64,000 bases of DNA. Origin: Amycolatopsis sacchari (GTDB taxonomy: Bacteria > Actinomycetota > Actinomycetes > Mycobacteriales > Pseudonocardiaceae). Under the pieces are notes generated by a model that had not been told where the DNA came from, made no database searches, and saw only the letters and a program-made list of their open reading frames with translations. Below, piece by piece: positions 1 to 64,000 of this stretch. The translations under genes were made by a program, and so were the position numbers. Location: contig NZ_FORP01000001.1 of the NCBI RefSeq assembly GCF_900114035.1, positions 186,001 to 250,000 of the forward strand. The letters are read 5' to 3'. Numbering within the stretch: the first letter of the stretch is position 1; every line of letters starts with the position of its first letter.

Positions 1-201
1 TACACCGACGGCCTGGTGGAGCGGCGGGCGCAGTCGATCGACACCGGGATGGAGCGGCTGGCGGACGTGTTCGCGTCGGCGGCCGGCGACCCGACCGACG
101 AGGCGGGGGACCGGATCCTCGACGAGATGCTGGGCTCCGCCGAGCACGACGACGACGTGTGCCTGCTGCTGTGCCACTGGGCGGAGGACGACGCGGACTG
201 A
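1..201 (+). CDS. SpoIIE/PP2C-type serine phosphatase, C-terminal end (partial)
   Basis: The frame is open from the first base, so the 5' part lies outside the window. The visible 66 residues start with YTDGLVERR and end with a DDVCLLL motif. These are the usual last conserved blocks of SpoIIE-like PP2C phosphatases, where the aspartates help bind the metal. Such enzymes dephosphorylate STAS-type anti-anti-sigma factors. The RsbW-like ATPase at 327-761 and the STAS protein at 56244 in the same window fit a partner-switching stress circuit, but no direct link is shown. A hairpin with a short T run follows the stop. Confidence 0.75.
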   Translation, partial: YTDGLVERRAQSIDTGMERLADVFASAAGDPTDEAGDRILDEMLGSAEHDDDVCLLLCHWAEDDAD

Positions 202-220
202 GGGTCCGCCGGGTAAAAAG

Positions 221-265
221 GAGCCCGCTCAACCGGCCTGGGGGTCACCGGGAGCGGGCGTTTCT
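221..265. terminator. Hairpin terminator between convergent genes
   Basis: GCCCGCTC (223-230) pairs with GAGCGGGC (252-259). A short T-containing run (TTTCTC) follows on the plus strand and an A run (TAAAAAG) precedes it, so it could end transcription from both sides. It lies between the phosphatase stop and the end of the minus-strand ATPase gene. Confidence 0.7.
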
Positions 266-326
266 CATATTAACACCCTGATTTCACCGGCGCCGCTCGA
301 ACGGCGAAAATAGTCCGGCCGGGGGT

Positions 327-761
327 TCAGGCCAGCTGGAACTCGGCCCAGACCCACTTGCCGTCACCGCCGCGGCGGTGGCCCCACGCGCTGCTGAGCG
401 CCTGGATCAACGCGAGCCCGCGGCCCCGCACCGAGCGGGGGCCGGGCCGGTGGAGCACCGGGTCGCCGGGGTCGGAGTCGCGCACCTCGAGCAGCAGGCA
501 GTCGCCGGTGAAGCGCATCCGCAGCGCGATGCCGCCGCTGCCGTGCTCGAAGGCGTTGGTCACCAGTTCCGACGCGGCGAGCACGATGTCGCACGCCTTG
601 TCCTCCGGCACGTGCCACGACCGCAGCGCGTCGGCCACGAACGCCCGCGCCTCGCCGGGTGCCCTGGCCACCGGTGGCAGGTGGGTGCCGAGCCGGCGGA
701 CCCGCGAAACGCCGGGCTGCGCGTCACGCTCGCCGGTCACTGTGCCTCCCGCACGGTACAT
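327..761 (-). CDS. ATP-binding protein, RsbW-like anti-sigma factor kinase family
   Basis: A 144-residue protein of the small HATPase_c_2 family. The N box is visible as ASELVTNAFEHG, the G1 box as EVRDSDPG, and a glycine-rich G2 box as GRGLALIQALSSAWG. These proteins bind ATP and act as anti-sigma factors or serine kinases of STAS antagonists in Actinobacteria. I chose the ATG at 761 because a long GAGGAGGAGG Shine-Dalgarno lies just upstream; an earlier in-frame start at 788 would run through that site. The gene sits opposite the phosphatase fragment at 1-201, a plausible counter-acting enzyme. The sigma factor it controls is not visible here. Confidence 0.8.
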   Translation of the reverse strand: MYRAGGTVTGERDAQPGVSRVRRLGTHLPPVARAPGEARAFVADALRSWHVPEDKACDIVLAASELVTNAFEHGSGGIALRMRFTGDCLLLEVRDSDPGDPVLHRPGPRSVRGRGLALIQALSSAWGHRRGGDGKWVWAEFQLA

Positions 762-816
762 GTGCCTCCTCCTCGCCGGGGCAGTCACTCCGGGATACCT
801 CCGTCGCCCGAATCGA

Positions 817-848
817 ATCCGGTTCCCGGCCAGAACCTGCGGCGCGGG
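817..848. repeat. 32-bp intergenic direct repeat, copy 1
   Basis: Identical to 919-950 except for a 4-base centre (GCCA here). The flanks are ATCCGGTTCCCG and GAACCTGCGGCGCGGG. It lies about 56 bp upstream of the ATPase gene start at 761, so it could be an operator for that gene. Confidence 0.7.
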
Positions 849-918
849 GGTGCGGGGTCAGCAACGGCCGTGGGGAGTGGACGGAGGTGGGCCTCGGCTG
901 AGCGCGAGCCGAGCAGCC

Positions 919-950
919 ATCCGGTTCCCGATGGGAACCTGCGGCGCGGG
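919..950. repeat. 32-bp intergenic direct repeat, copy 2
   Basis: Same flanks as copy 1, with ATGG at the centre. In this copy GGTTCCC-GAT-GGGAACC (923-939) forms a perfect 7-bp inverted repeat, the usual shape of a dimeric regulator site. It lies directly beyond the stop codon of the GNAT gene (956). Confidence 0.7.
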
Positions 951-955
951 TTGCG

Positions 956-1417
956 TCAGCCCGGGCGGGTCTGCAGCAGCCGTGGCGAGGGAGCGAAGCC
1001 GTGGCGGAGGTAGGCGGGCACGGCGCGTTCGCTGGAGTGCACGGTGACCCGCTCCAACCCGAGCGCCCGCGCTTCACCGAGCACGACGTCGAGCAACCGC
1101 CCGCCGACGCCGTTGTCGCGTTCCTCCGGCACCACGTACACGCACTGCACGTCCCCGGAACGCCGGTCCAGCGCACGCGGCGTGGGCACGCGGGGCAGCA
1201 GCGCCAGCCACGCCATGCCGAGCACCCGGCCCGCCCGCAGCACCACGTAACACCGGTGCGAGGCGGAGTGCTCCCGCGCCCACGCCACGAACCGGGTCAC
1301 GAACTCCGCCCGGTCCAGCGGCCCCGGATCACCCTGTTCGGCCACCCACCGCCACCGCAGCCCCGCCACCGTGCCCAGTTCGCCGTCCCGCGCGAGGCGG
1401 ATCTCGAGATCGTCCAC
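956..1417 (-). CDS. GNAT family N-acetyltransferase
   Basis: A 153-residue single-domain GNAT protein. The acetyl-CoA loop is visible as VYVVPEERDNGVGGRLL, matching the R/Q-x-x-G-x-G motif A. A motif B region follows (VTVHSSERAVPAYLRHGF), where the RHGF ending is typical of the final strand. The family transfers acetyl groups from acetyl-CoA to amines; the substrate here cannot be told. It is transcribed in the same direction as the response regulator upstream (20-bp gap), so it may be the last gene of that unit. Confidence 0.85.
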   Translation of the reverse strand: MDDLEIRLARDGELGTVAGLRWRWVAEQGDPGPLDRAEFVTRFVAWAREHSASHRCYVVLRAGRVLGMAWLALLPRVPTPRALDRRSGDVQCVYVVPEERDNGVGGRLLDVVLGEARALGLERVTVHSSERAVPAYLRHGFAPSPRLLQTRPG

Positions 1418-1437
1418 CCCGCCATCCTGCCGGGAGA

Positions 1438-2079
1438 TCAGCGCCGCCGGTTGCGCCTCGCGAGGTACACCGCGGCCTCGGTGCGCCGTTCGAAGCCCAG
1501 CTTGTGCAGCAGCGAGGACACGTAGTTCTTGACCGTCTTCTCGGCGAGGAACAGCCGCTCGGCGATCTGCCGGTTGGTCAGCCCCGCCGCGATCAGCTCC
1601 AGCACGCGCCGCTCCTGCGGGCTCAGCAGCTCGTATTGCGGATCGGCCTCGGCCTCGCCCCGCATCCGCTGCGCCACCGCGGCCTTCAGCTCCGGGTCGA
1701 GCAGCGAGCCACCCGCGGCGACGGTGCGGACGGCCTCGACGATGTTGGTCCCCGACACCTGTTTGAGCAGGTACCCCGCCGCGCCAGCCAGAACGGCGCC
1801 GAACAGGGCCTCGTCATCGGAGTAGGACGTGAGCATCAGGCACGCCGGCGGCGGGTCGACCAGGGTGCGGATGTCCCGGCACACCGACACGCCCTCGCCG
1901 TCGGGCAGGCGCACGTCCAGGATCGCGACGTCCGGCCGCAGCGCCGGGATGCGGGCCATCGCCTCGGCCGCCGTACCCGCTTCGCCGATCACACCGAGAT
2001 CCGGCTCCGTGTCCAGCAGCGTCCGCAACCCCGCCCGCACCACCTCGTGGTCGTCGAGCAGGAACACCGAGATCGTCAT
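1438..2079 (-). CDS. LuxR-type response regulator, DevR/DosR-like
   Basis: A 213-residue protein with an N-terminal receiver domain (acidic pocket DD at 9-10, phosphoacceptor Asp55 in AILDVRLPDG, conserved Lys in YLLKQ) and a C-terminal LuxR/NarL helix-turn-helix (LSPQERRVLELIAAGLTNRQIA, then EKTVKNYVSSLLHKLG). The KTVKNYVSSLLHKL recognition helix is characteristic of the DevR/DosR branch. The start at 2079 overlaps the kinase stop by ATGA (2076-2079), giving translational coupling. A longer reading to 2226 would run inside the kinase gene and is not needed. It probably binds the DosR-like boxes noted at 4122 and 57733, which is inference. Confidence 0.9.
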   Translation of the reverse strand: MTISVFLLDDHEVVRAGLRTLLDTEPDLGVIGEAGTAAEAMARIPALRPDVAILDVRLPDGEGVSVCRDIRTLVDPPPACLMLTSYSDDEALFGAVLAGAAGYLLKQVSGTNIVEAVRTVAAGGSLLDPELKAAVAQRMRGEAEADPQYELLSPQERRVLELIAAGLTNRQIAERLFLAEKTVKNYVSSLLHKLGFERRTEAAVYLARRNRRR

Positions 2080-3623
2080 GGCTCCTCCCGCCTGCCCGGC
2101 CGCGCCGTCCACACCAGCTTCGTCCCGCCCTCCGGCCGCGGCCCCACCGTCAGCGTGCCGTGCCAGCGGGCGGCGCGCTTCCGGAGGTTCGCCAGGCCCT
2201 GGCCGTGCGGCGAGCTGCCCGTGCACCCGACCCCGTCGTCGAGCACCGTGAGCGACAGCTCCCGGTTCCCGCGCTCCACCACCACTTCGACGGCCACGGA
2301 GTTCGCCCCGGCGTGGCGGGCCACGTTGGACAGCGCCTCCCGCACGGTCGCCAGCAGGTCGGCGCGCAGCGGCCCGGTGACCGCGGCGTCGAGCGGGCCG
2401 TCGAAGCTCACCCGGGGCTCGAAGCCGAGCATCGCCGTGCTGTCCTGCGCCATCCGCAGCAGGTCCGAACGCACCCCGCCGTGCGCCTCCGCGGGCTCCT
2501 GCAGGGAGAAGATGCTGTTGCGCACGTCCCGGATCGTGCGGTCGAGGTCCCGGACGAACCCGGTCACGCGCTCGGCGAGCTCGGGCTGCTTCGTCAGCCG
2601 GCTGAGCCCCTCCAGCCCGAGCCCGATCGCGAACAACCGCTGGATCACCAGGTCGTGCAGGTCGCGGGCGATGCGGTCGCGTTCCTCGAACACCACGAGC
2701 CGCCGCCGGTCCTCCTCGGCCCGCGCGAACTCCACGGCCAGCGCGGCGTGCGCGGCGAAGTCCCGCACCAGGCCGACCTCGGCGTCGGTGAACGGCTCCT
2801 CGTCGCGGAAACGCACCACGAGCAGCACCCCGAGCTTCTGCGAGCCCGCCTTCAGCGGCACCGCCACCGCCGAATCGAGGTCGGCGAAGGTGTCCGGTGC
2901 CCGGAGCCCGCTGTTGGCCTGCTGGATCGCCGCGTACCCGCCGTAGGAGCTGATCACGACCGGTTCGCCGCGGAGGAACGCGCGCCCGGACGCCGTGCCG
3001 TCGTAGGGGACGCGGGCACCGACGAGCCGCTCGTACCCCGGGTACGGCGAGGCGAGCACCTCGAACACCAGCGTGTCCGGCTCGGTTTCGCTGGGCAGCG
3101 CCACCGCACCCACCGGCGCGCCGGCCACGACCCGGGCGCGGTCGGCGATCGTGTGCAGGGTCGTGCCGCCGTCCTCACCGGCGAGCAGCGCCGCCGTGAC
3201 CTGCTGGGACGCCTCGCGCCAGCGTTCACGGCGCAGGGTCTGCTCGTAGAGGACCGCGTTCTCGATCGCGATGCTCCCCGCGGCGGCCAGTGCGACGACC
3301 TCGCCGCGGTCCTGCTCGGTGAACCCGCCGTCCCGCCTGGCCAGGTACAGCCTGCCGAACAGGCCGTCACGGGTGCGCAGCGGCACCGAGAGCGTCCCTG
3401 GCCCGGACGGCAGGTCCGCGGGGGTGCGGTACTCGCGTGGTTCGCCCGCTTCGACGACCCTGCCCAGGCGCCGCCCGGGCAGCAGCTCGGCCAGCACGCC
3501 GTACTCGGCGCCGACGAGCCCGCACGCGGATTCGACGACACGACGCAGCACGTCGGGCAGGCTCAGGTCCGCCGCTATCCCGACCACCGCGTCCAACAAC
3601 GCCCGCGCGCTGCTTTCGATCAC
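2076..3623 (-). CDS. GAF-domain sensor histidine kinase, DevS/DosS-like
   Basis: A 515-residue cytosolic kinase: GAF-A about 15-130, GAF-B about 150-300, HisKA_3 dimerisation helix with phosphoacceptor His323 (RIARDLHDLVIQRL), and a C-terminal HATPase with a DDGVGC box. The architecture matches the mycobacterial DevS/DosT oxygen sensors. GAF-A is shortened, however, and there is no histidine at all before residue 157, so the proximal heme ligand known in DosS (His149, in GAF-A) is missing. The signal sensed may therefore differ. The start is a GTG at 3623 preceded by GGGGAG. It is co-transcribed with the PNPOx-like gene upstream and the regulator downstream. Confidence 0.9.
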   Translation of the reverse strand: MIESSARALLDAVVGIAADLSLPDVLRRVVESACGLVGAEYGVLAELLPGRRLGRVVEAGEPREYRTPADLPSGPGTLSVPLRTRDGLFGRLYLARRDGGFTEQDRGEVVALAAAGSIAIENAVLYEQTLRRERWREASQQVTAALLAGEDGGTTLHTIADRARVVAGAPVGAVALPSETEPDTLVFEVLASPYPGYERLVGARVPYDGTASGRAFLRGEPVVISSYGGYAAIQQANSGLRAPDTFADLDSAVAVPLKAGSQKLGVLLVVRFRDEEPFTDAEVGLVRDFAAHAALAVEFARAEEDRRRLVVFEERDRIARDLHDLVIQRLFAIGLGLEGLSRLTKQPELAERVTGFVRDLDRTIRDVRNSIFSLQEPAEAHGGVRSDLLRMAQDSTAMLGFEPRVSFDGPLDAAVTGPLRADLLATVREALSNVARHAGANSVAVEVVVERGNRELSLTVLDDGVGCTGSSPHGQGLANLRKRAARWHGTLTVGPRPEGGTKLVWTARPGRREEP

Positions 3624-3657
3624 TGGGGCTCCCCTGCCGGAGGCGAGGCCCCGAAGA

Positions 3658-4053
3658 CTACCGCTTCACCCGCCGCCCGGAAACGACTTCGACGGGTACG
3701 CGCACGCAGCGCAACTGCCCCGCGGGGGACCCGGAGGCCAGCTCCGGCCACCACGGCACCTCGTGCTCGGACACGGCGACGGCCCGGCCGAGCACCGTGA
3801 TCCACCAGCCCGCGTCGAGCCGGGGTTCGATGGCGTCCACCTCGAACGCGACCACCCCGTCCTGCGCGGCGCCGAACAGGTCGGTGTGCACCTCGGCGGG
3901 GAACCACACGGCGTCCTGCCCGTAGCAGAACCGCACGGGCTGCACGGCCGGGAGCCCGCGGCTGGTGAACACGACCCGCCCGACGTCCGCCGTGGCGAGC
4001 AACGCGAGGCACTCGGCCCGGTCGAGGACCTCCAGGCCGGACGGGTCGAACAT
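3658..4053 (-). CDS. Pyridoxamine 5'-phosphate oxidase-like (flavin/F420-fold) protein
   Basis: A 131-residue split-barrel protein: an N-terminal ECLALLATADVGRVVFTSRG block, then the central VVAFEVDAIEP strand and a GWWITVLGRA strand typical of PNPOx-like small proteins. Members bind FMN, F420 or heme; the substrate is unknown. It is a clear paralogue of the gene at 57231-57659. It precedes the DevS/DevR-like pair by 34 bp, so the three probably form one operon. An inverted repeat resembling a DosR box lies about 70 bp upstream (4122-4135), which would allow autoregulation. The ATG at 4053 gives the family-standard length. Confidence 0.85.
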   Translation of the reverse strand: MFDPSGLEVLDRAECLALLATADVGRVVFTSRGLPAVQPVRFCYGQDAVWFPAEVHTDLFGAAQDGVVAFEVDAIEPRLDAGWWITVLGRAVAVSEHEVPWWPELASGSPAGQLRCVRVPVEVVSGRRVKR

Positions 4054-4121
4054 CGGCGGCGGCCTTTCGGACGGGTGGGGGATTGCGCCCTCACGATCAC
4101 CCCGCCACCCGGGCGCCGGTA

Positions 4122-4135
4122 GGGCCATTCGGCCC
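4122..4135. promoter_or_regulatory. Possible DosR/DevR-type box
   Basis: GGGCC-ATTC-GGCCC is an inverted repeat with the half-site length and spacing of the DosR consensus (GGGAC-N4-GTCCC). It lies in the divergent region between the PNPOx/kinase operon and the gene at 4244. The match is partial, and assignment to the DevR-like regulator is inference. Confidence 0.35.
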
Positions 4136-4243
4136 GGTGCTTTCCGACGTGCTGTCGCGGCGGCAACACGGGACACACACCGGCGGGCGCACCATGGGAG
4201 ACAGGCTGGGGACCGGGTTCGCGGAGCGCACCGGAGGAGCGCC

Positions 4244-4885
4244 ATGGATTCGCTGCAGGGTTTCGAGCCGCTGCTCATCGTGATGCTGTGGCTGCTGATC
4301 TCCGTCTACTCGCGTGTGGCGCTGCAGCGGCGGTGGCGCACGTCCGCGAGTCCCGCGCCCGCGCCGGCTTCGCGGTCGCTGCGGCTGCGCTGGGAGCAGG
4401 CGGGGGAGCGGTACCGGCGGCTGGCGGGGGAGTACGCCGGCTACGAGTCGGACCCGCTGGAGGTGCTGCGGCTGCCCGCGCTCGCCGACCCGGCGGTGCC
4501 CGCGACGGCCCGGTTCATCGAGGCCTTCAGCGAGGCCATGGCCCTGCGGACCGAGGAGTACCCGCCGGAGCCGATGGCGCGGGAGTTCGTCGACGCCACC
4601 GCGCGGGCCGAACAGGCGTGGACCGCCGCGCGGGAGGCGGCGGAGAAACTGCGCGCGTCGCGGTTCACGGCGGAGGAGCGGGGACTGCTCGCGCAGGCGG
4701 TGAAACTGCTGGAACTGGCGCACCGCGGCGCGACCCCGGCCGAGCAGGAAGCCGCCTACGCCGCCGCGCGGCAGGTGCTGGCCAGGCTCGAACGCAGTGC
4801 GGGCACCCGCCTGGACTGGCGGGTGCCCGCACGGGCGCGGCAGGTGGTCGACCGCGAGGGAAAGCCGCCCCTGCCGCCGTCCTGA
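4244..4885 (+). CDS. Hypothetical membrane-anchored protein
   Basis: A 213-residue protein with one N-terminal membrane helix (about 8-22, PLLIVMLWLLISVYSRVAL) followed by a basic, charged cytosolic part predicted to be largely helical (many A, E and R residues from 45 to 195). I do not recognise a family. The ATG at 4244 is preceded by GGAGGAG at an ideal distance, so the much longer open frame upstream is not used. It is transcribed away from the PNPOx operon and ends 7 bp from the convergent ChaB-like gene. Confidence 0.65.
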   Translation: MDSLQGFEPLLIVMLWLLISVYSRVALQRRWRTSASPAPAPASRSLRLRWEQAGERYRRLAGEYAGYESDPLEVLRLPALADPAVPATARFIEAFSEAMALRTEEYPPEPMAREFVDATARAEQAWTAAREAAEKLRASRFTAEERGLLAQAVKLLELAHRGATPAEQEAAYAAARQVLARLERSAGTRLDWRVPARARQVVDREGKPPLPPS

Positions 4886-4892
4886 TACCGCG

Positions 4893-5303
4893 CTACTTCT
4901 TCTTGCGCGCCTTGGCGGTTTCCTTGGTGTTCGCGCGCTGCAGCGCCTTCACCAGCTCCGCCTTGTTCATCGACGACCGGCCCTTGATGTCGAGCTTCTT
5001 CGCCAGGTCGTACAGGTGTTCCTTGCTCGCCGAGGCGTCCACGCCGCCGGCGGTCTTCGTCGGCTTGCGGTTGGCGCCGCGGGCGGCCTGCTTGTCGGAG
5101 GGGCCCTTCTTGCCGCCCTCCTTCTCCTCCCAGTGGTCGCCGACCTTCTCGAAGGAGTGCTTCAGCGCCGCGAAGGCGGTCTGGTGCGCGCGGCGGCCCT
5201 CACCGTAGGTCTCGACCGCGGAGTCGTGGGTCTTCACCCACGTCTCCTGCGCCTTCTTGGGCGAGCGTTTCAAAGTGCTGGGCAGTGCTTCTCGTCCCGG
5301 CAT
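4893..5303 (-). CDS. ChaB family protein with C-terminal SAP-like motif
   Basis: A 136-residue basic protein. Residues 1-60 match the ChaB fold (start MPGREALPSTLKRSPKKAQ, then TWVKTHDSAVETYGEG). The middle is Lys/Gly-rich, and residues 95-127 (KEHLYDLAKKLDIKGRSSMN, then KAELVKAL) resemble a SAP/Rho-N helix-extension-helix that binds nucleic acid. ChaB was named as a cation transport regulator, but many actinobacterial copies are small stress-induced proteins of unknown role. It is transcribed in the same direction as the acidic 89-residue protein and the dehydrogenase upstream, and a stress role would fit. Confidence 0.75.
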   Translation of the reverse strand: MPGREALPSTLKRSPKKAQETWVKTHDSAVETYGEGRRAHQTAFAALKHSFEKVGDHWEEKEGGKKGPSDKQAARGANRKPTKTAGGVDASASKEHLYDLAKKLDIKGRSSMNKAELVKALQRANTKETAKARKKK

Positions 5304-5364
5304 GTCGGGAGCACCTCCACTCGTTTCGGTAACTCCCCGTAGGGGTGCCCGGGTGCGGCGGCCG

Positions 5365-5634
5365 TCAAACGCCGCCGTCCTCCACGTGCATCGCCTGCTC
5401 CTCGGCGCCCGTCGCGGGGTGCTGGGTGCCGCCGTCCTCGGCGATCGCGGTCTTCTCCGTGTCCACGAGTTCGTTGCTGCGGTCCGGCGCCGCGAACTGG
5501 CCGCCGGAGGCCTCCGAGTCGGGTTCCCTCGCGTAGTCCGGGTCCTCCGCCTGCCAGCTCTCCGGGTCCTCCAGCGTCTGCGGTTCCGGCTCCAGCTCGA
5601 GCCGTTCCTGCTGTTCGGACTTCTCCTGTGCCAT
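5365..5634 (-). CDS. Small acidic hypothetical protein
   Basis: An 89-residue, strongly acidic, hydrophilic protein rich in Glu, Asp and Gln with no membrane segment, probably disordered. The start is clear: ACAGGAGG lies just before the ATG at 5634. It begins 15 bp after the stop of the dehydrogenase gene and is likely co-transcribed with it. No family recognised; such proteins are common next to general-stress dehydrogenases in Actinobacteria. Confidence 0.65.
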   Translation of the reverse strand: MAQEKSEQQERLELEPEPQTLEDPESWQAEDPDYAREPDSEASGGQFAAPDRSNELVDTEKTAIAEDGGTQHPATGAEEQAMHVEDGGV

Positions 5635-5649
5635 GGTCGCCTCCTGTGC

Positions 5650-6495
5650 TCAGCCGGGCATCGTCTCGCCACCGAGGGCGGCGAGCACTTCACCCGTGTA
5701 GTAGGAAGAAAGCCGGTTCGCGGCGAGGAACACGTACGACGGCGCCAGCTCGTCCGGATGGGCCATCCGCTTCATCGGGACGTTCTCGCCGAAGGATTCC
5801 ACGTGGTCCGGCGACATCGTGGCCGGGATCAGCGGTGTCCACACCGGACCCGGCGCGACGCAGTTGATCCGGATGCCGCGCTCGGCCAGCGCCTGCGCCA
5901 TCGAGTACGTCCACGCGATGATCGCGCCCTTCGTCGCGGAGTAGTCGATCAGCTTCTTGTTGCCGCGCAGGCCGTTCACCGACGCGCTGTTGACGATCGC
6001 GCCGCCTTCGCCCAGGTGCGGCAGCGCGGCCCGCGTGACGCGGAAGTAGCTGTGGATGTTCACGTCGAACGTGTGCAGCCACTGCTCCTCGGTCAGCTCC
6101 TCCGGCGAGTCCAGCTCCCGCTGCGTGGCGATGTTGTTCACCAGCACGTCGAGCCCGCCGAAGGCCCGCACCGTGTCGCGGACGATCGCGCGGCACCGCT
6201 CGCCGTCGGCCAGGTCGCCCGGCAGCAGCAGGCACTGCCGTCCTTCCGCGCGCACGAGTTCCGCGGTGCGCTCGGCGTCCTCGTGCTCCTCCAGGTACGC
6301 GATCGCCACGTCGGCGCCCTCCTTGGCGAAGGCGATCGCGACGGCGCGGCCGATGCCCGAGTCACCGCCGGTGACCAGTGCGCGCTTGTCCTTGAGCAGG
6401 TCGCGGCCGGTGTAGTCGCTCATCGTGTCCCGCGGCTGGGGATCCATCTCCGCCGTGGTCCCCGGTGGCCGCTGTTGCTGGGGAGGTTTGCTCAT
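5650..6495 (-). CDS. Short-chain dehydrogenase/reductase, general-stress type
   Basis: A 281-residue classical SDR with a Pro/Gln-rich N-terminal extension of about 30 residues. The cofactor loop is GGDSGIGRA, the NNIATQ strand follows, and the catalytic Ser-Tyr-Lys are visible in NSASVNG and YSATKGA. The extended N-terminus places it with the stress-linked dehydrogenases related to the YhdF/YhxC group; the substrate is unknown. The chosen ATG (6495) lies 9 bp from a SigB-like -10 element on the same strand, so the message may be nearly leaderless. An internal ATG after a GGAG sequence is an alternative start. It is followed by the small acidic protein. Confidence 0.85.
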   Translation of the reverse strand: MSKPPQQQRPPGTTAEMDPQPRDTMSDYTGRDLLKDKRALVTGGDSGIGRAVAIAFAKEGADVAIAYLEEHEDAERTAELVRAEGRQCLLLPGDLADGERCRAIVRDTVRAFGGLDVLVNNIATQRELDSPEELTEEQWLHTFDVNIHSYFRVTRAALPHLGEGGAIVNSASVNGLRGNKKLIDYSATKGAIIAWTYSMAQALAERGIRINCVAPGPVWTPLIPATMSPDHVESFGENVPMKRMAHPDELAPSYVFLAANRLSSYYTGEVLAALGGETMPG

Positions 6496-6504
6496 GCGGC
6501 CGAG

Positions 6505-6530
6505 ATGCCCCAGCCCGGGGAACCCCAAAC
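6505..6530 (-). promoter_or_regulatory. SigB/SigF-like promoter for the dehydrogenase gene
   Basis: On the minus strand GTTT (6530-6527) and GGGCAT (6510-6505) are separated by 16 bases, one mismatch from the actinobacterial stress-sigma consensus GNNT-N14-16-GGGTAY. Confidence 0.4.
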
Positions 6531-6533
6531 GCC

Positions 6534-6558
6534 GGTTGAACCCCTGGGGCCCGGGTAC
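6534..6558 (+). promoter_or_regulatory. SigB/SigF-like promoter for the epimerase gene
   Basis: GGTT (6534-6537), 15 bases, then GGGTAC (6553-6558) matches GNNT-N14-16-GGGTAY fully. The -10 ends 9 bp before the ATG at 6568, so the transcript would be almost leaderless. It faces away from the similar minus-strand element at 6505-6530. Confidence 0.45.
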
Positions 6559-6567
6559 CCGCCGCGC

Positions 6568-7614
6568 ATGCGAGTCGTGGTGACCGGAGCGAGTGGCAAC
6601 GTGGGCACCAGCGTCGTGGAGGCGCTCAGCGCCGATCCGGCGGTGTCCTCCATCGTCGGCATCGTGCGCCGCCAGCCGGGGTGGACGGCGTCGAAGACGG
6701 AGTGGGCGCTGGCCGACGTCGCCAAGGACGACCTCGGCTACCTCGTGCGGGGCGCGGACGTCGTGATCCACCTCGCATGGCTGTTCCAGCCGACGCACGA
6801 CCCCGTGAGCACCTGGACGGCGAACGTGCTCGGCAGCATCAAGATGTTCGAGGCGGTGGGCCGGGAACGGGTGCCGGCGCTCGTGTACGCCTCGTCCGTG
6901 GGTGCCTACTCCCCGGGGCCGCAGGACACGCGCGTCGACGAGAGCTGGCCGACGCACGGCTGGCCGGAAGCGGCCTACCCACGCGAAAAGGCCTACCTGG
7001 AGCGCTACCTCGACGGGTTCGAGCCGCGCCACCCCGACACGCGCGTGGTGCGGATGCGGCCGGGCTTCATCTTCAAGCGGGAGTCGGCCTCGCAGCAGCG
7101 GCGGCTGTTCGCCGGGCCGCTCGTGCCCAACTTCCTCGGCCGGGCCGGGCTGCTGCCCGTCATCCCCGACGTGCCGGGGCTGCGGATGCAGGCGCTGCAC
7201 TCGGCCGACGTGGGGCAGGCGTACCGGCTCGCCGCGGTGAAGGACGTGCGCGGGGCGTTCAACGTCGCCGCCGAACCCGTGCTCGACGCCGACGTCCTGG
7301 CGGAGCTGCTGGGCGCGCGGAAGGTGAAGCTGCCGGGCTGGGCGCTGCGCGGGCCGCTCGCGGCGGCCTGGCGGCTGCACGCCGTGCCGGCGAGTCCGGG
7401 GCTGTTCGAAACCGTACTCCGCCTGCCGGTCATGGACACGGGCCGGGCACGCGCGGAACTGGGCTGGTCACCGGGTTACAGTGCCACCGACGCCATCGGG
7501 GAGTTCCTGGGCGGGCTGCGCGAGGGTGCGGGGCTGGACACGCCTCCGCTCGCCCCGGACGGCCCGCGCGGGCGGCTCCACGAACTCAGGACGGGCGTCG
7601 GCAGCCGACCGTGA
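6568..7614 (+). CDS. NAD-dependent epimerase/dehydratase family protein
   Basis: A 348-residue extended SDR with an N-terminal Rossmann motif (VVVTGASGNVGTSV, residues 3-16), a DVVIHLAWLF strand, and catalytic Tyr/Lys in AYPREKAYLE. Such enzymes act on nucleotide sugars or other NAD(P)-dependent substrates; the specificity is not visible. The C-terminal part is slightly longer than usual and ends in a polar tail. The ATG at 6568 is the first methionine of the fold. It is divergent from the dehydrogenase at 5650-6495 and shares a 72-bp promoter region with SigB-like elements in both directions. Confidence 0.85.
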   Translation: MRVVVTGASGNVGTSVVEALSADPAVSSIVGIVRRQPGWTASKTEWALADVAKDDLGYLVRGADVVIHLAWLFQPTHDPVSTWTANVLGSIKMFEAVGRERVPALVYASSVGAYSPGPQDTRVDESWPTHGWPEAAYPREKAYLERYLDGFEPRHPDTRVVRMRPGFIFKRESASQQRRLFAGPLVPNFLGRAGLLPVIPDVPGLRMQALHSADVGQAYRLAAVKDVRGAFNVAAEPVLDADVLAELLGARKVKLPGWALRGPLAAAWRLHAVPASPGLFETVLRLPVMDTGRARAELGWSPGYSATDAIGEFLGGLREGAGLDTPPLAPDGPRGRLHELRTGVGSRP

Positions 7615-7624
7615 GAGGACCTTC

Positions 7625-8242
7625 GTGCGCCTGACCCCGCGCGACACCCGCTTCTTCGACCTGCTCACCACCGCCGCGGGCAACCTGGTGACGGGAGCGG
7701 GCCTGCTGACCGAGCTGATCTCCGTGCCCATGGCGGAACGGGAGAAGGTCGCCCAGCTCATGCACGACACCGAGCACCTGGGCGACGACGCGACCCAGGA
7801 GATCATGCTCCAGCTCAACACCTCGTTCATCACCCCGTTCGACCGGCAGGACATCCAGCTGCTGGCCTCCCGCATCGATGACGTGCTCGACGACATGGAC
7901 GAGGCGGCCGACCTGGCGGTGCTGTACCGGATCGAGCAGTTCCCGCCGGGCGTGGAGGCGCTCGTCGAGCTGCTCGGGCGGGCCGCCACGCTCACCGCCG
8001 AGGCCATGCCCGGGATGCGCAAGGTCACCGAGCTGAGCGCGTTCTGGGAGGAGATCAACGCCATCGAGGACCAGGCCGACGGCGTGTACCGGCGGCTGCT
8101 CGCGCACCTGTTCAACACCGACGGCGCCGACCCGCTGACGGTGATGAAGACCAAGGAGGTCATCGACCGGCTCGAGTCGGCGGCCGACGCCTTCGAGCAC
8201 GTCGCGGACGTGGTGCAGACCATCGCGGTCAAGGAGTCCTAG
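7625..8242 (+). CDS. DUF47 (PhoU-like) regulator of the phosphate permease
   Basis: A 205-residue all-helical protein of the DUF47/PhoU-like family with the conserved metal-binding acidic motifs (HDTEHLGDDATQEI, RIDDVLDDMDEAAD, EEINAIEDQADGVYRR, DRLESAADAFEHVADV). These proteins accompany Pit-type permeases and modulate them. The GTG start at 7625 follows GAGAGGACC. The stop codon overlaps the start of the permease gene by one base (TAGTG), so the two are translationally coupled. Confidence 0.92.
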   Translation: MRLTPRDTRFFDLLTTAAGNLVTGAGLLTELISVPMAEREKVAQLMHDTEHLGDDATQEIMLQLNTSFITPFDRQDIQLLASRIDDVLDDMDEAADLAVLYRIEQFPPGVEALVELLGRAATLTAEAMPGMRKVTELSAFWEEINAIEDQADGVYRRLLAHLFNTDGADPLTVMKTKEVIDRLESAADAFEHVADVVQTIAVKES

Positions 8243-9243
8243 TGGACGGGACCACGCTCGGTCTGGTCCTCGTGATCCTGCTGACCGTCTTCTTCGACTA
8301 CACCAACGGCTTCCACGACGCGTCCAACGCGATCGCGAGCGCGGTGTCGACCAAGGCGCTGTCGCTGCGGGGCGCGCTGATCCTGGCGGGTGTGATGAAC
8401 CTGCTCGGCGCGCTGCTGAGCACCGGGATCGCGGTGACCGTCGCGAAAGGACTGATCGACCCGCCGCAGGGCTCGGCCGCGCTGAGCGTGGTGTTCTCCG
8501 CGCTCGTCGGCGCCGTCGCGTGGAACCTGATCACCTGGTACTTCGGGCTGCCCTCGTCGTCCTCGCACGCGCTCGTGGGCGGGCTCGTCGGCGCGGCGCT
8601 CGCGTCGGCGGGCACCGTGCACTGGGGCGGGGTGCTGGAGAAGGTGCTGATCCCGATGGTGCTCTCGCCGCTGGTCGGCCTCGTCTTCGGTTACCTCGGC
8701 ATGGTGGCGGCGCTGTGGCTGCTGCGGCGGCGCAACCCGCACAAGGTGGGGCACGTGTTCCGCCGTCTGCAGATCCTGTCGGCGGCGAGCCTCGCGCTCG
8801 GGCACGGGCTGCAGGACGCGCAGAAGGGCATGGGCATCATCGTGCTGGCGCTCGTCGCGAGCGGGCAGCAGAGCCTGTACACGGTGCCGCTGTGGGTGAC
8901 GCTGCTGTGCGCGGTCTCGCTGGGGCTGGGCACGTACTCGGGTGGCCTGCGGATCATGCGGACGCTCGGCCGCCGCGTCTTCCCGCTCGACCCGCCGCAC
9001 GGTTTCGTCGCGGAGGCGGTCGGCTCGTCCGTGCTGTACCTGACGGCGTTCGCGTTCCACGCCCCGGTTTCGACGACGCACGTGATCACGTCGGCGGTGA
9101 TGGGCGTGGGCGCGACGCGCCGGTTGTCGGCGGTGCGCTGGGGTGTGGCGCGGGACATCGTGCTGGGCTGGGTGCTGACGTTCCCGGCAGCCGCCGCGGT
9201 GGCCGCGCTCGCCTACGGGGTCACGCGCCTCGTCGTCGGATGA
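8242..9243 (+). CDS. pit: Low-affinity inorganic phosphate transporter, Pit family
   Basis: A 333-residue integral membrane protein with about 10 hydrophobic segments. It has the duplicated PD001131 signature: DYTNGFHDASNAIASAVSTKAL near the N-terminus and a related FHAPVSTTHVITSAVMGVG block near 275. The family carries out metal-phosphate:H+ symport across the cytoplasmic membrane. The length fits the short actinobacterial PitA group. Start GTG at 8242 is coupled to the DUF47 gene, a standard arrangement. Confidence 0.93.
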   Translation: MDGTTLGLVLVILLTVFFDYTNGFHDASNAIASAVSTKALSLRGALILAGVMNLLGALLSTGIAVTVAKGLIDPPQGSAALSVVFSALVGAVAWNLITWYFGLPSSSSHALVGGLVGAALASAGTVHWGGVLEKVLIPMVLSPLVGLVFGYLGMVAALWLLRRRNPHKVGHVFRRLQILSAASLALGHGLQDAQKGMGIIVLALVASGQQSLYTVPLWVTLLCAVSLGLGTYSGGLRIMRTLGRRVFPLDPPHGFVAEAVGSSVLYLTAFAFHAPVSTTHVITSAVMGVGATRRLSAVRWGVARDIVLGWVLTFPAAAAVAALAYGVTRLVVG

Positions 9244-9255
9244 TAGGAATGCGGG

Positions 9256-10569
9256 GTGAGCCAGATCGAGATCGCGGCCGACGAGGCCGTCACGCTGACC
9301 AGCGACCTGATCCGCATCGACACCACGAACACCGGTGATCCCGCGACGCTGGTGGGGGAGCGGGCGGCCGCGGAGTTCGTCGCCGAGAAGCTCACCGAGG
9401 TCGGCTACGAGATCGAATACGTCGAGTCGGGTGGCAAGAACCGGCACAACGTGATCACCCGCCTGCCGGGCGCGGACCGTTCACGTGGCGCCCTGCTGGT
9501 GCACGGGCACCTCGACGTGGTGCCCGCCGATCCCGCCGAGTGGTCGGTGCACCCGTTCTCGGGTGCGGTGCAGGACGGCTACGTGTGGGGCCGGGGTGCG
9601 GTCGACATGAAGGACATGGTCGGCATGACGCTGGCCGTGGCGCGGTACTACAAGCGCGAGGGCATCGTCCCGCCGCGCGACATCGTGTTCGCGTTCCTGG
9701 CCGACGAGGAGGCCGGCGGGAAGTTCGGCGCGCAGTGGCTGGTGGAGCACCGGCCGGAGCTGTTCGAGGGCGTGACGGAGGCGATCAGCGAGGTCGGCGG
9801 GTTCTCGGTCACGCTGAAGGACGACGTGCGGGCGTACCTCATCGAGACCGCCGAAAAGGGCATCCGGTGGATGAAGCTGCGGGCGCGCGGCACGGCCGGG
9901 CACGGCTCGATGATCCACCGGGACAACGCCGTCACGAAACTCTCGGAGGCCGTGGCGCGGCTGGGTAACCACCGCTTCCCGCTGGTGCTGACGGACTCCG
10001 TGAAGGAGTTCCTCGCGGGCGTCACCGAGATCACCGGGTGGGACTTCCCGGAGGACGACATCGAGGGCGCGGTCGCGAAGCTGGGCAACATCTCGCGGAT
10101 GGTCGGCGCGACGCTGCGGGACACGGCGAACCCGACGATGCTGACGGCGGGCTACAAGTCGAACGTGATCCCGTCGGTCGCCGAGGCGGCGGTGGACTGC
10201 CGCATCCTGCCCGGCAGGCTGGAGGCGTTCAACCGGGAGCTGGACGAGATCCTGGGCCCGGACATCGAAAAGGAGTGGATGGAACTCCCGCCGGTGGAAA
10301 CGACCTTCGACGGTGCGATCGTCGATGCCATGACGGCCTCGGTACTGGCAGAAGACCCGGGCGCGCGAACCCTGCCGTACATGCTGTCGGCGGGCACGGA
10401 CGCCAAGTCCTTCCAGTCACTGGGCATCCGGAACTTCGGGTTCGCACCCCTGAAGCTGCCCGCGGACCTGGACTTCTCGGCCCTGTTCCACGGCGTGGAC
10501 GAGCGGGTGCCGGTCGAGGCGCTGAAGTTCGGGACACGGGTGCTGGACCGGTTCTTCCGGGCGGCGTGA
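9256..10569 (+). CDS. M20 family metallopeptidase
   Basis: A 437-residue M20/M28-type di-zinc hydrolase (ArgE/DapE/CPG2/aminoacylase-1 group). Metal-binding blocks are visible: HGHLDVVPAD (first His and catalytic Asp), WGRGAVDMKD (bridging Asp), ADEEAGG (catalytic Glu and ligand) and FHGVDERVPV near the end (last His). Residues 185-300 form the dimerisation lid. The substrate is probably an N-acyl amino acid or a dipeptide. The GTG at 9256 fits the N-terminal helix. It is 12 bp after pit, probably by chance. A paralogue of similar length lies at 28260-29549. Confidence 0.88.
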   Translation: MSQIEIAADEAVTLTSDLIRIDTTNTGDPATLVGERAAAEFVAEKLTEVGYEIEYVESGGKNRHNVITRLPGADRSRGALLVHGHLDVVPADPAEWSVHPFSGAVQDGYVWGRGAVDMKDMVGMTLAVARYYKREGIVPPRDIVFAFLADEEAGGKFGAQWLVEHRPELFEGVTEAISEVGGFSVTLKDDVRAYLIETAEKGIRWMKLRARGTAGHGSMIHRDNAVTKLSEAVARLGNHRFPLVLTDSVKEFLAGVTEITGWDFPEDDIEGAVAKLGNISRMVGATLRDTANPTMLTAGYKSNVIPSVAEAAVDCRILPGRLEAFNRELDEILGPDIEKEWMELPPVETTFDGAIVDAMTASVLAEDPGARTLPYMLSAGTDAKSFQSLGIRNFGFAPLKLPADLDFSALFHGVDERVPVEALKFGTRVLDRFFRAA

Positions 10570-10711
10570 GGGGCAAAGCCGCTGCCTAGAGTTGGGTGAT
10601 CATCCGGAGCCTGCCCGCCGGCGAGGCGTTCTTTTGATCTTTTCGTCCTGTTCGCCGCTGGGCGTGTGAGTGGCGGGGGTCCACCGGCGCTGGCGCGCCT
10701 GCTGCGCGGCC

Positions 10712-10852
10712 CCACCCCCGCCCCGATCTTTGAGTGTTCACGGCCGATCCGTCGCGTCAAGAGCGCCTGCGGCGTCCCTTCGGGATGGGCTTCGCCCACT
10801 CTTGACCCGCCGGATCGGCCGTAAGTGCGGCTGGGGATCGGGGCGGGGGTGG
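10712..10852. repeat. Nested palindromic intergenic element, copy 1
   Basis: Three nested inverted-repeat layers: outer 17-bp perfect arms (10712-10728 and 10836-10852), middle 11-bp perfect arms CGGCCGATCCG/CGGATCGGCCG (10741-10751 and 10811-10821), and an inner 51-bp core (10756-10806) beginning GTCAAGAG and ending CTCTTGAC. The core is homologous, in reverse orientation, to 17206-17254. It fills most of the 402-bp spacer between two convergent genes. The rest of the spacer holds only GC-rich low-complexity sequence and a 23-bp direct repeat. Confidence 0.75.
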
Positions 10853-10919
10853 GTGTGGGCGGTGTGGCCGCTCGCTTCGCGTCGCCGGGTGGCGGTGTGT
10901 GGGCGGTGTGGCCGCTCGC
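10853..10919 (+). repeat. 23-bp direct repeat pair
   Basis: The 23-bp sequence at 10853-10875, which begins GTGTGGGCGGTGTGGCCGCT, recurs at 10897-10919, with 21 bp in between that is itself similar. It starts exactly where the nested palindrome ends. No gene is visible here. Confidence 0.6.
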
Positions 10920-10971
10920 GTTCGCGTTGCTGGGTGACCGTTTGTGGGTGGTCATCCCGTGCCTGCGGCTG

Positions 10972-11193
10972 TTACGAGGCCAGGTAGTTCACGTCCGCCG
11001 GGCGGCGCTTCCTGCGGAGCCAGACCCTGCGGGTGCCGTCGGAGTACAGGCGGACCGTGGACAGTTCCCAGCCCGCGAACTCCGCGTGGATGGACAGTTG
11101 CGTGGCGGCCGCACGCCGGGAGACGCCCGGTGGCAGCTGCAGCCGCCGGTACTCCCAGTCTCCGTCGACCACCGCCTCGGACGAGGTTGTCAT
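10972..11193 (-). CDS. Small conserved actinobacterial protein (DUF5703-like)
   Basis: A 73-residue soluble protein with a central DWEYRRLQLPPGVSRRAA block and a basic RRVWLRRKRR end. The pattern fits the small DUF5703 family found beside undecaprenyl pyrophosphate phosphatase and related genes in Actinobacteria; the function is unknown. The ATG at 11193 overlaps the stop of the lipoprotein gene by ATGA (11190-11193), so the two are translationally coupled. Confidence 0.75.
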   Translation of the reverse strand: MTTSSEAVVDGDWEYRRLQLPPGVSRRAAATQLSIHAEFAGWELSTVRLYSDGTRRVWLRRKRRPADVNYLAS

Positions 11194-12257
11194 GGCTGGA
11201 TCACCTGGACCCCTTCTCCCGTTGCCGAGCCGACGTAGACCTTGCCGGTCCGGGCGTCGACCGTTACCGAGTTCGGCTGGCGCACCGTCGGGAACCGGTA
11301 CTTCTCCACGGGCTCCCCACCCCGCACGTCGAAGCCCACCACCTCGTTGCGCTCCGTGAGCGTCACCCACGCCATCGAACGCTGGGCGTCGTACGCGATG
11401 CCGTACACGCCGCCGGGCACCGGGTACATCTGGCGCAACAACAGCGGATCCATCGAGAACGCGAGGAGCGCCCCCGCCCGCGTGTCCGTCACCAGGACCC
11501 GGCCGTACGAATCGGCCACGGCGTTGGTCGCGCCGTCGCCCGCCCGCAGGCCCTCACCGATCGCACCGCCCGGCACGTCGACCGTGAACACCGCCGTGCG
11601 CAGCCGGTCCAGCACCACCGTGTGGTCCCCCGAGTGCACCACCTCGTCGGCGCTGTACAGCCCGCCCGTGATCGTCTTCACGAGCTTCCCGCCCTGGTAC
11701 ACCTCGACGGCCTTGCGGTCCCGCACCGCCACCAGCGTGTCCGCGCCCGCCGCGACGGCGTCCGCGGGCTGGCCCGGCACGCCCAGCTCACCGGCCTGGC
11801 CACCGCCCACCGGGACGCTCGCCACGGTCCCGCGCCCGGGGATGCTGGCCAGCACCTGCCCGGCGCCGAAGCTCAGCTGCTCGACAGCACCCGGCACCGC
11901 GACCCGCACGGGCTGCGCGCCCTGCTCATCGAGCCGGTACAGCAGCACCGCGGGCGGCTGGTCCACCGCCACGGCCAGCGTCCGGGACGCCGCGTCCGCC
12001 GCCATCGCCGTCACCGCCGGCGACGCCAGCACCGTGCCGGCGGGCGTCACAGCGGGGGCGGGGGAAACGGCGGCCGTCGCCGCGACCGGGTTGTTCACGA
12101 TCTGCAGCTCGTCGTCGCCCTTGCCGGTGTCCGAGGAGCAGCCCGCCACGAGCAGCGCGCACGCGACCGGCATTGCCACCACGGCGGACCTCCGCACCCG
12201 ACCTCCGGACCTTCCGACGTTGCGCCCCAGCATCCTCCACAATGCCCGCCACGTCAC
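11190..12257 (-). CDS. Secreted beta-propeller lipoprotein
   Basis: A 355-residue protein with an N-terminal signal and lipobox LLVAGC (lipidated Cys about residue 40), then a long series of short beta-strand repeats ending in VDARTGKVYVGSATGEGV, as in YncE-like or SMP-30-like propellers. It is probably anchored on the outer face of the cytoplasmic membrane. Ligand unknown. The GTG at 12257 gives a complete n-region; a closer ATG at 12233 is possible but its Shine-Dalgarno would touch the start. It is transcribed after the aldo/keto reductase and coupled to the small downstream protein. Confidence 0.8.
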   Translation of the reverse strand: MTWRALWRMLGRNVGRSGGRVRRSAVVAMPVACALLVAGCSSDTGKGDDELQIVNNPVAATAAVSPAPAVTPAGTVLASPAVTAMAADAASRTLAVAVDQPPAVLLYRLDEQGAQPVRVAVPGAVEQLSFGAGQVLASIPGRGTVASVPVGGGQAGELGVPGQPADAVAAGADTLVAVRDRKAVEVYQGGKLVKTITGGLYSADEVVHSGDHTVVLDRLRTAVFTVDVPGGAIGEGLRAGDGATNAVADSYGRVLVTDTRAGALLAFSMDPLLLRQMYPVPGGVYGIAYDAQRSMAWVTLTERNEVVGFDVRGGEPVEKYRFPTVRQPNSVTVDARTGKVYVGSATGEGVQVIQP

Positions 12258-12275
12258 GTCTGTGTCACCTGCTTG

Positions 12276-13238
12276 TCACCTCGGCCACCGCTCCGGGTAA
12301 CCGAACTCGATCGCGCTGACGTCGTCCAGCGCGGCTTTGATGGCGTTCGGGAGCACGATCTCCTCCGCCGCGAGCGAGCCCGTGAGCTGCCCCGTGTCCC
12401 GCGCCCCGACCACCGGCGCGACCACTCCGGGCCGGTCCCGGACCCACGCGAGCGCGACCGCCAGCGGCGACGTGCCGAGGCCGTCCGCCGCGGTGGACAC
12501 CGCCTCCACGATGCGGGCCGCGCGGTCGGTGCGGTGCTGCTCGACGTACCCCGCGTACGTGGGGGAGGCGCCGCGCGAGTCCGCCGGGGTGCCCGTGCGG
12601 TACTTGCCGGTCAGCACGCCCCGGCCCAGCGGCGCCCACGGCAGCAGCCCGACCCCGTGGTGCAGCGCGGCGGGCACGACCTCCCGCTCGACCCCGCGTT
12701 CGACCAGCGAGTACTCGGCCTGCACCGACACCAGCGGCAGCGTGCTGCTCGCCGCGGCCGTGGCCAGCTGCCAGCCGGAGTAGTTGGAGACGCCGACGTA
12801 GCGGACCTTGCCCGACGTCACGGCGTAGTCGAGGGCGGAGAGCGTCTCGGCCAGCGGGACGGTGTCGTCCCACGCGTGCAGCTGCCACAGGTCGATGTGG
12901 TCCACGCCGAGCCTGCGCAGCGAACCGTCGAGCGCCGACAGCAGGGCGCCGCGGGAGGCGCCGCCGCCGAACGGGCCGTCCGTGCGCCGGGCGACGGCCT
13001 TCGTGGCGATCACGACGTCCTCGCGGGGCACCAGGTCCGCCAGCAGCCCGCCCAGGATCCGCTCGCACTCGCCCTCGGCGTAGATGTCCGCCGTGTCGAC
13101 GAGCGTGCCGCCGGCGTCCACGAACGCGACCAGCTGGCTCGCCGCCTCGTCGGCGTCGGTCTCCCCGCCCCAGCTCATCGTGCCGAGCGCCATCCGGGAG
13201 ACGCGCAGTCCCGACCGGCCCAGCTGTCGCTTCTCCAT
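12276..13238 (-). CDS. Aldo/keto reductase
   Basis: A 320-residue (beta/alpha)8 NADPH-dependent oxidoreductase. The catalytic Asp-Tyr-Lys-His tetrad is visible in [20 protein letters not shown] and LWQLHAWDD. The N-terminal [19 protein letters not shown] is the standard family start, supporting the ATG at 13238. It is divergent from uppP with a 115-bp spacer and followed by the lipoprotein gene. In many actinobacteria an aldo/keto reductase sits next to uppP, so this is a conserved locus rather than a pathway clue. Confidence 0.9.
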
Positions 13239-13353
13239 GCCACAGAGAGTAACTGCCCTGCACGGACTCAAGCCCGACGGTCCGGTGATCAACGCTGCCG
13301 ATACCCTTCGGCACCGTGCAAATCAGACTCAACCCGACAAAGGCCCGGTGACC

Positions 13354-14190
13354 ATGGGCTGGATCGAAGCGATCATCCTCGGCCTCGTGCAGGGCCTGAC
13401 CGAGTTCCTCCCCATCTCCTCCAGCGCGCACCTGCGCATCACCGCCGCGCTGGCCGGCTGGGAGGACCCCGGCGCCGCGTTCACCGCGGTGATCCAGATC
13501 GGCACCGAGCTGGCGGTGATCCTCTACTTCGGCCGCAAGATCGGCCGGATCATCCGCGCCTGGTTCCTGTCGATCTTCCGCAGCGAGTGGCGGCAAGACC
13601 CGGACGCGCGGATGGGCTGGCTGGTGATCGTCGGCTCGATCCCGATCGTCGTGCTGGGCCTGCTGTTCCAGGACTCCATCCACTCGACGTTCCGCGACCT
13701 GCGGATCACCGCGACGGTGCTGATCGTGTTCGGCATCATCCTCGCGATCGCCGACCGGGTGGGCCGCCAGTACCGCACGCTGGACCACCTCACCGTGCGG
13801 CACGGCCTCACCTTCGGCATCGCGCAGGCGCTCGCGCTGGTGCCGGGCGTGTCGCGCTCCGGCGGCACCGTCACGGGCGGTCTGCTGCTCGGCTACACGC
13901 GTGCCGAGGCGACCGAGTACTCGTTCCTGCTCGCCGTGCCCGCCGTGCTCGGCTCGGGCTTCTACGAGGTCAGCAAGATCGGCGAGGGCAGCGGCCCCGA
14001 GTGGGGGCCGACGATCCTCGCGACGCTCGTCTCGTTCGGCGTGGGCTACCTGGTGATCTCGTGGCTGATGCGGTTCATCAAGACACGCAGCTACGTCCCG
14101 TTCGTGATCTACCGGGTGGCGCTGGGCATCGCGCTGTTCGTGCTGATCGCCGTGGGCACGCTGGACCCGAAGGCCGGTCCGGACTTCTGA
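13354..14190 (+). CDS. uppP: Undecaprenyl-diphosphate phosphatase
   Basis: A 278-residue polytopic membrane enzyme (BacA/UppP family) that recycles the lipid carrier by removing a phosphate from undecaprenyl diphosphate, needed for peptidoglycan synthesis. Both signature blocks are present: [16 protein letters not shown] near the N-terminus (conserved Glu and Ser) and [15 protein letters not shown] near 175 (catalytic Arg region). About eight hydrophobic segments are seen. ATG at 13354; a GTG two codons earlier is also possible. It is followed after 6 bp by a histidine phosphatase, the common actinobacterial order. Confidence 0.95.
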
Positions 14191-14196
14191 CGTAGT

Positions 14197-14916
14197 GTGG
14201 CGGCCGTGGCTACCGTGATCCTCCTGCGGCACGGCCGCTCGACCGCCAACGGTTCGGGCGTGCTGGCCGGGCGCACCCCCAAGGTGGGGCTCGACGACAC
14301 CGGCCGCGGCCAGGCCGACGCACTGCCCGGCAGGCTGGCCGGCGTGCCGCTGGCCGAGGCCGTCGTGTCGCCGATGCTGCGCTGCAAGCAGACCGTCGCC
14401 CCGCTGCTCGCCGAGCGGGGGCTCGACCGCACCGTCGAGCCCCGGCTGTCCGAAGTGGACTACGGCGAGTGGACGGGGCGCGAGCTGAAGACGCTCGTCA
14501 AGGAACCGCTCTGGCGGGTGGTGCAGGCGCACCCGTCCGCGGCGGTCTTCCCCGGCGGCGAGGGCCTGGCGAGCATGCAGGCCAGGGCCGTGGCGGCGGT
14601 GCGCGAGCACGACGCCCGGATCAGCGCCGAGCACGGCGACCACGCGGTCTGGCTGCTGTGCAGCCACGGCGACGTGCTCAAGGCGATCCTCGCCGACGCG
14701 CTGGGCCAGCACCTGGACGCGTTCCAGCGGATCGTGGTCGACCCGGCGTCGATCTCCGTCGTGCGCTACACCGAGACGCGGCCGTTCGTGCTGCGGGTCA
14801 ACGACCACGGCACGGACTTCGCCGGGATCGTGCCCCCGCCGCCGAAGCGGGGTAGGAAGAAGGCATCCTCCGACGCGGAGGTCGGAGGTTCCACAGGACG
14901 AAGGGGCCGTCAGTGA
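14197..14916 (+). CDS. Histidine phosphatase family protein
   Basis: A 239-residue branch of the phosphoglycerate mutase-like superfamily. The catalytic RHG motif is at residues 10-14 (LLRHGRST), a second conserved Arg is in the SPMLRCKQT block, and the second His is in LCSHGDVLKA. A basic C-terminal tail follows the fold. These enzymes hydrolyse small phosphate esters; the substrate is unknown. GTG starts at 14197 and 14206 are both possible. The gene is in the uppP operon and overlaps the peptidase start by GTGA. Confidence 0.88.
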   Translation: MAAVATVILLRHGRSTANGSGVLAGRTPKVGLDDTGRGQADALPGRLAGVPLAEAVVSPMLRCKQTVAPLLAERGLDRTVEPRLSEVDYGEWTGRELKTLVKEPLWRVVQAHPSAAVFPGGEGLASMQARAVAAVREHDARISAEHGDHAVWLLCSHGDVLKAILADALGQHLDAFQRIVVDPASISVVRYTETRPFVLRVNDHGTDFAGIVPPPPKRGRKKASSDAEVGGSTGRRGRQ

Positions 14917-16973
14917 ACTCTCAGCTCTCTCCGGACAACCCGTTCGCGAGCCCGAGCGAGCTGCCCTACGGGCTGCCGCCGTTCGACCGGATCGCCGACG
15001 AGCACTACGCGCCCGCGTTCGAGGCCGGGCTGGCCGAGCACGCCGCCGAGGTCGAGGCCATCGCCGCGAACCCGGAGCCGCCGACGTTCGACAACACGAT
15101 CGTCGCGCTGGAGAAGTCGGGGCGGCTGCTGTCGCGGGTGGCGTCGGTGTTCTTCAACCTCACCTCCTCGGACACGAACCCGGTGCTGCAGGACCTGCAG
15201 GCCGAGGTCGCGCCGAAGCTCGCCGCGCACTCCGACGCCATCCACCTCGACCCGCGGTTGTACGGGCGGGTGCGGGAGCTGTACGAGCGGCGGGAGTCGC
15301 TGGGCCTGGACGCGGAGTCGTCGTGGCTGCTGGAGCGCGTGCACACCGACTTCCAGCGGGCCGGCGCCGGGCTGCCGGAGGGCGACCAGGAGCGGCTGCG
15401 CGAGCTCAACGCGGAACTGTCCACTTTGAGCACCCGCTTCCAGGAGAACCTGTTGCGGGACACCAATGATCTCGCCGTCGTGGTGGACGACGAGCGGGAG
15501 CTGGCCGGGTTGTCGGCGGACGCGGTGGCCGCGGCCCGCGAGGCGGCGAACTCGCGCGGGCTGACGGGGAAGTTCCTGCTGACGCTGAACCTGCCGACGT
15601 CGCAGCCGCTGCTGGCGTCGCTGGAGAACCGCGCGGTGCGGGAGCGCTTGTTCCGCGCCTCGGTTTCGCGCGGCAAGCGGGGCAACGACAACGACAACAG
15701 CGAGGTGCTGACGCGCATCGCCGCGTTGCGGGCGGAGCGGGCGGCGTTGCTGGGCCACCCGCACCACGCGGCGTACGTGATCTCGGACGAGACCGCGGGG
15801 ACGGCGGAGGCGGCGATCGGCCTGCTGGAGCGCCTCGCCCCGGCCGCGGTGGCGAACGCGAAGCGGGACGCCGAGGAGCTGCAGCGGTACCTGGAGCAGG
15901 ACGTGCCGGGCGCGACGCTGGAGCCGTGGGACTGGGCGTTCTACGGCGAGCGGGTGCGCAAGGCGCGGTACGACGTCGACGACGCCACGCTGCGGCCGTA
16001 CTTCGAGCTGGACCGCGTGGTGCGGGACGGCGTGTTCTTCGCGGCGAACAAGCTGTACGGGCTGAGCTTCACGGAGCGGCACGACCTGCCGGCGTACCAC
16101 CCCGACGTGCGGGTGTTCGAGGTGTTCGACGCGGACGGTGCGCCGCTGGGGCTGTTCCTGGGTGACTACTACACGCGGGACTCCAAGCGCGGTGGCGCGT
16201 GGATGAACACGTTCGTCGACCAGTCGGGCCTGCTGGGGGAGCGGCCGGTCGTGGTGAACAACTTGAACATCGCGCGCCCGCCGCAGGGTGAGCCGACGCT
16301 GCTGACGTTCGACGAGGTGGTGACGGCGTTCCACGAGTTCGGGCACGCCCTGCACGCGCTGCTGTCGGACGTGCGGTACCCGACGTTCTCGGGCACGAAC
16401 GTGCCGCGGGACTTCGTGGAGTACCCGTCGCAGGTCAACGAGATGTGGATGCTGTGGCCGGAGGTGCTGGCGAACTACGCGAAGCACCACGAGACGGGGG
16501 AGCCGCTGCCGCAGCGGCTGGTGGAGCGCCTGCAGGAGGCGGCCCAGTACGGCCAGGGCTACTCGACGACGGAGTACCTGGCGGCGGCGCTGCTGGACCA
16601 GGCGTGGCACACCATCTCCCCGGACGACGACGTGCGGGACGTGGCGGGCTTCGAGGCGGCGGCGCTGGAGAAGGCCGGGGTGGCGCTGCCCGTGGTGCCG
16701 CCGAGGTACCAGAGCACGTACTTCGCCCACATCTTCAGCGGCGGTTATTCGGCGGGCTACTACTCCTACATCTGGAGCGAGGTCCTGGACGCCGACACGG
16801 TCGAATGGTTCCGCGAAAACGGCGGCCTGACCAGGGCGAACGGGGACCACTTCCGGAAGGAGCTGCTGAGCAAGGGCGGGAGCACGGACTCGATGGCCGC
16901 GTTCCGCACGTTCCGCGGCCGGGACCCGGAGATCACGCCACTGCTGAAACGCCGGGGTCTGACGGGAGTGTAA
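14913..16973 (+). CDS. M3 family oligopeptidase
   Basis: A 686-residue zinc peptidase of the OpdA/Dcp type, with no signal peptide, so cytosolic. The HExxH zinc site is HEFGH at 474-478 ([14 protein letters not shown]), followed about 25 residues later by the third ligand region (PSQVNEMWM). The N-terminal half is the helical lid. These enzymes cleave short peptides during protein turnover. It overlaps the histidine phosphatase by 4 bp (GTGA). The C-terminus ([19 protein letters not shown]) is the well-conserved M3 substrate-binding block. Confidence 0.93.
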
Positions 16974-17165
16974 GCGGGGGTTGGCCCCGCCGCGGCGGGA
17001 GCCGGGGACGCCCCGGTGCTGACGTGGCGGGGTTTGCGCGGGAGTTCCAGCCGGAAGGCCCCCGCCGGGTGCTGGCGAACGCCCCAGCACCCACCCCCAC
17101 CCCCGCACCCCAGGGCCGAGGGCGCGCCAGCGCCCAACGGCCCCAGGCCCTTACACCCCTCCCGC

Positions 17166-17292
17166 CCCTTCGCCCCCAGCCCGCTTTGCGCGCGGCCGGG
17201 GGCGGGCCAAGAGTGGCGAAGCCATCGCGAAGCGACGCCGAAGGCGCTCTTGACGCGCCCCCTCCGCGCGTAAAACCCTCAAAAGCGAAGGG
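17166..17292. repeat. Nested palindromic intergenic element, copy 2
   Basis: The core at 17206-17254 (from CCAAGAGTGGCGAAG to CGCTCTTGAC) matches the reverse complement of the 10756-10806 core over about 50 bases with few differences. It is flanked by GC-rich arms around 17189-17204 and 17256-17270 and by CCCTTCGC/GCGAAGGG (17166-17173 and 17285-17292). The element fills much of the 394-bp spacer between convergent M3 peptidase and mdh genes. Nothing else coding is visible in that spacer. Confidence 0.7.
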
Positions 17293-17315
17293 CCCCAACC
17301 CACCCCCGAACGCAA

Positions 17316-17345
17316 CGACGCCCCGGCCGCCAGGCCGGGGCGTCG
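17316..17345 (-). terminator. Terminator of the mdh gene
   Basis: A perfect 13-bp stem, CGACGCCCCGGCC (17316-17328) with GGCCGGGGCGTCG (17333-17345), closed by a 4-base loop. It lies 22 bp beyond the mdh stop on the minus strand. It lacks a long U tail, as usual in high-GC genomes. Confidence 0.75.
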
Positions 17346-17367
17346 AGCCGAACACCGAAAGCAGAAC

Positions 17368-20515
<3,148 letters not shown>

Positions 20516-20516
<1 letters not shown>

Positions 20517-23470
20517 CAGCGCTCCCCGGCCAGCAGTTCCCACTGGGCCAGCGACAACCGCCGCCCGGAGAACGCCGTGATCCGCAACCGGTAGCGCGGG
20601 AAGGCGGCCGATGCCGTGAGCGCGAACGGCCGCGTCTGGCGGCGCCAGCGGAACGTCTCGCCCGCACGCTCGTCGAGCACCTGCCACGTCTGCCCGTCCT
20701 CGCTGCCCTCCAGCACCCACGCGGTGGGGGAGCCGTGCGCGCCCGAGGTGAGCGTGTACAGCTCCACGGGCCGTGGTGGACCGTCCACTGTGAACTCGAT
20801 CGCCGGTGGCGAGGTGAACGTGAGCTGGGTGCGGCTCGTGTCGTCGGACAGCGTGGGATGCGTCGAGCGGCCGGGCAGGTCGGCCAGCGGGCGCGGCGGG
20901 GCGTCGCCTTCGGTGAGCGACGGGGGCGGGGTGCCCCACTCGGACGGTTCCGCGGCCAGCTCGAACTCCAGCGTCGCGCCCGTGACGAGCCGGTCGTGCG
21001 ACAGCCACGCCTGCTCGTGCGGCTCGCCGTCGACCCGCAGGCGGCGTACGTACGGCCCGCTGCCGGACGTCGTGATCACCACGTGCTTTCCGTTCTCCAG
21101 TGCGATTTCCGCGCGCCGGAACAGCGGCGCGCCCAGGACGTAGCCGGGGCTGCCCACGGCGAGCGGGTACAGGCCGAGGGAGGCGAAGACGTACCAGGCG
21201 GACATCTCGCCGTTGTCCTCGTCGCCGGGGTAGCCCTGCCCGATCTCGCTGCCGAGGTAGCAGCGGGTCAGCACCTCGCGGACGACCGCCTGGCCCTTCG
21301 CCGCCGCACCCGCGTACGCGTACATCCAGGGGATGTGGTGTGACGGCTGGTTCGAATGGCCGTACTGGCCCAGCCGCACGTCGCGCGCCTCGGTCATCTC
21401 GTGGATGATCCCGCCGTAGGAGCCGGGGTTGCGCCCCGTCTCGGGCGTCGCGAAGAAAGCGTCCAATTTGGACTCCAGTGCGGCGCGGCCGCCGTGCAGG
21501 TTCGCCAGTCCCTGCCCGTCGTGCGGGACCGAGAACGCCGTGTTCCAGCCGTTGGTCTCGGTGTAGTCGAAGCCCCAGCGCGCCGGGTCGTAGTCCTGCG
21601 GGGACCAGCGCCACGCGCCGTCGCGGTGGCGGCCCTGGAAGAACCCGGTCCGCGGGTCGAAGTGGTGGACGTAGTGCAGGGCGCGCTGCCGGAAGTAGGC
21701 CGCGTCGTCGGCGCGTCCCAGCGCGGCCGCCAGGTTGGCGATGCCGAAGTCGTTGATGCACGCCTCCAGTGCCCAGGACAGGCCCTCGTGGGTGCTGAGC
21801 GGCGTGAAACCCAGGAAGATCGACTCGTGCAGGCCCTTGCGGCCGACGCCCCGGCGCGGCGGGGCGACGGTGGCGTTCCTGAGCGCCGCGTCGTAGGCGG
21901 CTTCGACGTCGAAGTTCCGCACGCCCTTGAGGTAGGCGTCGGCGAAGGCGACGTCGGAGCTGGTGCCCGTCATGAGGTCGGCGTAGCCGGGGGAGGACCA
22001 GCGCGCGATCCAGCCGCCTTCGCGGTACTGCTGCACGAAACCCTCGATCAGCTCACCGCACTTGCGTGGCGTGAGCAGCGCATACGCGGGCCAGCAGGTG
22101 CGGTAGGTGTCCCAGAAGCCGTTGTTGACCGACATCGGCCCGTCGACGACCTTCGCGCCGGTGCGGCGGCGGGTGCTGGGCCACCAGCGACGCACGACGG
22201 GGCTCGCGTGCCGCCGGCCGCGCGGGGTCTCCTCGTGGGCGGAGTTGGGGTAGAGGAACAGCCGGTAGAGGCCCGAGTAGAAGGTGGTCAGCTGGTCCTC
22301 GGTCGCGCCGTCCAGCTCGATCCGCCCGAGCAGGTCCTGCCACGCCTGCCGCGCGTCCTCCCGCACCTGCTCGAACGTCGTACCGGCCGGGATCTCGGCG
22401 TCGAGGTTGCGCCGGGCCTGCTTCGCGCTGATCAGCGACGTCGCGATGCGCAGCTGGACGGTGGCGGTGCCGAACGCGAGCGCCTTGCCGTCGCGGCGGC
22501 CCGGCCGGTCGAATGCGCCGTGCACGAACATCCGGCGCGCGCCCACGGACAGGCGGCTGCGTACCCACGTGTAGCCGGTGACCGTGCCGCGTTTCGGGTC
22601 CACGCGGATCCCACCGCGCTTGCAGGCGAACCGGATCTTCGCCTCGCCGGGGAAGGTGAAGCGGAACACCGCGGCGTGGTCGGCCGGCGCGAGGTCGACG
22701 GTGAGCCCGCTGTCGAACCGCACGCCGTAGTGGTGCGGCCGGCCGGTCTCGTGCTCGTGCGTGAACGCGAGATCGCCTTCGGGGATGACGTGGAAGGTGT
22801 GCCGGTCACCCATCCAGGGGCTGGGCTGGTGGCTGAGCGCGAAACCCGCCAGGCGAGGGCGGTTCGTGGCGTCGTTGCGGCGGTGGTACTCGTACAGCCA
22901 GGTCGTGGACGACGCGTCGGTGACCGGGGTCCAGAAGTTGAAGCCGTGGGGCACCGCGGTGGCCGGGAACGTGTTGCCGCGCGAGAACTCCGAGCTGGAA
23001 TGGGTGCCGCGGGTGGTGCGCACCCAGTCCACCGGGTCCCGCCGCCGCGGCGGCCGGTCGCTGATGCGGACGTCGTCGAGCCAGCCCGCGTCGTCCCCGC
23101 CCGCGAGCACGATCGCCCGCACCCGCCCCGGTGGCAGCGGGCGGCGGACGAGGTTCCACTGGTCCGGGTAGAGCGCCTTCGGGTCGAGCACGTCCGTCAG
23201 GGTGCTGCCGTCGTCCAGCTCCACATCCAGCGCCACGGAGGTGCCCCGCTCGGGGAAGACCACATAGGACAGCCCGGTGTGCTCACCAGCCGGGACGTCC
23301 ACGTCGAACAGCCGCACCCGGCCAGGCCGGTCGTACCGCAGCGCCCGCAGCCCGGTGAACCCCACACCCGCCTTCGCGGTGGGCGACTCCGCGGGCCCGG
23401 CCCCGATCTCCCCGGCGAGCGGAACGGGATCCCCCTCTTCGAAGGACGAAAAGAACCGGTCGGCGATCAC
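20516..23470 (-). CDS. GH92 family alpha-mannosidase, cytosolic form
   Basis: A 984-residue glycoside hydrolase of family 92 (calcium-dependent exo-alpha-mannosidase). It has the N-terminal GH92 beta-sandwich and the catalytic (alpha/alpha)6 barrel, with the acid/base motif QGYPGDEDNGEMSAWY and the HSNQPSHHIPWMYAYAG block. A C-terminal F5/8-like region follows. There is no signal peptide: the start (GTG at 23470) leads straight into the domain, so the enzyme would stay in the cytosol. The secreted paralogue at 24420-28184 shares most of the fold. It is followed by the FUSC and mdh genes. Confidence 0.9.
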
Positions 23471-23608
23471 GGCCCTACCGTAACCCGCTCCGGTTGCCCG
23501 GCGAGGTATCTGACCCGTCCTATCGGGTCGTGGTGCCCCGGCACGGCCAGGCGGCGCGTCCGGCGGGAGAAAGATCGAAACCTGGAGGAAACCACGGAGA
23601 GGAAGCCC

Positions 23609-24403
23609 ATGTCCACCGAACTCGGGAACGAGTACATCTTCAACGGAAGGCACGTGGCGGACGTCCCCCGGCGGCTCCGCGCGCTCGAGGAGAGCTACGA
23701 CCCCGGGACGGTCGGCAGGCTGGAGCGGCTCGGGGTGGGCGCCGGCTGGCACTGCCTGGAGGTGGGTACCGGAGCGGGGTCGGTGACCCGCTGGCTGAGT
23801 GACCGCGTCGGCCCGGCGGGCCGGGTGCTCGCGGCCGACCTCGACACGTCGTTCTTCACCGGGGAGGGCCTGGACAACGTGGAGGTCCGGCAGCTGGACC
23901 TCCGCTCGGAGCGGCCGCCCGAAGGGGAGTTCGACCTGGTGCACGCCCGTCTGGTGCTCGGCCACCTCCCGGAGCGCGATCGGGTCCTCGATGCGCTCGT
24001 CGCGGCGCTGCGGCCGGGCGGCTGGCTGCTGGTGGAGGAGGCCGAGGAGTTTCCCTTCCACGGCATGGGCGACGGGCTGCACCGCGAGGTCGTGCTGGCG
24101 GCGCTGGCCGCGATGGAGACCGCCGGGTTCACGGCGAAGTGGGGGCGGAAGTTGCCCGCCCTGTTCCGGGCGCGCGGGCTGGAGGACGTCTCCGCGGTCG
24201 TCGAGGCGCCCATCGTCCCCGGCGGCTCGTCCGGGCTGGAATGGCTGCGGCTCTCCATCGATCAGCTGATCCGCGGCGGCCACCCGATCCAGGTGCACGG
24301 CCGCGGTGGGTACGAGCAGTGGCGGCGGAAGAGCGAGGACCCGGACACCTGGCTGGTCAGCCTCCCGCTGGTCGCGGCCCAGGGGAGGGCGGCCCGCCGG
24401 TGA
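23609..24403 (+). CDS. SAM-dependent class I methyltransferase
   Basis: A 264-residue Rossmann-fold methyltransferase. Motif I is LEVGTGAGSVTRWLSDRVG, the acidic residue at the end of strand 2 is in VLAADLD, and motif post-I continues in VEVRQLDLRSE. The methyl acceptor is not identifiable. It lies as a single plus-strand gene between two minus-strand GH92 genes, with an ATG at 23609 preceded by a GAGAGGAA Shine-Dalgarno. It ends 16 bp from the end of the second GH92 gene. Confidence 0.88.
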   Translation: MSTELGNEYIFNGRHVADVPRRLRALEESYDPGTVGRLERLGVGAGWHCLEVGTGAGSVTRWLSDRVGPAGRVLAADLDTSFFTGEGLDNVEVRQLDLRSERPPEGEFDLVHARLVLGHLPERDRVLDALVAALRPGGWLLVEEAEEFPFHGMGDGLHREVVLAALAAMETAGFTAKWGRKLPALFRARGLEDVSAVVEAPIVPGGSSGLEWLRLSIDQLIRGGHPIQVHGRGGYEQWRRKSEDPDTWLVSLPLVAAQGRAARR

Positions 24404-24419
24404 CCGGGTCCGCGCTCGT

Positions 24420-27400
24420 TCAGCGCGCCTTGCCCAGCAGCTCCACCTCCGCGAGGGTCACCTGGCCGGTGAACTGCAGCCGGTAGCTCGTGTAGCTGCC
24501 CGGGTGCGCCACCTGGAACGGCCGCGTCTGGTCGCGCCACTGGAACGACTGGCCGCTGCGGCTGTCGAGCGTCGTCCAGTGCTGTCCGTCGTTCGAGCCG
24601 CTGAGCACCCAGGCGGCCGGGTCGGCCCCCGCCTGCTTGCCCGAGGTCAGCGTGTACGACGACACCGGGTTCCCCGGCGCGGCCAGCTGGTAGGTCACGG
24701 TCGTGGCCTGCGCCTCGGTCTTCGACGTGTTGTCGAACAACGCGGCGTCCGAGCCGGTGCCCTTGCCGGGGCCGGTCACGTCGGCGAGCGGCTGCGGCAC
24801 CTGGTCGCCCTTGGTGATCGACGCCGGGGCGTCGCCGGGGCCGGTGCCCCACTTCGACGGGTTCGGGCCCATGTCGAAGTCGAGCGTGCCGCCGTGGGAG
24901 ATCAGGTCCGCGGGCAGCGACGTCGAGGTCCACGGCCTGCCGTTGACCCGCAGGCCCTGCACGTAGACGTTCTTCGCGTTGTTCTTCGGCGCGTTGATCA
25001 CCAGGTCGCGGCCGGGCAGGTGGAGCGTGGCCTTGGTGAACAACGGGGAGCCGACCGCGTAGTTCGGGCTGCCCATCTGCAGCGGGTAGAAGCCCAGGGC
25101 GCTGAAGATGTACCAGGCCGACATCTCGCCGTTGTCCTCGTCACCCGGGTACCCCTGGCCCAGCTCGCTGCCGACGTAGAGGCGTGAAAGCGCTTCCCGC
25201 ACCTTCGCCTGCGTCTTGAACGGCTGACCGGCGTAGTCGTACATGTAGAGGATGTGGTGCGAGGGCTGGTTCGAATGCCCGTACTGGCCCATCCGCACGT
25301 CCCGCGCTTCGCGCATCTCGTGGATGATGCCGGTGTACGAACCACGGAAGGTCGCGGTTTCGGGCGTGGCGAAGAACTGGTCGAGCTTGTTCGCCAGGCC
25401 CTGCTTGCCGCCGTAGAGGTTCGCCAGGCCCTGCCCGTCCTGCGGCACGGTGAACGCCATGCCCCAGCCGTCGGTCTCGGTGTAGTCGCCGCCCCAGTTG
25501 CGCGGGTCGTACTGGCCCGCCGGCAGCCGGAAGCTGCCGTCCGGGTTGCGGCCCTGGAAGAAGCCGACGCTCGGGTCGAACATCGTCACGTAGTTCTGGG
25601 CGCGGTTGAGGAAGTAGGTGTAGTTGTCCAGGTACTCCTGCTTGCGCGGGTCGTTCGGCCGCGCCTGGTCGTAGAGCTTCTTCGACATGTTCGCGATGCC
25701 GAAGTCGTTGATGTAGCCCTCGAGCGCCCACGACATGCCCTCGCCCGTGGTGGTGGGGGTGTAGCCGAGGAAGATCGAGGTGTCCAGCCCCTTGCGGCCG
25801 ACGGCGTCGTTCGGCGGGAGCACGGTGGCGTTCTTGACCGCCGCGTCGTAGGCCGACCGGACGTCGAAGTTGTCGATGCCCTTGAGGTAGGCGTCGGCGA
25901 AGGCGACGTCGGAGCTGGTGCCGGTCATCAGGTCGGCGTAGCCGGGGGAGGACCAGCGGGAGATCCAGCCGCCGTCCCGGTACTGCTGCACGAACCCGTC
26001 GATCATCTTGCCCGCCATGTCCGGCGAGAGCAGGTCGTACGCCGACCACGTGGTCCGGTAGGTGTCCCAGAACCCGTTGTTGACGTACATCGTGCCGTCC
26101 TTCACCCCGGCACTGACGGGGCTCTGGTACTGGTACTTCGGCTGCCGCGCGGTGCCGGTGTTCTCGAAGCCCGAGTTCGGGTAGAGGAACAGCCGGTAGA
26201 GGTTGGAGTACAGCGTGGTCAGCTGGTCCTGGCTGGCGCCCTCGACCTCGATCACGCCGAGCTGCCGGTCCCACGCCGCCTGTGCGGCGTCCTTCACCGA
26301 CTCGAACGACGCCCGCGGGGCGATCTCCAGCGCCAGGTTCCGCTTCGCCTGGTCGAGGCTGATCAGCGAGGTCGCGATCCGCATCGTGACGGTCTTCGAG
26401 GCGAACTTGAGGTAGCCGCGCACGTTGTCCCGGCCGTCGCCCGGCAGCATCGCGCCGGTGGTGGGCGCCTGGTCGAACGTGGCGTACACGTACATCCGGG
26501 TGGCACCGGCGGAACCGGCGTTCACGTCGGAGTAGCCGGACAGCGAGCTCGTCGCGGGGTCGAGCGTGAGCCCGCCCTCGTTGCGGATGTTGTCGAAGAC
26601 GAGGTTCGCGTTCCCGTCGGGGAAGGTGAACCGGAACATCGCCGCGTGGTCGGTGGGCGCGATCTCCCCGCGGATGCCGTTCTCGAACCGCACGCCGTAG
26701 TAGTACGGGCGCGCGGTTTCGTTCTCGTGCTTGAACGGCAGCGCCCGCGCCGTGCGGTTGCCGTCCGGCACCCCGGCCGTCGCCGAGGGCATGACCTGGA
26801 ACGTCTGGCGGTCGCCCATCCACGGGCTCGGCTCGTGGCTGAGCCCGAACGCCTGCAGCGTCGGCAGGTTCTGGTCGTTGTTGGACTCGTGGTAGCGGTA
26901 GAGCCAGTTGTCGGCCCCCGCGTCGGTCACCGGGGTCCAGAAGTTGAACCCGTGCGGCAGCGCGGTGGCGGGGAAGTTGTTGCCCCGCGAGAAGTTGCCG
27001 TTCGCGTTGGTGCCGCGGGTGGTGAGCACGTTGTCCGACAGCCGCGCGGCCGGACGCTGCGGCACGGGCGCGATCTGCACGTCGTCGACCCAGCCGTTGA
27101 AGCTCGCCGGGCCGTTCGCGTTGTCGTAGCCGAGGATGATCCGGTCGACCGTCTTACCGCGCGCGACCTTGCCCAGCTGGGCGCGAATCAGGTTCCACTG
27201 GTTGGTGTAGAGCGCTTTCCCGGCGCCCTGGCCCTGCGGGGACAGCGTGAACCCGTACTGGTCGGTGGCGCCGAGGTCGCTGAGGTACGTGCCGTCGGTG
27301 AACGCGAGGTCGACGGCGACGTTCGTGCTCGGGTACTTCAGGTCCGCCCCGGTGAACTCGGGGAAGATCTTGTACGACAGCTCGGTGTCCGGGCGCACCG

Positions 27401-28184
27401 GGATGTGCACGTCGAACATCGTGTTGTACGAGTAGCCGCGGCCCTCGCTGGTCTGCGTGCCGGTGTAGTGGAAGGCGTGCAGCCCCGTGTAGCCCGCGCG
27501 CGGCTTGTTGCTGTACCCGCTCGCCGGGCCGCCGTCGGGGTAGCTGCGCATGTGCGGCAGCGGCGGCGGGGCCGGTTCGTCGTTGGCCAGCAGCAGTTCC
27601 GACAGCTGCAGGATCGGGCCGCCGTTGTTCGCGGTGACCTCCAGCCGGAAGTACTGGTAGGTGACCGGACCGCCGAGCTGGTAGGTGTGGGTCTCCAGGC
27701 GTTCCCCGAGGCTCTGCCCGGACTGCTGGTCGATCGTCGTCCAGGTCTGGCCGTCGGCGGAGCCCTGCAGCGTCCAGTCCTTCGGGTCGCGCTCGGGGGC
27801 GTCGTTGCCCGCGGTGAGCGCGTAGTGCGTGATCGAGACCGGCTCGGAGAACTGGAACCGCACCCAGCCGGTGGGTTCCCACGCCAGCCACTTGGTGTCG
27901 GGGTTCGCGTCGACGAGGTTGACCGCGACCTCGTTGCCGCCGGTGTTCTCGTCGCTGGCGGTGACCTGGGTGATCTTGCCCCTGACGTCGCCGGGGACGA
28001 CGGAACCGTTGGCGCCGTTGACCCCCGACGCGCGCTCGGCCGTGTCGACGGCGGGCTGCGGGTCGCCGGGCTCGAAGGAGGAGGAGAAGCTCGCGATCGC
28101 GGGGGCGGCCGCCGCCGAGGGCACGGCGGCCAGCCCCGCCACGAGGGCGGCACACGCCACGAACACTGCGCTGGTTCGGACCAT
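24420..28184 (-). CDS. GH92 family alpha-mannosidase, secreted, with discoidin-like domains
   Basis: A 1254-residue secreted enzyme. A Sec signal peptide (about 1-27, ending AAVPSAAAA) is followed by an N-terminal F5/8-type carbohydrate-binding domain (about 65-200), the GH92 N-terminal sandwich, and the catalytic barrel with QGYPGDEDNGEMSAWY and HSNQPSHHILYMYDYAG. A second discoidin-like domain closes the protein. It removes alpha-mannose from outside glycans, for example fungal mannans or glycoproteins. It probably arose by duplication with 20516-23470, with the signal and extra domain gained or lost. Confidence 0.93.
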   Translation of the reverse strand: MVRTSAVFVACAALVAGLAAVPSAAAAPAIASFSSSFEPGDPQPAVDTAERASGVNGANGSVVPGDVRGKITQVTASDENTGGNEVAVNLVDANPDTKWLAWEPTGWVRFQFSEPVSITHYALTAGNDAPERDPKDWTLQGSADGQTWTTIDQQSGQSLGERLETHTYQLGGPVTYQYFRLEVTANNGGPILQLSELLLANDEPAPPPLPHMRSYPDGGPASGYSNKPRAGYTGLHAFHYTGTQTSEGRGYSYNTMFDVHIPVRPDTELSYKIFPEFTGADLKYPSTNVAVDLAFTDGTYLSDLGATDQYGFTLSPQGQGAGKALYTNQWNLIRAQLGKVARGKTVDRIILGYDNANGPASFNGWVDDVQIAPVPQRPAARLSDNVLTTRGTNANGNFSRGNNFPATALPHGFNFWTPVTDAGADNWLYRYHESNNDQNLPTLQAFGLSHEPSPWMGDRQTFQVMPSATAGVPDGNRTARALPFKHENETARPYYYGVRFENGIRGEIAPTDHAAMFRFTFPDGNANLVFDNIRNEGGLTLDPATSSLSGYSDVNAGSAGATRMYVYATFDQAPTTGAMLPGDGRDNVRGYLKFASKTVTMRIATSLISLDQAKRNLALEIAPRASFESVKDAAQAAWDRQLGVIEVEGASQDQLTTLYSNLYRLFLYPNSGFENTGTARQPKYQYQSPVSAGVKDGTMYVNNGFWDTYRTTWSAYDLLSPDMAGKMIDGFVQQYRDGGWISRWSSPGYADLMTGTSSDVAFADAYLKGIDNFDVRSAYDAAVKNATVLPPNDAVGRKGLDTSIFLGYTPTTTGEGMSWALEGYINDFGIANMSKKLYDQARPNDPRKQEYLDNYTYFLNRAQNYVTMFDPSVGFFQGRNPDGSFRLPAGQYDPRNWGGDYTETDGWGMAFTVPQDGQGLANLYGGKQGLANKLDQFFATPETATFRGSYTGIIHEMREARDVRMGQYGHSNQPSHHILYMYDYAGQPFKTQAKVREALSRLYVGSELGQGYPGDEDNGEMSAWYIFSALGFYPLQMGSPNYAVGSPLFTKATLHLPGRDLVINAPKNNAKNVYVQGLRVNGRPWTSTSLPADLISHGGTLDFDMGPNPSKWGTGPGDAPASITKGDQVPQPLADVTGPGKGTGSDAALFDNTSKTEAQATTVTYQLAAPGNPVSSYTLTSGKQAGADPAAWVLSGSNDGQHWTTLDSRSGQSFQWRDQTRPFQVAHPGSYTSYRLQFTGQVTLAEVELLGKAR

Positions 28185-28259
28185 GAGCCGAAGCTCAGCG
28201 CGGCAACCCCTGGTGCGTCAAGGATTCCGGCGAAACCTGGCCGAAACAGGACAGGCCGG

Positions 28260-29549
28260 TCACACCGACGAAAGTAGGTGCCCCAGCACGCGCTTACCGA
28301 ACCGGAGGCCCTCGACGGGCACCCGTTCGTCGACGCCGTGCGCCATCGCGTTGTACGGGTAGCCCTCCGGCACCCACAGCGGCGCGAAGCCGTAGCAGTT
28401 GATCCCCAGCGGGCTGAACGCCTTCGCGTCCGTGCCGCCGCCCATGCAGAACGGCACCACGACGGCCTCCGGGTCCTCCGCCCGCAGCGCCGCCGCCATC
28501 GCCTCGAACCACGGCGAGTCCACCGGCGCCTGCACCGGCGGCTGGTGTGCCACGAACTCACGCTCGACGTGCGGCCCGAGCAGGCTGTCGATCGTCGCGA
28601 ACAGGTCCTCCTCGCTGCCCGGCAGCACCCGCGTGTCCAGCTGCGCCTGCGCCACGCTCGGGATCACGTTCACCTTGTACCCGGCGTCGAGCATCGTGGG
28701 CGTGCAGCTGTTGCGGACCGCGTTCTCCACCAGCGCCGCGGCCGGGCCCAGCCTGGCGAGCGTACCGTCCACATCGGACAGATCGACCGAGACGCCGAGC
28801 GCCTCGCCGGCCCGCCGCAGGAACGCCTCGACGGTCGGGGTGAGGTGCACGGGCCAGCGGTGTGCGGCGATCCGGTGCAGCGCGTCGACCAGGTGCACGA
28901 CGGCGTTGTCGTCGTTGCGGCGTGAACCGTGCCCGGCGCGGCCACGGGCGGTCACCCGCATGTGCGCGGTCCCGCGTTCGGCGGTGCCCACCGGGTACAG
29001 CCGCACGGTCCGCCCGTCCGCCGCCGGCGCGTGGTAGGTGTAGCCGCCGGTTTCGCTGATGGCGGCGGCGCAGCCGTCGAAGAACTCGCGGTGCTCGGCG
29101 GCGAGCCAGTGCGCGCCCCACTCGCCGCGGTCCTCCTCGTCGGCCACGAACGCCAGCACCAGCTCCCGCCGCGGGCGCAGCCCGTCGGAGAGCAGCGACA
29201 GCACCATGGCGCAGAAGTCCTTCATGTCCACCGTGCCGCGGCCCCACAGGAAACCGTCGCGGACCTCGCCGGAGAACGGGTGCACCGACCAGTCCACCGG
29301 GTCCGCGGGCACCACGTCGAGGTGGCCCTGGATCAGCAGCGGCGGCAACGCGGGGTCGGTGCCCGGCACGCGCGCCAGCACGTTCGCCCGCCGTGGCGCG
29401 GACTCCAGGATCTTCGGCTCGATGCCCGCCTCCGACAGCACCCCCGCGACGAACTCCGCCGCCTCGCGCTCGCCCTCCGAGTCCCCGTGCCCCCGGTTCG
29501 TCGTGTCGAACCGCACCAGCTGGGCGCACAACTCCACCACGTCAGCCAT
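28260..29549 (-). CDS. M20 family metallopeptidase
   Basis: A 429-residue di-zinc hydrolase with QGHLDVVPAD, WGRGTVDMKD, ADEEDRGEWGA and the late MAHGVDERVPVEG block. It is a paralogue of 9256-10569. The lid domain contains ARGRAGHGSRR, the usual position of the dimer-contributed His. Substrates may be N-acyl amino acids or dipeptides. It overlaps the M55 D-aminopeptidase gene by 8 bp, so the two are coupled. This pairing hints at processing of D-residue or acylated peptides, but this is inference. Confidence 0.88.
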   Translation of the reverse strand: MADVVELCAQLVRFDTTNRGHGDSEGEREAAEFVAGVLSEAGIEPKILESAPRRANVLARVPGTDPALPPLLIQGHLDVVPADPVDWSVHPFSGEVRDGFLWGRGTVDMKDFCAMVLSLLSDGLRPRRELVLAFVADEEDRGEWGAHWLAAEHREFFDGCAAAISETGGYTYHAPAADGRTVRLYPVGTAERGTAHMRVTARGRAGHGSRRNDDNAVVHLVDALHRIAAHRWPVHLTPTVEAFLRRAGEALGVSVDLSDVDGTLARLGPAAALVENAVRNSCTPTMLDAGYKVNVIPSVAQAQLDTRVLPGSEEDLFATIDSLLGPHVEREFVAHQPPVQAPVDSPWFEAMAAALRAEDPEAVVVPFCMGGGTDAKAFSPLGINCYGFAPLWVPEGYPYNAMAHGVDERVPVEGLRFGKRVLGHLLSSV

Positions 29550-30369
29550 AGATCCCCTGTACCGCGCCCGCGGCGATCGCCGTGACCACCTTGAACGCCT
29601 TCATCGCCTCGGTCATGTCCGCTGCCTCGAAGCCGACCCTACGCACCCCGGTCTGCTCCACCGTGGGCACCACGGCGGCGGCCTGCGCGAGGTGGCTCGC
29701 GTCGAACTCCACCTCGATGCGGTGCGGGTGCCGCCGCGCGTCACCACGGCCCGCCCTGGACATCGCGCGCTCGGCGGCGACCTTCAGCGCGGTGGCCGTC
29801 CGCTGCGGCGGGGTGCAGATCGCGGCGTAGCGGCTCACGCACTCCTTCACCGCGACACCGATCGCCTCGGGCGCGTAGTCGCGGGCGTCGTCGCACGTCT
29901 TGTCGTCGCCGGTGACCATCAGCACGGGCACGCCGTACTCGGCCGCCAGCGCCGCGTTGAGCCGCCCCTCGCTGGCCGGCACGCCGTCGAGCCAGACTCC
30001 GGTGATCTGGTTTTCCAGGTACGTGTGGGACAAAACCCCGTCACCGCCGGCACCGGCGTGGTAGCCGAGGAACACCACGCCGTCCACGCCGGAGTCGATG
30101 CCCTGCATCATCGACAGCGGCTTGTGGCGGCCGGTGAGCATGCGGGCGCGCGGGTCGAGGTCCTCCAGCAGCAGGTTGCGCTGGGACGAGTGCGCCTCGT
30201 TGACCAGCACGTCGCTCGCGCCGCCCTCGTGCAGCCCCGCGATCGCGGCGTTGACGTCCCCGGTGAACAACCGCCGGAAGCGCTGCCACTGCTCGGTGCC
30301 CGGGATCACGTCGTCGGTCCACGTGACGCCCGTGGCGCCCTCCATGTCGGCGGAGATCAGGATGCGCAT
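29542..30369 (-). CDS. M55 family D-aminopeptidase (DppA-like)
   Basis: A 275-residue zinc peptidase. The family start is visible as MRILISADMEGATGVT, where Asp8 and Glu10 are metal ligands. Further ligands are in VNEAHSSQRN, FLGYHAGAGG and LSHTY. DppA of Bacillus subtilis forms a decameric self-compartmentalising D-aminopeptidase that releases D-amino acids from peptides such as D-Ala-D-Ala. The ATG at 30369 is the standard start. The M20 gene follows with an overlap, suggesting a two-enzyme operon. Confidence 0.9.
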   Translation of the reverse strand: MRILISADMEGATGVTWTDDVIPGTEQWQRFRRLFTGDVNAAIAGLHEGGASDVLVNEAHSSQRNLLLEDLDPRARMLTGRHKPLSMMQGIDSGVDGVVFLGYHAGAGGDGVLSHTYLENQITGVWLDGVPASEGRLNAALAAEYGVPVLMVTGDDKTCDDARDYAPEAIGVAVKECVSRYAAICTPPQRTATALKVAAERAMSRAGRGDARRHPHRIEVEFDASHLAQAAAVVPTVEQTGVRRVGFEAADMTEAMKAFKVVTAIAAGAVQGIYG

Positions 30370-30627
30370 GGTCCGCGACCCTACCGGGGCGCGAGCCCGG
30401 CTCCCGGCTCGTGCGCGGGTGGGCCGGTCCGGTCGCTCGGGGGGCTGACGCGACCGGGCCGGCTACCCGGAAGGACAGGCGCACCGAGCGTGGCGCCGCT
30501 GTGGTGACCTGCCCGCAGGGTTGGAGGGGCGGAACCCGCGATCGGGACGCCGCCGGCGGCCAGACCACACGATCGAGTGACGGGTGCGATGATCGGCGGG
30601 ACAGCTCGAACCGACGCGAGGAGTGAG

Positions 30628-30957
30628 ATGACCAGCGAGAACCCCGTCGTGGTGGTGGCCACCGCCGAGGCGAGCCCGGGCAAGGAGGACGAGGTCGAGC
30701 AGGCGTTCCGCAAGGCCGTGCGGGCCGTGCACACCGAGCCGGGCTGTCTGCTCTACGCGCTGCACCGCGACCCGCGCTCGCCCTCGACGTTCGTGATGGT
30801 CGAGAAGTGGGCGTCCGCGGAGGCGCTGGCCACGCACGGCAAGGCCCCCGCGCTGGCCGAGCTGGGCGGCGTGCTCAAGGGGCTGCTGGCGCGGCCGCTG
30901 GAGGTGCGCACGCTCACCCCGCTGCCCGAGGGCGACGAGCGGCTCGGCCAGGTCTGA
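30628..30957 (+). CDS. Antibiotic biosynthesis monooxygenase (ABM) domain protein
   Basis: A 109-residue ferredoxin-like fold protein of the YgiN/ABM type. The pattern VVVATAEASPGKEDEVEQAF, EPGCLLYALHRDPRSPSTFV and EKWASAEALATHGKA is characteristic. Members are cofactor-free oxygenases or quinol-linked enzymes; the substrate is unknown. The ATG at 30628 follows GCGAGGAGTGAG. It is a single gene between the M55 operon and the NlpC/P60 gene. The 258 bp before it hold no gene or clear motif. Confidence 0.85.
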   Translation: MTSENPVVVVATAEASPGKEDEVEQAFRKAVRAVHTEPGCLLYALHRDPRSPSTFVMVEKWASAEALATHGKAPALAELGGVLKGLLARPLEVRTLTPLPEGDERLGQV

Positions 30958-30970
30958 CGCCTTTCTCCCG

Positions 30971-31108
30971 CCGGTGAGATGAATCACCGGAAGGAGTATT
31001 TATTGTTTTGTGATCCGCGCCCCGGGAAATCGGGCGGCGGCTCCCGGAATAGCCGGGGGCCCATTCGAGACGAGGAGTTCGAATAGATTTCCCGAGGAGG
31101 ACCACATC
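30971..31108 (+). promoter_or_regulatory. Structured 5' leader upstream of the NlpC/P60 gene
   Basis: A 7-bp perfect hairpin CCGGTGA (30971-30977) / TCACCGG (30984-30990) is followed by an unusually AT-rich stretch (TATTTATTGTTTTGTGAT, about 30997-31014) and further short GC hairpins up to the Shine-Dalgarno GAGGAGGA before 31109. In Actinobacteria the leaders of cell-wall hydrolase genes often carry c-di-AMP riboswitches, but I cannot match the consensus by eye. Confidence 0.3.
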
Positions 31109-31555
31109 GTGCCCACTCGATTGCGGACGCTGGCGGCCGCGACGGCGCTGAGCACCGTCGCGACCGCCGGCCTGCTGGCCCCCGCCGCCACCGCGGCCGA
31201 ACCCACGACGGGCGACCGCGTGGTGAGCGCCGCCGCCGCGCAGGCGGGCAAACCGTACGCGGCCGGCGGCTCCGGGCCGGACAGCTTCGACTGCTCCGGG
31301 CTCGCGCAGTACGCCTACCGGCAGGCCGGGATCAGCCTGCCGCGCACGGCGAGCCAGCAGCGCTCCGCGGCCCGCGGCGTGGCACAGGCCGACGCGCGCC
31401 CCGGCGACCTGATCTTCTTCAGCAACGGCGGGCGCGTGTACCACGTCGGCATCTTCGCCGGCGGCAACCGGATGTGGGCGGCGCCCGAATCCGGTGACGT
31501 GGTCAAGCTGCAGACCATCTGGACGAGTTCCTACACCGTGGGCCGCGCCTGGTGA
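31109..31555 (+). CDS. Secreted NlpC/P60 cell-wall endopeptidase
   Basis: A 148-residue protein with a Sec signal (about 1-29, ending ATAAEP) and one NlpC/P60 domain. Catalytic Cys is in DSFDCSGLAQYAY, His in YHVGIFAGG, followed by a polar third residue. The family cleaves peptidoglycan stem peptides. It has no extra binding domain and is short for the group. GTG start at 31109 preceded by GAGGAGGA. A structured leader upstream and a hairpin terminator downstream make it a single-gene unit. Confidence 0.9.
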   Translation: MPTRLRTLAAATALSTVATAGLLAPAATAAEPTTGDRVVSAAAAQAGKPYAAGGSGPDSFDCSGLAQYAYRQAGISLPRTASQQRSAARGVAQADARPGDLIFFSNGGRVYHVGIFAGGNRMWAAPESGDVVKLQTIWTSSYTVGRAW

Positions 31556-31561
31556 CGCCCG

Positions 31562-31595
31562 CGCCGGGCCTTCCCGGTGACGGGGAGGCCCGGCG
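31562..31595 (+). terminator. Hairpin terminator after the NlpC/P60 gene
   Basis: CGCCGGGCCTTCCCG (31562-31576) pairs with CGGGGAGGCCCGGCG (31581-31595), 15 bp with one wobble pair and a GTGA loop, just after the stop at 31555. Confidence 0.7.
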
Positions 31596-31732
31596 TGAAG
31601 CGCTTTCCGGCAACCCGCCGCCCACCCCGGCGGCGGCCGCCGGAAACCCGGCGTACACCTGCGGGTTGTCCGGTTCACATTCGCCCGGACAACGCACTGC
31701 GCCCGACCCGCTTCTGGCCGTAGGGTCGGTGC

Positions 31733-32887
31733 ATGAGAGTCGGTCTGCTCACCCGCGAGTTCCCGCCCGACGTCTACGGCGGAGCCGGCGTCCACGTCGA
31801 GTTCCTCGCCCGCGAACTGCGGAACCTCGTCGATCTCGACGTCCACTGCTGGGGAGCCGACCGCGAAGGCGCGCACGGGCACCGCGATCCCCACGGCTAC
31901 GCCCAGCCCGCGTTCGCGACCATGGACATCGCGGTGTCGATGGCCGACGCGCTCGCCGGGCACGACCTCGCGCACAGCCACACGTGGTACGCCAACCTCG
32001 CCGGGCACCTCGCCAAGCTCGCCCACGGCATCCCGCACGTGCTCACCGCGCATTCGCTGGAACCGCTGCGGCCGTGGAAAGCCGAGCAACTCGGTGGCGG
32101 GTACCGGGTTTCGCTGTGGATCGAGCGCACCGCGTTCGAAAGCGCCGACGCCATCATCGCGGTGAGCGAAGGAATGCGGCGCGACGTGCTGGCCACCTAT
32201 CCGGCGGTGCCACCGGAACGCGTGCACGTCGTGCACAACGGCATCGACACCAAGCTCTACCAACCCGTTTCCGGTACGGATGCCTTGCGGGCACACGGAA
32301 TCGACCCCGCGCGGCCGTACGTGTTGTTCGTCGGCCGGATCACGCGGCAGAAGGGCGTGCCGCACCTCGTCCGCGCGGCCGCCGCCCTGGAGCCGGGGGT
32401 GCAGGTGGTGCTGTGCGCCGGCGGTGCCGACACCCCTGAGCTGGACGCGGAGTTCCGCGGCCTCGTCGCAGACCTGCAGGCAAGGCGTGACGGCGTGTTC
32501 TGGATCCCGGAAATGCTGCCCCGCGAACAACTCGTGGAGCTGCTCACGTACGCCGCGGTGTTCGCGTGCCCGTCGGTATACGAGCCGCTGGGCATCGTGA
32601 ACCTGGAGGCGATGGCGTGCGGCACGGCGGTCGTCGCCAGCGACGTCGGCGGCATCCCGGAAGTCGTCGAAGACGGCGTGACCGGCCTGCTCGTGCACTA
32701 CGCCGAGGAGGACGCCGCCGGCTACGAAGCCGGCCTCGCCGCCCGGCTCAACGAGCTCGTCGGCGACCGGGAGCGGGCCGCCGAGATGGGTGCCGCGGGC
32801 AGGCGCCGGGCCGTCGAGGAGTTCGGCTGGGCTGCCATCGCCGCCCGGACGGTCGGGATCTACCAAGCGAGCGGGAGGTCTTCGTGA
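31733..32887 (+). CDS. glgM: Alpha-maltose-1-phosphate synthase / glycogen synthase family (GT4)
   Basis: A 384-residue GT-B glycosyltransferase. The N-terminal block [19 protein letters not shown] and the C-terminal donor site [20 protein letters not shown] (with the E-x7-E pattern) are typical of actinobacterial GlgA/GlgM. By comparison with mycobacterial Rv1212c it probably makes maltose-1-phosphate from ADP-glucose and glucose-1-phosphate for the GlgE glucan pathway; a plain glycogen synthase role is the alternative. The ATG at 31733 is the natural start. The stop overlaps glgC by GTGA, so supply of ADP-glucose and its use are coupled. Confidence 0.88.
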
Positions 32888-34104
32888 ACGACGTGTCAGA
32901 CGTGCTGGGCATCGTCCTCGCCGGCGGGGAGGGCAAGCGGCTGATGCCGCTCACGGCGGACCGCGCCAAGCCGGCCGTCCCGTTCGGCGGGGTGCACCGG
33001 CTCATCGACTTCGTGCTGTCGAACCTCGTGCACGGCGGGGTGCGGCGGATCTGCGTGCTGACGCAGTACAAGTCGCACTCGCTCGACCGGCACATCAGCA
33101 CCACGTGGCGGCTGTCGTCGCTGACCGGGGAGTACGTCACGCCGGTACCCGCGCAGCAGCGGCTGGGGCCGCACTGGTTCCAGGGCAGCGCGGACGCCAT
33201 CCACCAGAGCCTCAACCTGGTCTACGACGAGTGCCCGGCCTACATCGCGGTCTTCGGCGCGGACAACATCTACCGGATGGACCCGCGGCAGATGCTCGAC
33301 GCCCACCTCAAGTCCGGCGCGGGCGTGACGGTCGCGGGCATCCGGGTGCGGCGGCAGGAGGCGAGCGCGTTCGGCGTCATCGACACGACCGACGGCACGC
33401 ACATCGACGCGTTCCTGGAGAAGCCGGCCGATCCGCCGGGCCTGCCGGACTCGCCGGACGAGACGTACGTGTCCATGGGCAACTACGTGTTCACCACGCA
33501 GGCGCTCATCGACGCGCTCAAGGCGGACGCGGGGAACCCGGAGTCCAAGCACGACATGGGGCGCGACATCATCCCGGCGTTCGTGGCGCAGGGGGACGCG
33601 GCCGTGTACGACTTCAGCACCAACGAGGTGCCGGGTGAGACGGAGCGTGACCACGGGTACTGGCGCGACGTCGGCACGATCGACAACTACTTCGAGGCGC
33701 ACTGCGACCTGATCTCGACGCACCCGATCTTCAACCTCTACAACCGGAAGTGGCCCATCCTGGCGCACCCGGCGCAGCGCGCCGCGGCGAAGTTCGTCGA
33801 GGGCGGGACGGCCAACCAGTCCATCGTGAGCAACGGCTGCATCATCTCGGGCGCGCAGGTGGTCGAGTCGGTGCTGTCGCCGGACGTCGTGGTGGAAAAC
33901 GGGGCGGTGGTGCAGGGTTCGGTGCTGCTGGACGGCGTGCGCGTCGGCTCGGGGGCGGTCGTGCGGCGGGCGATCCTGGACAAGAACGTCGTCGTGCCGC
34001 CGGGCGCGCACATCGGGGTGGACCTCGAGCGGGACCGGCAGCACTACCACGTCAGCCCCGGCGGGATCGTGGTGCTCGGCAAGGGGGCGACGGCGCTCAC
34101 CTAG
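32884..34104 (+). CDS. glgC: Glucose-1-phosphate adenylyltransferase
   Basis: A 406-residue ADP-glucose pyrophosphorylase. The nucleotide-binding signature ([20 protein letters not shown]) and the substrate loop (RPVPFGG-like segment) lie in the N-terminal catalytic domain; a left-handed beta-helix with hexapeptide repeats ([20 protein letters not shown], then VLLDGVRVG) forms the C-terminus. It converts glucose-1-phosphate and ATP to ADP-glucose, the donor used by the enzyme encoded just upstream. GTG start at 32884 overlaps the glgM stop. Confidence 0.95.
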
Positions 34105-34216
34105 CTCGACCGGGGTCACTCGATCCAGTGGTTGAACGGCGGCGGGCGTCGCTGTCGGATCGGGCTGGGTACGCCTCTGGGGGACCCGGGGAGGGGCTCC
34201 GGGCGAACGAGGGGCG

Positions 34217-36421
34217 GTGACGGCCGGTATGGCGGGTTGGGGTCTGGACGGCGGCGCGTGGGGCCTGGTGGCACTCGTGGGACTCGCCGGCCTGCTGGGA
34301 CTGCTGCGGCTGCTTGCTCCCCGGGAGCCGGACAACCCCCTGGAGCGCTACCCGGAGGTGAATCAGCCGCCCGTCCCGTTCACCGACATGACGCCGACGC
34401 CGCCCGTGCTGCCCGCGCTCGGGGGGATGGCCGGCGCTCCGGGTGGGCCTGGGGCCGTGGGGGCGGCCGGGGCGCCGGGTGCTATCGGGACGCCGGGTGC
34501 TTTGGGGAGTGCCGGAGCGGCGGGTGCTGCGGCGCCGGGGATGGAGGCGCGGCCCGAGCCGGTGGGCGGTTCTGCGCTCCCGGGTGCGGAGGCCCGGCCG
34601 GAGCCCGTGAGCTGGGGGAGCGCGGTCCCTGGCGGTGGGGTGCCTGAGTGGGAGCGGCCAGGCGCTGCGGTGCCGGACTCGCATGAGGAGGATGCCTGGG
34701 GTTCGGTTGCGGAGTCGCCGGGCTGGGGTTCACCGCAGGATGGAGGCTACCGCCCCGAACAGACCGAGCCGGGCGAGCCACACCCGCTTTCGGGCGGCGC
34801 GGCCTCGTGGGGCGGCTGGACGGGTTCCGGATTGGGGGAGCCGGAGGTCGAGGTCCCGGCGGCGCGACAGGAGTCGGACTGGCCGGGCTCCGTCCCGCCG
34901 AGCCGGAAGGAACCCGAGCGCGAAACGGCGAGCGTGGGGGCGGCCCGGGCGTGGGCCGAGGACGATCCGCAGTTCACGGTGCCCCACGTGCAGCACCACG
35001 CCCGCGTCGAGTTGCTGCGCGAGGACGCGGTGCCGGAAGGCAGCACCACCCCGGCGGAAGGTGTGTTCGCCGGTCAGGTGCTGCCCGCGACCGCCGTCGA
35101 CACCCGCGCCGAGACGCCGGTGACCGATCGCCCGGGCCGCCACCGCCTCCTCGAAGATGACGACGATTTCCCGGTGGAAGCACCGTCCGCGCCCCAGGGG
35201 CTCAGCCCGTGGACCGGTGACAGCGGCCAGTCGCTTCCGGCAGCCTCCGGTTCTCGCGACGGTGAATGGGATCGTGACCCGGGGAGGCATGCTGCGGGTA
35301 GCGGAAACGGGCGGACTCAGCCCACCGCCCCGTACGACTTCGAGACGGCGGGGGAGCAGCCCGCGGAGCTCTTCGACAAGACGGCCGAGTGGGAGTCGTC
35401 CAGCCCCGCGGCCGAGGAGCAGGCCGCTGCGGGTGTGGATCATGGGGCGCCCTCCGGGGCGGAGGCACCCCGGGAGCAGTCAGGTGACCAGGCTGCGGCG
35501 TCTGAAGGGGGCTGGGAGCCGTTTGGCGCGACCTCGGAGGTGGGGCCGGAGGCCTCTCGGGCAGAGTCAGGTGGCCAGGTTGTGGCTCCTGAGGCGGGTT
35601 GGGAGCCGTTCGGCGCTTCCTCGGGGGCCGAGATGGAGGCCTCTCGGGCAGAGTCGGGCGGCCAGGTTGTGGCTCCTGAGGCGGGTTGGGAGCCGTTTGG
35701 TGCCCCCTCCGGGGCGGGTCCGGAGGCGACGCAGCCAGAGTCAGGTGGCCAGGTTTCGGCGGCTCCTGAGTCGGGCTGGCAGCAGCCGGAGGCGACTCAG
35801 CCACAGTCGGTCGGCCAGCCTGTGGCGGCTCCTCAGCCGGGTTGGGAGCCATCCGGCGCCCCCTCCAGGACCGAGGCCGCTCAGCGGCAGTCAGGCGGCC
35901 AGGCTGCGGAACCGGTGAGCCCGCAGCACCAGCCCGCCGCGCCCGCCGAGGTGGCGGTGACTCGGGAACCCGCAGGCCAGGCCGCGGGAGCGCCGGGCTC
36001 TCAGGCCGCTTGGGAACACCCCGCTACGGCTGAGCACGCCCCGGACCCCGCCCGGGCGCACTCAGCAGGCCACCCCACCCCTGCCGAGACGGCGAACCCG
36101 CAGCAGCATCCGAACCAGCCGACCGCACAATCCGAGGCCCACGCGACCCGCGAGCACCCCGAAGCCCCGGCGAACCCCCAACCCACCCAGCAGCACCCCG
36201 CCCCACCGGCGGGCGCCGCAGGAACCACCCAGCAGCACCCCGCCCCACCGGCGGGCGCCCCAGACACCCCGCCCCACCACTCCGACCCCCGTTCGGAGCA
36301 ACCACCGATGCCCCACCCGGACCAGACCCGCCAACCCCACCGCGAGGAGCGCGCCTACGCCGGGCCCGAACCGCGGCGGGGGGTGATCGACCGGCTCCGG
36401 GGGTTGCTGCGGCGGCGGTGA
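34217..36421 (+). CDS. Large Pro/Gln/Glu-rich membrane-anchored protein with 29-residue repeats
   Basis: A 734-residue protein with one N-terminal hydrophobic segment (about 12-33, WGLVALVGLAGLLGLLRLLA), a long low-complexity region rich in P, G, A, E and Q, and a short basic end (DRLRGLLRRR) that may sit at the membrane. Residues about 415-565 contain five to six degenerate copies of a 29-residue unit with the core GGQVVAPEAGWEPFGA (87-bp DNA period). Near 36183-36259 a 35-bp sequence is repeated with a 42-bp period (QQHPAPPAGA). No enzyme domain seen and no family recognised; perhaps a surface or cell-envelope spacer. The reading frame shows no break. Confidence 0.6.
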   Translation: MTAGMAGWGLDGGAWGLVALVGLAGLLGLLRLLAPREPDNPLERYPEVNQPPVPFTDMTPTPPVLPALGGMAGAPGGPGAVGAAGAPGAIGTPGALGSAGAAGAAAPGMEARPEPVGGSALPGAEARPEPVSWGSAVPGGGVPEWERPGAAVPDSHEEDAWGSVAESPGWGSPQDGGYRPEQTEPGEPHPLSGGAASWGGWTGSGLGEPEVEVPAARQESDWPGSVPPSRKEPERETASVGAARAWAEDDPQFTVPHVQHHARVELLREDAVPEGSTTPAEGVFAGQVLPATAVDTRAETPVTDRPGRHRLLEDDDDFPVEAPSAPQGLSPWTGDSGQSLPAASGSRDGEWDRDPGRHAAGSGNGRTQPTAPYDFETAGEQPAELFDKTAEWESSSPAAEEQAAAGVDHGAPSGAEAPREQSGDQAAASEGGWEPFGATSEVGPEASRAESGGQVVAPEAGWEPFGASSGAEMEASRAESGGQVVAPEAGWEPFGAPSGAGPEATQPESGGQVSAAPESGWQQPEATQPQSVGQPVAAPQPGWEPSGAPSRTEAAQRQSGGQAAEPVSPQHQPAAPAEVAVTREPAGQAAGAPGSQAAWEHPATAEHAPDPARAHSAGHPTPAETANPQQHPNQPTAQSEAHATREHPEAPANPQPTQQHPAPPAGAAGTTQQHPAPPAGAPDTPPHHSDPRSEQPPMPHPDQTRQPHREERAYAGPEPRRGVIDRLRGLLRRR
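35460..35910 (+). repeat. Degenerate 87-bp tandem repeats inside the 734-residue protein
   Basis: GGCCTCTCGGGCAGAGTC occurs at 35551 and again at 35638, exactly 87 bp apart, and more diverged copies flank them. The period is a multiple of three and keeps the frame, giving 29-residue protein repeats that contain a GWEPFGA box. Confidence 0.8.
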
Positions 36422-37783
36422 TCAGTACGCGCGGGTGTCGTTGCGCTGCCAGTTCCAGATGACGCTCAGCTTCGCCTCCTGGGCGAGCACCCCGACGAGC
36501 ATCCGCAGCTGGCACTCGGGCAGGGGCAGGCAGTCGGTGCGCTCGGGCACGGTGAAAGCGCCGTCCCGGGAGAAGACCTTCAGCAGGTCCGTCGCGGTGC
36601 GGATACCGAAGCGCCGCAACGCGATCCGCGCCGCGGGCCCGGCCAGCGGCTCCGAATCGTGCCGGACGGCTTGTGCGCGCTGCGCCTGCTTGAGGTCCTC
36701 GCGCTCCGCCGCGTCGAGGTGCATCAGCAGGAACGCCTGGTCCAGCCAGTCGATCACCCGCCCCGGCGGCACCTTCGTGTGCAGGATGACGTCGACCAGG
36801 TTCATGCTCGTCAGGTTCTGCATGTCCTCGACACCCTCCTCCAGCAACCGCGCCTCGTACCACAGGCTCAGCCCGTCCAGCTGGTCCAGCGGGTACTGCG
36901 GCTTCAGCGGCTGCATCACCGTGCCGAACACCTTCGCCGTCACGCGCTGGATCAGCTGCAGCCCCGCCAGCGGGAAGAACCCGATCACGAACGCCAGCGC
37001 CAGCTCCGCCGACACCGCGGACGCCCCCATCCCGCGCACCACCTGGTGCACCACGGCCACGACCAGCAGCACCAGCACGATCCGCTGCACCGCCGACGTG
37101 TACGCGCTCGGCCGCAGGTCCGTCTGGAAGAACCGCCGCACCAGCATGCCCGTCACGAACGCGTAGGCCCCGATGAACCCGTACTTCAGCACGTCCCACA
37201 CCAGCCCCGGCGAGGTGAGGAAACCCGTGTCCCACAACACCGCGGACCAGCCGGCCGCCAGGACCGTGGTGAGCAGGAAGACCGGGAACAGCGACTCCGC
37301 GCTCACCACCGGCTCGTCCGCGGACCGCCCGCTGCGCAGCCGCCCGTAGTAGGCCTCGAACTTCTCGCGGTAGATCTCGTCCCGCGGGTGTGGCCCCGCC
37401 GCCCACGCCACGTGGTACGACGAGTTCTCGGCGGGCTCCGGCAGGTGCTCCGGCCGGTCCCAGCCCAGCCGGTGCAACGTCAGCACGTACTCCCGCCACA
37501 CCGCCTGCGCCCGCACGTACAGGAACCGCACGTACAACCAGCCCGGCAGGAACGACAGGCACCACAGCACGAACAGCTTGAGCGCGCCCGGCCCCCACTC
37601 CGCGGTCCGCGGCCAGCTGCGGTGCGCCAGGAACCCGGCCACCACCACGGCGGCCGCCGCGGTGAGGACGATCAGGGCGTTGAGCCACACCGCCACCACC
37701 TTCCGCCGCAGCCACTGCTGCAGGTGCGGCGCCCGCAACGCCGCCAGGAACCCGCGCCCCGTCACCGCTGTCGCCGTGCTCAT
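36422..37783 (-). CDS. Polytopic membrane protein of unknown function
   Basis: A 453-residue protein with about six membrane segments in its first 300 residues (for example WLNALIVLTAAAAVVVAGFL, LFVLWCLSFLPGWLYVRFLY, IVLVLLVVAVVHQVV) and a soluble C-terminal domain rich in leucines and charged residues. The helical-hairpin-like stretch about 385-420 ([20 protein letters not shown]) resembles a small DNA- or protein-binding module. Family not recognised. I chose the ATG at 37783 for its GGGGAGAG ribosome site. Its stop shares the palindrome TGATCA (36419-36424) with the convergent gene. Confidence 0.65.
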   Translation of the reverse strand: MSTATAVTGRGFLAALRAPHLQQWLRRKVVAVWLNALIVLTAAAAVVVAGFLAHRSWPRTAEWGPGALKLFVLWCLSFLPGWLYVRFLYVRAQAVWREYVLTLHRLGWDRPEHLPEPAENSSYHVAWAAGPHPRDEIYREKFEAYYGRLRSGRSADEPVVSAESLFPVFLLTTVLAAGWSAVLWDTGFLTSPGLVWDVLKYGFIGAYAFVTGMLVRRFFQTDLRPSAYTSAVQRIVLVLLVVAVVHQVVRGMGASAVSAELALAFVIGFFPLAGLQLIQRVTAKVFGTVMQPLKPQYPLDQLDGLSLWYEARLLEEGVEDMQNLTSMNLVDVILHTKVPPGRVIDWLDQAFLLMHLDAAEREDLKQAQRAQAVRHDSEPLAGPAARIALRRFGIRTATDLLKVFSRDGAFTVPERTDCLPLPECQLRMLVGVLAQEAKLSVIWNWQRNDTRAY

Positions 37784-37937
37784 CGGACTCTCCCCTCTGC
37801 CGGACACCGGGGAAATCGCCGCTCGCGCAGCGTCGTGACACCGTCACCCAACCGGACCAGCACCCGCGTTTGTACGTCCCTTGTATCCCGGCCCGTCACG
37901 CTGACCGCACAGCCGAGGAGACATCAGGGAGGACCCC

Positions 37938-38696
37938 ATGAAGATCCTGCGACGCGTCGCGGGCGCGGTCGGCATCGCCGCGACCGCCGTCCTGCTGGGC
38001 ACCGCGCCCGCCATGGCCGCCACCGGCACCGTCCACACCGACTCCGGCGCCCCGCTGACCGTGCGCTCGTCGCCCAGCACCAGCGCGGGCGCGGTGGGCA
38101 CCATCGCCGAGGGCAAGTCGGTGACGATCGACTGCCAGACCAACGGCGACACGGTCAGCGGCAAGTACGGCACCACCGACATCTGGGACCACGTGCCCGC
38201 CAGCGGCGGCTACATCAGCGACGCCTACGTCTACACCGGCTCCGACGGCCGCGTGGCACCCGACTGCTCGGGCACCACGCAGACGTGCTCGGGATCGGGC
38301 CTGGGCAACCCGAACACCTGCGCGCAGGCGGTGGCCAAGGCGAAGTCCCGCGTCCACACCGACTACGACTCCTCCTACGACGGCTGGTGCGACCGCATCA
38401 ACGCGCAGAACTACGGCTGGAGCGCGAGCGGCTCCAACACCGCGTACATCCACTGGACGCAGATCCCGGCCTCGTACAAGCACCCCGGCGACACCGAGGT
38501 GCCCGCCGGCGGCCTCGCCTACTTCAGCAACGGCGGCGCCGGCCACACGATGATCTCCATCGGCAACGGGCAGTTCCTGTCCAACGACATCCACGGCGCC
38601 GGGACCTACACGCAGACGACCATCGCCGAGATCAAGCAGAAGTGGGGCCAGACCTACCTCGGCTGGGCCCAGCCCTGGTTCAAGATCAACCACTGA
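37938..38696 (+). CDS. Secreted SH3 plus NlpC/P60-like (CHAP-type) hydrolase
   Basis: A 252-residue secreted protein: signal peptide about 1-28 (ending APAMAA), a bacterial SH3 domain about 29-95 (LTVRSSPSTSAGAVGTIAEG), and a cysteine-protease-like domain about 110-250. Candidate catalytic Cys is in SSYDGWCDRIN and His in GGAGHTMISIG, in the order used by CHAP/NlpC proteins. It probably cuts peptidoglycan peptides or crosslinks. ATG at 37938 preceded by GGGAGGA. A hairpin lies between it and the convergent glycosyltransferase gene. Confidence 0.8.
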   Translation: MKILRRVAGAVGIAATAVLLGTAPAMAATGTVHTDSGAPLTVRSSPSTSAGAVGTIAEGKSVTIDCQTNGDTVSGKYGTTDIWDHVPASGGYISDAYVYTGSDGRVAPDCSGTTQTCSGSGLGNPNTCAQAVAKAKSRVHTDYDSSYDGWCDRINAQNYGWSASGSNTAYIHWTQIPASYKHPGDTEVPAGGLAYFSNGGAGHTMISIGNGQFLSNDIHGAGTYTQTTIAEIKQKWGQTYLGWAQPWFKINH

Positions 38697-38709
38697 CGGC
38701 GGAACCCGG

Positions 38710-38738
38710 CCCCCGGTCACGGAAACCGTGCCCGGGGG
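38710..38738. terminator. Bidirectional hairpin terminator
   Basis: CCCCCGG-T-CACGG (38710-38722) pairs with CCGTG-C-CCGGGGG (38726-38738), loop AAA. It ends one base before the stop codon of the minus-strand glycosyltransferase gene and follows the plus-strand hydrolase, so it can serve both. Confidence 0.65.
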
Positions 38739-39872
38739 TCACCGCACGAGATCGATCACCCGCTCGGCGATCTCGACCGGCGACGGCAGCGCGGCGATCT
38801 CCGCCCGCACCTCCTGCGCACGGCGACGGAGGTCGCCGTCCTCGCTCAGCCGCGTGAGGAGTTCGGCGTCCAGGTCCCCCTCGGCAGCGGACAAGCCCGC
38901 CCCGCCGTCCCGCACGGCGGCGGCGTTGAGGTACCGGTCGGACCCGCTGGGGAGCACCAGCTGGGGGACACCGGCGACGAGGGCCCCCAGTGTCGTCCCG
39001 GCGCCGCCGTGGTGCACGAGGGCGGTGCTGGTGCGCAGCAGCGCGTCGAGCGGTATCCACCCGGCCAGCCGCACGTTGTCGGGCACGGGGCCGAGGCCGC
39101 TGGTGTCGGCGTCCCCGAGTGCGACGACGAACTCGGCGTCCACCTGGTCGGCCACCGAAAGCAGCCGCGCGACCGGACCGAGCCCGGTCAGGCCCGTGGC
39201 GACGGTGCCGAGCGTGACGGCGACCCGGGGGCGGCCGGTGGCGGGACCGGTCCGCACCAGGTCGTCCGTCAGCACCGCGCCCCGGTTGTACGGCACGTAG
39301 CGCATGCTCCAGCCCTCGACCGCCGGGACGAGGCTGGGCGGCGCGACGTCGATGGCGGCCTGGTACTCCGGCACGGCCGTGACGTCGAGCCGCCGCATCA
39401 CCTCCGTCATGTGCGAGACGATCAGCTTCCCCATCCCGGCGGCGCGCAGGAAGCCGAACCCGTGTCGCACGAGGGGGATGCCGAACCTGCCCGCGGCGGC
39501 GAACGCGGCCGCCTCCGTGGCGCTCTGCACGATGACGTCCGGCCGCCACTGCTCGACGGTGCTCGTGGTCCCGTCGGTGAGTCGCGTGGACATGTCCGCC
39601 AGCATCGGCACGACCGCGGCCAGGTCGGTGTTCTCCCGCGTGATCAGCTTGACGAGTTCCGGGTCGCTGCGGAACCGCTCGCTCATCAGCGCGGCGAAGT
39701 CCCGGCCGGGGAAGACGTCCGCCACCGGCAGCCCCGCCTCGGCCGCGGCCCGCGCCGCCGCTCCGGTGGTGGCCACGAGCACCTCGTGTCCCGTGATCCG
39801 CAGTGCCCAGGCCAGCGGCACCGTGGGGAACAGGTGACCGATGCCCGGTGTGACGACGAACAGAACGCGCAT
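38739..39872 (-). CDS. Macrolide-type glycosyltransferase (GT1 family)
   Basis: A 377-residue GT-B enzyme. The N-terminal acceptor domain starts MRVLFVVTPGIGHLFPTVPLAWAL, as in natural-product glycosyltransferases, and the C-terminal donor site has LVHHGGAGTTLGALVAGVPQ, close to the GT1 nucleotide-sugar motif. These enzymes glycosylate small aglycones, sometimes for self-protection against macrolides. No biosynthetic partners lie nearby, so a detoxifying role is possible. The ATG at 39872 follows CAGGAGT. It is divergent from a tetR gene, and a half-site like the downstream operator lies between them, so joint control is likely. Confidence 0.85.
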   Translation of the reverse strand: MRVLFVVTPGIGHLFPTVPLAWALRITGHEVLVATTGAAARAAAEAGLPVADVFPGRDFAALMSERFRSDPELVKLITRENTDLAAVVPMLADMSTRLTDGTTSTVEQWRPDVIVQSATEAAAFAAAGRFGIPLVRHGFGFLRAAGMGKLIVSHMTEVMRRLDVTAVPEYQAAIDVAPPSLVPAVEGWSMRYVPYNRGAVLTDDLVRTGPATGRPRVAVTLGTVATGLTGLGPVARLLSVADQVDAEFVVALGDADTSGLGPVPDNVRLAGWIPLDALLRTSTALVHHGGAGTTLGALVAGVPQLVLPSGSDRYLNAAAVRDGGAGLSAAEGDLDAELLTRLSEDGDLRRRAQEVRAEIAALPSPVEIAERVIDLVR

Positions 39873-40009
39873 GAACGGACTCCTGGAGGAGGACGGAGGA
39901 CGGCTTCCCGCGACCAAGCCGAGCACGGTTCCGCCGGCGCCGGGGGCCGGATCCGGTCGCCGGGGCCGCTCATCGCCCCAGGTCTGCCCCAAAGCGCAGC
40001 ACGCCGAAG

Positions 40010-40029
40010 TGAACAGCCTGTCCGCTACC
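40010..40029. promoter_or_regulatory. Probable TetR operator upstream of tetR and the glycosyltransferase gene
   Basis: TGAACAGCCTGTCCGCTACC resembles the right arm of the perfect palindrome at 40693-40712 (14 of 20 bases). It lies 41 bp before the tetR start and about 137 bp before the glycosyltransferase start, suggesting autoregulation and divergent control. Confidence 0.45.
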
Positions 40030-40069
40030 CTGGGGAGAGCAGGACGACGATCACCGGAAGGGTGTGGCC

Positions 40070-40621
40070 ATGACCCGGGACACGGCTGCCGTCAAGCGCG
40101 CCGATGCCGAGCGGAACCGCGCGAAGATCCTCGCGGTCGCCAGGGAGGCGCTGGCCGGCTCCGGTGATCTGCCGTCCATGGCCGAGATCTCCCGGCGGGC
40201 CGGGGTGGGCATGGCGACCCTGTACCGCAACTTCCCCGGCAGGCTCGAGCTGATCGAGGAGCTGTACCGCACCCAGATCGACGAGATCTGCTCCGCTGCC
40301 GAGAACGCCGAAGGGGAGACGCCAGGCGAAGCGTTCTTCGCCTGGCTCGACTACTTCCACGCGGCCGGTGCGCGCAAGGGCCCGCTGGCCACCCTGCTGC
40401 TGGCCGATTCCCCGGGGGAGAGCCGGGTGCTGAGCGAGCACCGGGCGCGCGTGATCGCCGCCGCCGAACCGCTCTTCCAGGCCGCGCAGCGCAGCGGTGA
40501 AGTCCGCGACGACGTCGCGCTCGGTGAGGTGCTGGACGCGGTCGTGGCCGCCGGCCGGATCCCGGCCTCTCGCGGCTCGATGGTGCGCGTCCTGTTCGAC
40601 GGCCTGCGCCGGCACGGGTAG
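40070..40621 (+). CDS. TetR family transcriptional repressor
   Basis: A 183-residue regulator with an N-terminal TetR helix-turn-helix (NRAKILAVAREALAG, then MAEISRRAGVGMATLYRNFPGR) and a ligand-binding C-terminal domain (TetR_C). I took ATG at 40070 since GGAAGG lies seven bases upstream; the GTG at 40064 is too close. It sits between a glycosyltransferase gene and an aldehyde dehydrogenase gene, with matching operator-like sites on both sides, so it probably controls both and itself. Ligand unknown; a toxic small molecule is likely. Confidence 0.9.
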   Translation: MTRDTAAVKRADAERNRAKILAVAREALAGSGDLPSMAEISRRAGVGMATLYRNFPGRLELIEELYRTQIDEICSAAENAEGETPGEAFFAWLDYFHAAGARKGPLATLLLADSPGESRVLSEHRARVIAAAEPLFQAAQRSGEVRDDVALGEVLDAVVAAGRIPASRGSMVRVLFDGLRRHG

Positions 40622-40664
40622 CGGCGAAAATGTCCTCCACCACGCCCTGGCACGGGTGGACTTG

Positions 40665-40712
40665 CTAAGTGGATAGCCTGTTCACTACTATCTGAACAGG
40701 CTATCCACTTAG
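40665..40712. promoter_or_regulatory. Perfect 20-bp inverted repeat, probable TetR operator
   Basis: CTAAGTGGATAGCCTGTTCA (40665-40684) and its exact reverse complement (40693-40712) flank an 8-base spacer. The right arm ends about 30 bp before the aldehyde dehydrogenase start at 40742. Each arm also looks partly palindromic itself, so two regulator dimers could bind. A related site is upstream of tetR. Confidence 0.7.
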
Positions 40713-40741
40713 GGAGCCGTACCAGGACGAGAGGGACCACC

Positions 40742-42229
40742 ATGACTGAGATGCTGCGGACCCATCGCGACGTGCCGGAGTTCGTGCGCGGGGGAGACCG
40801 GCTGATGTCGATCGGCGGGCAGTGGGTGCCGGCGGCGTCGGGGCAGACGCTGCCGAACGTCGACCCGGCCACCGAAGAGCCCCTGGCGAGCGTGCCCCGC
40901 GGTGGCGCGGCGGACGTCGACGCGGCCGTGCGGGCCGCGCGGCGCGCGTTCGCCGACCCGGAATGGGCGGACATGACCCCGGACCGGCGGGGCCGGATCC
41001 TGAACCAGATCGCCGACGTGATCGAGGCGCACGCCGAGGAGCTGGCCACCATCGACTCGGTCAACATGGGCGCGCCGCGCCTGGTGACCGACACGATGCT
41101 CGCCGAGGCGAGCGAGGCGTTCCGCTACTTCGCGGGCTGGCCGACGAAGATCTTCGGCACGCACGTCCCCACCACGGGCGACCGGCTGGGCTACACGCGC
41201 AAGGAACCCCTGGGCGTGGTCGGCGTCATCTGGGGCTGGAACGGGCCGATGGGGCAGCTGCCCAGCAAGCTCGCGCCCGCGCTGGCCGCCGGGAACACCG
41301 TGGTCCTCAAGCCCGCCGAGACCGGGTCGCTGAGCACCCTCCGCCTGGCGGAGCTGCTGGAGACCACCGACCTGCCCGCCGGGGTGGTCAACGTCGTCAC
41401 CGGCCTCGGCGCCGAGGCGGGTGAGGCGCTCGTCGCGCACCCGGACGTCGCCAAGATCGCCTTCACCGGGTCCACCGCGACCGGCAAGCACGTCCAGGAG
41501 CTGGCGTCGCGGACCCTCAAGCAGGTCACGCTCGAACTCGGCGGCAAATCACCCGCCGTCGTGTTCGCCGATGCCGACCTGCGGCAGGCCGCCCGCGGGG
41601 TCGCCGCCGGCTTCCACGGCAACGCCGGGCAGGCCTGCGTCGCCACCACCCGCATCTTCGTCCAGGACAGCGTCCGCGAGGAGTTCCTCGCCCTGCTCAC
41701 CGAGACCATGGCCGCCCCGCCGTTCGTCCCGGGCGACCCCCTGACGCCCGGCACCGTCGTCGGCCCGCTGTCCACCAAGACCCAGTTCGACCGCGTCAGC
41801 TCCTACCTCGACCTCGCCGTCGCCGAAGGGGCCCGGGTCGTCACCGGCGGCACCCGCCACGGCGACCGCGGCTACTTCGTCGCCCCGACCCTCCTGGACG
41901 ACACCACGTCCGACATGCGCGTGGTGCGGGAGGAGATCTTCGGCCCGGTTGCGACCATCAGCACCTTCACCGACGTCGACGACGCCGTCGCGCAGGCCAA
42001 CGACACCGACTACGGCCTCGCCGCCTCGGTGTGGACCACCAGCCTCAGCACCGCCCACCAGGTGGCCGCGCGCCTGGAGGCGGGCACGGTCTGGATCAAC
42101 ACCTGGGGCGAGATGAGCACGGGCAACCTTCCCTTCGGCGGGTACAAGCAGTCCGGTATCGGCCGGGAAGGCGGTCTCGAGGTCCTGGACGCCTACACCC
42201 AGACCAAGACCGTCCTCGTCGCCCTCTGA
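40742..42229 (+). CDS. Aldehyde dehydrogenase family protein
   Basis: A 495-residue NAD(P)-dependent enzyme. The general-base Glu is in TLELGGKSPAVVFADAD and the nucleophile Cys in GNAGQACVATTR; the cofactor loop GSTATGKHV and the NLPFGGYKQSGIGRE block near the end are standard. The normally conserved PWN motif appears as GWNGP (IWGWNGPMGQ), a mild deviation. It oxidises an aldehyde of unknown identity. It lies right behind the perfect inverted repeat and is probably repressed by the upstream TetR protein. The ATG at 40742 is close to a GAGAGGG Shine-Dalgarno. Confidence 0.92.
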   Translation: MTEMLRTHRDVPEFVRGGDRLMSIGGQWVPAASGQTLPNVDPATEEPLASVPRGGAADVDAAVRAARRAFADPEWADMTPDRRGRILNQIADVIEAHAEELATIDSVNMGAPRLVTDTMLAEASEAFRYFAGWPTKIFGTHVPTTGDRLGYTRKEPLGVVGVIWGWNGPMGQLPSKLAPALAAGNTVVLKPAETGSLSTLRLAELLETTDLPAGVVNVVTGLGAEAGEALVAHPDVAKIAFTGSTATGKHVQELASRTLKQVTLELGGKSPAVVFADADLRQAARGVAAGFHGNAGQACVATTRIFVQDSVREEFLALLTETMAAPPFVPGDPLTPGTVVGPLSTKTQFDRVSSYLDLAVAEGARVVTGGTRHGDRGYFVAPTLLDDTTSDMRVVREEIFGPVATISTFTDVDDAVAQANDTDYGLAASVWTTSLSTAHQVAARLEAGTVWINTWGEMSTGNLPFGGYKQSGIGREGGLEVLDAYTQTKTVLVAL

Positions 42230-42327
42230 CGGCTGCGCGGGCTTTCGTCCTCCGCTACCGAAATGGGCCCGGGTGCTTGTGCGGGCGGACGAAGCGGTTC
42301 GTCCGATCGTGGGGCTACGGTCGCCCG

Positions 42328-43692
42328 ATGGCGAACCTGGACGAGACCAAGCAGTGGCTGGCGGACCGGTTTCCCCGGCTACTGGCCGACCACGGGGTGC
42401 CCGGCGCGGCCATCGCGGTCTCCGTCGGCGGCGAGGTCCTCGACGCCGCCGGCGGGGTGCTGAACACCGCCACCGGCGTCGAGGCCACCCCCGATTCGGT
42501 GTTCCAGATCGGGTCCATCACCAAGGTCTGGACCGCCACCCTCGCGATGCAGCTCGTCGACGAGGGAGCGCTCGAACTCGACGTGCCCGTGCGCGGCTAC
42601 CTGCCGGACTTCCGCCTCGGCGACGAGACCGCGGCGGCGACGATCACGGTGCGGCAGCTGATGTGCCACACCTCGGGCTTCGAGGGCGACCTGTTCACCG
42701 ACACCGGCAAGGGGGACGACTGCGTCGAGAAGTACGTCGCCACCCTCGACGGCGTCGACCAGCTGTTCCCGCCGGGCGAGATGTTCTCCTACAACAACGC
42801 GGCCTACTGCGTGCTGGGCCGCATCATCGAGGTCCTGCGGGGCAAGCCCTACGACACCTGCCTGCGCGACCACCTGTTCACCCCGCTCGGGCTGACGCAC
42901 GCGGCGACCAGCGCCGATGAGGCGATCCTGCACCGGGCCGCCGTCGGGCACCTCCAGGTGGACGGCGAAGCCCGCCCCGCGCCCATGTGGTCGCTCGTGC
43001 GGTCCAACGGGCCCGCGGGCTCGGTGCTGGCGATGCGGCCCCGCGACCTGCTCACGTTCGTGCGGGCGCACCTCGACGGCGGCGGCCCCGCGCTCAGCGC
43101 CGAGTCCGTCAAGGCGATGCAGGAACGGCAGGTCGCGCTGCCGCCGCTCGGCCTCATGGGCACGTCGTGGGGGCTCGGCTGGGAGATCTACGACCTGCCC
43201 GGCGGCACGATCATCGGCCACGACGGCGGCACCATCGGCCAGGCCGCGTTCCTGCGCGTCGTCCCCGAGCGCGACGTCGCGATCGCGCTGCTCACCAACG
43301 GCGGCGACCCGATCTCGCTCTACGCCGACGTCTTCGGCCACCTGCTGCCGGCGCTGGCGGGGATCGACCGGCCGCCGTTCCCGGAACCACCGTCCGACCC
43401 CGCGCCGTTCGACGCGAGCCGGTACACCGGCACCTACTCCTGCGAGGTCGCCGACGTGACGGTGAGCCAGGACGACGACGGCCGGGTGTGGCTCGAGCAG
43501 GTGCCCAAGGGGGTGCTCGCCGAGGTGGGCGAGGCCGAGCGGACCGAGCTGGTCCGGCTCGACGGCGACACGCTCATCACCCGCGAGGCGCCACACGGGC
43601 TGCACCAGCCCCACGTCTTCCTCGGCGACGACGGCACCGGCCGCGCCGAGTATGTCCACAGTGGACGAGTGATCCGCCGGGAGGCACGATGA
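42328..43692 (+). CDS. Serine hydrolase, beta-lactamase/D-aminopeptidase fold
   Basis: A 454-residue class C-like serine hydrolase without a signal peptide, so probably cytosolic. The SxxK nucleophile is S63-I-T-K66, the Tyr motif is Y155-N-N157 (FSYNNAAY), and the third motif is HDGG (IIGHDGGTIGQ). A beta-barrel-like C-terminal part follows (about 370-450), as in D-aminopeptidases. Its catalytic domain is closely similar to the second half of the fused enzyme at 49223-52522. It overlaps the ABC binding-protein gene by ATGA and so opens the D-peptide type cluster. Substrate unknown; D-amino acid or cyclic peptides are suggested by context. Confidence 0.8.
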   Translation: MANLDETKQWLADRFPRLLADHGVPGAAIAVSVGGEVLDAAGGVLNTATGVEATPDSVFQIGSITKVWTATLAMQLVDEGALELDVPVRGYLPDFRLGDETAAATITVRQLMCHTSGFEGDLFTDTGKGDDCVEKYVATLDGVDQLFPPGEMFSYNNAAYCVLGRIIEVLRGKPYDTCLRDHLFTPLGLTHAATSADEAILHRAAVGHLQVDGEARPAPMWSLVRSNGPAGSVLAMRPRDLLTFVRAHLDGGGPALSAESVKAMQERQVALPPLGLMGTSWGLGWEIYDLPGGTIIGHDGGTIGQAAFLRVVPERDVAIALLTNGGDPISLYADVFGHLLPALAGIDRPPFPEPPSDPAPFDASRYTGTYSCEVADVTVSQDDDGRVWLEQVPKGVLAEVGEAERTELVRLDGDTLITREAPHGLHQPHVFLGDDGTGRAEYVHSGRVIRREAR

Positions 43693-45263
43693 AGAAAGCT
43701 CTGACCCTGGCGGGGGCCGGCGTGCTCGCGCTGTCCCTCGCCGCGTGCGGCGGGGGGAGCGCGGGCGGCGGCGCCGTGGTGGACGGCAGGACGTTCACCT
43801 TCGTCCTGCCGGGCGACCCCGGCAGCCTCGACCCGCACTTCACCACCCTGTCCACGGCGCTGCAGGCGGACAAGTTCCTCTACGACTCGCTGGTGAACCT
43901 CGACGCGTCGGGCGCGACCACCGCCGGGCTCGCGGCGAAGTGGGACGGCGACACCACCAAGGCCACGTTCACGCTGCGGCCGGGCATCACCTGCGGCGAC
44001 GGGACGCCGCTCACGGCGAGCGTGGTCGCGGACAACATCAACTTCGTGGGCGACCCGAACAACGCGGCCGCGTTGCTGGGGATCTACGTCCCCGCCGGGG
44101 CGAAGGCCACGGCCGACGACGCCGCGGGCACGGTCAGCGTCACCTCGCCCGCGCCGGACGCGTTCCTCGTGCGCAACGTCGGCACGCTGCCGATCGTGTG
44201 CGGCAAGGGCATGAAGGACCGCAACCTGCTCAAGCAGGGGGCCGACGGCACCGGCCTGTTCAAGCTGACCGAAGCGGTGTCCGGCGACCACTACACCCTC
44301 ACCCGGCGCAAGGACTACGCGTGGGGCCCCGGCGACTGGAAGACCGACACGCGCGGGCTGCCGGACACCGTCGTGCTGCGCGTGGTGGCCAACGAGACCA
44401 CCGCCGCCAACCTGCTGGTGTCCAAAGAGGTCAATGCCGCGCAGATCCTGGGCCAGGACCGGCAGCGGCTCAAGGCGTCCGGTCTGTCCGAAAAGGACAT
44501 GGAGTCGCCGTTCGGTGAGCTGTGGTTCAACCAGAAGGCCGGCCTGCCCGGCGCCGACGAGAACGTGCGGCGCGCGCTGACGCAGGCGCTCGACCTCACC
44601 CAGCTCGGGCAGGTGCTGACCGGCGGCACGGGCAAACCGACCACCAGCCTGGTCGCGCCCGGTCTCGGTCCCTGCAACGGCAACACGATCGGCCCGCTGC
44701 CCGCCCACGACGTCGCCGCCGCGAAGGCGGCGCTGGACGCGGCCGGGTGGGTCGCCGGCCCCGACGGGGTGCGCGTGAAGAACGGCCAGCGGCTGGCACT
44801 GACGTTCTACTACCCGACGAGCGTCGGCGCCGGCATGCAGTCCGGCGCGGAGCTGGTCCAGCAGCAGTGGGGCGCGGTGGGCGTGCAGGTCGACGTCAAG
44901 GGCATGAGCAACACCGAGAGCACGCAGATCCTCGCCGGGCAGGGGACGTGGCACGCGATGCTGCTGCCGCTGTCGGTGAGCCTGCCCAGTCAGCTCGTGC
45001 CGTTCCTGTCCGGCCCGGCGGGGGCCGAGGGCAACAACTTCGCCTACATCCAGAACCCGCAGTACGACGCCGTCGTGCAGCAGGCGTCGAACATCGCGGG
45101 CTCGGACGGCTGCGCCAAGTGGGGCGAGGGCGACCGGGCGGTCGTGCAGCGCCTGGACGTCGTGCCGTTCGTCAACACCGTGCGGCCGATCTTCAGCCAG
45201 GGCGTCACGTTCGACCTGAGCGAGGGCAGCGTCGCGCCCGCCACGATCCGCATGCTCGGCTGA
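43689..45263 (+). CDS. Peptide ABC transporter substrate-binding lipoprotein
   Basis: A 524-residue extracytoplasmic binding protein (SBP family 5). The lipobox is LSLAACGGG (lipidated Cys about residue 20). The block FTFVLPGDPGSLDPHFTTLS marks the usual N-terminus, and the C-terminal domain has the large peptide-binding fold. It binds oligo- or dipeptides, or related ligands, for the membrane proteins downstream. Start ATG 43689 overlaps the serine hydrolase stop (ATGA). A large hairpin after the gene probably lowers transcription into the permease genes, as in many transporters. Confidence 0.9.
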   Translation: MKKALTLAGAGVLALSLAACGGGSAGGGAVVDGRTFTFVLPGDPGSLDPHFTTLSTALQADKFLYDSLVNLDASGATTAGLAAKWDGDTTKATFTLRPGITCGDGTPLTASVVADNINFVGDPNNAAALLGIYVPAGAKATADDAAGTVSVTSPAPDAFLVRNVGTLPIVCGKGMKDRNLLKQGADGTGLFKLTEAVSGDHYTLTRRKDYAWGPGDWKTDTRGLPDTVVLRVVANETTAANLLVSKEVNAAQILGQDRQRLKASGLSEKDMESPFGELWFNQKAGLPGADENVRRALTQALDLTQLGQVLTGGTGKPTTSLVAPGLGPCNGNTIGPLPAHDVAAAKAALDAAGWVAGPDGVRVKNGQRLALTFYYPTSVGAGMQSGAELVQQQWGAVGVQVDVKGMSNTESTQILAGQGTWHAMLLPLSVSLPSQLVPFLSGPAGAEGNNFAYIQNPQYDAVVQQASNIAGSDGCAKWGEGDRAVVQRLDVVPFVNTVRPIFSQGVTFDLSEGSVAPATIRMLG

Positions 45264-45282
45264 CGCTTCGTCCGCGCCGACA

Positions 45283-45330
45283 GGGCGCGCCGGGCGAGTC
45301 CGTGCCTGCGCACGAACACCCGGCGCGCCC
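45283..45330 (+). terminator. Attenuator-like hairpin between binding protein and permease genes
   Basis: Perfect 12-bp arms GGGCGCGCCGGG (45283-45294) and CCCGGCGCGCCC (45319-45330), with a small inner hairpin CGTGC-CTG-CGCACG in the loop. No T run follows, so partial termination or mRNA stabilisation of the upstream gene is more likely than a full stop. Confidence 0.6.
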
Positions 45331-45383
45331 GAACCGGAAACATCCAGTCCAGCAAGGAACTTCTTCGAGAGGAGGCCGCCAGC

Positions 45384-46370
45384 GTGACCACCGTCAGCGC
45401 CGGCGTCCGCCGGCTGCCCACCGACTCGCCGTGGCTGCGCTTCGCGCTGCGCCGCGCGGGACGCCTGCTGGTGTCGGTGTGGGTGCTGCTGACCGCCGCG
45501 TTCGGCATGATCCACCTGATTCCCGGCGATCCGGTGCGCGCGGCGCTCGGGCCCACGGCCTCGCCGGAACTGGTGGCGGCGCGGCGCGCGGCGCTGGGCC
45601 TGGACGACCCGCTGTGGCAGCAGTACCTGCACTACCTCGGTGACCTGTTCAGCGGCCGGTTCGGCGTGTCGATGACCTCGGGCCTGCCGGTGTCCCAGGT
45701 GATCGGGGACCGGCTGCCCGCGACGCTGGAGATCGCGGGCTACGCGTTCCTGCTCGCGCTGGCCGTGGCGATCCCGGTGGGCGTGGGCGTGGCGGTGCTG
45801 ACGCGCAACGGCAGGCACCGGCACGCCGAACTCGCCTTCACCACGACGAGCGTGGTGCTGGCGGCGATCCCGGAGTTCCTCGTCGCCGTGGCACTGGTGT
45901 TCGTGTTCGGCGTCAGCCTCGGCTGGGCGCCGGTCGCGGGGCGGTCCGGGCCGGAGTCGTACGTGCTGCCGGTGCTGGCCCTCGCGGCGGGGCCGGCGGC
46001 CGTGCTCGCCCGGCTGGTGCGGGTGGAGATGCTCGCGGTGCTGCGGGCCGACTACATCCGGACCGCGCGGGCCAAGCGGCTGCCGTCGTGGCTGGTGTAC
46101 CTGCGCCACGCTCTGCCCAACGCGCTGACCTCGACGCTCACCCTCGGCGGGCTGCTGCTGAGCGCGATGGTGGCGGGCACGGTCCTGGTGGAGAACGTGT
46201 TCGCGTGGCCGGGGCTGGGCAGCACGATCGTGCAGTCGATCCTCGCCAAGGACTACCCGGTGGTGCAGGGCGTGGTGCTCGTCTACGGGCTCGGCGTGCT
46301 GCTGGTGAACCTCGCGGTCGACGTCGCGCTCGCGCTGCTCGACCCGCGCTCGACGATCAGGGAGAGCTGA
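45384..46370 (+). CDS. Dipeptide/oligopeptide ABC transporter permease (DppB-like)
   Basis: A 328-residue membrane permease with six hydrophobic segments and the EAA loop (RADYIRTARAKRLPSWLVYLRHALPNAL). The N-terminal extended loop (GDPVRAALGPTASPELVAARR) is typical of DppB. GTG start at 45384 follows a GAGAGGAGG site. It sits behind the binding protein and 3 bp before a gene encoding the second permease fused to an ATPase. Confidence 0.92.
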   Translation: MTTVSAGVRRLPTDSPWLRFALRRAGRLLVSVWVLLTAAFGMIHLIPGDPVRAALGPTASPELVAARRAALGLDDPLWQQYLHYLGDLFSGRFGVSMTSGLPVSQVIGDRLPATLEIAGYAFLLALAVAIPVGVGVAVLTRNGRHRHAELAFTTTSVVLAAIPEFLVAVALVFVFGVSLGWAPVAGRSGPESYVLPVLALAAGPAAVLARLVRVEMLAVLRADYIRTARAKRLPSWLVYLRHALPNALTSTLTLGGLLLSAMVAGTVLVENVFAWPGLGSTIVQSILAKDYPVVQGVVLVYGLGVLLVNLAVDVALALLDPRSTIRES

Positions 46371-46373
46371 GCG

Positions 46374-48275
46374 GTGCGCAGGTCGAAGTGGGGCGCGGTG
46401 CTGCGCAGCCCGGTGGGCGCGAGCGCGGCGGTGGTGCTGTGCGCGCTGGTCGTGCTGGCGGTGCTGGCGCCGCTGCTGTGGAGCGAACGGGCCGCCGCCG
46501 TGGACACCGGGCAGATCCTGCAGGGTTCGTCGGCGCAGCACTGGATGGGCACCGACAACCTGGGCCGTGACGTGTTCTACCGCGTGCTGGTGGCGACGCG
46601 CCTGTCGGTGGAGCTCGCGCTCGCGGCGACCGCGTTCGGTGTCGTCGTCGGCCTCGTGCTGGGCACCGCCCCGGTGTTGTTCGGCGCGCGGGTCGGCCGG
46701 TTCGTGCACGGCGTGGTGTCCATCGCGGTGGCGTTCGCCGGGCTGCTGCTGGCGTTGTTCTTCGCGGTGATCTTCGGGGTCGGCACCGTCGGCGGGGTGC
46801 TGGCGATCGGGCTGGCCACCGCGCCGGGGTTCGCCCGGCTCACCCAGACCCTCGTGGCACGGGTGACCGCGCTGGACTACGTGGCCGCCGCGCGGATCGC
46901 CGGGGTCGGCCGGGTCCGGCTGCTGCTGCGGCACGTGCTGCCGAACATCGGCGAGCCGCTCGTGGTGAACGCGACGATCTCGGCGGGCGGCGCGCTGCTC
47001 GCGTTCGCCGGGCTGTCGTTCCTCGGGCTGGGCGTGCAGGCACCGGACTACGACTGGGGACGGTTGCTCGGGGAGGGCCTCAACAGCCTTTACGTGCACC
47101 CGGCCGCCGCGCTCGCGCCCACGGTCGCCGTGGTGGTCGCCGGACTGGCCTTCAACCTGTTCGGCGAGGCCATCGCCAAGGGGATCGGGCAGCACGAAGC
47201 GCCACAGCGCGGGAAAACCCGCGAGCCCGAGCCGGAAGCCGCCGCACCGCTCACCGAGACCGGGGACGCCGTGCTCGCGGTGGAGAACCTGCGCGTCAGC
47301 TTCCCCGGTCCCGCCGGGCCGGTCACGCCCGTGCGCGGGGTGAGCTTCACGCTCGGCCGCGGCGAATGCGTCGGCGTGGTGGGGGAGTCGGGGTCCGGCA
47401 AGAGCCTCACGGCGCTCGCGGTCGCCCAGCTGGTCGAGGAACCGGGGCGGGTGCACGCGGACCGGCTGGAGTTCCTCGGCACCGCGCTGCTCGACCAGGG
47501 CGAGCGCGCCGGCAGGCAGCTGCTCGGCACCTCGTTCGCGATGGTGTTCCAGGACCCCATGACCTCGTTCAACCCCACGCAGCGCATCGGTGCGCAGCTG
47601 GCCGAGGTCGCCAGGCGGCACCAGGGGATGGGGCGGCGGCAGGCGTTCGCCCGCGCCGTCGACCGGCTGCGTGCGGTGCGCGTGCCCGCGGCGGAACGGC
47701 GCGCCCGCCAGTTCCCGCACGAGTTCTCCGGCGGGATGCGGCAGCGGGCGATGATCGGCATGGGCGTGATGGGCAAGCCCGCGCTGATCGTCGCGGACGA
47801 GCCGACGACCGCGCTCGACGTCACGGTGCAGCGGCAGGTCCTGCGGCTGCTGCTCCAGGTCCGCGACGCCGACGACGTCGCGATCCTGCTGATCAGCCAC
47901 GACATCACCGTCGTCGCGCAGGTCTGCGCCCGCGTGCTGGTGATGTACGCCGGGCGGATCGTGGAGGACCTGCCCGCCGCCGAACTGCGCACCGCCGCCC
48001 GGCACCCGTACACGCGGGCGCTGCTGGAAGCGGTGCCCGACATGAGCACCGACCGGGACCTGCCGCTGGCCGTGATCCCGGGCCGCGCGGCCGAACCCGG
48101 CGCGCTGCCACCGGGGTGCGCGTTCGCGCCCCGGTGCGCGTTCGCCGACGAGCGGTGCACGAGCGCGGAACCGCCACTGGTCGCCGACGGGCACGGGCGG
48201 CGGGTCGCGTGCTGGCACGCCGACGAGATCGCACCGGCCGGGCAGGCGCGCGTGCGGGTGGGGGAGTCGCGATGA
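46374..48275 (+). CDS. Fused DppC-like permease and DppD-like ATPase
   Basis: A 633-residue two-domain protein. Residues about 1-275 form a permease with its EAA loop (TALDYVAAARIAGVGRVRLL) and GLSFLGLGVQAPDYDWG signature. A polar linker (about 275-300) joins it to an ABC ATPase with Walker A GESGSGKSLTA, signature HEFSGGMRQRAM, Walker B ALIVADEPTTALDV and the C-terminal Cys-containing oligopeptide-transporter region. GTG start at 46374. Such permease-ATPase fusions are known in some actinobacterial peptide/nickel transporters. Its stop overlaps the second ATPase gene (ATGA). Confidence 0.92.
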   Translation: MRRSKWGAVLRSPVGASAAVVLCALVVLAVLAPLLWSERAAAVDTGQILQGSSAQHWMGTDNLGRDVFYRVLVATRLSVELALAATAFGVVVGLVLGTAPVLFGARVGRFVHGVVSIAVAFAGLLLALFFAVIFGVGTVGGVLAIGLATAPGFARLTQTLVARVTALDYVAAARIAGVGRVRLLLRHVLPNIGEPLVVNATISAGGALLAFAGLSFLGLGVQAPDYDWGRLLGEGLNSLYVHPAAALAPTVAVVVAGLAFNLFGEAIAKGIGQHEAPQRGKTREPEPEAAAPLTETGDAVLAVENLRVSFPGPAGPVTPVRGVSFTLGRGECVGVVGESGSGKSLTALAVAQLVEEPGRVHADRLEFLGTALLDQGERAGRQLLGTSFAMVFQDPMTSFNPTQRIGAQLAEVARRHQGMGRRQAFARAVDRLRAVRVPAAERRARQFPHEFSGGMRQRAMIGMGVMGKPALIVADEPTTALDVTVQRQVLRLLLQVRDADDVAILLISHDITVVAQVCARVLVMYAGRIVEDLPAAELRTAARHPYTRALLEAVPDMSTDRDLPLAVIPGRAAEPGALPPGCAFAPRCAFADERCTSAEPPLVADGHGRRVACWHADEIAPAGQARVRVGESR

Positions 48276-49198
48276 GCACACTGGTCTTCGAGCACGTCAC
48301 CGTCCGCTACGGCGGGCGCCATCGGGGGCTGACCGCCGTGGACGGCGTGGACCTGACGGTGCCGGACGGCGCGATCGTCGGCCTGGTGGGCGAATCCGGC
48401 TCCGGGAAGTCCACTTTGGCCAGAGCCGCGGTCGGGCTGACCCCGGTGTCCGGCGGGCGCGTGCTGCTGGACGGGCAGCCGCTGAAGCGGCGCGGGCCCG
48501 TGCGGATGGTGTTCCAGGACCCGTACTCCTCGCTGGACCCGAGGATGACGATCGGCGCGTCGATCGCCGAAGGGCTGCCGCGCGGCACCCGTGACCGCCG
48601 CGGCGAGGTGGCCAGGCTGCTGGACCTGGTGGGCCTGGACCCCGACCGGGCGCGGATGCTGCCCGCGCAGCTGTCCGGCGGGCAGCGGCAGCGGGTCGCG
48701 CTCGCGCGGGCGCTCGGCGGACGGCCCGAGGTGGTGATCGCCGACGAGATCACCTCCGCGCTCGACGTGTCCATCCAGGGCACCGTGCTCAACCTCGTCC
48801 GCGACCTGCAGCGCCGGATGCGGCTGTCGATGCTGTTCATCTCCCACAACCTCGCCGTCGTGCGCTACGTCAGCGACTTCATCGCCGTGATGTACCTGGG
48901 CCGGATCGTCGAGTACGGGCCCGCCGACGACGTGCTGGCCGACCCCCAGCACCCCTACACGCGGGAGCTGCTGGCGGCCGCCGAGACCGTGGCACTGTCC
49001 GAACCGGACGCCGTGGCCGACGTCGAGCCCGCCGACCCGCACCACCCGCCGCCCGGCTGCCGGTTCCACCCGCGCTGCCCGGTCGGCCCGCTCGTGCTCG
49101 CCGACCGCGGGATCTGCCGCGAGGCCGAGCCCGCCGGTGCGGGGCACCGGCACCAGGCGGCGTGCCACTTCGCCGCCACCCCCGAACTCGTTTCCTGA
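48272..49198 (+). CDS. Peptide ABC transporter ATPase (DppF-like)
   Basis: A 308-residue ATPase with Walker A GESGSGKSTLARAA, signature QLSGGQRQRVALARAL, Walker B EVVIADEITSALDV and the family's C-terminal Cys-rich metal-cluster region (HHPPPGCRFHPRCPVG). It pairs with the ATPase half of the protein encoded just before. Overlap ATGA at 48272. The importer is thus complete: one binding protein, two permease parts and two ATPase parts. Confidence 0.93.
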   Translation: MSTLVFEHVTVRYGGRHRGLTAVDGVDLTVPDGAIVGLVGESGSGKSTLARAAVGLTPVSGGRVLLDGQPLKRRGPVRMVFQDPYSSLDPRMTIGASIAEGLPRGTRDRRGEVARLLDLVGLDPDRARMLPAQLSGGQRQRVALARALGGRPEVVIADEITSALDVSIQGTVLNLVRDLQRRMRLSMLFISHNLAVVRYVSDFIAVMYLGRIVEYGPADDVLADPQHPYTRELLAAAETVALSEPDAVADVEPADPHHPPPGCRFHPRCPVGPLVLADRGICREAEPAGAGHRHQAACHFAATPELVS

Positions 49199-49222
49199 CC
49201 TGCGACCCGCGAGGAGAACCCG

Positions 49223-52200
49223 GTGACCCGACGTCTGCGCATCGAAGACCTCACCGCCGTGGCGGTGCCGGAACACCCGGCGCTGTCCCCGGACGGCACC
49301 GAGGTGCTGTACGTGCTGCGCACCTGCGACCGCGACGCCGACGAGAACGTGTACACGCTCTGGCGGGCGAACCTCGACGGCGGCGACGCCCGGCCGTTGA
49401 CGCGCGGGCGCGCCGACACCGCGCCCGCCTGGTCGCCCGACGGCCGGCGCGTGGCGTTCCTGCGGGACGGGAACGTGTGGCTGCTGCCGTTGGACGGCGG
49501 CGAGGCCGAACAGCTCACGTCGCTGCCGCTCGGTGCGGGCACCCCGGTGTGGAGCCCGGACGGGTCGGCCATCGCCTTCTCCGCACCCGTGGACACCGAG
49601 GGCACCCCGGACGACGCCCCGATGGCCGCGGACCGCCTCGACTACCACGCCGACGGCTCGGGCTGGCTGCGCGGCATCCGCAAGCACCTGCACGTGCTCG
49701 ACCTCGAGACGCGGCAGTGCCGCCAGGTCACCTCCGGCGACTGGCACGCCGGCGACCCGGCGTGGTCGCCGGACGGCACCAAGCTCGCCTTCTCCGCCGC
49801 GACGGGCGCCGACCGCGACCTGCGCCTGCGCGTCCCCGTGCACGTCCTCGACGTCACCGACCCGGCGGCCCGGCCCGAGCAGGCCGGTCTCGCCGAGGGC
49901 GTCGGCGGCCCGGTGACGTGGACCGCGGACGGCACGGCGCTGCTGGTCGTCGGCCACCCCGGTGGGCCGAAGGGGCACGCGCGGCTGCTGCGGGTGCCGC
50001 TCGACGGCGGCGAGGTCACCGACCTCGCGGGGTCCTTGGACCGCAACGTGATGCCGGGCGGTCCCGGCTACCCGGGTGCGCTGCCGCGCCTGACCGCCGA
50101 CGGCGGCGCCGTGCTGTTCTGCGTACGTGAGCGCGGCTGCACCCACCTGTACTCGGTGCCCGTCGACGGCGGCGCGCCGCGCCCGCTCCTCACGGGTGCG
50201 GGGCGCACGGTGGCGGGCCTGTCGATCGCGGGGAGCACGGCGGTCGTCGTGCTCGTCACGCCGGCCTCCTACGGCGAGATCGTCCGGCTCGACCTGGAGA
50301 CGGGCACCGAGACCGTCCTCACGCGACACGGCGACGCACTGTCCGAAGTGGAGCTGTTCGCCAAGGAGGAGCGGGAGTTCCGCATCTCCGACGGCACGGT
50401 CGTGCAGGGCTGGCTGATCCGGGACCCCGCCGTCACCGGACCCGCGCCGCTGCTGCTGGACGTCCACGGCGGCCCGCACAACGCGTGGCACGGCGGCGCC
50501 GACGACGTGCACCCCTACCAGCAGGAGCTGGTCTCGCGCGGCTGGGCGGTGCTGCTGGTCAACCCGCGTGGCAGCGACGGCTACGGCGAGGAGTTCTACA
50601 CCGCCGTGGATTCCGCGTGGGGCACGGCCGACGCCAAGGACTTCCTGGAGCCGCTCGACGAGCTGGTGAAGGAGGGCGTCGCGGACCCGGAGCGGCTCGC
50701 CGTGGCGGGCTACAGCTACGGCGGCTACATGACGTGCTACCTCACCAGCCGGGACAACCGCTTCGCGGCCGCCGTCGCCGGTGGCGTCGTCTCCGACCTC
50801 TCGAGCATGGCGGGCACCTCGGACGAGGGGCATTTCCTGCTGGAGTACGAAGTCGGGGCGCTGCCGTGGGAGGAGCCAGGGCGCTTCGCGGAGATGTCGC
50901 CGTTCGCCAAGGTCGACCAGGTCCGCACGCCGACACTGGTCGTGCACGGCGCCGCGGACCTGCTGTGCCCGGTGGGGCAGGCGCAGCAGTGGTACAGCGC
51001 GCTGCGGGAGCGCGGCGTCCCGTCGCGGCTCGTGCTCTACCCCGGCGCCCCGCACGCGTTCATCCTCAACGGCAAGCCCTCCCACCGGATCGACTTCAAC
51101 GAGCGCGTCGTCGACTGGGTCGAGCAGTACGCGAACCACCGCCGCCCGCGCGCCGACGCGGCGCACTGGCAGCGGCGGCTCACGGAACTGGCCGAGCGGC
51201 ACCACGTGCCCGGCGCCGCGCTGGGCATCCTGCGCCTGCGCCCCGGGCAGGAGGACGAGCTCGTGGAGGCCGCCACCGGGGTGCTCAACGTGGAAACCGG
51301 CGTGACGGCCACGACGGACTCGGTGTTCCAGATCGGGTCCATCTCGAAGGTCTGGACCACCACGGTCGTCATGCAGCTCGTCGACGAGGGCCTGCTCGAC
51401 CTGGACGCCCCCATCGCCGATGTGCTGCCCGAGCTGCGCCTGGCCGACCCCGACGTGGGCAAGCAGGTGACGATGCGGCACCTGCTGACCCACACCAGCG
51501 GCATCGACGGCGACGTGTTCACCGACACCGGCCGCGGCGACGACTGCCTGGAGAAGTACGTGGCGGGGCTGGCGGAGGTCGCGCAGAACCACCCGCTCGG
51601 CGTCACCTGGTCGTACTGCAACTCCGGCTTCTCCCTGGCGGGCCGGGTGATCGAGAAGATCACCGGGAAGACCTGGGACGCGGCGCTGCGTGAGCGCCTG
51701 TTCACGCCGCTGGGCCTGCGGCACACGGGCACCCTGCCGGAGGAGGCGCTGCTGCACCGGACGGCGACCGGGCACTCGGGCACGACCGAGCCGGTCAAGG
51801 CACCGGTCTGGACGCTGCCCCGCTCGGCAGGCCCCGCCGGGCTGATCAACGCCACGACGGCCGACGTGCTCGCGTTCGCGCGGCTGCACCTGACCGGCGG
51901 CCTCGCGGCCGACGGCACGCGCCTGCTGAGCGAGGAGAGCGCCGCGGCGATGGCGGCCAAGCAGGTGGACCTGCCGGACAAGCACACGCTCGCCGAGTCG
52001 TGGGGGCTGGGCTGGTTCCGGCTGGACTGGGGCGGGCGCAGGCTGATCGGGCACGACGGCAACACGATCGGCCAGGCCGCGTTCCTGCGGCTGCTGCCCG
52101 ACGAGGGGCTCGCGGTCACGCTGCTCACCAACGGCGGCAACGCGCGCGACCTCTACCAGGACCTCTACGGCGAGATCTTCGCGGAGCTGGCGGACGTCGA

Positions 52201-52522
52201 AATGCCCCGGCCGCTGGAGCCGCCCGCCGAGCCCGTCGACGTCGACATCACGCCGCACCTCGGCACCTACGAGCGGGCGAGCGTGCGGATGGAGGTGCTC
52301 GTGGGCGACGACGGGCCGCGGCTGCGCACGACGGTCACCGGCATGCTCGCCGACCTGGTGCCCGACCCTACCGAGGAGCACCCGCTGGTCGCGGTGGCCG
52401 AAAACCTCTACGCGGTCAGGGAACCGGAGGGACAGATGTGGATTCCGGTGACCTTCTACACGCTGCCCGGCGGGGAGCGGTACGTGCACCACGGCGTGCG
52501 CGCCACTCCGAAGGTGTCCTGA
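49223..52522 (+). CDS. S9 prolyl oligopeptidase fused to a beta-lactamase-type serine hydrolase
   Basis: A 1099-residue bifunctional protein. Residues about 1-380 form a beta-propeller; about 390-640 an alpha/beta hydrolase with nucleophile Ser498 in AGYSYGGYM, Asp in HGAADLLCPVG and His in GAPHAFILNG. From about 645 a class C-like domain begins (YANHRRPRADAAHWQRRLT), with SxxK at S706-I-S-K709, Tyr motif Y798-C-N and a HDGNTIGQ third motif. The second half is a paralogue of 42328-43692. No signal peptide is present, so both active sites face the cytosol. GTG start at 49223. A single open frame joins the halves without a break. The substrates are unknown; proline-containing or D-residue peptides are suggested. 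Confidence 0.9.
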   Translation: MTRRLRIEDLTAVAVPEHPALSPDGTEVLYVLRTCDRDADENVYTLWRANLDGGDARPLTRGRADTAPAWSPDGRRVAFLRDGNVWLLPLDGGEAEQLTSLPLGAGTPVWSPDGSAIAFSAPVDTEGTPDDAPMAADRLDYHADGSGWLRGIRKHLHVLDLETRQCRQVTSGDWHAGDPAWSPDGTKLAFSAATGADRDLRLRVPVHVLDVTDPAARPEQAGLAEGVGGPVTWTADGTALLVVGHPGGPKGHARLLRVPLDGGEVTDLAGSLDRNVMPGGPGYPGALPRLTADGGAVLFCVRERGCTHLYSVPVDGGAPRPLLTGAGRTVAGLSIAGSTAVVVLVTPASYGEIVRLDLETGTETVLTRHGDALSEVELFAKEEREFRISDGTVVQGWLIRDPAVTGPAPLLLDVHGGPHNAWHGGADDVHPYQQELVSRGWAVLLVNPRGSDGYGEEFYTAVDSAWGTADAKDFLEPLDELVKEGVADPERLAVAGYSYGGYMTCYLTSRDNRFAAAVAGGVVSDLSSMAGTSDEGHFLLEYEVGALPWEEPGRFAEMSPFAKVDQVRTPTLVVHGAADLLCPVGQAQQWYSALRERGVPSRLVLYPGAPHAFILNGKPSHRIDFNERVVDWVEQYANHRRPRADAAHWQRRLTELAERHHVPGAALGILRLRPGQEDELVEAATGVLNVETGVTATTDSVFQIGSISKVWTTTVVMQLVDEGLLDLDAPIADVLPELRLADPDVGKQVTMRHLLTHTSGIDGDVFTDTGRGDDCLEKYVAGLAEVAQNHPLGVTWSYCNSGFSLAGRVIEKITGKTWDAALRERLFTPLGLRHTGTLPEEALLHRTATGHSGTTEPVKAPVWTLPRSAGPAGLINATTADVLAFARLHLTGGLAADGTRLLSEESAAAMAAKQVDLPDKHTLAESWGLGWFRLDWGGRRLIGHDGNTIGQAAFLRLLPDEGLAVTLLTNGGNARDLYQDLYGEIFAELADVEMPRPLEPPAEPVDVDITPHLGTYERASVRMEVLVGDDGPRLRTTVTGMLADLVPDPTEEHPLVAVAENLYAVREPEGQMWIPVTFYTLPGGERYVHHGVRATPKVS

Positions 52523-52523
52523 C

Positions 52524-53408
52524 GTGGCGCAGACCGTCAGAGCGAACGCCGGGCTTCCCGGCCAGCCCGCCGCCGAGGCCGCGCGCCGCGCCGCCGACGC
52601 GGCGGGCGTCACCGTCGCGGAGATCGCGGACCTCGACGGGTTCGACACCGTGTACCGGCTGTTCGACGGGATCTGGCGGCCGGACCCGAAGAACCCGCCG
52701 ATCACCACCGAACTGATGCGGGCGCTGACGAAGGCGGGCAACTACGTCGCCGGCGCCTACGCCGACGGGGAGCTGGTCGGCGCGTGCGTCGGCTTCTTCG
52801 GCACGCCGGCCGCCGAGGTGCTGCACAGCCACATCGCCGGGGTCGCCCCGGCGATGGCGGGCCGCAGCGTCGGCCTCGCGCTGAAACTGCACCAGCGGGC
52901 GTGGGCGCTGCGGCGGGGGATCACCGGGATCGAGTGGACCTTCGACCCGCTGGTCAGCCGCAACGCCTACTTCAACCTCGCCAAGCTCGGGGCCACCGCC
53001 GCCGAGTACCTGCCCAACTTCTACGGCGGGATGCGCGACGGCATCAACGGCGAGGACGAGACCGACCGTCTGCTCGTGTACTGGCGGCTGGACTCGCCGG
53101 CGGTGCTCGCGGCGTGCGACGGCACGCCGGGCCCGCTGTCGGCGGAGGCGGAACGCGCCCGCGGCGCCACTGTCGCGTTAGGACGGTCGGAGCAGGGCGC
53201 CCCGGTACCGGGCACGACGGAGGGCGACGTGCTGCTCGTGGCGGTGCCGCGGGACATCGAGAAGCTGCGGGTGACCGATCCCGGCGTCGCGAAGGACTGG
53301 CGGGTCGCGGTGCGGGAGACGCTCGGGACGCTGGTCGGCGGTGGCGCGCGCATCGCCGGTTTCGACCGGGCGGGGTGGTACGTGGTGACGAGGGAGGACG
53401 GGCGATGA
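52524..53408 (+). CDS. GNAT-type acyltransferase, COG3375-like partner of the racemase
   Basis: A 294-residue protein with a GNAT fold in its middle part (motif A region LHSHIAGVAPAMAGRSVGLA, then WTFDPLVSRNAYFNLAKLGA). The latter two blocks are characteristic of the COG3375 group that is often encoded beside N-acylamino-acid racemases. I infer that it N-acylates (perhaps succinylates) an amino acid for the following enzyme. GTG start at 52524, one base after the previous stop. It overlaps the racemase by ATGA, so the two are coupled. Confidence 0.75.
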   Translation: MAQTVRANAGLPGQPAAEAARRAADAAGVTVAEIADLDGFDTVYRLFDGIWRPDPKNPPITTELMRALTKAGNYVAGAYADGELVGACVGFFGTPAAEVLHSHIAGVAPAMAGRSVGLALKLHQRAWALRRGITGIEWTFDPLVSRNAYFNLAKLGATAAEYLPNFYGGMRDGINGEDETDRLLVYWRLDSPAVLAACDGTPGPLSAEAERARGATVALGRSEQGAPVPGTTEGDVLLVAVPRDIEKLRVTDPGVAKDWRVAVRETLGTLVGGGARIAGFDRAGWYVVTREDGR

Positions 53409-54511
53409 AACTGACGGGACTGGAACTGCGCCGGATCGCGATGCCGCTGGTGGCCCCGTTCCGGACGTCCTTCGGCACCCAGACCACGCGGGACATCCTG
53501 CTGCTGCGCGCCGTCACCGGCGACGCCGAGGGCTGGGGCGAGTGCGTCACGCTGCCCGACCCGGTCTACTCCTCGGAGTACGTGGACGCGGCGGCCGACG
53601 TGCTGCGGCGGTTCCTCGTGCCGGCGCTCGCGGCACACGAGCGGCTGGAGGCGCACCTGGTCGGGCCCGCGCTGGCCCACTTCAAGGGGCACCGGATGGC
53701 CAAGGCGGCACTGGAGATGGCGGTGCTCGACGCGGAACTGCGGGCGTCGGGCCGGACGCTGGCACGGGAACTGGGCGCCGTGCGCGACCGCGTGCCGTGC
53801 GGGGTCTCGGTCGGGATCATGGGCTCGACCGGTGAACTGCTCGACGCCGTCGGCGGCTACCTCGACGAGGGCTACGTGCGGATCAAGCTCAAGATCGAGC
53901 CGGGCTGGGACGTCGAACCGGTGCGTGCCGTGCGCGAGCGGTTCGGTGACGACGTGCTGCTGCAGGTCGACGCCAACACCGCCTACACCCTCGCCGACGC
54001 CCGGCACCTGGCGCGGCTGGACCCGTTCGGCCTGCTGCTGATCGAGCAGCCGCTGCCCGAGGAGGACGTGCTCGCGCACGCCGAGCTGGCCAAGACCGTG
54101 CGCACCCCGATCTGCCTCGACGAGTCGATCACCTCGGCGAAGTCGGCGGCGGACGCGATCAAGCTGGGCGCCTGCCACGTCGTCAACATCAAGCCGGGCC
54201 GTGTCGGCGGGTACCTCGAAGCGCGCCGGATCGCCGACGTGTGCGCCGCCCACGACGTGCCCGTGTGGTGCGGCGGGATGCTGGAGTCCGGGCTGGGCCG
54301 CGCGGCGAACGTCGCGCTCGCCGCGCTGCCGGGCTTCACGCTGCCCGGCGACACCTCGGCCTCCGGCCGGTACTACCGCACCGACATCACCCCGCCGTTC
54401 GTGCTCGAGGACGGCCACCTCCCGGTGCCGACGGCGCCGGGCATCGGGGTCGACCCGATCCCGGAGGTGCTGGACGAGGTCACCACGTCCACGGAGTGGC
54501 TTTCCTGGTGA
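53405..54511 (+). CDS. N-acylamino-acid racemase / o-succinylbenzoate synthase family
   Basis: A 368-residue enolase-superfamily enzyme, the same length as the Amycolatopsis NAAAR. Catalytic residues sit at the expected positions: K161/K163 (RIKLKIEPGWDV), metal ligands D189 (QVDANTAYTL), E214 (LLIEQPLPEED) and D239 (ICLDES), and K263 (VNIKPGRVGGY). It racemises N-acyl (for example N-succinyl) amino acids and may also make o-succinylbenzoate for menaquinone. No other menaquinone genes are nearby, whereas an acyltransferase partner is, so the racemase role is favoured. Confidence 0.9.
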   Translation: MKLTGLELRRIAMPLVAPFRTSFGTQTTRDILLLRAVTGDAEGWGECVTLPDPVYSSEYVDAAADVLRRFLVPALAAHERLEAHLVGPALAHFKGHRMAKAALEMAVLDAELRASGRTLARELGAVRDRVPCGVSVGIMGSTGELLDAVGGYLDEGYVRIKLKIEPGWDVEPVRAVRERFGDDVLLQVDANTAYTLADARHLARLDPFGLLLIEQPLPEEDVLAHAELAKTVRTPICLDESITSAKSAADAIKLGACHVVNIKPGRVGGYLEARRIADVCAAHDVPVWCGGMLESGLGRAANVALAALPGFTLPGDTSASGRYYRTDITPPFVLEDGHLPVPTAPGIGVDPIPEVLDEVTTSTEWLSW

Positions 54512-54570
54512 CGTTCGTCCGCCGGCACGAATCCGGCGGCTGATGTCGTCCTCGGCGACGAACTAGGCTG

Positions 54571-54597
54571 ACCTCCCGGCTCCTAGCTTCGGGAGGT
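54571..54597 (+). promoter_or_regulatory. Inverted repeat covering the Shine-Dalgarno of the PucR gene
   Basis: ACCTCCCG (54571-54578) and CGGGAGGT (54590-54597) form a perfect 8-bp hairpin with an 11-base loop. The right arm contains the Shine-Dalgarno GGGAGG for the GTG start at 54608, so folding would block translation. It could equally be an operator. Confidence 0.5.
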
Positions 54598-54607
54598 GCT
54601 CGTTTCC

Positions 54608-56239
54608 GTGAACCTGCGTCCGCAAGCCAGCCTGGGCCGCGTTCTCGACGACCTGGGCGAAACGCTGCTGGAACTCGTCGCGGGGCAGCGCGACGTCGCC
54701 GGGGACATCGGCGGCGTCGCGATCCACGACCCGCTCGAAGAACCCGTGCTGCCCCACCACGCGCTGGTGCTGGGGGTGGGGCTGAGCGAGTCGGACGAAG
54801 TGGTGCGCCTGCTGCGCGCGCTCGCCCGGCACGACGCGGCGGGGCTCGTGGTGCGGGCGCCCGTCGTGCTGACCGACGAGGTGACCGCGGCCGTCGAGGA
54901 GACGGGCGTCGCGCTGCTCGGGCTGACCCGCGGCGCTTCGTGGGCGCAGCTCGCGGCCATGCTGCGGTCCCTGCTCGCCGAGGGCGACGTGGGGGAGGGC
55001 GAGCAGGAGACGCTGGCCGGGCTCCCGTCCGGTGACCTGTTCGCGGTGGCCAACGCGATCGCCGCGTTGATCGACGCGCCCGTCACCATCGAGGACCGCC
55101 GCTCCCGCGTGCTGGCGTTCTCCGGCAGGCAGGACGAGGCGGACCCGTCACGGGTCGAGACGATCCTCGGCCGCCAGGTGCCCGAACGCTTCGCCCGCAT
55201 GCTCACCGAACGCGGGGTCTTCCGCGAGCTGTACCGCAGCGACGCGACCGTCTACTTCGGACTTCCCGAGCAGGCGGTGGACGGGCTGTCCCTGCCCAGG
55301 GTCGCGGTCGCGGTGCGGGCAGGGGACGAGGTGCTGGGCTCGATCTGGGCGGCCGTGCGCGAACCGCTGAGCGAGGACCGCGAACAGGCGCTGCGGGACG
55401 CCGCGCGGCTGGTGGCGCTGCACATGCTGCGGATCAGGGCCGGTGCCGACGTCGAACGCCGCCTGCGGACCGACCTGGTCAGCACCGCGCTGGAGGGCGG
55501 GGCGGGCGCGCGCGAGGCGCTGACCCGCCCGGGGCTGGCCGACCAGCCCGTGGTCGTGCTGGCACTGGCGGTGCTCGACGAGGACGAGCACGACGCGGGA
55601 CTGGCCACGGAACGCCAGCGGATCAGCGACGGGCTCGCGATGCACCTGTCCGCCGTGCACCCGCGGTGCGCCGCCGCGCTCGTCGGCGACGTCGCGTACG
55701 GCCTGGTTCCGGTGGCGCGCACGGGAGATCCCGAACAGCGCGCGGTGCGGATCGCCTCCGACTTCCTGGACCGGGTGGGGGAGCGGGTGCGCGTGGTCGC
55801 GGGGATCGGGCCGGTCGCGCAGGACGGGGCGGGGCTGGCCGAGGCGCGGGCGAGCGCCGACCGCGCACTGCGGGTGCTCCGCTCGGAGCGGGCGGGCGGG
55901 CGCCGGGTCGCGCGGCTGGCCGACGTGCACGTCGAGGCGCTGCTGCTGGAACTGCGGGACCTGGTGACCGCGCGGGGTGACCGGCCGACGGGGCCGGTGG
56001 CGCGCTTGTTCGCCTACGACGAGGAGCACGGCACGAGGCTCGTCGAAACGCTGCGAGCCTGGCTGGACGCGTTCGGTGACGTCATCGCCGCCTCGGCCGC
56101 GGTTTACGTGCACCCGAACACTTTCCGCTACCGGCTGCGCCGCCTCGCCGAGGTGGGCGGCATCGATCTCACCGACCCGGAGGCCCGCTTCGCGGCGATG
56201 CTGCAGCTGCGGGTCGTCGCTCCGCCGCGCTCCGTATAA
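54608..56239 (+). CDS. PucR family transcriptional regulator
   Basis: A 543-residue regulator. The N-terminal half is a PucR/CdaR-like sensory region, the middle (about 290-420) a GGDEF-like fold without catalytic motif, and the C-terminal HTH_30 motif is clear (AYDEEHGTRLVETLRAWLDA, then ASAAVYVHPNTFRYRLRRL). I favour GTG at 54608, since the Shine-Dalgarno GGGAGG ends 11 bases upstream; GTG at 54596 would sit inside it. Regulators of this type control purine, amino-acid and peptide catabolic operons, so it probably regulates the cluster before it. It ends 4 bp from the convergent STAS gene. Confidence 0.85.
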   Translation: MNLRPQASLGRVLDDLGETLLELVAGQRDVAGDIGGVAIHDPLEEPVLPHHALVLGVGLSESDEVVRLLRALARHDAAGLVVRAPVVLTDEVTAAVEETGVALLGLTRGASWAQLAAMLRSLLAEGDVGEGEQETLAGLPSGDLFAVANAIAALIDAPVTIEDRRSRVLAFSGRQDEADPSRVETILGRQVPERFARMLTERGVFRELYRSDATVYFGLPEQAVDGLSLPRVAVAVRAGDEVLGSIWAAVREPLSEDREQALRDAARLVALHMLRIRAGADVERRLRTDLVSTALEGGAGAREALTRPGLADQPVVVLALAVLDEDEHDAGLATERQRISDGLAMHLSAVHPRCAAALVGDVAYGLVPVARTGDPEQRAVRIASDFLDRVGERVRVVAGIGPVAQDGAGLAEARASADRALRVLRSERAGGRRVARLADVHVEALLLELRDLVTARGDRPTGPVARLFAYDEEHGTRLVETLRAWLDAFGDVIAASAAVYVHPNTFRYRLRRLAEVGGIDLTDPEARFAAMLQLRVVAPPRSV

Positions 56240-56243
56240 CGAC

Positions 56244-56630
56244 CTATACGCTGAGGGAATTCAACGCGGCGTCCAGCGTGTCGTGGACGACCAGCACCTG
56301 GTCCAGTCCCACGAGGCTGAGGACGCGCCGGACCAGCCGCGTCGAAGCGACGACCCGGACGGCGAACCCGTCCCGGCGGCCGCGGGTGAACAGCCCCGCG
56401 ACCACGTCGACGCCGGCGGCGGAGAGGAACCGGACCCGGGCCAGGTCGAGGACCAGTGCGGCCGGGGCCTCCGCGGTGGCCAGCGCCAGCGCCCTCGACA
56501 GCACGGCGACGCTGGAGACATCGATCTCGCCGTCCGCGGCGAGCGCGCACACACCGGTGCGGGGCCACGTCGTGCTGACGGACAGCAACGCGTGCGGTGC
56601 CACCACGGAGGGGCACGACAGAGGGTTCAC
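56244..56630 (-). CDS. STAS domain anti-sigma factor antagonist
   Basis: A 128-residue single STAS domain. The phosphorylatable Ser lies in ARVRFLSAAGVDVVAGLF, and the N-terminal strand is GVCALAADGEIDVSSVAVL. Such proteins bind RsbW-like kinases when unphosphorylated and so release a sigma factor. It could act with the ATPase at 327 and the phosphatase at 1-201 on opposite sides of this window. Its upstream region shows no clear promoter. It is convergent with the PucR gene. Confidence 0.85.
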   Translation of the reverse strand: MNPLSCPSVVAPHALLSVSTTWPRTGVCALAADGEIDVSSVAVLSRALALATAEAPAALVLDLARVRFLSAAGVDVVAGLFTRGRRDGFAVRVVASTRLVRRVLSLVGLDQVLVVHDTLDAALNSLSV

Positions 56631-56731
56631 GGGACCTCGGCTCGCTGGCAGGAACGGTCTGGCGAGCCACCGCTGCTCTATAACCGTGGCGCGTCCAGCT
56701 TAGCCCACCTCCGGCCTCGCCGTCGGTCACC

Positions 56732-57124
56732 TCAGGGGCGCGCCGGCTGCGGGGTGCGGAGCTGCCCGAGGACCGGGCCGGCGGGCAGGTGCAGTGCGGC
56801 GCAGGCCGCCCGGACGTACTGGACGGGGCAGGGCTCACCGGAGTCGACGAGCGCGGGGAGGTCGACCCGGAACAGCCGGGCCAGTGCGAGGAGCGTGTCC
56901 TCGTCCCCGGGTACCAGACGGCCGTGGAGCCAGCCCTGGACGGTGGCCTCACGCCGGCCGGTCGCCTTGGCGAGCTGGGCCGCCGTGAGCCCCCGGGCGG
57001 CGAGCAGCGCGCGCACCCGGCAGGGGGCGACCCGCCCAGCCTCGTGGCCGGGGCAGTGCACCACCCGGGCCCGCCGCAGCAGGGCGTCCGCCCGGAAGCG
57101 GGGCGCGGGAACGTGTGGAGCCAT
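56732..57124 (-). CDS. XRE-type helix-turn-helix protein
   Basis: A 130-residue protein with an HTH_3-type motif (VRALLAARGLTAAQLAKATGR, then REATVQGWLHGRLVPGDEDT) and a following helical region (LLALARLFRVDLPALVD). The N-terminal 35 residues are basic and disordered. It probably binds DNA as a small repressor; target unknown. ATG at 57124. It is transcribed in the same direction as the PNPOx gene upstream (106-bp gap) and the STAS gene downstream. Confidence 0.75.
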   Translation of the reverse strand: MAPHVPAPRFRADALLRRARVVHCPGHEAGRVAPCRVRALLAARGLTAAQLAKATGRREATVQGWLHGRLVPGDEDTLLALARLFRVDLPALVDSGEPCPVQYVRAACAALHLPAGPVLGQLRTPQPARP

Positions 57125-57230
57125 GATCGTGAATGGTCCGGACCGGGTGGGGAAAAACCACCCTTCCCGGTGAAAGTGGACACAAAGGACCGTCCGGAGT
57201 GGACGTGTCCGCGAATGGAGCGGCGCCGCC

Positions 57231-57659
57231 TCAGCTGGCGGCGGCGTCCGTGACGGCGCCGGGTTCGGCCAGCCGCAGCAACCGGCCGCTGACGATATCG
57301 ATGGGGATGCGCAGGAAGTGCGAGCGCTCGCCGTCGGCCCACGGCCGGTGCCGGGGACCGGACAGGGCGACCAGGTCGGTCACGTCGGTCACCGGTTTGA
57401 CCTTGCCGATCACGACCACGCTCCAGCCCGTGTGCGTCGCCGGGTCGATGCTGTCCACCTCGAAGGCCACGACCTCCTTGGTGAGCCTCGCGATCGAGCC
57501 CGAGCGGCTGGTCCGCACCACGATGTCCCCGTCGTGCAGGAAGAAGTTCACGGGCCGGACGGTGGGGAGTGCGTTCTCGGAGAACGCCAGCCGGCCGAGG
57601 GGCTGGGTGGCCAGCAGCTCCACGCATTCCCTCGGCGTCAGCGGCCGGATCTCGCTCAT
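57231..57659 (-). CDS. Pyridoxamine 5'-phosphate oxidase-like protein
   Basis: A 142-residue split-barrel protein, start MSEIRPLTPRECVELLATQP, core EVVAFEVDSIDPATHTGWSV and VVVIGKVKPV. It is a paralogue of 3658-4053. Such small proteins bind FMN, F420 or heme and are common in DosR-type regulons. The ATG at 57659 is the first residue of the family alignment. It is divergent from a universal stress protein gene; two DosR-box-like sequences lie between them (57733 and 57755). Confidence 0.85.
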   Translation of the reverse strand: MSEIRPLTPRECVELLATQPLGRLAFSENALPTVRPVNFFLHDGDIVVRTSRSGSIARLTKEVVAFEVDSIDPATHTGWSVVVIGKVKPVTDVTDLVALSGPRHRPWADGERSHFLRIPIDIVSGRLLRLAEPGAVTDAAAS

Positions 57660-57732
57660 GACCGCTCCGTCCGGACAGTCGGCACCATCGACATCGGCAT
57701 CCAGTCTGCCCGCCTGGCGAGCGCGGGCAGGA

Positions 57733-57768
57733 GGGTCCTTGGTCCTCAAAGTCCGGGACGATCTTCCG
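57733..57768. promoter_or_regulatory. Two DosR/DevR-box-like sites
   Basis: GGGTCCTTGGTCCT (57733-57746) and GGGACGATCTTCCG (57755-57768) both resemble the DosR consensus GGGACTWWAGTCCC (10/14 and 9/14). Their starts are 22 bp apart, near two helical turns, as in known paired sites. They sit between a PNPOx-like gene and a universal stress protein gene, both typical DosR-regulon members. Confidence 0.45.
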
Positions 57769-57855
57769 CAGCGGTGCGTTTTTCCCGTTCCTACCGTGGA
57801 TCCCGGCCCCGCTGCCGGGGGCCGGACGTGGTGACCGGGAACAGGGAGAAGAGCG

Positions 57856-58734
57856 ATGACTGACCTCAACGGCGCGATCGTCGCCGGTGTCGACGGTTCC
57901 GCGCAGGCGCTGCGGGCCGTCCGGTGGGCGGCCGCGGAAGCCGCGCCCCGCAACCTCGGGCTGCACCTGGTGTCCGGGGCCGAACCGGCGCTGGGCTACT
58001 ACGGCGCCGGGCTGCCCGTCCCGCCGGAGCCGGTCGACGCCGTCGAACAGCTCGCGCGCACGCAGCTGGCCGAGGCCGCGGCCGAGGCGCGCAAGGTGGC
58101 GCCGGGCCTCGCCGTGACCACCGAGCGCGCGCAGGTCCCGCCGGTGCCGCTGCTGGTCGACGTGTCGAAGCGGGCGCACTCGATCGTCCTGGGCGCCCAC
58201 GGCCGCGGCGGGTTCGCCGGCATGCTCGCCGGTTCGACCGCGACCGCCGTCGTGGCACGCAGCGACTGCCCCGTCGTGGTGGTCCGCGGCGAGGAGCACG
58301 AGGGCGGTCCCGTCGTGGCCGGCGTCGACGGCAGCCCGGGGAGCGTGGCGGCGCTCGGGCAGGCGTTCGACGAAGCGGCGTGGCGGCGCGCCCCGCTGGT
58401 CGCGGTGCACGCGTGGCGGGACGTGGACTACGCGCTCGGCACGCCGCTCGAGTACGCGCTGATCGAGGTCGAGCCCAGCGAGCGGGAACAGGCGCGCGTG
58501 CTCGCCGAAAGCCTGGCCGGCTGGCAGGAGAAGTACCCGGACGTCGAGGTGGAGCGCGTGGTGGTCAAGGACCGCCCGCGCCACTGCCTGCTGGAGTGGA
58601 GCGCCGAGGCACGGCTCGTCGTGGTCGGCAGCCGCGGCCGCGGCGGGTTCCAGGGCCTGCTGCTCGGCTCGACGAGCCAGGCGCTCGTGCAGCACGGGCG
58701 GGCACCGGTGATGGTGGTGCGGGCGCGCGGCTGA
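57856..58734 (+). CDS. Universal stress protein, tandem UspA domains
   Basis: A 292-residue protein with two UspA domains (about 5-145 and 152-292). Each has the ATP-binding G-x2-G-x9-G-S motif: GAHGRGGFAGMLAGSTA in the first and GSRGRGGFQGLLLGSTS in the second. These proteins bind ATP and support survival under hypoxia or other stress; several mycobacterial homologues are DosR-controlled. ATG at 57856 preceded by an AGGGAGAAG site. A palindrome GTCCACAGTGGAC follows the stop. Confidence 0.93.
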   Translation: MTDLNGAIVAGVDGSAQALRAVRWAAAEAAPRNLGLHLVSGAEPALGYYGAGLPVPPEPVDAVEQLARTQLAEAAAEARKVAPGLAVTTERAQVPPVPLLVDVSKRAHSIVLGAHGRGGFAGMLAGSTATAVVARSDCPVVVVRGEEHEGGPVVAGVDGSPGSVAALGQAFDEAAWRRAPLVAVHAWRDVDYALGTPLEYALIEVEPSEREQARVLAESLAGWQEKYPDVEVERVVVKDRPRHCLLEWSAEARLVVVGSRGRGGFQGLLLGSTSQALVQHGRAPVMVVRARG

Positions 58735-58759
58735 CCCTTTGTCCACAGTGGACGGAGGT

Positions 58760-59092
58760 TCAGCTGTTCTCCCGCAGCCGCACGTCGTCGGCCCGGGAAC
58801 GGGCCACGCGCAGGCCGGGGCACCAGCCGGAGGTGGTGGTGCTGTACCGGCGCCGGTTCGGCGGCGGGGCGAGGTGGCCGTGCAGGTGCCATTCGCGCCC
58901 GTCGAAGGCCCAGTGCAGCAGGTCCTCCTCCCACGGCCGGTCCAGCAGCGCCTGCCGCTGCGCCAGCTCGTGCTGCGTCGCCAGGAACTCGCGGATTCGT
59001 GCCAGGAACCTCATGTCTGCCAGGGTCCCCGGAACGACGGTGTACCACGAGTGGCAGTCCGGCACGTTGTCGTCAAAATGCTGCCACGTCAC
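58760..59092 (-). CDS. Hypothetical protein downstream of the DUF692 cluster
   Basis: A 110-residue protein starting about MTWQHFDDNVPDCHSWY, with aromatic-rich and charged sequence (LDRPWEEDLLHWAFDGREW) and a polar C-terminus. Family unknown. The start is a GTG at 59092 overlapping the stop of the previous gene (GTGA); a GTG two codons earlier (59098) is an alternative. Its position and coupling suggest it belongs to the MNIO-type cluster. Confidence 0.55.
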   Translation of the reverse strand: MTWQHFDDNVPDCHSWYTVVPGTLADMRFLARIREFLATQHELAQRQALLDRPWEEDLLHWAFDGREWHLHGHLAPPPNRRRYSTTTSGWCPGLRVARSRADDVRLRENS

Positions 59093-59367
59093 CGCCACCA
59101 GCGGCGGCGGAGGTGCCCCTGCCTCCGCGCCCACGCGACGAAGGCGCGCGCGTCCTCCCGCGCGCGAACGCCTTCCGTGCGCGGGTGCGCACGGGCGTAC
59201 TCGGCGAACAGGTCCGGAAAGCGCTCTCCGAGCCGCCGGCACTCGTCCGGCGCCAGCTTCGCCACGACCCGGCCGCGCTTGGCCCGCAAGGCGGCGGACT
59301 CGACGCGCAGCCGTTCCTCGTCGAAGCCCTCCGGTGGCGGTGCCCCGGTGAGCAGGGCCCGCGGCAA
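59089..59367 (-). CDS. Small SCO6045-C-terminal-like domain, separated from DUF692 by a TGA
   Basis: About 92 residues from a TTG at 59367; homology-like sequence continues upstream (DRLAAAQAALPRALLTG) as far as the DUF692 stop. The frame is the same as that of DUF692, with only one TGA (59410-59412) between the two, so a full-length fusion would be about 375 residues. An ATG overlapping that stop (59413) is in another frame and would need a frameshift to reach this domain. Either the protein is made separately, by readthrough of TGA-C, or the gene is broken. The domain resembles the C-terminal part of SCO6045-type proteins and may recognise the peptide substrate. Confidence 0.55.
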   Translation of the reverse strand: MPRALLTGAPPPEGFDEERLRVESAALRAKRGRVVAKLAPDECRRLGERFPDLFAEYARAHPRTEGVRAREDARAFVAWARRQGHLRRRWWR

Positions 59368-59409
59368 CGCGGCCTGCGCCGCCGCGAGCCGGTCCCGCCG
59401 CGGCTGTTG

Positions 59410-60213
59410 TCATCCCGTGCCCAGTGCCGCGCGGATGGCCGCCAGTTCGGCGGCCAGCTCGCTGTCGGCGGGGAAGTCGTCGTCGCGTTCGAGCAGGACG
59501 CCCGGCGGATCGGTGCGGGCCGCCAGCTCGGTGAGCAACGCCAGCACCTCCGGCCGCACCGGGTGGGCGTGCGTGTCGTGGTACACGCCGTCGTGCTCCA
59601 CGCCCCCCGCGATGTGCGTGTACGCCAAGCGTTCCAGCGGAAGCTCGTCCAGCAGCGCCACGGGATCGGTGCCCAGGTTGCGGGCGTTGGCGTACAGGTT
59701 CGCCACGTCGACGAGCAGCAGGCAGCCCGTCCGCCCGGTCAGCTCGGCCAGGAACTGGCCCTCCGTCAGCTCCGCGTCCGGCCACTCCAGCAGCGCCGCG
59801 ATGTTCTCCAGCGCCAGCGGCACGGAAAGCGCTTCCTGGACCGCGCGGACGTTGGCCACCAGCACGTCCAGCGCCTCCCGCGTGCGGGGCACCGGCAGCA
59901 GGTGCCCGGAGTCCAGCCCGCCCGCGCGGACGAAGCACACGTGATCGCTCACCAGCGGCGCGTCGAGCGCCTCGGCCAGCTCCGCCAGGTGCCGCACCCG
60001 CGCCGGGTCCGGTGGTTCCGCGCCGCCGAGTGACAACGACACCGCGTGCGGCAGCACCGGCGTGCCGCGTTCCCGCAGCACCGCCAGCGATTCGGGCAGC
60101 CGGTCCGGCCGCACGTTCTCGGCGACCACCTCGACGAAATCCACGCCCGGCAGCCGTTCGACGGTCAGGTCCAGCTCCGGCCGCCAGCCGAGCCCGACAC
60201 CCAGCGCGCCCAT
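59410..60213 (-). CDS. DUF692 family enzyme (MNIO-type oxidase)
   Basis: A 267-residue TIM-barrel protein of the DUF692/MbnB group, now called MNIO: multinuclear non-heme iron oxidases that modify cysteines or other residues in peptides. Metal-binding residues of the family are visible: [68 protein letters not shown] and [12 protein letters not shown] at 60213 shares one base with the stop of the upstream Cys-rich membrane protein gene, so enzyme and likely substrate are made together. Known partners in other systems are MbnC- or HvfC-type helper proteins; here the downstream small domain could play that role. Confidence 0.88.
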
Positions 60214-61103
60214 CAGCCGCCGCACCCGCCTCCGCCGCACCCGCCGCCACCGCACGAAGAACCGCTGTTGCACGACGACCCGCTGCTGCACGACGACCCG
60301 CTGCTGCACGACGACCCGCTGGAGTCACCCCCGGACGACCCCGGGTAGCCGGTCGCGCGCAGCTGCTGGGCGATCGCCTCGTCCGGGTAGGCCACCAGCC
60401 CGCCCGCGGCGACCAGGCCCACCGCACCCGCCAGCACCGGTACCCGGATGTGGCTGTGCCGCCGCGGTTCGGCGCCCAGCACGGCCGAGCGCACGTGGGC
60501 ACCGGCCCGGCTCAGCCACCGCGCCCGCGGCCGCAGCGCGACGCCCGCGGCGACGGCCGCCAGCACCACCAGTACGACCAGGAACCCGACCGGCCGGTGC
60601 AGCCGGATGCCGTTCACCAGCCGCGCCACCCCCAGCGCCACGACGGCGAGCAGGGGCAGCGCGGTCACGAACAGGGTGCTCACCCGGGGCGGGACGAGCA
60701 GCCCGCGCTCGGTGAGCGACGCCTGGACCGCCCGCACCGGAGCGGAGGTGCCCAGCACCGAACGGACCTGCCGCAGCGTGCTCCCGCCGCGTTCCTTGAC
60801 GTGGTCGAACACGGCCTGCCGCAGCGGGGAGCCGGTGGCACGCCTGCCCACCGCCCGCAACCGGCCGCCCCGCTGCACGCGCAGCCGCTCGGCGTGCACC
60901 AGCGCGGCCACCGCCGTGTCGACGAGGCGCTTCGGGCCGCCGACCAGGAAGGCCGCCTCGTCCACGGTCAGCATGGCCTGCGCGCCCGCGGCCGGCCGCC
61001 ACGCCAGCAGGTACCGCAGCGCGGCCGTCAGCGCGCCCGCGACCAGCAGCGCGCCCACGTACACGCCGAGGAACTGCGGCCCCGACAACCCCCAAGGCTC
61101 CAT
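60213..61103 (-). CDS. TIGR04222-type membrane protein with Cys-rich C-terminal tail
   Basis: A 296-residue protein with an N-terminal hydrophobic segment (about 8-31), a soluble domain (about 45-150), two further membrane segments (about 165-190 and 220-245) and a low-complexity tail (residues 258-296) made of Ser, Gly and Cys. The tail has six Cys at 266, 272, 278, 284, 289 and 294, spaced 6, 6, 6, 5 and 5 residues apart, in GSSCSS and GGGGC units. This matches the TIGR04222 family, which occurs next to DUF692. I infer that the tail is the modified substrate. ATG at 61103. Confidence 0.85.
60265..60318 (-). repeat. 18-bp tandem repeats encoding the Cys-rich tail
   Basis: Three units of the plus-strand sequence CTGCTGCACGACGACCCG (the first with TT for CT) in 54 bp. 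They keep the reading frame and encode repeated GSSCSS units on the minus strand. Confidence 0.8.
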
Positions 61104-61146
61104 GGCGGGAGCCTAACCCGGGAAAAGGATCTTCCGGGGCGAAACG

Positions 61147-61554
61147 TCAGTAGTCGTCACGACCTGTTATCTGCTCCTCGAGCAGCTCGGCCGAGCCGGT
61201 CACCAGTTCCAGCGGGTCGGTGAACTCGTTGATGTCGAGGTTCTTCAGCGGCAGCGAATGCCGCAGCACGAGGTACTCGCCCATGACGACGGCGCCGCCG
61301 ACGACGGTGGTGTGCCCGATCTCGGCCAGCACGGAGTGCAGGTCGCACTCGTCCACGCGCGCGAACGGCGTCGCGATCTGCACCCACTCCTCGCGCTTGT
61401 CCAGCACCTCGCGCGCGATGACCACCATCTGGGTGCGTTCCTCGTCCTCCGGGTCCTTGCGGAAGCGCAGCCGGATGCGCAGCTCCTCCGGCTCGTCCCG
61501 GATCACGCGATACGACTGCCGAATGAACGTCACGAGCTCGCGCCAGGTCGCCAC
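61147..61554 (-). CDS. Conserved hypothetical protein
   Basis: A 135-residue soluble alpha/beta protein with no membrane segment, beginning MATWRELVTFIRQSYRV and continuing with beta-strand-like VLDKREEWVQIATPFARV. The pattern resembles YbjN or secretion-chaperone folds, but I do not recognise the family with certainty. It precedes the TIGR04222 gene by 43 bp, so it may be in the same transcript and could have a role in the MNIO-type system. Confidence 0.55.
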   Translation of the reverse strand: MATWRELVTFIRQSYRVIRDEPEELRIRLRFRKDPEDEERTQMVVIAREVLDKREEWVQIATPFARVDECDLHSVLAEIGHTTVVGGAVVMGEYLVLRHSLPLKNLDINEFTDPLELVTGSAELLEEQITGRDDY

Positions 61555-61680
61555 CCGCGCTCCCTTCTCGCCGGACCGACTGCGGATCGTGAGCAGTCAA
61601 GCACACCGGGCGGGCGGCGACGAGTCCCGGGATGTGAACGGGGTTGACCGGGCGCGCGGTGGCTGGCGACCATCGGTGCC

Positions 61681-61740
61681 ATGTCGAACGTGACCGCTCT
61701 CCTGCGGCGCCGTGGTCGCCTGGGCTCGCCGCCGCACTGA
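61681..61740 (+). CDS. Possible short leader peptide upstream of the TauD-like gene
   Basis: ATG at 61681 and TGA at 61738-61740 give a 19-residue peptide, MSNVTALLRRRGRLGSPPH. Its LLRRR-x-x-L core resembles small leader peptides found before sulfur-metabolism genes in Actinobacteria. It lies 55 bp upstream of the dioxygenase start. The Shine-Dalgarno is weak, so translation is uncertain. Confidence 0.35.
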   Translation: MSNVTALLRRRGRLGSPPH

Positions 61741-61795
61741 CCTCGCCGCCGCTTTCCCTTCACCCGCAAGCCTTTTCTCGAGCGAGGAGTTCGAC

Positions 61796-62722
61796 ATGAC
61801 GGTGGACACCCGTGCCCTCCTGCGTCCCGCCCGCGTCCCGGATCCCGGCATCCTGGAAGGCCCGCGCGTGCTGCGCCGGCTGTCCGAAGGCGTCGAGTCC
61901 CGGCCCTACGACCTGTTCACGCTGCGCCCGCTCGGCCGGGTCATCGGCGCCGAGATCGAGGGCGTCGACCTCGCGCGGCCGCTCACCGCGCCGCTGCGCG
62001 CGGAGCTGAACCGGGCGCTGCTGGAGTGGAAGGTGCTGTTCTTCCGCGACCAGGACATCACGTCGGAACACCAGCGCGCGTTCGCGAGGAACTGGGGCGA
62101 GCTGGAGACGAACCCGTTGCTGCCCAAGGGGAACTCCGACGAGGTCACGCGGTTCGCCCGCGACGCGCGGATGCCCGCGTTCGAGAACATCTGGCACACC
62201 GACGTGACCTTCCGGCCCAACCCCGCGCTCGGCTCGGTGCTGCGGCTGGTGCGCGTGCCACCGCAGGGCGGGGACACGATGTGGGCCGACATGGCCGCCG
62301 CCTACGACAACCTGCCCGCCGGCGTGCGGGAGCGGATCACCGGCCTGCGTGCCGTGCACGACTTCGTGCCCGGGTTCGTCCGCTTCTCCGACCCGGAGTT
62401 CCTCGCCGCGCGCCAGGCCGAGTTCCCGCCCGTCGAGCACCCCGTCGTGCGCACGCACCCGGAAACGGGGCGCCGCACGCTGTTCGTGAACCCGGCCTTC
62501 ACCACGCACATCGTCGGCCTGCCGCGGGAGGAGAGCGACGAGCTGCTGCGGCTGCTTTTCGTGCAGGCGCACGTGCCGGAGTTCCAGGTGCGGTTCCGCT
62601 GGACCGAGAACGCCGTGGCGTTCTGGGACAACCGCGCCACCCAGCACTACGCCGTCAACGACTACGCACCGCACGCCAGGATCGCCGAGCGCGTCGCGAT
62701 CGCGGGGGACCGGCCGTACTGA
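61796..62722 (+). CDS. TauD/TfdA family Fe(II)/2-oxoglutarate dioxygenase
   Basis: A 308-residue dioxygenase. The iron-binding HxD is visible in NIWHTDVTFRPNP, the distal His in RATQHYAVNDY, and the 2-oxoglutarate Arg in HARIAERVAIAG. The family includes taurine dioxygenase (sulfite release) and other sulfonate or aryloxyalkanoate enzymes; the true substrate is unclear. ATG at 61796 has a GAGGAG Shine-Dalgarno. An unusual N-terminal extension of about 45 residues precedes the family start (LGRVIGAEIEGVDLARPL). Confidence 0.9.
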   Translation: MTVDTRALLRPARVPDPGILEGPRVLRRLSEGVESRPYDLFTLRPLGRVIGAEIEGVDLARPLTAPLRAELNRALLEWKVLFFRDQDITSEHQRAFARNWGELETNPLLPKGNSDEVTRFARDARMPAFENIWHTDVTFRPNPALGSVLRLVRVPPQGGDTMWADMAAAYDNLPAGVRERITGLRAVHDFVPGFVRFSDPEFLAARQAEFPPVEHPVVRTHPETGRRTLFVNPAFTTHIVGLPREESDELLRLLFVQAHVPEFQVRFRWTENAVAFWDNRATQHYAVNDYAPHARIAERVAIAGDRPY

Positions 62723-62761
62723 CGGGTTTGTCCCGGGGGCGCCGAGGGCAATCCTGGCCGC

Positions 62762-63427
62762 ATGAGTCGTGTACTGGTCCTCGACGTGGACGGCACCCTG
62801 GTCGACACCAACTACCACCACGCGCTGGCGTGGTTCCGCGCCTTCCGGCGGTTCGACGTGACCGTGCCGGTCTGGCGCATCCACCGCGCGATCGGCATGG
62901 GCGGGGACCAGCTGGTGCCCACCGTCGCCGGGCAGGACGTCGAGGACCGCCTCGGCGACAGCGTGCGGGACGTGTGGAAGAAGGAGGTCGACGCGATCCT
63001 CGACGAGGTGTGCCCGATCGAGGGTGCGCGCCGCCTGCTCGAAGCCGCCCGCGACGCCGGGTACACCGTCGTCCTCGCCAGCTCGGGCAAGCCCGACCAC
63101 GTCGACAAGTACCTCGACCTGCTCGACGCACGCGAGCTGGCGAACGACTGGACCAGTTCCGGCGACGTGTCGGAGACGAAGCCCGAGCCGAACCTGATCG
63201 AGGTCGCGCTGCGCAAAGCCGGTGACGACGAGGCCGTCGTGGTCGGGGACTCGGTGTGGGACTGCCAGGCGGCGGAGCGGATCGGGCTGCCGTCGGTCGC
63301 CGTCCGCACGGGCGGGTTCGGGGAGCGGGAACTGCGCGACAACGGCGCTTCCCGGGTGTACGAGAACCTCGACGACCTGCGTGCGGACCTGCCGAACCTG
63401 CCCACGGGGAAGCCCCGCCGGAGCTAA
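62762..63427 (+). CDS. HAD superfamily phosphatase
   Basis: A 221-residue subfamily IA hydrolase. Motif I is DVDGTLVDTN (nucleophile and acid/base Asp), motif II is in VVLASSGKPD, and motif III/IV is KPEPNLIEVALRK with VVVGDSVWDCQAA. A cap domain lies about 15-85. It removes phosphate from a small metabolite of unknown type. ATG at 62762. Its stop (TAA 63425-63427) overlaps the stop of the convergent membrane gene. Confidence 0.9.
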   Translation: MSRVLVLDVDGTLVDTNYHHALAWFRAFRRFDVTVPVWRIHRAIGMGGDQLVPTVAGQDVEDRLGDSVRDVWKKEVDAILDEVCPIEGARRLLEAARDAGYTVVLASSGKPDHVDKYLDLLDARELANDWTSSGDVSETKPEPNLIEVALRKAGDDEAVVVGDSVWDCQAAERIGLPSVAVRTGGFGERELRDNGASRVYENLDDLRADLPNLPTGKPRRS

Positions 63428-64000
63428 CGCGCGGACAGGAACCGCACGTGGGAGTGCCGCCGCAGCCGGATCCTCGTCGCGATGGCCACGACGGCCAGCA
63501 GCGCCACCGCGCTGAGCACCCCGTGCACCAGCCCGCGCGCGAGGTAGGCCGCGCCCACGTGGTCGATGGCGTAGGTGCCGATCTCCCGGCTGAACCAGAA
63601 CGGCAGCACCCTGGCGAGCGGGCTTTCCGGATCCGCCATCATCTGCAGGCCCACCACGGCCAGCAGCACCAGCGTGCCCTCCAGCTCACGGGGGAGCACG
63701 GCGCTCAGCGCCAGCCCGAACGGCGCCGACACCAGGATCGTGAGCGCCATGATCAGCGCGATGGAGCCGTAGCGGACGTCGTGCTGGTCCACCAGGACGA
63801 GCACGAAGTAGGGGGCCGCCAGCACCGCGCCCGTCAGCCACAGCGCGACGAGCCTGCCGAGGCAGAGGTGGCGGCCGCGGTAGCCGGACAGGCGCAGCCG
63901 CGGTTCGAGACCCCGGCTCGCGTTCCCGGCGAACAGCGCCGCCGTGCTCAGCGCCCAGCCGAGGCCGAGGCACACGAAGCGGATGGACTGGCCGAGGTGG
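63424..64000 (-). CDS. Membrane protein, ABC-2 type permease-like (partial)
   Basis: The frame is open to the window edge, so the N-terminus is missing. The visible part (about 190 residues) has several hydrophobic segments (for example GRLVALWLTGAVLAAPYFVL, ALIMALTILVSAPFGLALSA, LLAVVGLQMM, AYLARGLVHGVLSAVALLAV) and a short basic end. The pattern fits an ABC-2 type transporter permease, but the ATPase partner is outside the window. Its stop codon lies in CTAA at 63424-63427, shared with the convergent HAD gene. Confidence 0.65.
   Translation of the reverse strand, partial: HLGQSIRFVCLGLGWALSTAALFAGNASRGLEPRLRLSGYRGRHLCLGRLVALWLTGAVLAAPYFVLVLVDQHDVRYGSIALIMALTILVSAPFGLALSAVLPRELEGTLVLLAVVGLQMMADPESPLARVLPFWFSREIGTYAIDHVGAAYLARGLVHGVLSAVALLAVVAIATRIRLRRHSHVRFLSAR

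Follow-up and report, generated by a model that had tools for sequence, protein, structure and literature searches.

The chemistry of MNIO (DUF692) enzymes is best known from exported or released peptides; TglH works on a C-terminal cysteine. The pairs MbnB/MbnC and TglH/TglI share with the enzyme analysed here the MNIO fold, the ligand set and the use of a partner protein, but they are distant from it in sequence and their substrates are free peptides. A closer likeness is offered by the bufferins (BufA/BufB/BufC), in which, as set out in the available part of Antoine et al. 2025 (PMC12452194), an MNIO and a DUF2063-type partner act on a Cys-rich substrate encoded upstream. However, bufferin precursors are Sec-exported peptides, their partners are full DUF2063-RRE proteins, and the present MNIO falls under the BufB cut-off. 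The same portion of PMC12452194 already describes TIGR04222 proteins beside MNIOs in Actinomycetota, proposes their C-terminal Cys segment as the MNIO substrate, and defines a class of small partners, PME-type 2, exemplified by a Saccharothrix protein of 115 residues; it reports no DUF2063 genes in TIGR04222 clusters.

The TIGR04222-MNIO pairing is therefore not new. The operon in the window (the whole stretch of DNA analysed, 64,000 nucleotides) is a further example of this published type and, compared with the clusters in the available part of Antoine et al. 2025, is alike in both gene families, tail composition, gene order, PME-type 2 partner and substrate hypothesis. Beyond what is in print, the present analysis adds a near-universal and sometimes fused partner, a relation of TIGR04222 to GPP34, a reading of the tail as cytoplasmic, conservation of the tail cysteines, and MNIO loci that have no Cys-tailed neighbour. 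The features of the locus are as follows.

60213-61103, minus strand: TIGR04222 membrane protein, ORF of 296 aa (NCBIfam TIGR04222, hydropathy, AF2, hhalign to GPP34)
60216..60320, minus strand: Ser/Gly tail of that protein, its last 35 residues, putative MNIO substrate with six Cys and CGG as the C-terminus
59410-60213, minus strand: MNIO (DUF692, PF05114) enzyme, 267 aa (PF05114 match, alignment to 3bww, 8hci and 7dz9)
59089..59409, minus strand: DUF2063-like partner (PME-type 2), body frame open, start out of frame
58760-59101, minus strand: small gene, not a part of the operon, with a homologue only in L134

The minus-strand order is thus TIGR04222 protein, MNIO and then the small frame 59089-59409. 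In the model that we consider, and to which we assign an even chance of being right as a whole, the MNIO and its partner would oxidise the tail cysteines of the TIGR04222 protein, probably on the cytoplasmic side, to produce a metal ligand. Base A60213 is common to the TIGR04222 stop TGA (60215-60213) and the MNIO start ATG (60213-60211); together with the ORFs and the profile matches, this bears out the original prediction of a DUF692 gene sharing one base with a TIGR04222-type gene, and the six cysteines predicted in the Ser/Gly tail of the membrane protein were counted in its last 35 residues. The TIGR04222 ORF scores 115.7 bits against NCBIfam TIGR04222 (domain cut-off 43, E 2.3e-33). A second complete TIGR04222-MNIO-partner set is encoded on another contig of the same genome (G000:C33, with TIGR04222 and MNIO within 49828-51428), where the TIGR04222 tail carries three Cys. 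The genes at 59089 and 58760 had both been taken for partner or accessory proteins, which holds for the first, a member of a conserved partner family, and fails for the second. The gene at 58760-59101 was ruled out as an accessory gene, with a homologue found only in L134 (Amycolatopsis bartoniae) among the 138 regions scanned (the window stretch, L063-L102 and L117-L213).

The association of the two main families was surveyed in related genomes, the check that accompanied the original prediction, and within the family the prediction was not refuted. Of 60 genomes from the same bacterial family, 31 had a TIGR04222 match above the cut-off, 31 had an MNIO and 30 had both (Fisher p 1e-14, ignoring phylogeny, as all p values here were computed without phylogeny correction). 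In G018, the single genome that has TIGR04222 but no MNIO, the Ser/Gly tail is devoid of Cys, and the single genome with MNIO only (G031) has no TIGR04222 at all. Across 246 genomes of the phylum, at least 10 had TIGR04222, at least 14 had MNIO and at least 9 had both, counts that may miss some because at most 11 candidates were scored per genome. A Cys-tailed TIGR04222 gene adjoins the MNIO in 30 of the 32 family loci; the two exceptions are L102, which has no real TIGR04222, and L095, in which the MNIO is broken. The corresponding figure is 66 of 80 named loci (including L170, whose match is doubtful), a set that favours close relatives because it holds the best 80 of at least 584 matches, and that is not independent of the family set because nine MNIO loci are identical in both. 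The number of Cys-tailed TIGR04222 genes per named locus, counted on the strand of the MNIO and no more than 4.5 kb from it, was 0 in 14 loci, 1 in 36, 2 in 17, 3 in 9 and 4 in 4 (best 80 of at least 584). In the family loci, TIGR04222 genes are arrayed ahead of the MNIO, with Cys-free members also inside the arrays, and in Streptomyces loci TIGR04222 comes after the MNIO.

The MNIO ORF matched PF05114 with 283 bits (E 2.4e-84), residues 5-263 covering positions 1-261 of the 263 in the profile, and it could be aligned to 3bww, TglH (8hci) and MbnB (7dz9). The nine residues that we take to be the metal ligand set (H56, H91, E136, D169, N172, H200, D213, H215 and E242) were invariant in 121 of 121 MNIO rows, 112 of them distinct; these rows are relatives scoring above 300 bits, a limit that left out the broken MNIO of L095. 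The structural alignments and the ligand invariance suggest that the window MNIO is active. It lies under the equivalog cut-offs of BufB (205 vs 310 bits) and HvfB (164 vs 360 bits), and it reached 47 bits against the MbnB profile, for which the cut-off is 325.

The partner family was observed right after the MNIO in all 32 family loci and in 78 of the 80 named loci (best 80 of at least 584), the two misses being cut by a contig end. In 24 of these 80 named loci, partner and MNIO form a single fused reading frame; the fusion loci are titled Streptomyces, Mycobacterium, Mycolicibacterium or Actinobacteria bacterium. Whereas the partner is near universal and sometimes fused here, the available part of PMC12452194 puts the share of TIGR04222 clusters with a PME-type 2 partner at 10% or more and describes many TIGR04222-MNIO clusters as apparently partnerless, with different denominators, namely MNIO loci of one subfamily here and TIGR04222 clusters there. 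DUF2063 (PF09836) was reported for 25 of 61 partner relatives (matches up to E 10, best E 8.4e-5) and any other Pfam family for at most two of the 61; the window partner itself gave no DUF2063 match in the Pfam scan at E up to 10. Its AF2 model is a four-helix domain (pLDDT 82.7). DUF2063 structures were absent among the Foldseek and VIA matches listed for this model, as were NGO1945 (3dee) and TglI (8hi7), and a PDB sequence search with the partner returned nothing relevant.

The start of the window partner is unusual, in that the ATG at 59413-59411 overlaps the MNIO stop but sits one base out of frame with the partner body. From this ATG to the conserved GAC codon there are 19 bases, compared with 18 in the closest relative, L134, and the body frame contains no ATG, GTG or TTG ahead of the conserved first helix, the first being the TTG at 59367. 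These features, and the second complete set at G000:C33, where a GTG partner start overlaps the MNIO stop, would be accounted for if the copy in the window were decaying. We regard decay as rather unlikely, since the partner body frame, the MNIO ligands and the tail are all intact, and a mistake in the draft assembly, or initiation at TTG or a rarer codon, would also account for the out-of-frame start. The window partner gene looks frame-shifted, a point against the operon model; the cause may be an assembly error, a real frameshift or an odd start.

The TIGR04222 protein can be divided into TM1 (residues ~11-29), a GPP34-like region (~46-143), two further TM segments (~141-159 and 172-190) and short helices to ~252. 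Against a profile of 27 GPP34 proteins from the same bacterial family, hhalign gave 91-94% at E 1e-6 to 1e-7 (91% at E 9.3e-7) over residues 46-143, with all 20 column-shuffled controls below 1% and the MNIO and partner below 2%; the pre-tail segment alone showed no homology to GPP34. In the VIA comparison of the TIGR04222 model, GOLPH3/Vps74 came first and accounted for five of the first eight rows (Z 6.7, 6.5, 6.0, 5.7 and 5.6; 149-154 aligned residues), with fold similarity over residues 42-254, and the first Foldseek row was also Vps74 (E 2.4, probability 0.77). The cut-off of Pfam GPP34 (PF05719) was missed by the window protein, which gave no match, and by ten relatives scanned singly, while 4 of 64 alignment members had GPP34 matches at E up to 1 (best E 7.6e-4). 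From these profile and fold comparisons, we conclude that the soluble TIGR04222 domain is a distant homologue of GPP34/GOLPH3. The two sides differ in that TM helices and the Cys tail belong to TIGR04222 only, GPP34 proteins having neither to our knowledge. Additionally, similarity to DUF2207_C was found in 16 of the 64 TIGR04222 members (E up to 1, best E 1e-5), and in the two members with ranges seen the match covers the TM segments. The GOLPH3 Z values are middling (at most 6.7), and unrelated VIA rows reach up to 6.1. Neither GPP34 nor GOLPH3 is named in the available text of PMC12452194, and a literature search combining MNIO, GPP34, DUF2207, SCO6045 and GOLPH3 returned, among the matches listed, only GOLPH3 items and none with MNIO.

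The side of the membrane on which the tail lies is where this analysis departs from the published one. The available part of PMC12452194 places the tail in the periplasm, on the basis of AlphaFold models and predicted TM topology; the tail would then be a bufferin-like metal sponge tethered outside, modified by the MNIO before the last segment crosses the membrane. The pre-tail segment of the window protein, which is hydrophobic (KD 1.94) and could be a fourth TM, is consistent with such a crossing, as are the 38% of 64 aligned sequences in which this segment reaches KD 1.6 and the 72% in which it reaches KD 1.2. However, the remaining 62% miss KD 1.6, compared with 0-28% for the first three segments (reached by TM1 in 100%, TM2 in 72% and TM3 in 95%). 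The mean K+R content is 0.05 in the N-terminus, 3.7 in loop1, 1.6 in loop2 and 6.1 in loop3, the most basic stretch measured, and this distribution points to an N-out/C-in pattern. The AF2 model of the protein (pLDDT 83.5) contains long helices at 8-34, 141-167 and 173-190, whereas its pre-tail helix spans just 8 residues (227-234).

Furthermore, there are 32 distinct short paralogs that begin after TM1. All but one (31) carry a Cys tail, and 31 of the 32 have no TM-like stretch in the 60 residues upstream. A basic stretch precedes their tails as well (a mean of 5.3 K+R, and never fewer than 1, over the 25 residues that lead up to the tail), which speaks against an outside location. Their TM counts vary, as the published view would allow: at KD 1.6 one TM-like segment was found in 14 and two in 18 of the 32, and at KD 1.2 one in 6, two in 16, three in 9 and four in 1. 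Judged by hydropathy, the topology of the short paralogs is not uniformly clear, and a clean TM hairpin does not appear in all. GPP34 domains are cytosolic in GOLPH3, a matter of general knowledge that the computed TIGR04222 homology brings to bear on the tail. Because of the three robust TM segments, the charge pattern, the AF2 model and the GPP34 homology, a cytoplasmic tail is favoured and appears, from sequence and models, likelier than the published periplasmic one; we consider the extracytoplasmic tail unlikely. The original prediction of a modified "surface" tail consequently keeps its membrane anchoring, while its surface side is made doubtful by the TM segments, charges and GPP34 homology.

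The composition of the tail is distinctive on either placement. From residue 258 on, the 64 aligned proteins contain 51% Gly, 24% Ser and 11% Cys, and Ser or Gly precedes the tail Cys in 226 of 237 cases. CGG ends the protein in 35 of the 64; in 55, the end is a Cys followed by two or more Gly and no more than a single additional S, D, E or N. In 54 disjoint pairs of distinct relatives, Cys was replaced in 19 of 427 aligned residues and Ser/Gly in 276 of 2836, both sides being counted (p 0.015 on halved counts, alignment-dependent; scoring without a Cys bonus, and 9 of the 54 pairs having no Cys). This deduplicated count replaces one that included duplicate sequences (8/216 vs 137/1426, p 0.003). 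Because Cys is replaced less than Ser/Gly, the comparison moderately suggests that the tail cysteines are under selection. The earlier proposal that the MNIO modifies the C-terminal tail of an anchored protein thus gains from the conserved adjacency and the tail-Cys conservation, which do not prove it.

In seven named loci, again from the best 80 of at least 584, both MNIO and partner are intact while the neighbouring TIGR04222 is Cys-free or missing: L181, L184, L194, L198, L207 and L209 (titled Streptomyces) and L211 (titled Actinobacteria bacterium). All putative MNIO metal ligands are kept in these loci, and a search of the seven whole genomes found no Cys-tailed TIGR04222, the match in L211 running off the contig. 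As for the others among the 14 named loci (best 80 of at least 584) without a Cys-tailed neighbour, a contig end close to the MNIO truncates L160, L188, L189, L195, L204 and L213, with a Cys-tail fragment visible in L160, and L199 has a Cys-tailed TIGR04222 elsewhere in its genome. Three genomes of one genus (G082, G252 and G187; g51, presumably Streptomyces) also carry the MNIO and partner without a Cys-tailed TIGR04222, while G220 and G241 have Cys-free neighbours and each encodes a remote TIGR04222-like protein bearing one tail Cys. A scan of 21 loci whose MNIO has no Cys-tailed neighbour, confined to Ser/Gly-rich Cys stretches among the possible kinds of Cys-rich peptide, yielded no other convincing Cys/Ser/Gly-rich protein; the matches were the tails of L160 and L176 and, in L119, a stretch whose frame overlaps other genes. 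Since the seven named loci and G082, G252 and G187 have an MNIO without a Cys-tailed TIGR04222, the MNIO subfamily has another or additional role there, which speaks against a model with a single substrate.

These Streptomyces MNIO-partner proteins, with their invariant ligands, are what favours a reading in which the tail keeps its thiols unmodified and binds metal through them, or has some other purpose, while the MNIO-partner pair has another target, possibly a residue other than Cys, and the adjacency reflects a shared metal or stress regulon. We consider this reading unlikely in view of the near-strict family co-occurrence with Cys-tailed proteins, the better conservation of tail Cys than of Ser/Gly, and the scan of the 21 loci, in which no alternative Cys/Ser/Gly-rich protein near the MNIO lay on a convincing frame. 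DUF4142 was considered as an alternative Streptomyces substrate and rejected: it occurs, by a profile of our own, in only 9 of the 80 named loci (best 80 of at least 584), and Cys is absent from the member that was scanned. Orphan Cys-tailed TIGR04222 proteins away from the MNIO, which likewise count against the model, were observed in the MNIO-bearing genomes of L070, L082, L088, L091 and L101. In L095 (G050), where the MNIO sequence is broken up among three frames, the TIGR04222 tail has one Cys, compared with four in L066 of the same genus; this lower number of tail Cys alongside a broken enzyme is suggestive, as a single case that may be a sequencing artefact.

With the TIGR04222 tail as the preferred substrate, the pathway may be sketched as follows. 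The soluble MNIO would act together with the small DUF2063-like protein. This partner probably presents the substrate, which is most likely the Cys-bearing Ser/Gly tail of the TIGR04222 protein encoded just ahead. This tail, built of (S/G)C(G/S) units and usually ending in CGG or a longer Gly run, would belong to a protein held in the membrane by its N-terminal helix and further TM segments. It probably lies on the cytoplasmic side, because the soluble domain is GPP34/GOLPH3-like, and would there be within reach of the enzyme, with no export needed. By analogy with bufferins and methanobactin, the oxidised Cys may be a thiooxazole or an oxazolone-thioamide, and the product may face the cell interior from its membrane tether and serve as a ligand for copper or some other soft metal. 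Within this sketch, the gene order, the families, the conservation and fusion of the partner and the invariant ligand residues are direct results, the conservation of tail Cys has statistical backing, and the topology, the substrate, the chemistry and the metal are inferred. More generally, TIGR04222 proteins would be membrane-anchored GPP34/GOLPH3-like proteins whose tails are oxidised intracellularly by the MNIO-partner pair, giving an inward-facing tethered array of modified Cys in place of an exported metallophore; one MNIO often has several paralogs in tandem. We offer this general proposal tentatively, as a possibility somewhat more apt to fail than to hold.

Such a resident protein, altered after translation, would be unlike the MNIO products known to us. 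If a resident membrane protein is indeed modified on the inner face, the products would be part of the cell's own handling of metal or stress, and the topology decides which experiments on TIGR04222-MNIO systems make sense. Reconstitution would have a simple construct in the conserved partner, which occurs fused to the MNIO in Streptomyces and mycobacteria.

Other genes recur around the MNIO. Within 7 kb, searches with profiles of our own found HemQ in 45, CgoX in 38 and MsrB in 36 of the 66 full-flank loci (from the best 80 of at least 584). A link of HemQ/CgoX to the operon was considered and set aside, and their presence is read as old synteny and not as function, because HemQ, CgoX and MsrB are all absent from the window and from the surroundings of the second copy, and because an msrB-hemQ-hemY neighbourhood is presumably found in mycobacteria too. 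In the full-flank loci (from the best 80 of at least 584), HemQ lies downstream on the opposite strand, save in L150.

In the named loci from related genomes, the best 80 of at least 584 matches, HemQ and protoporphyrinogen oxidase genes were observed close to the operon encoding the TIGR04222 membrane protein, the MNIO enzyme and its partner (for example, L141 and L173). HemQ lay near the operon in 45 of the 66 loci with full flanks. HemQ and the oxidase gene were mostly located downstream and convergent, and MsrB and a small conserved gene were found upstream. None of the four was identified around either operon copy in the window's genome. In the window itself, the partner's expected ATG is one base out of frame with the conserved body (window 59367-59413).

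Other arrangements were observed in individual loci:

L119:7179-7976, minus strand, DUF4142 protein adjoining an MNIO-partner fusion
L095:2728-3502, minus strand, MNIO broken across three frames

L119 also contains a candidate reading frame (4392-5186, minus strand) that resembles the DUF4142 frame in appearance. The split MNIO of L095 adjoins a TIGR04222 protein with a single tail cysteine. Furthermore, Streptomyces loci L187, L190, L191, L192, L202, L205 and L208 encode an extra, cysteine-free TIGR04222 protein, 3' of the Cys-tailed one.
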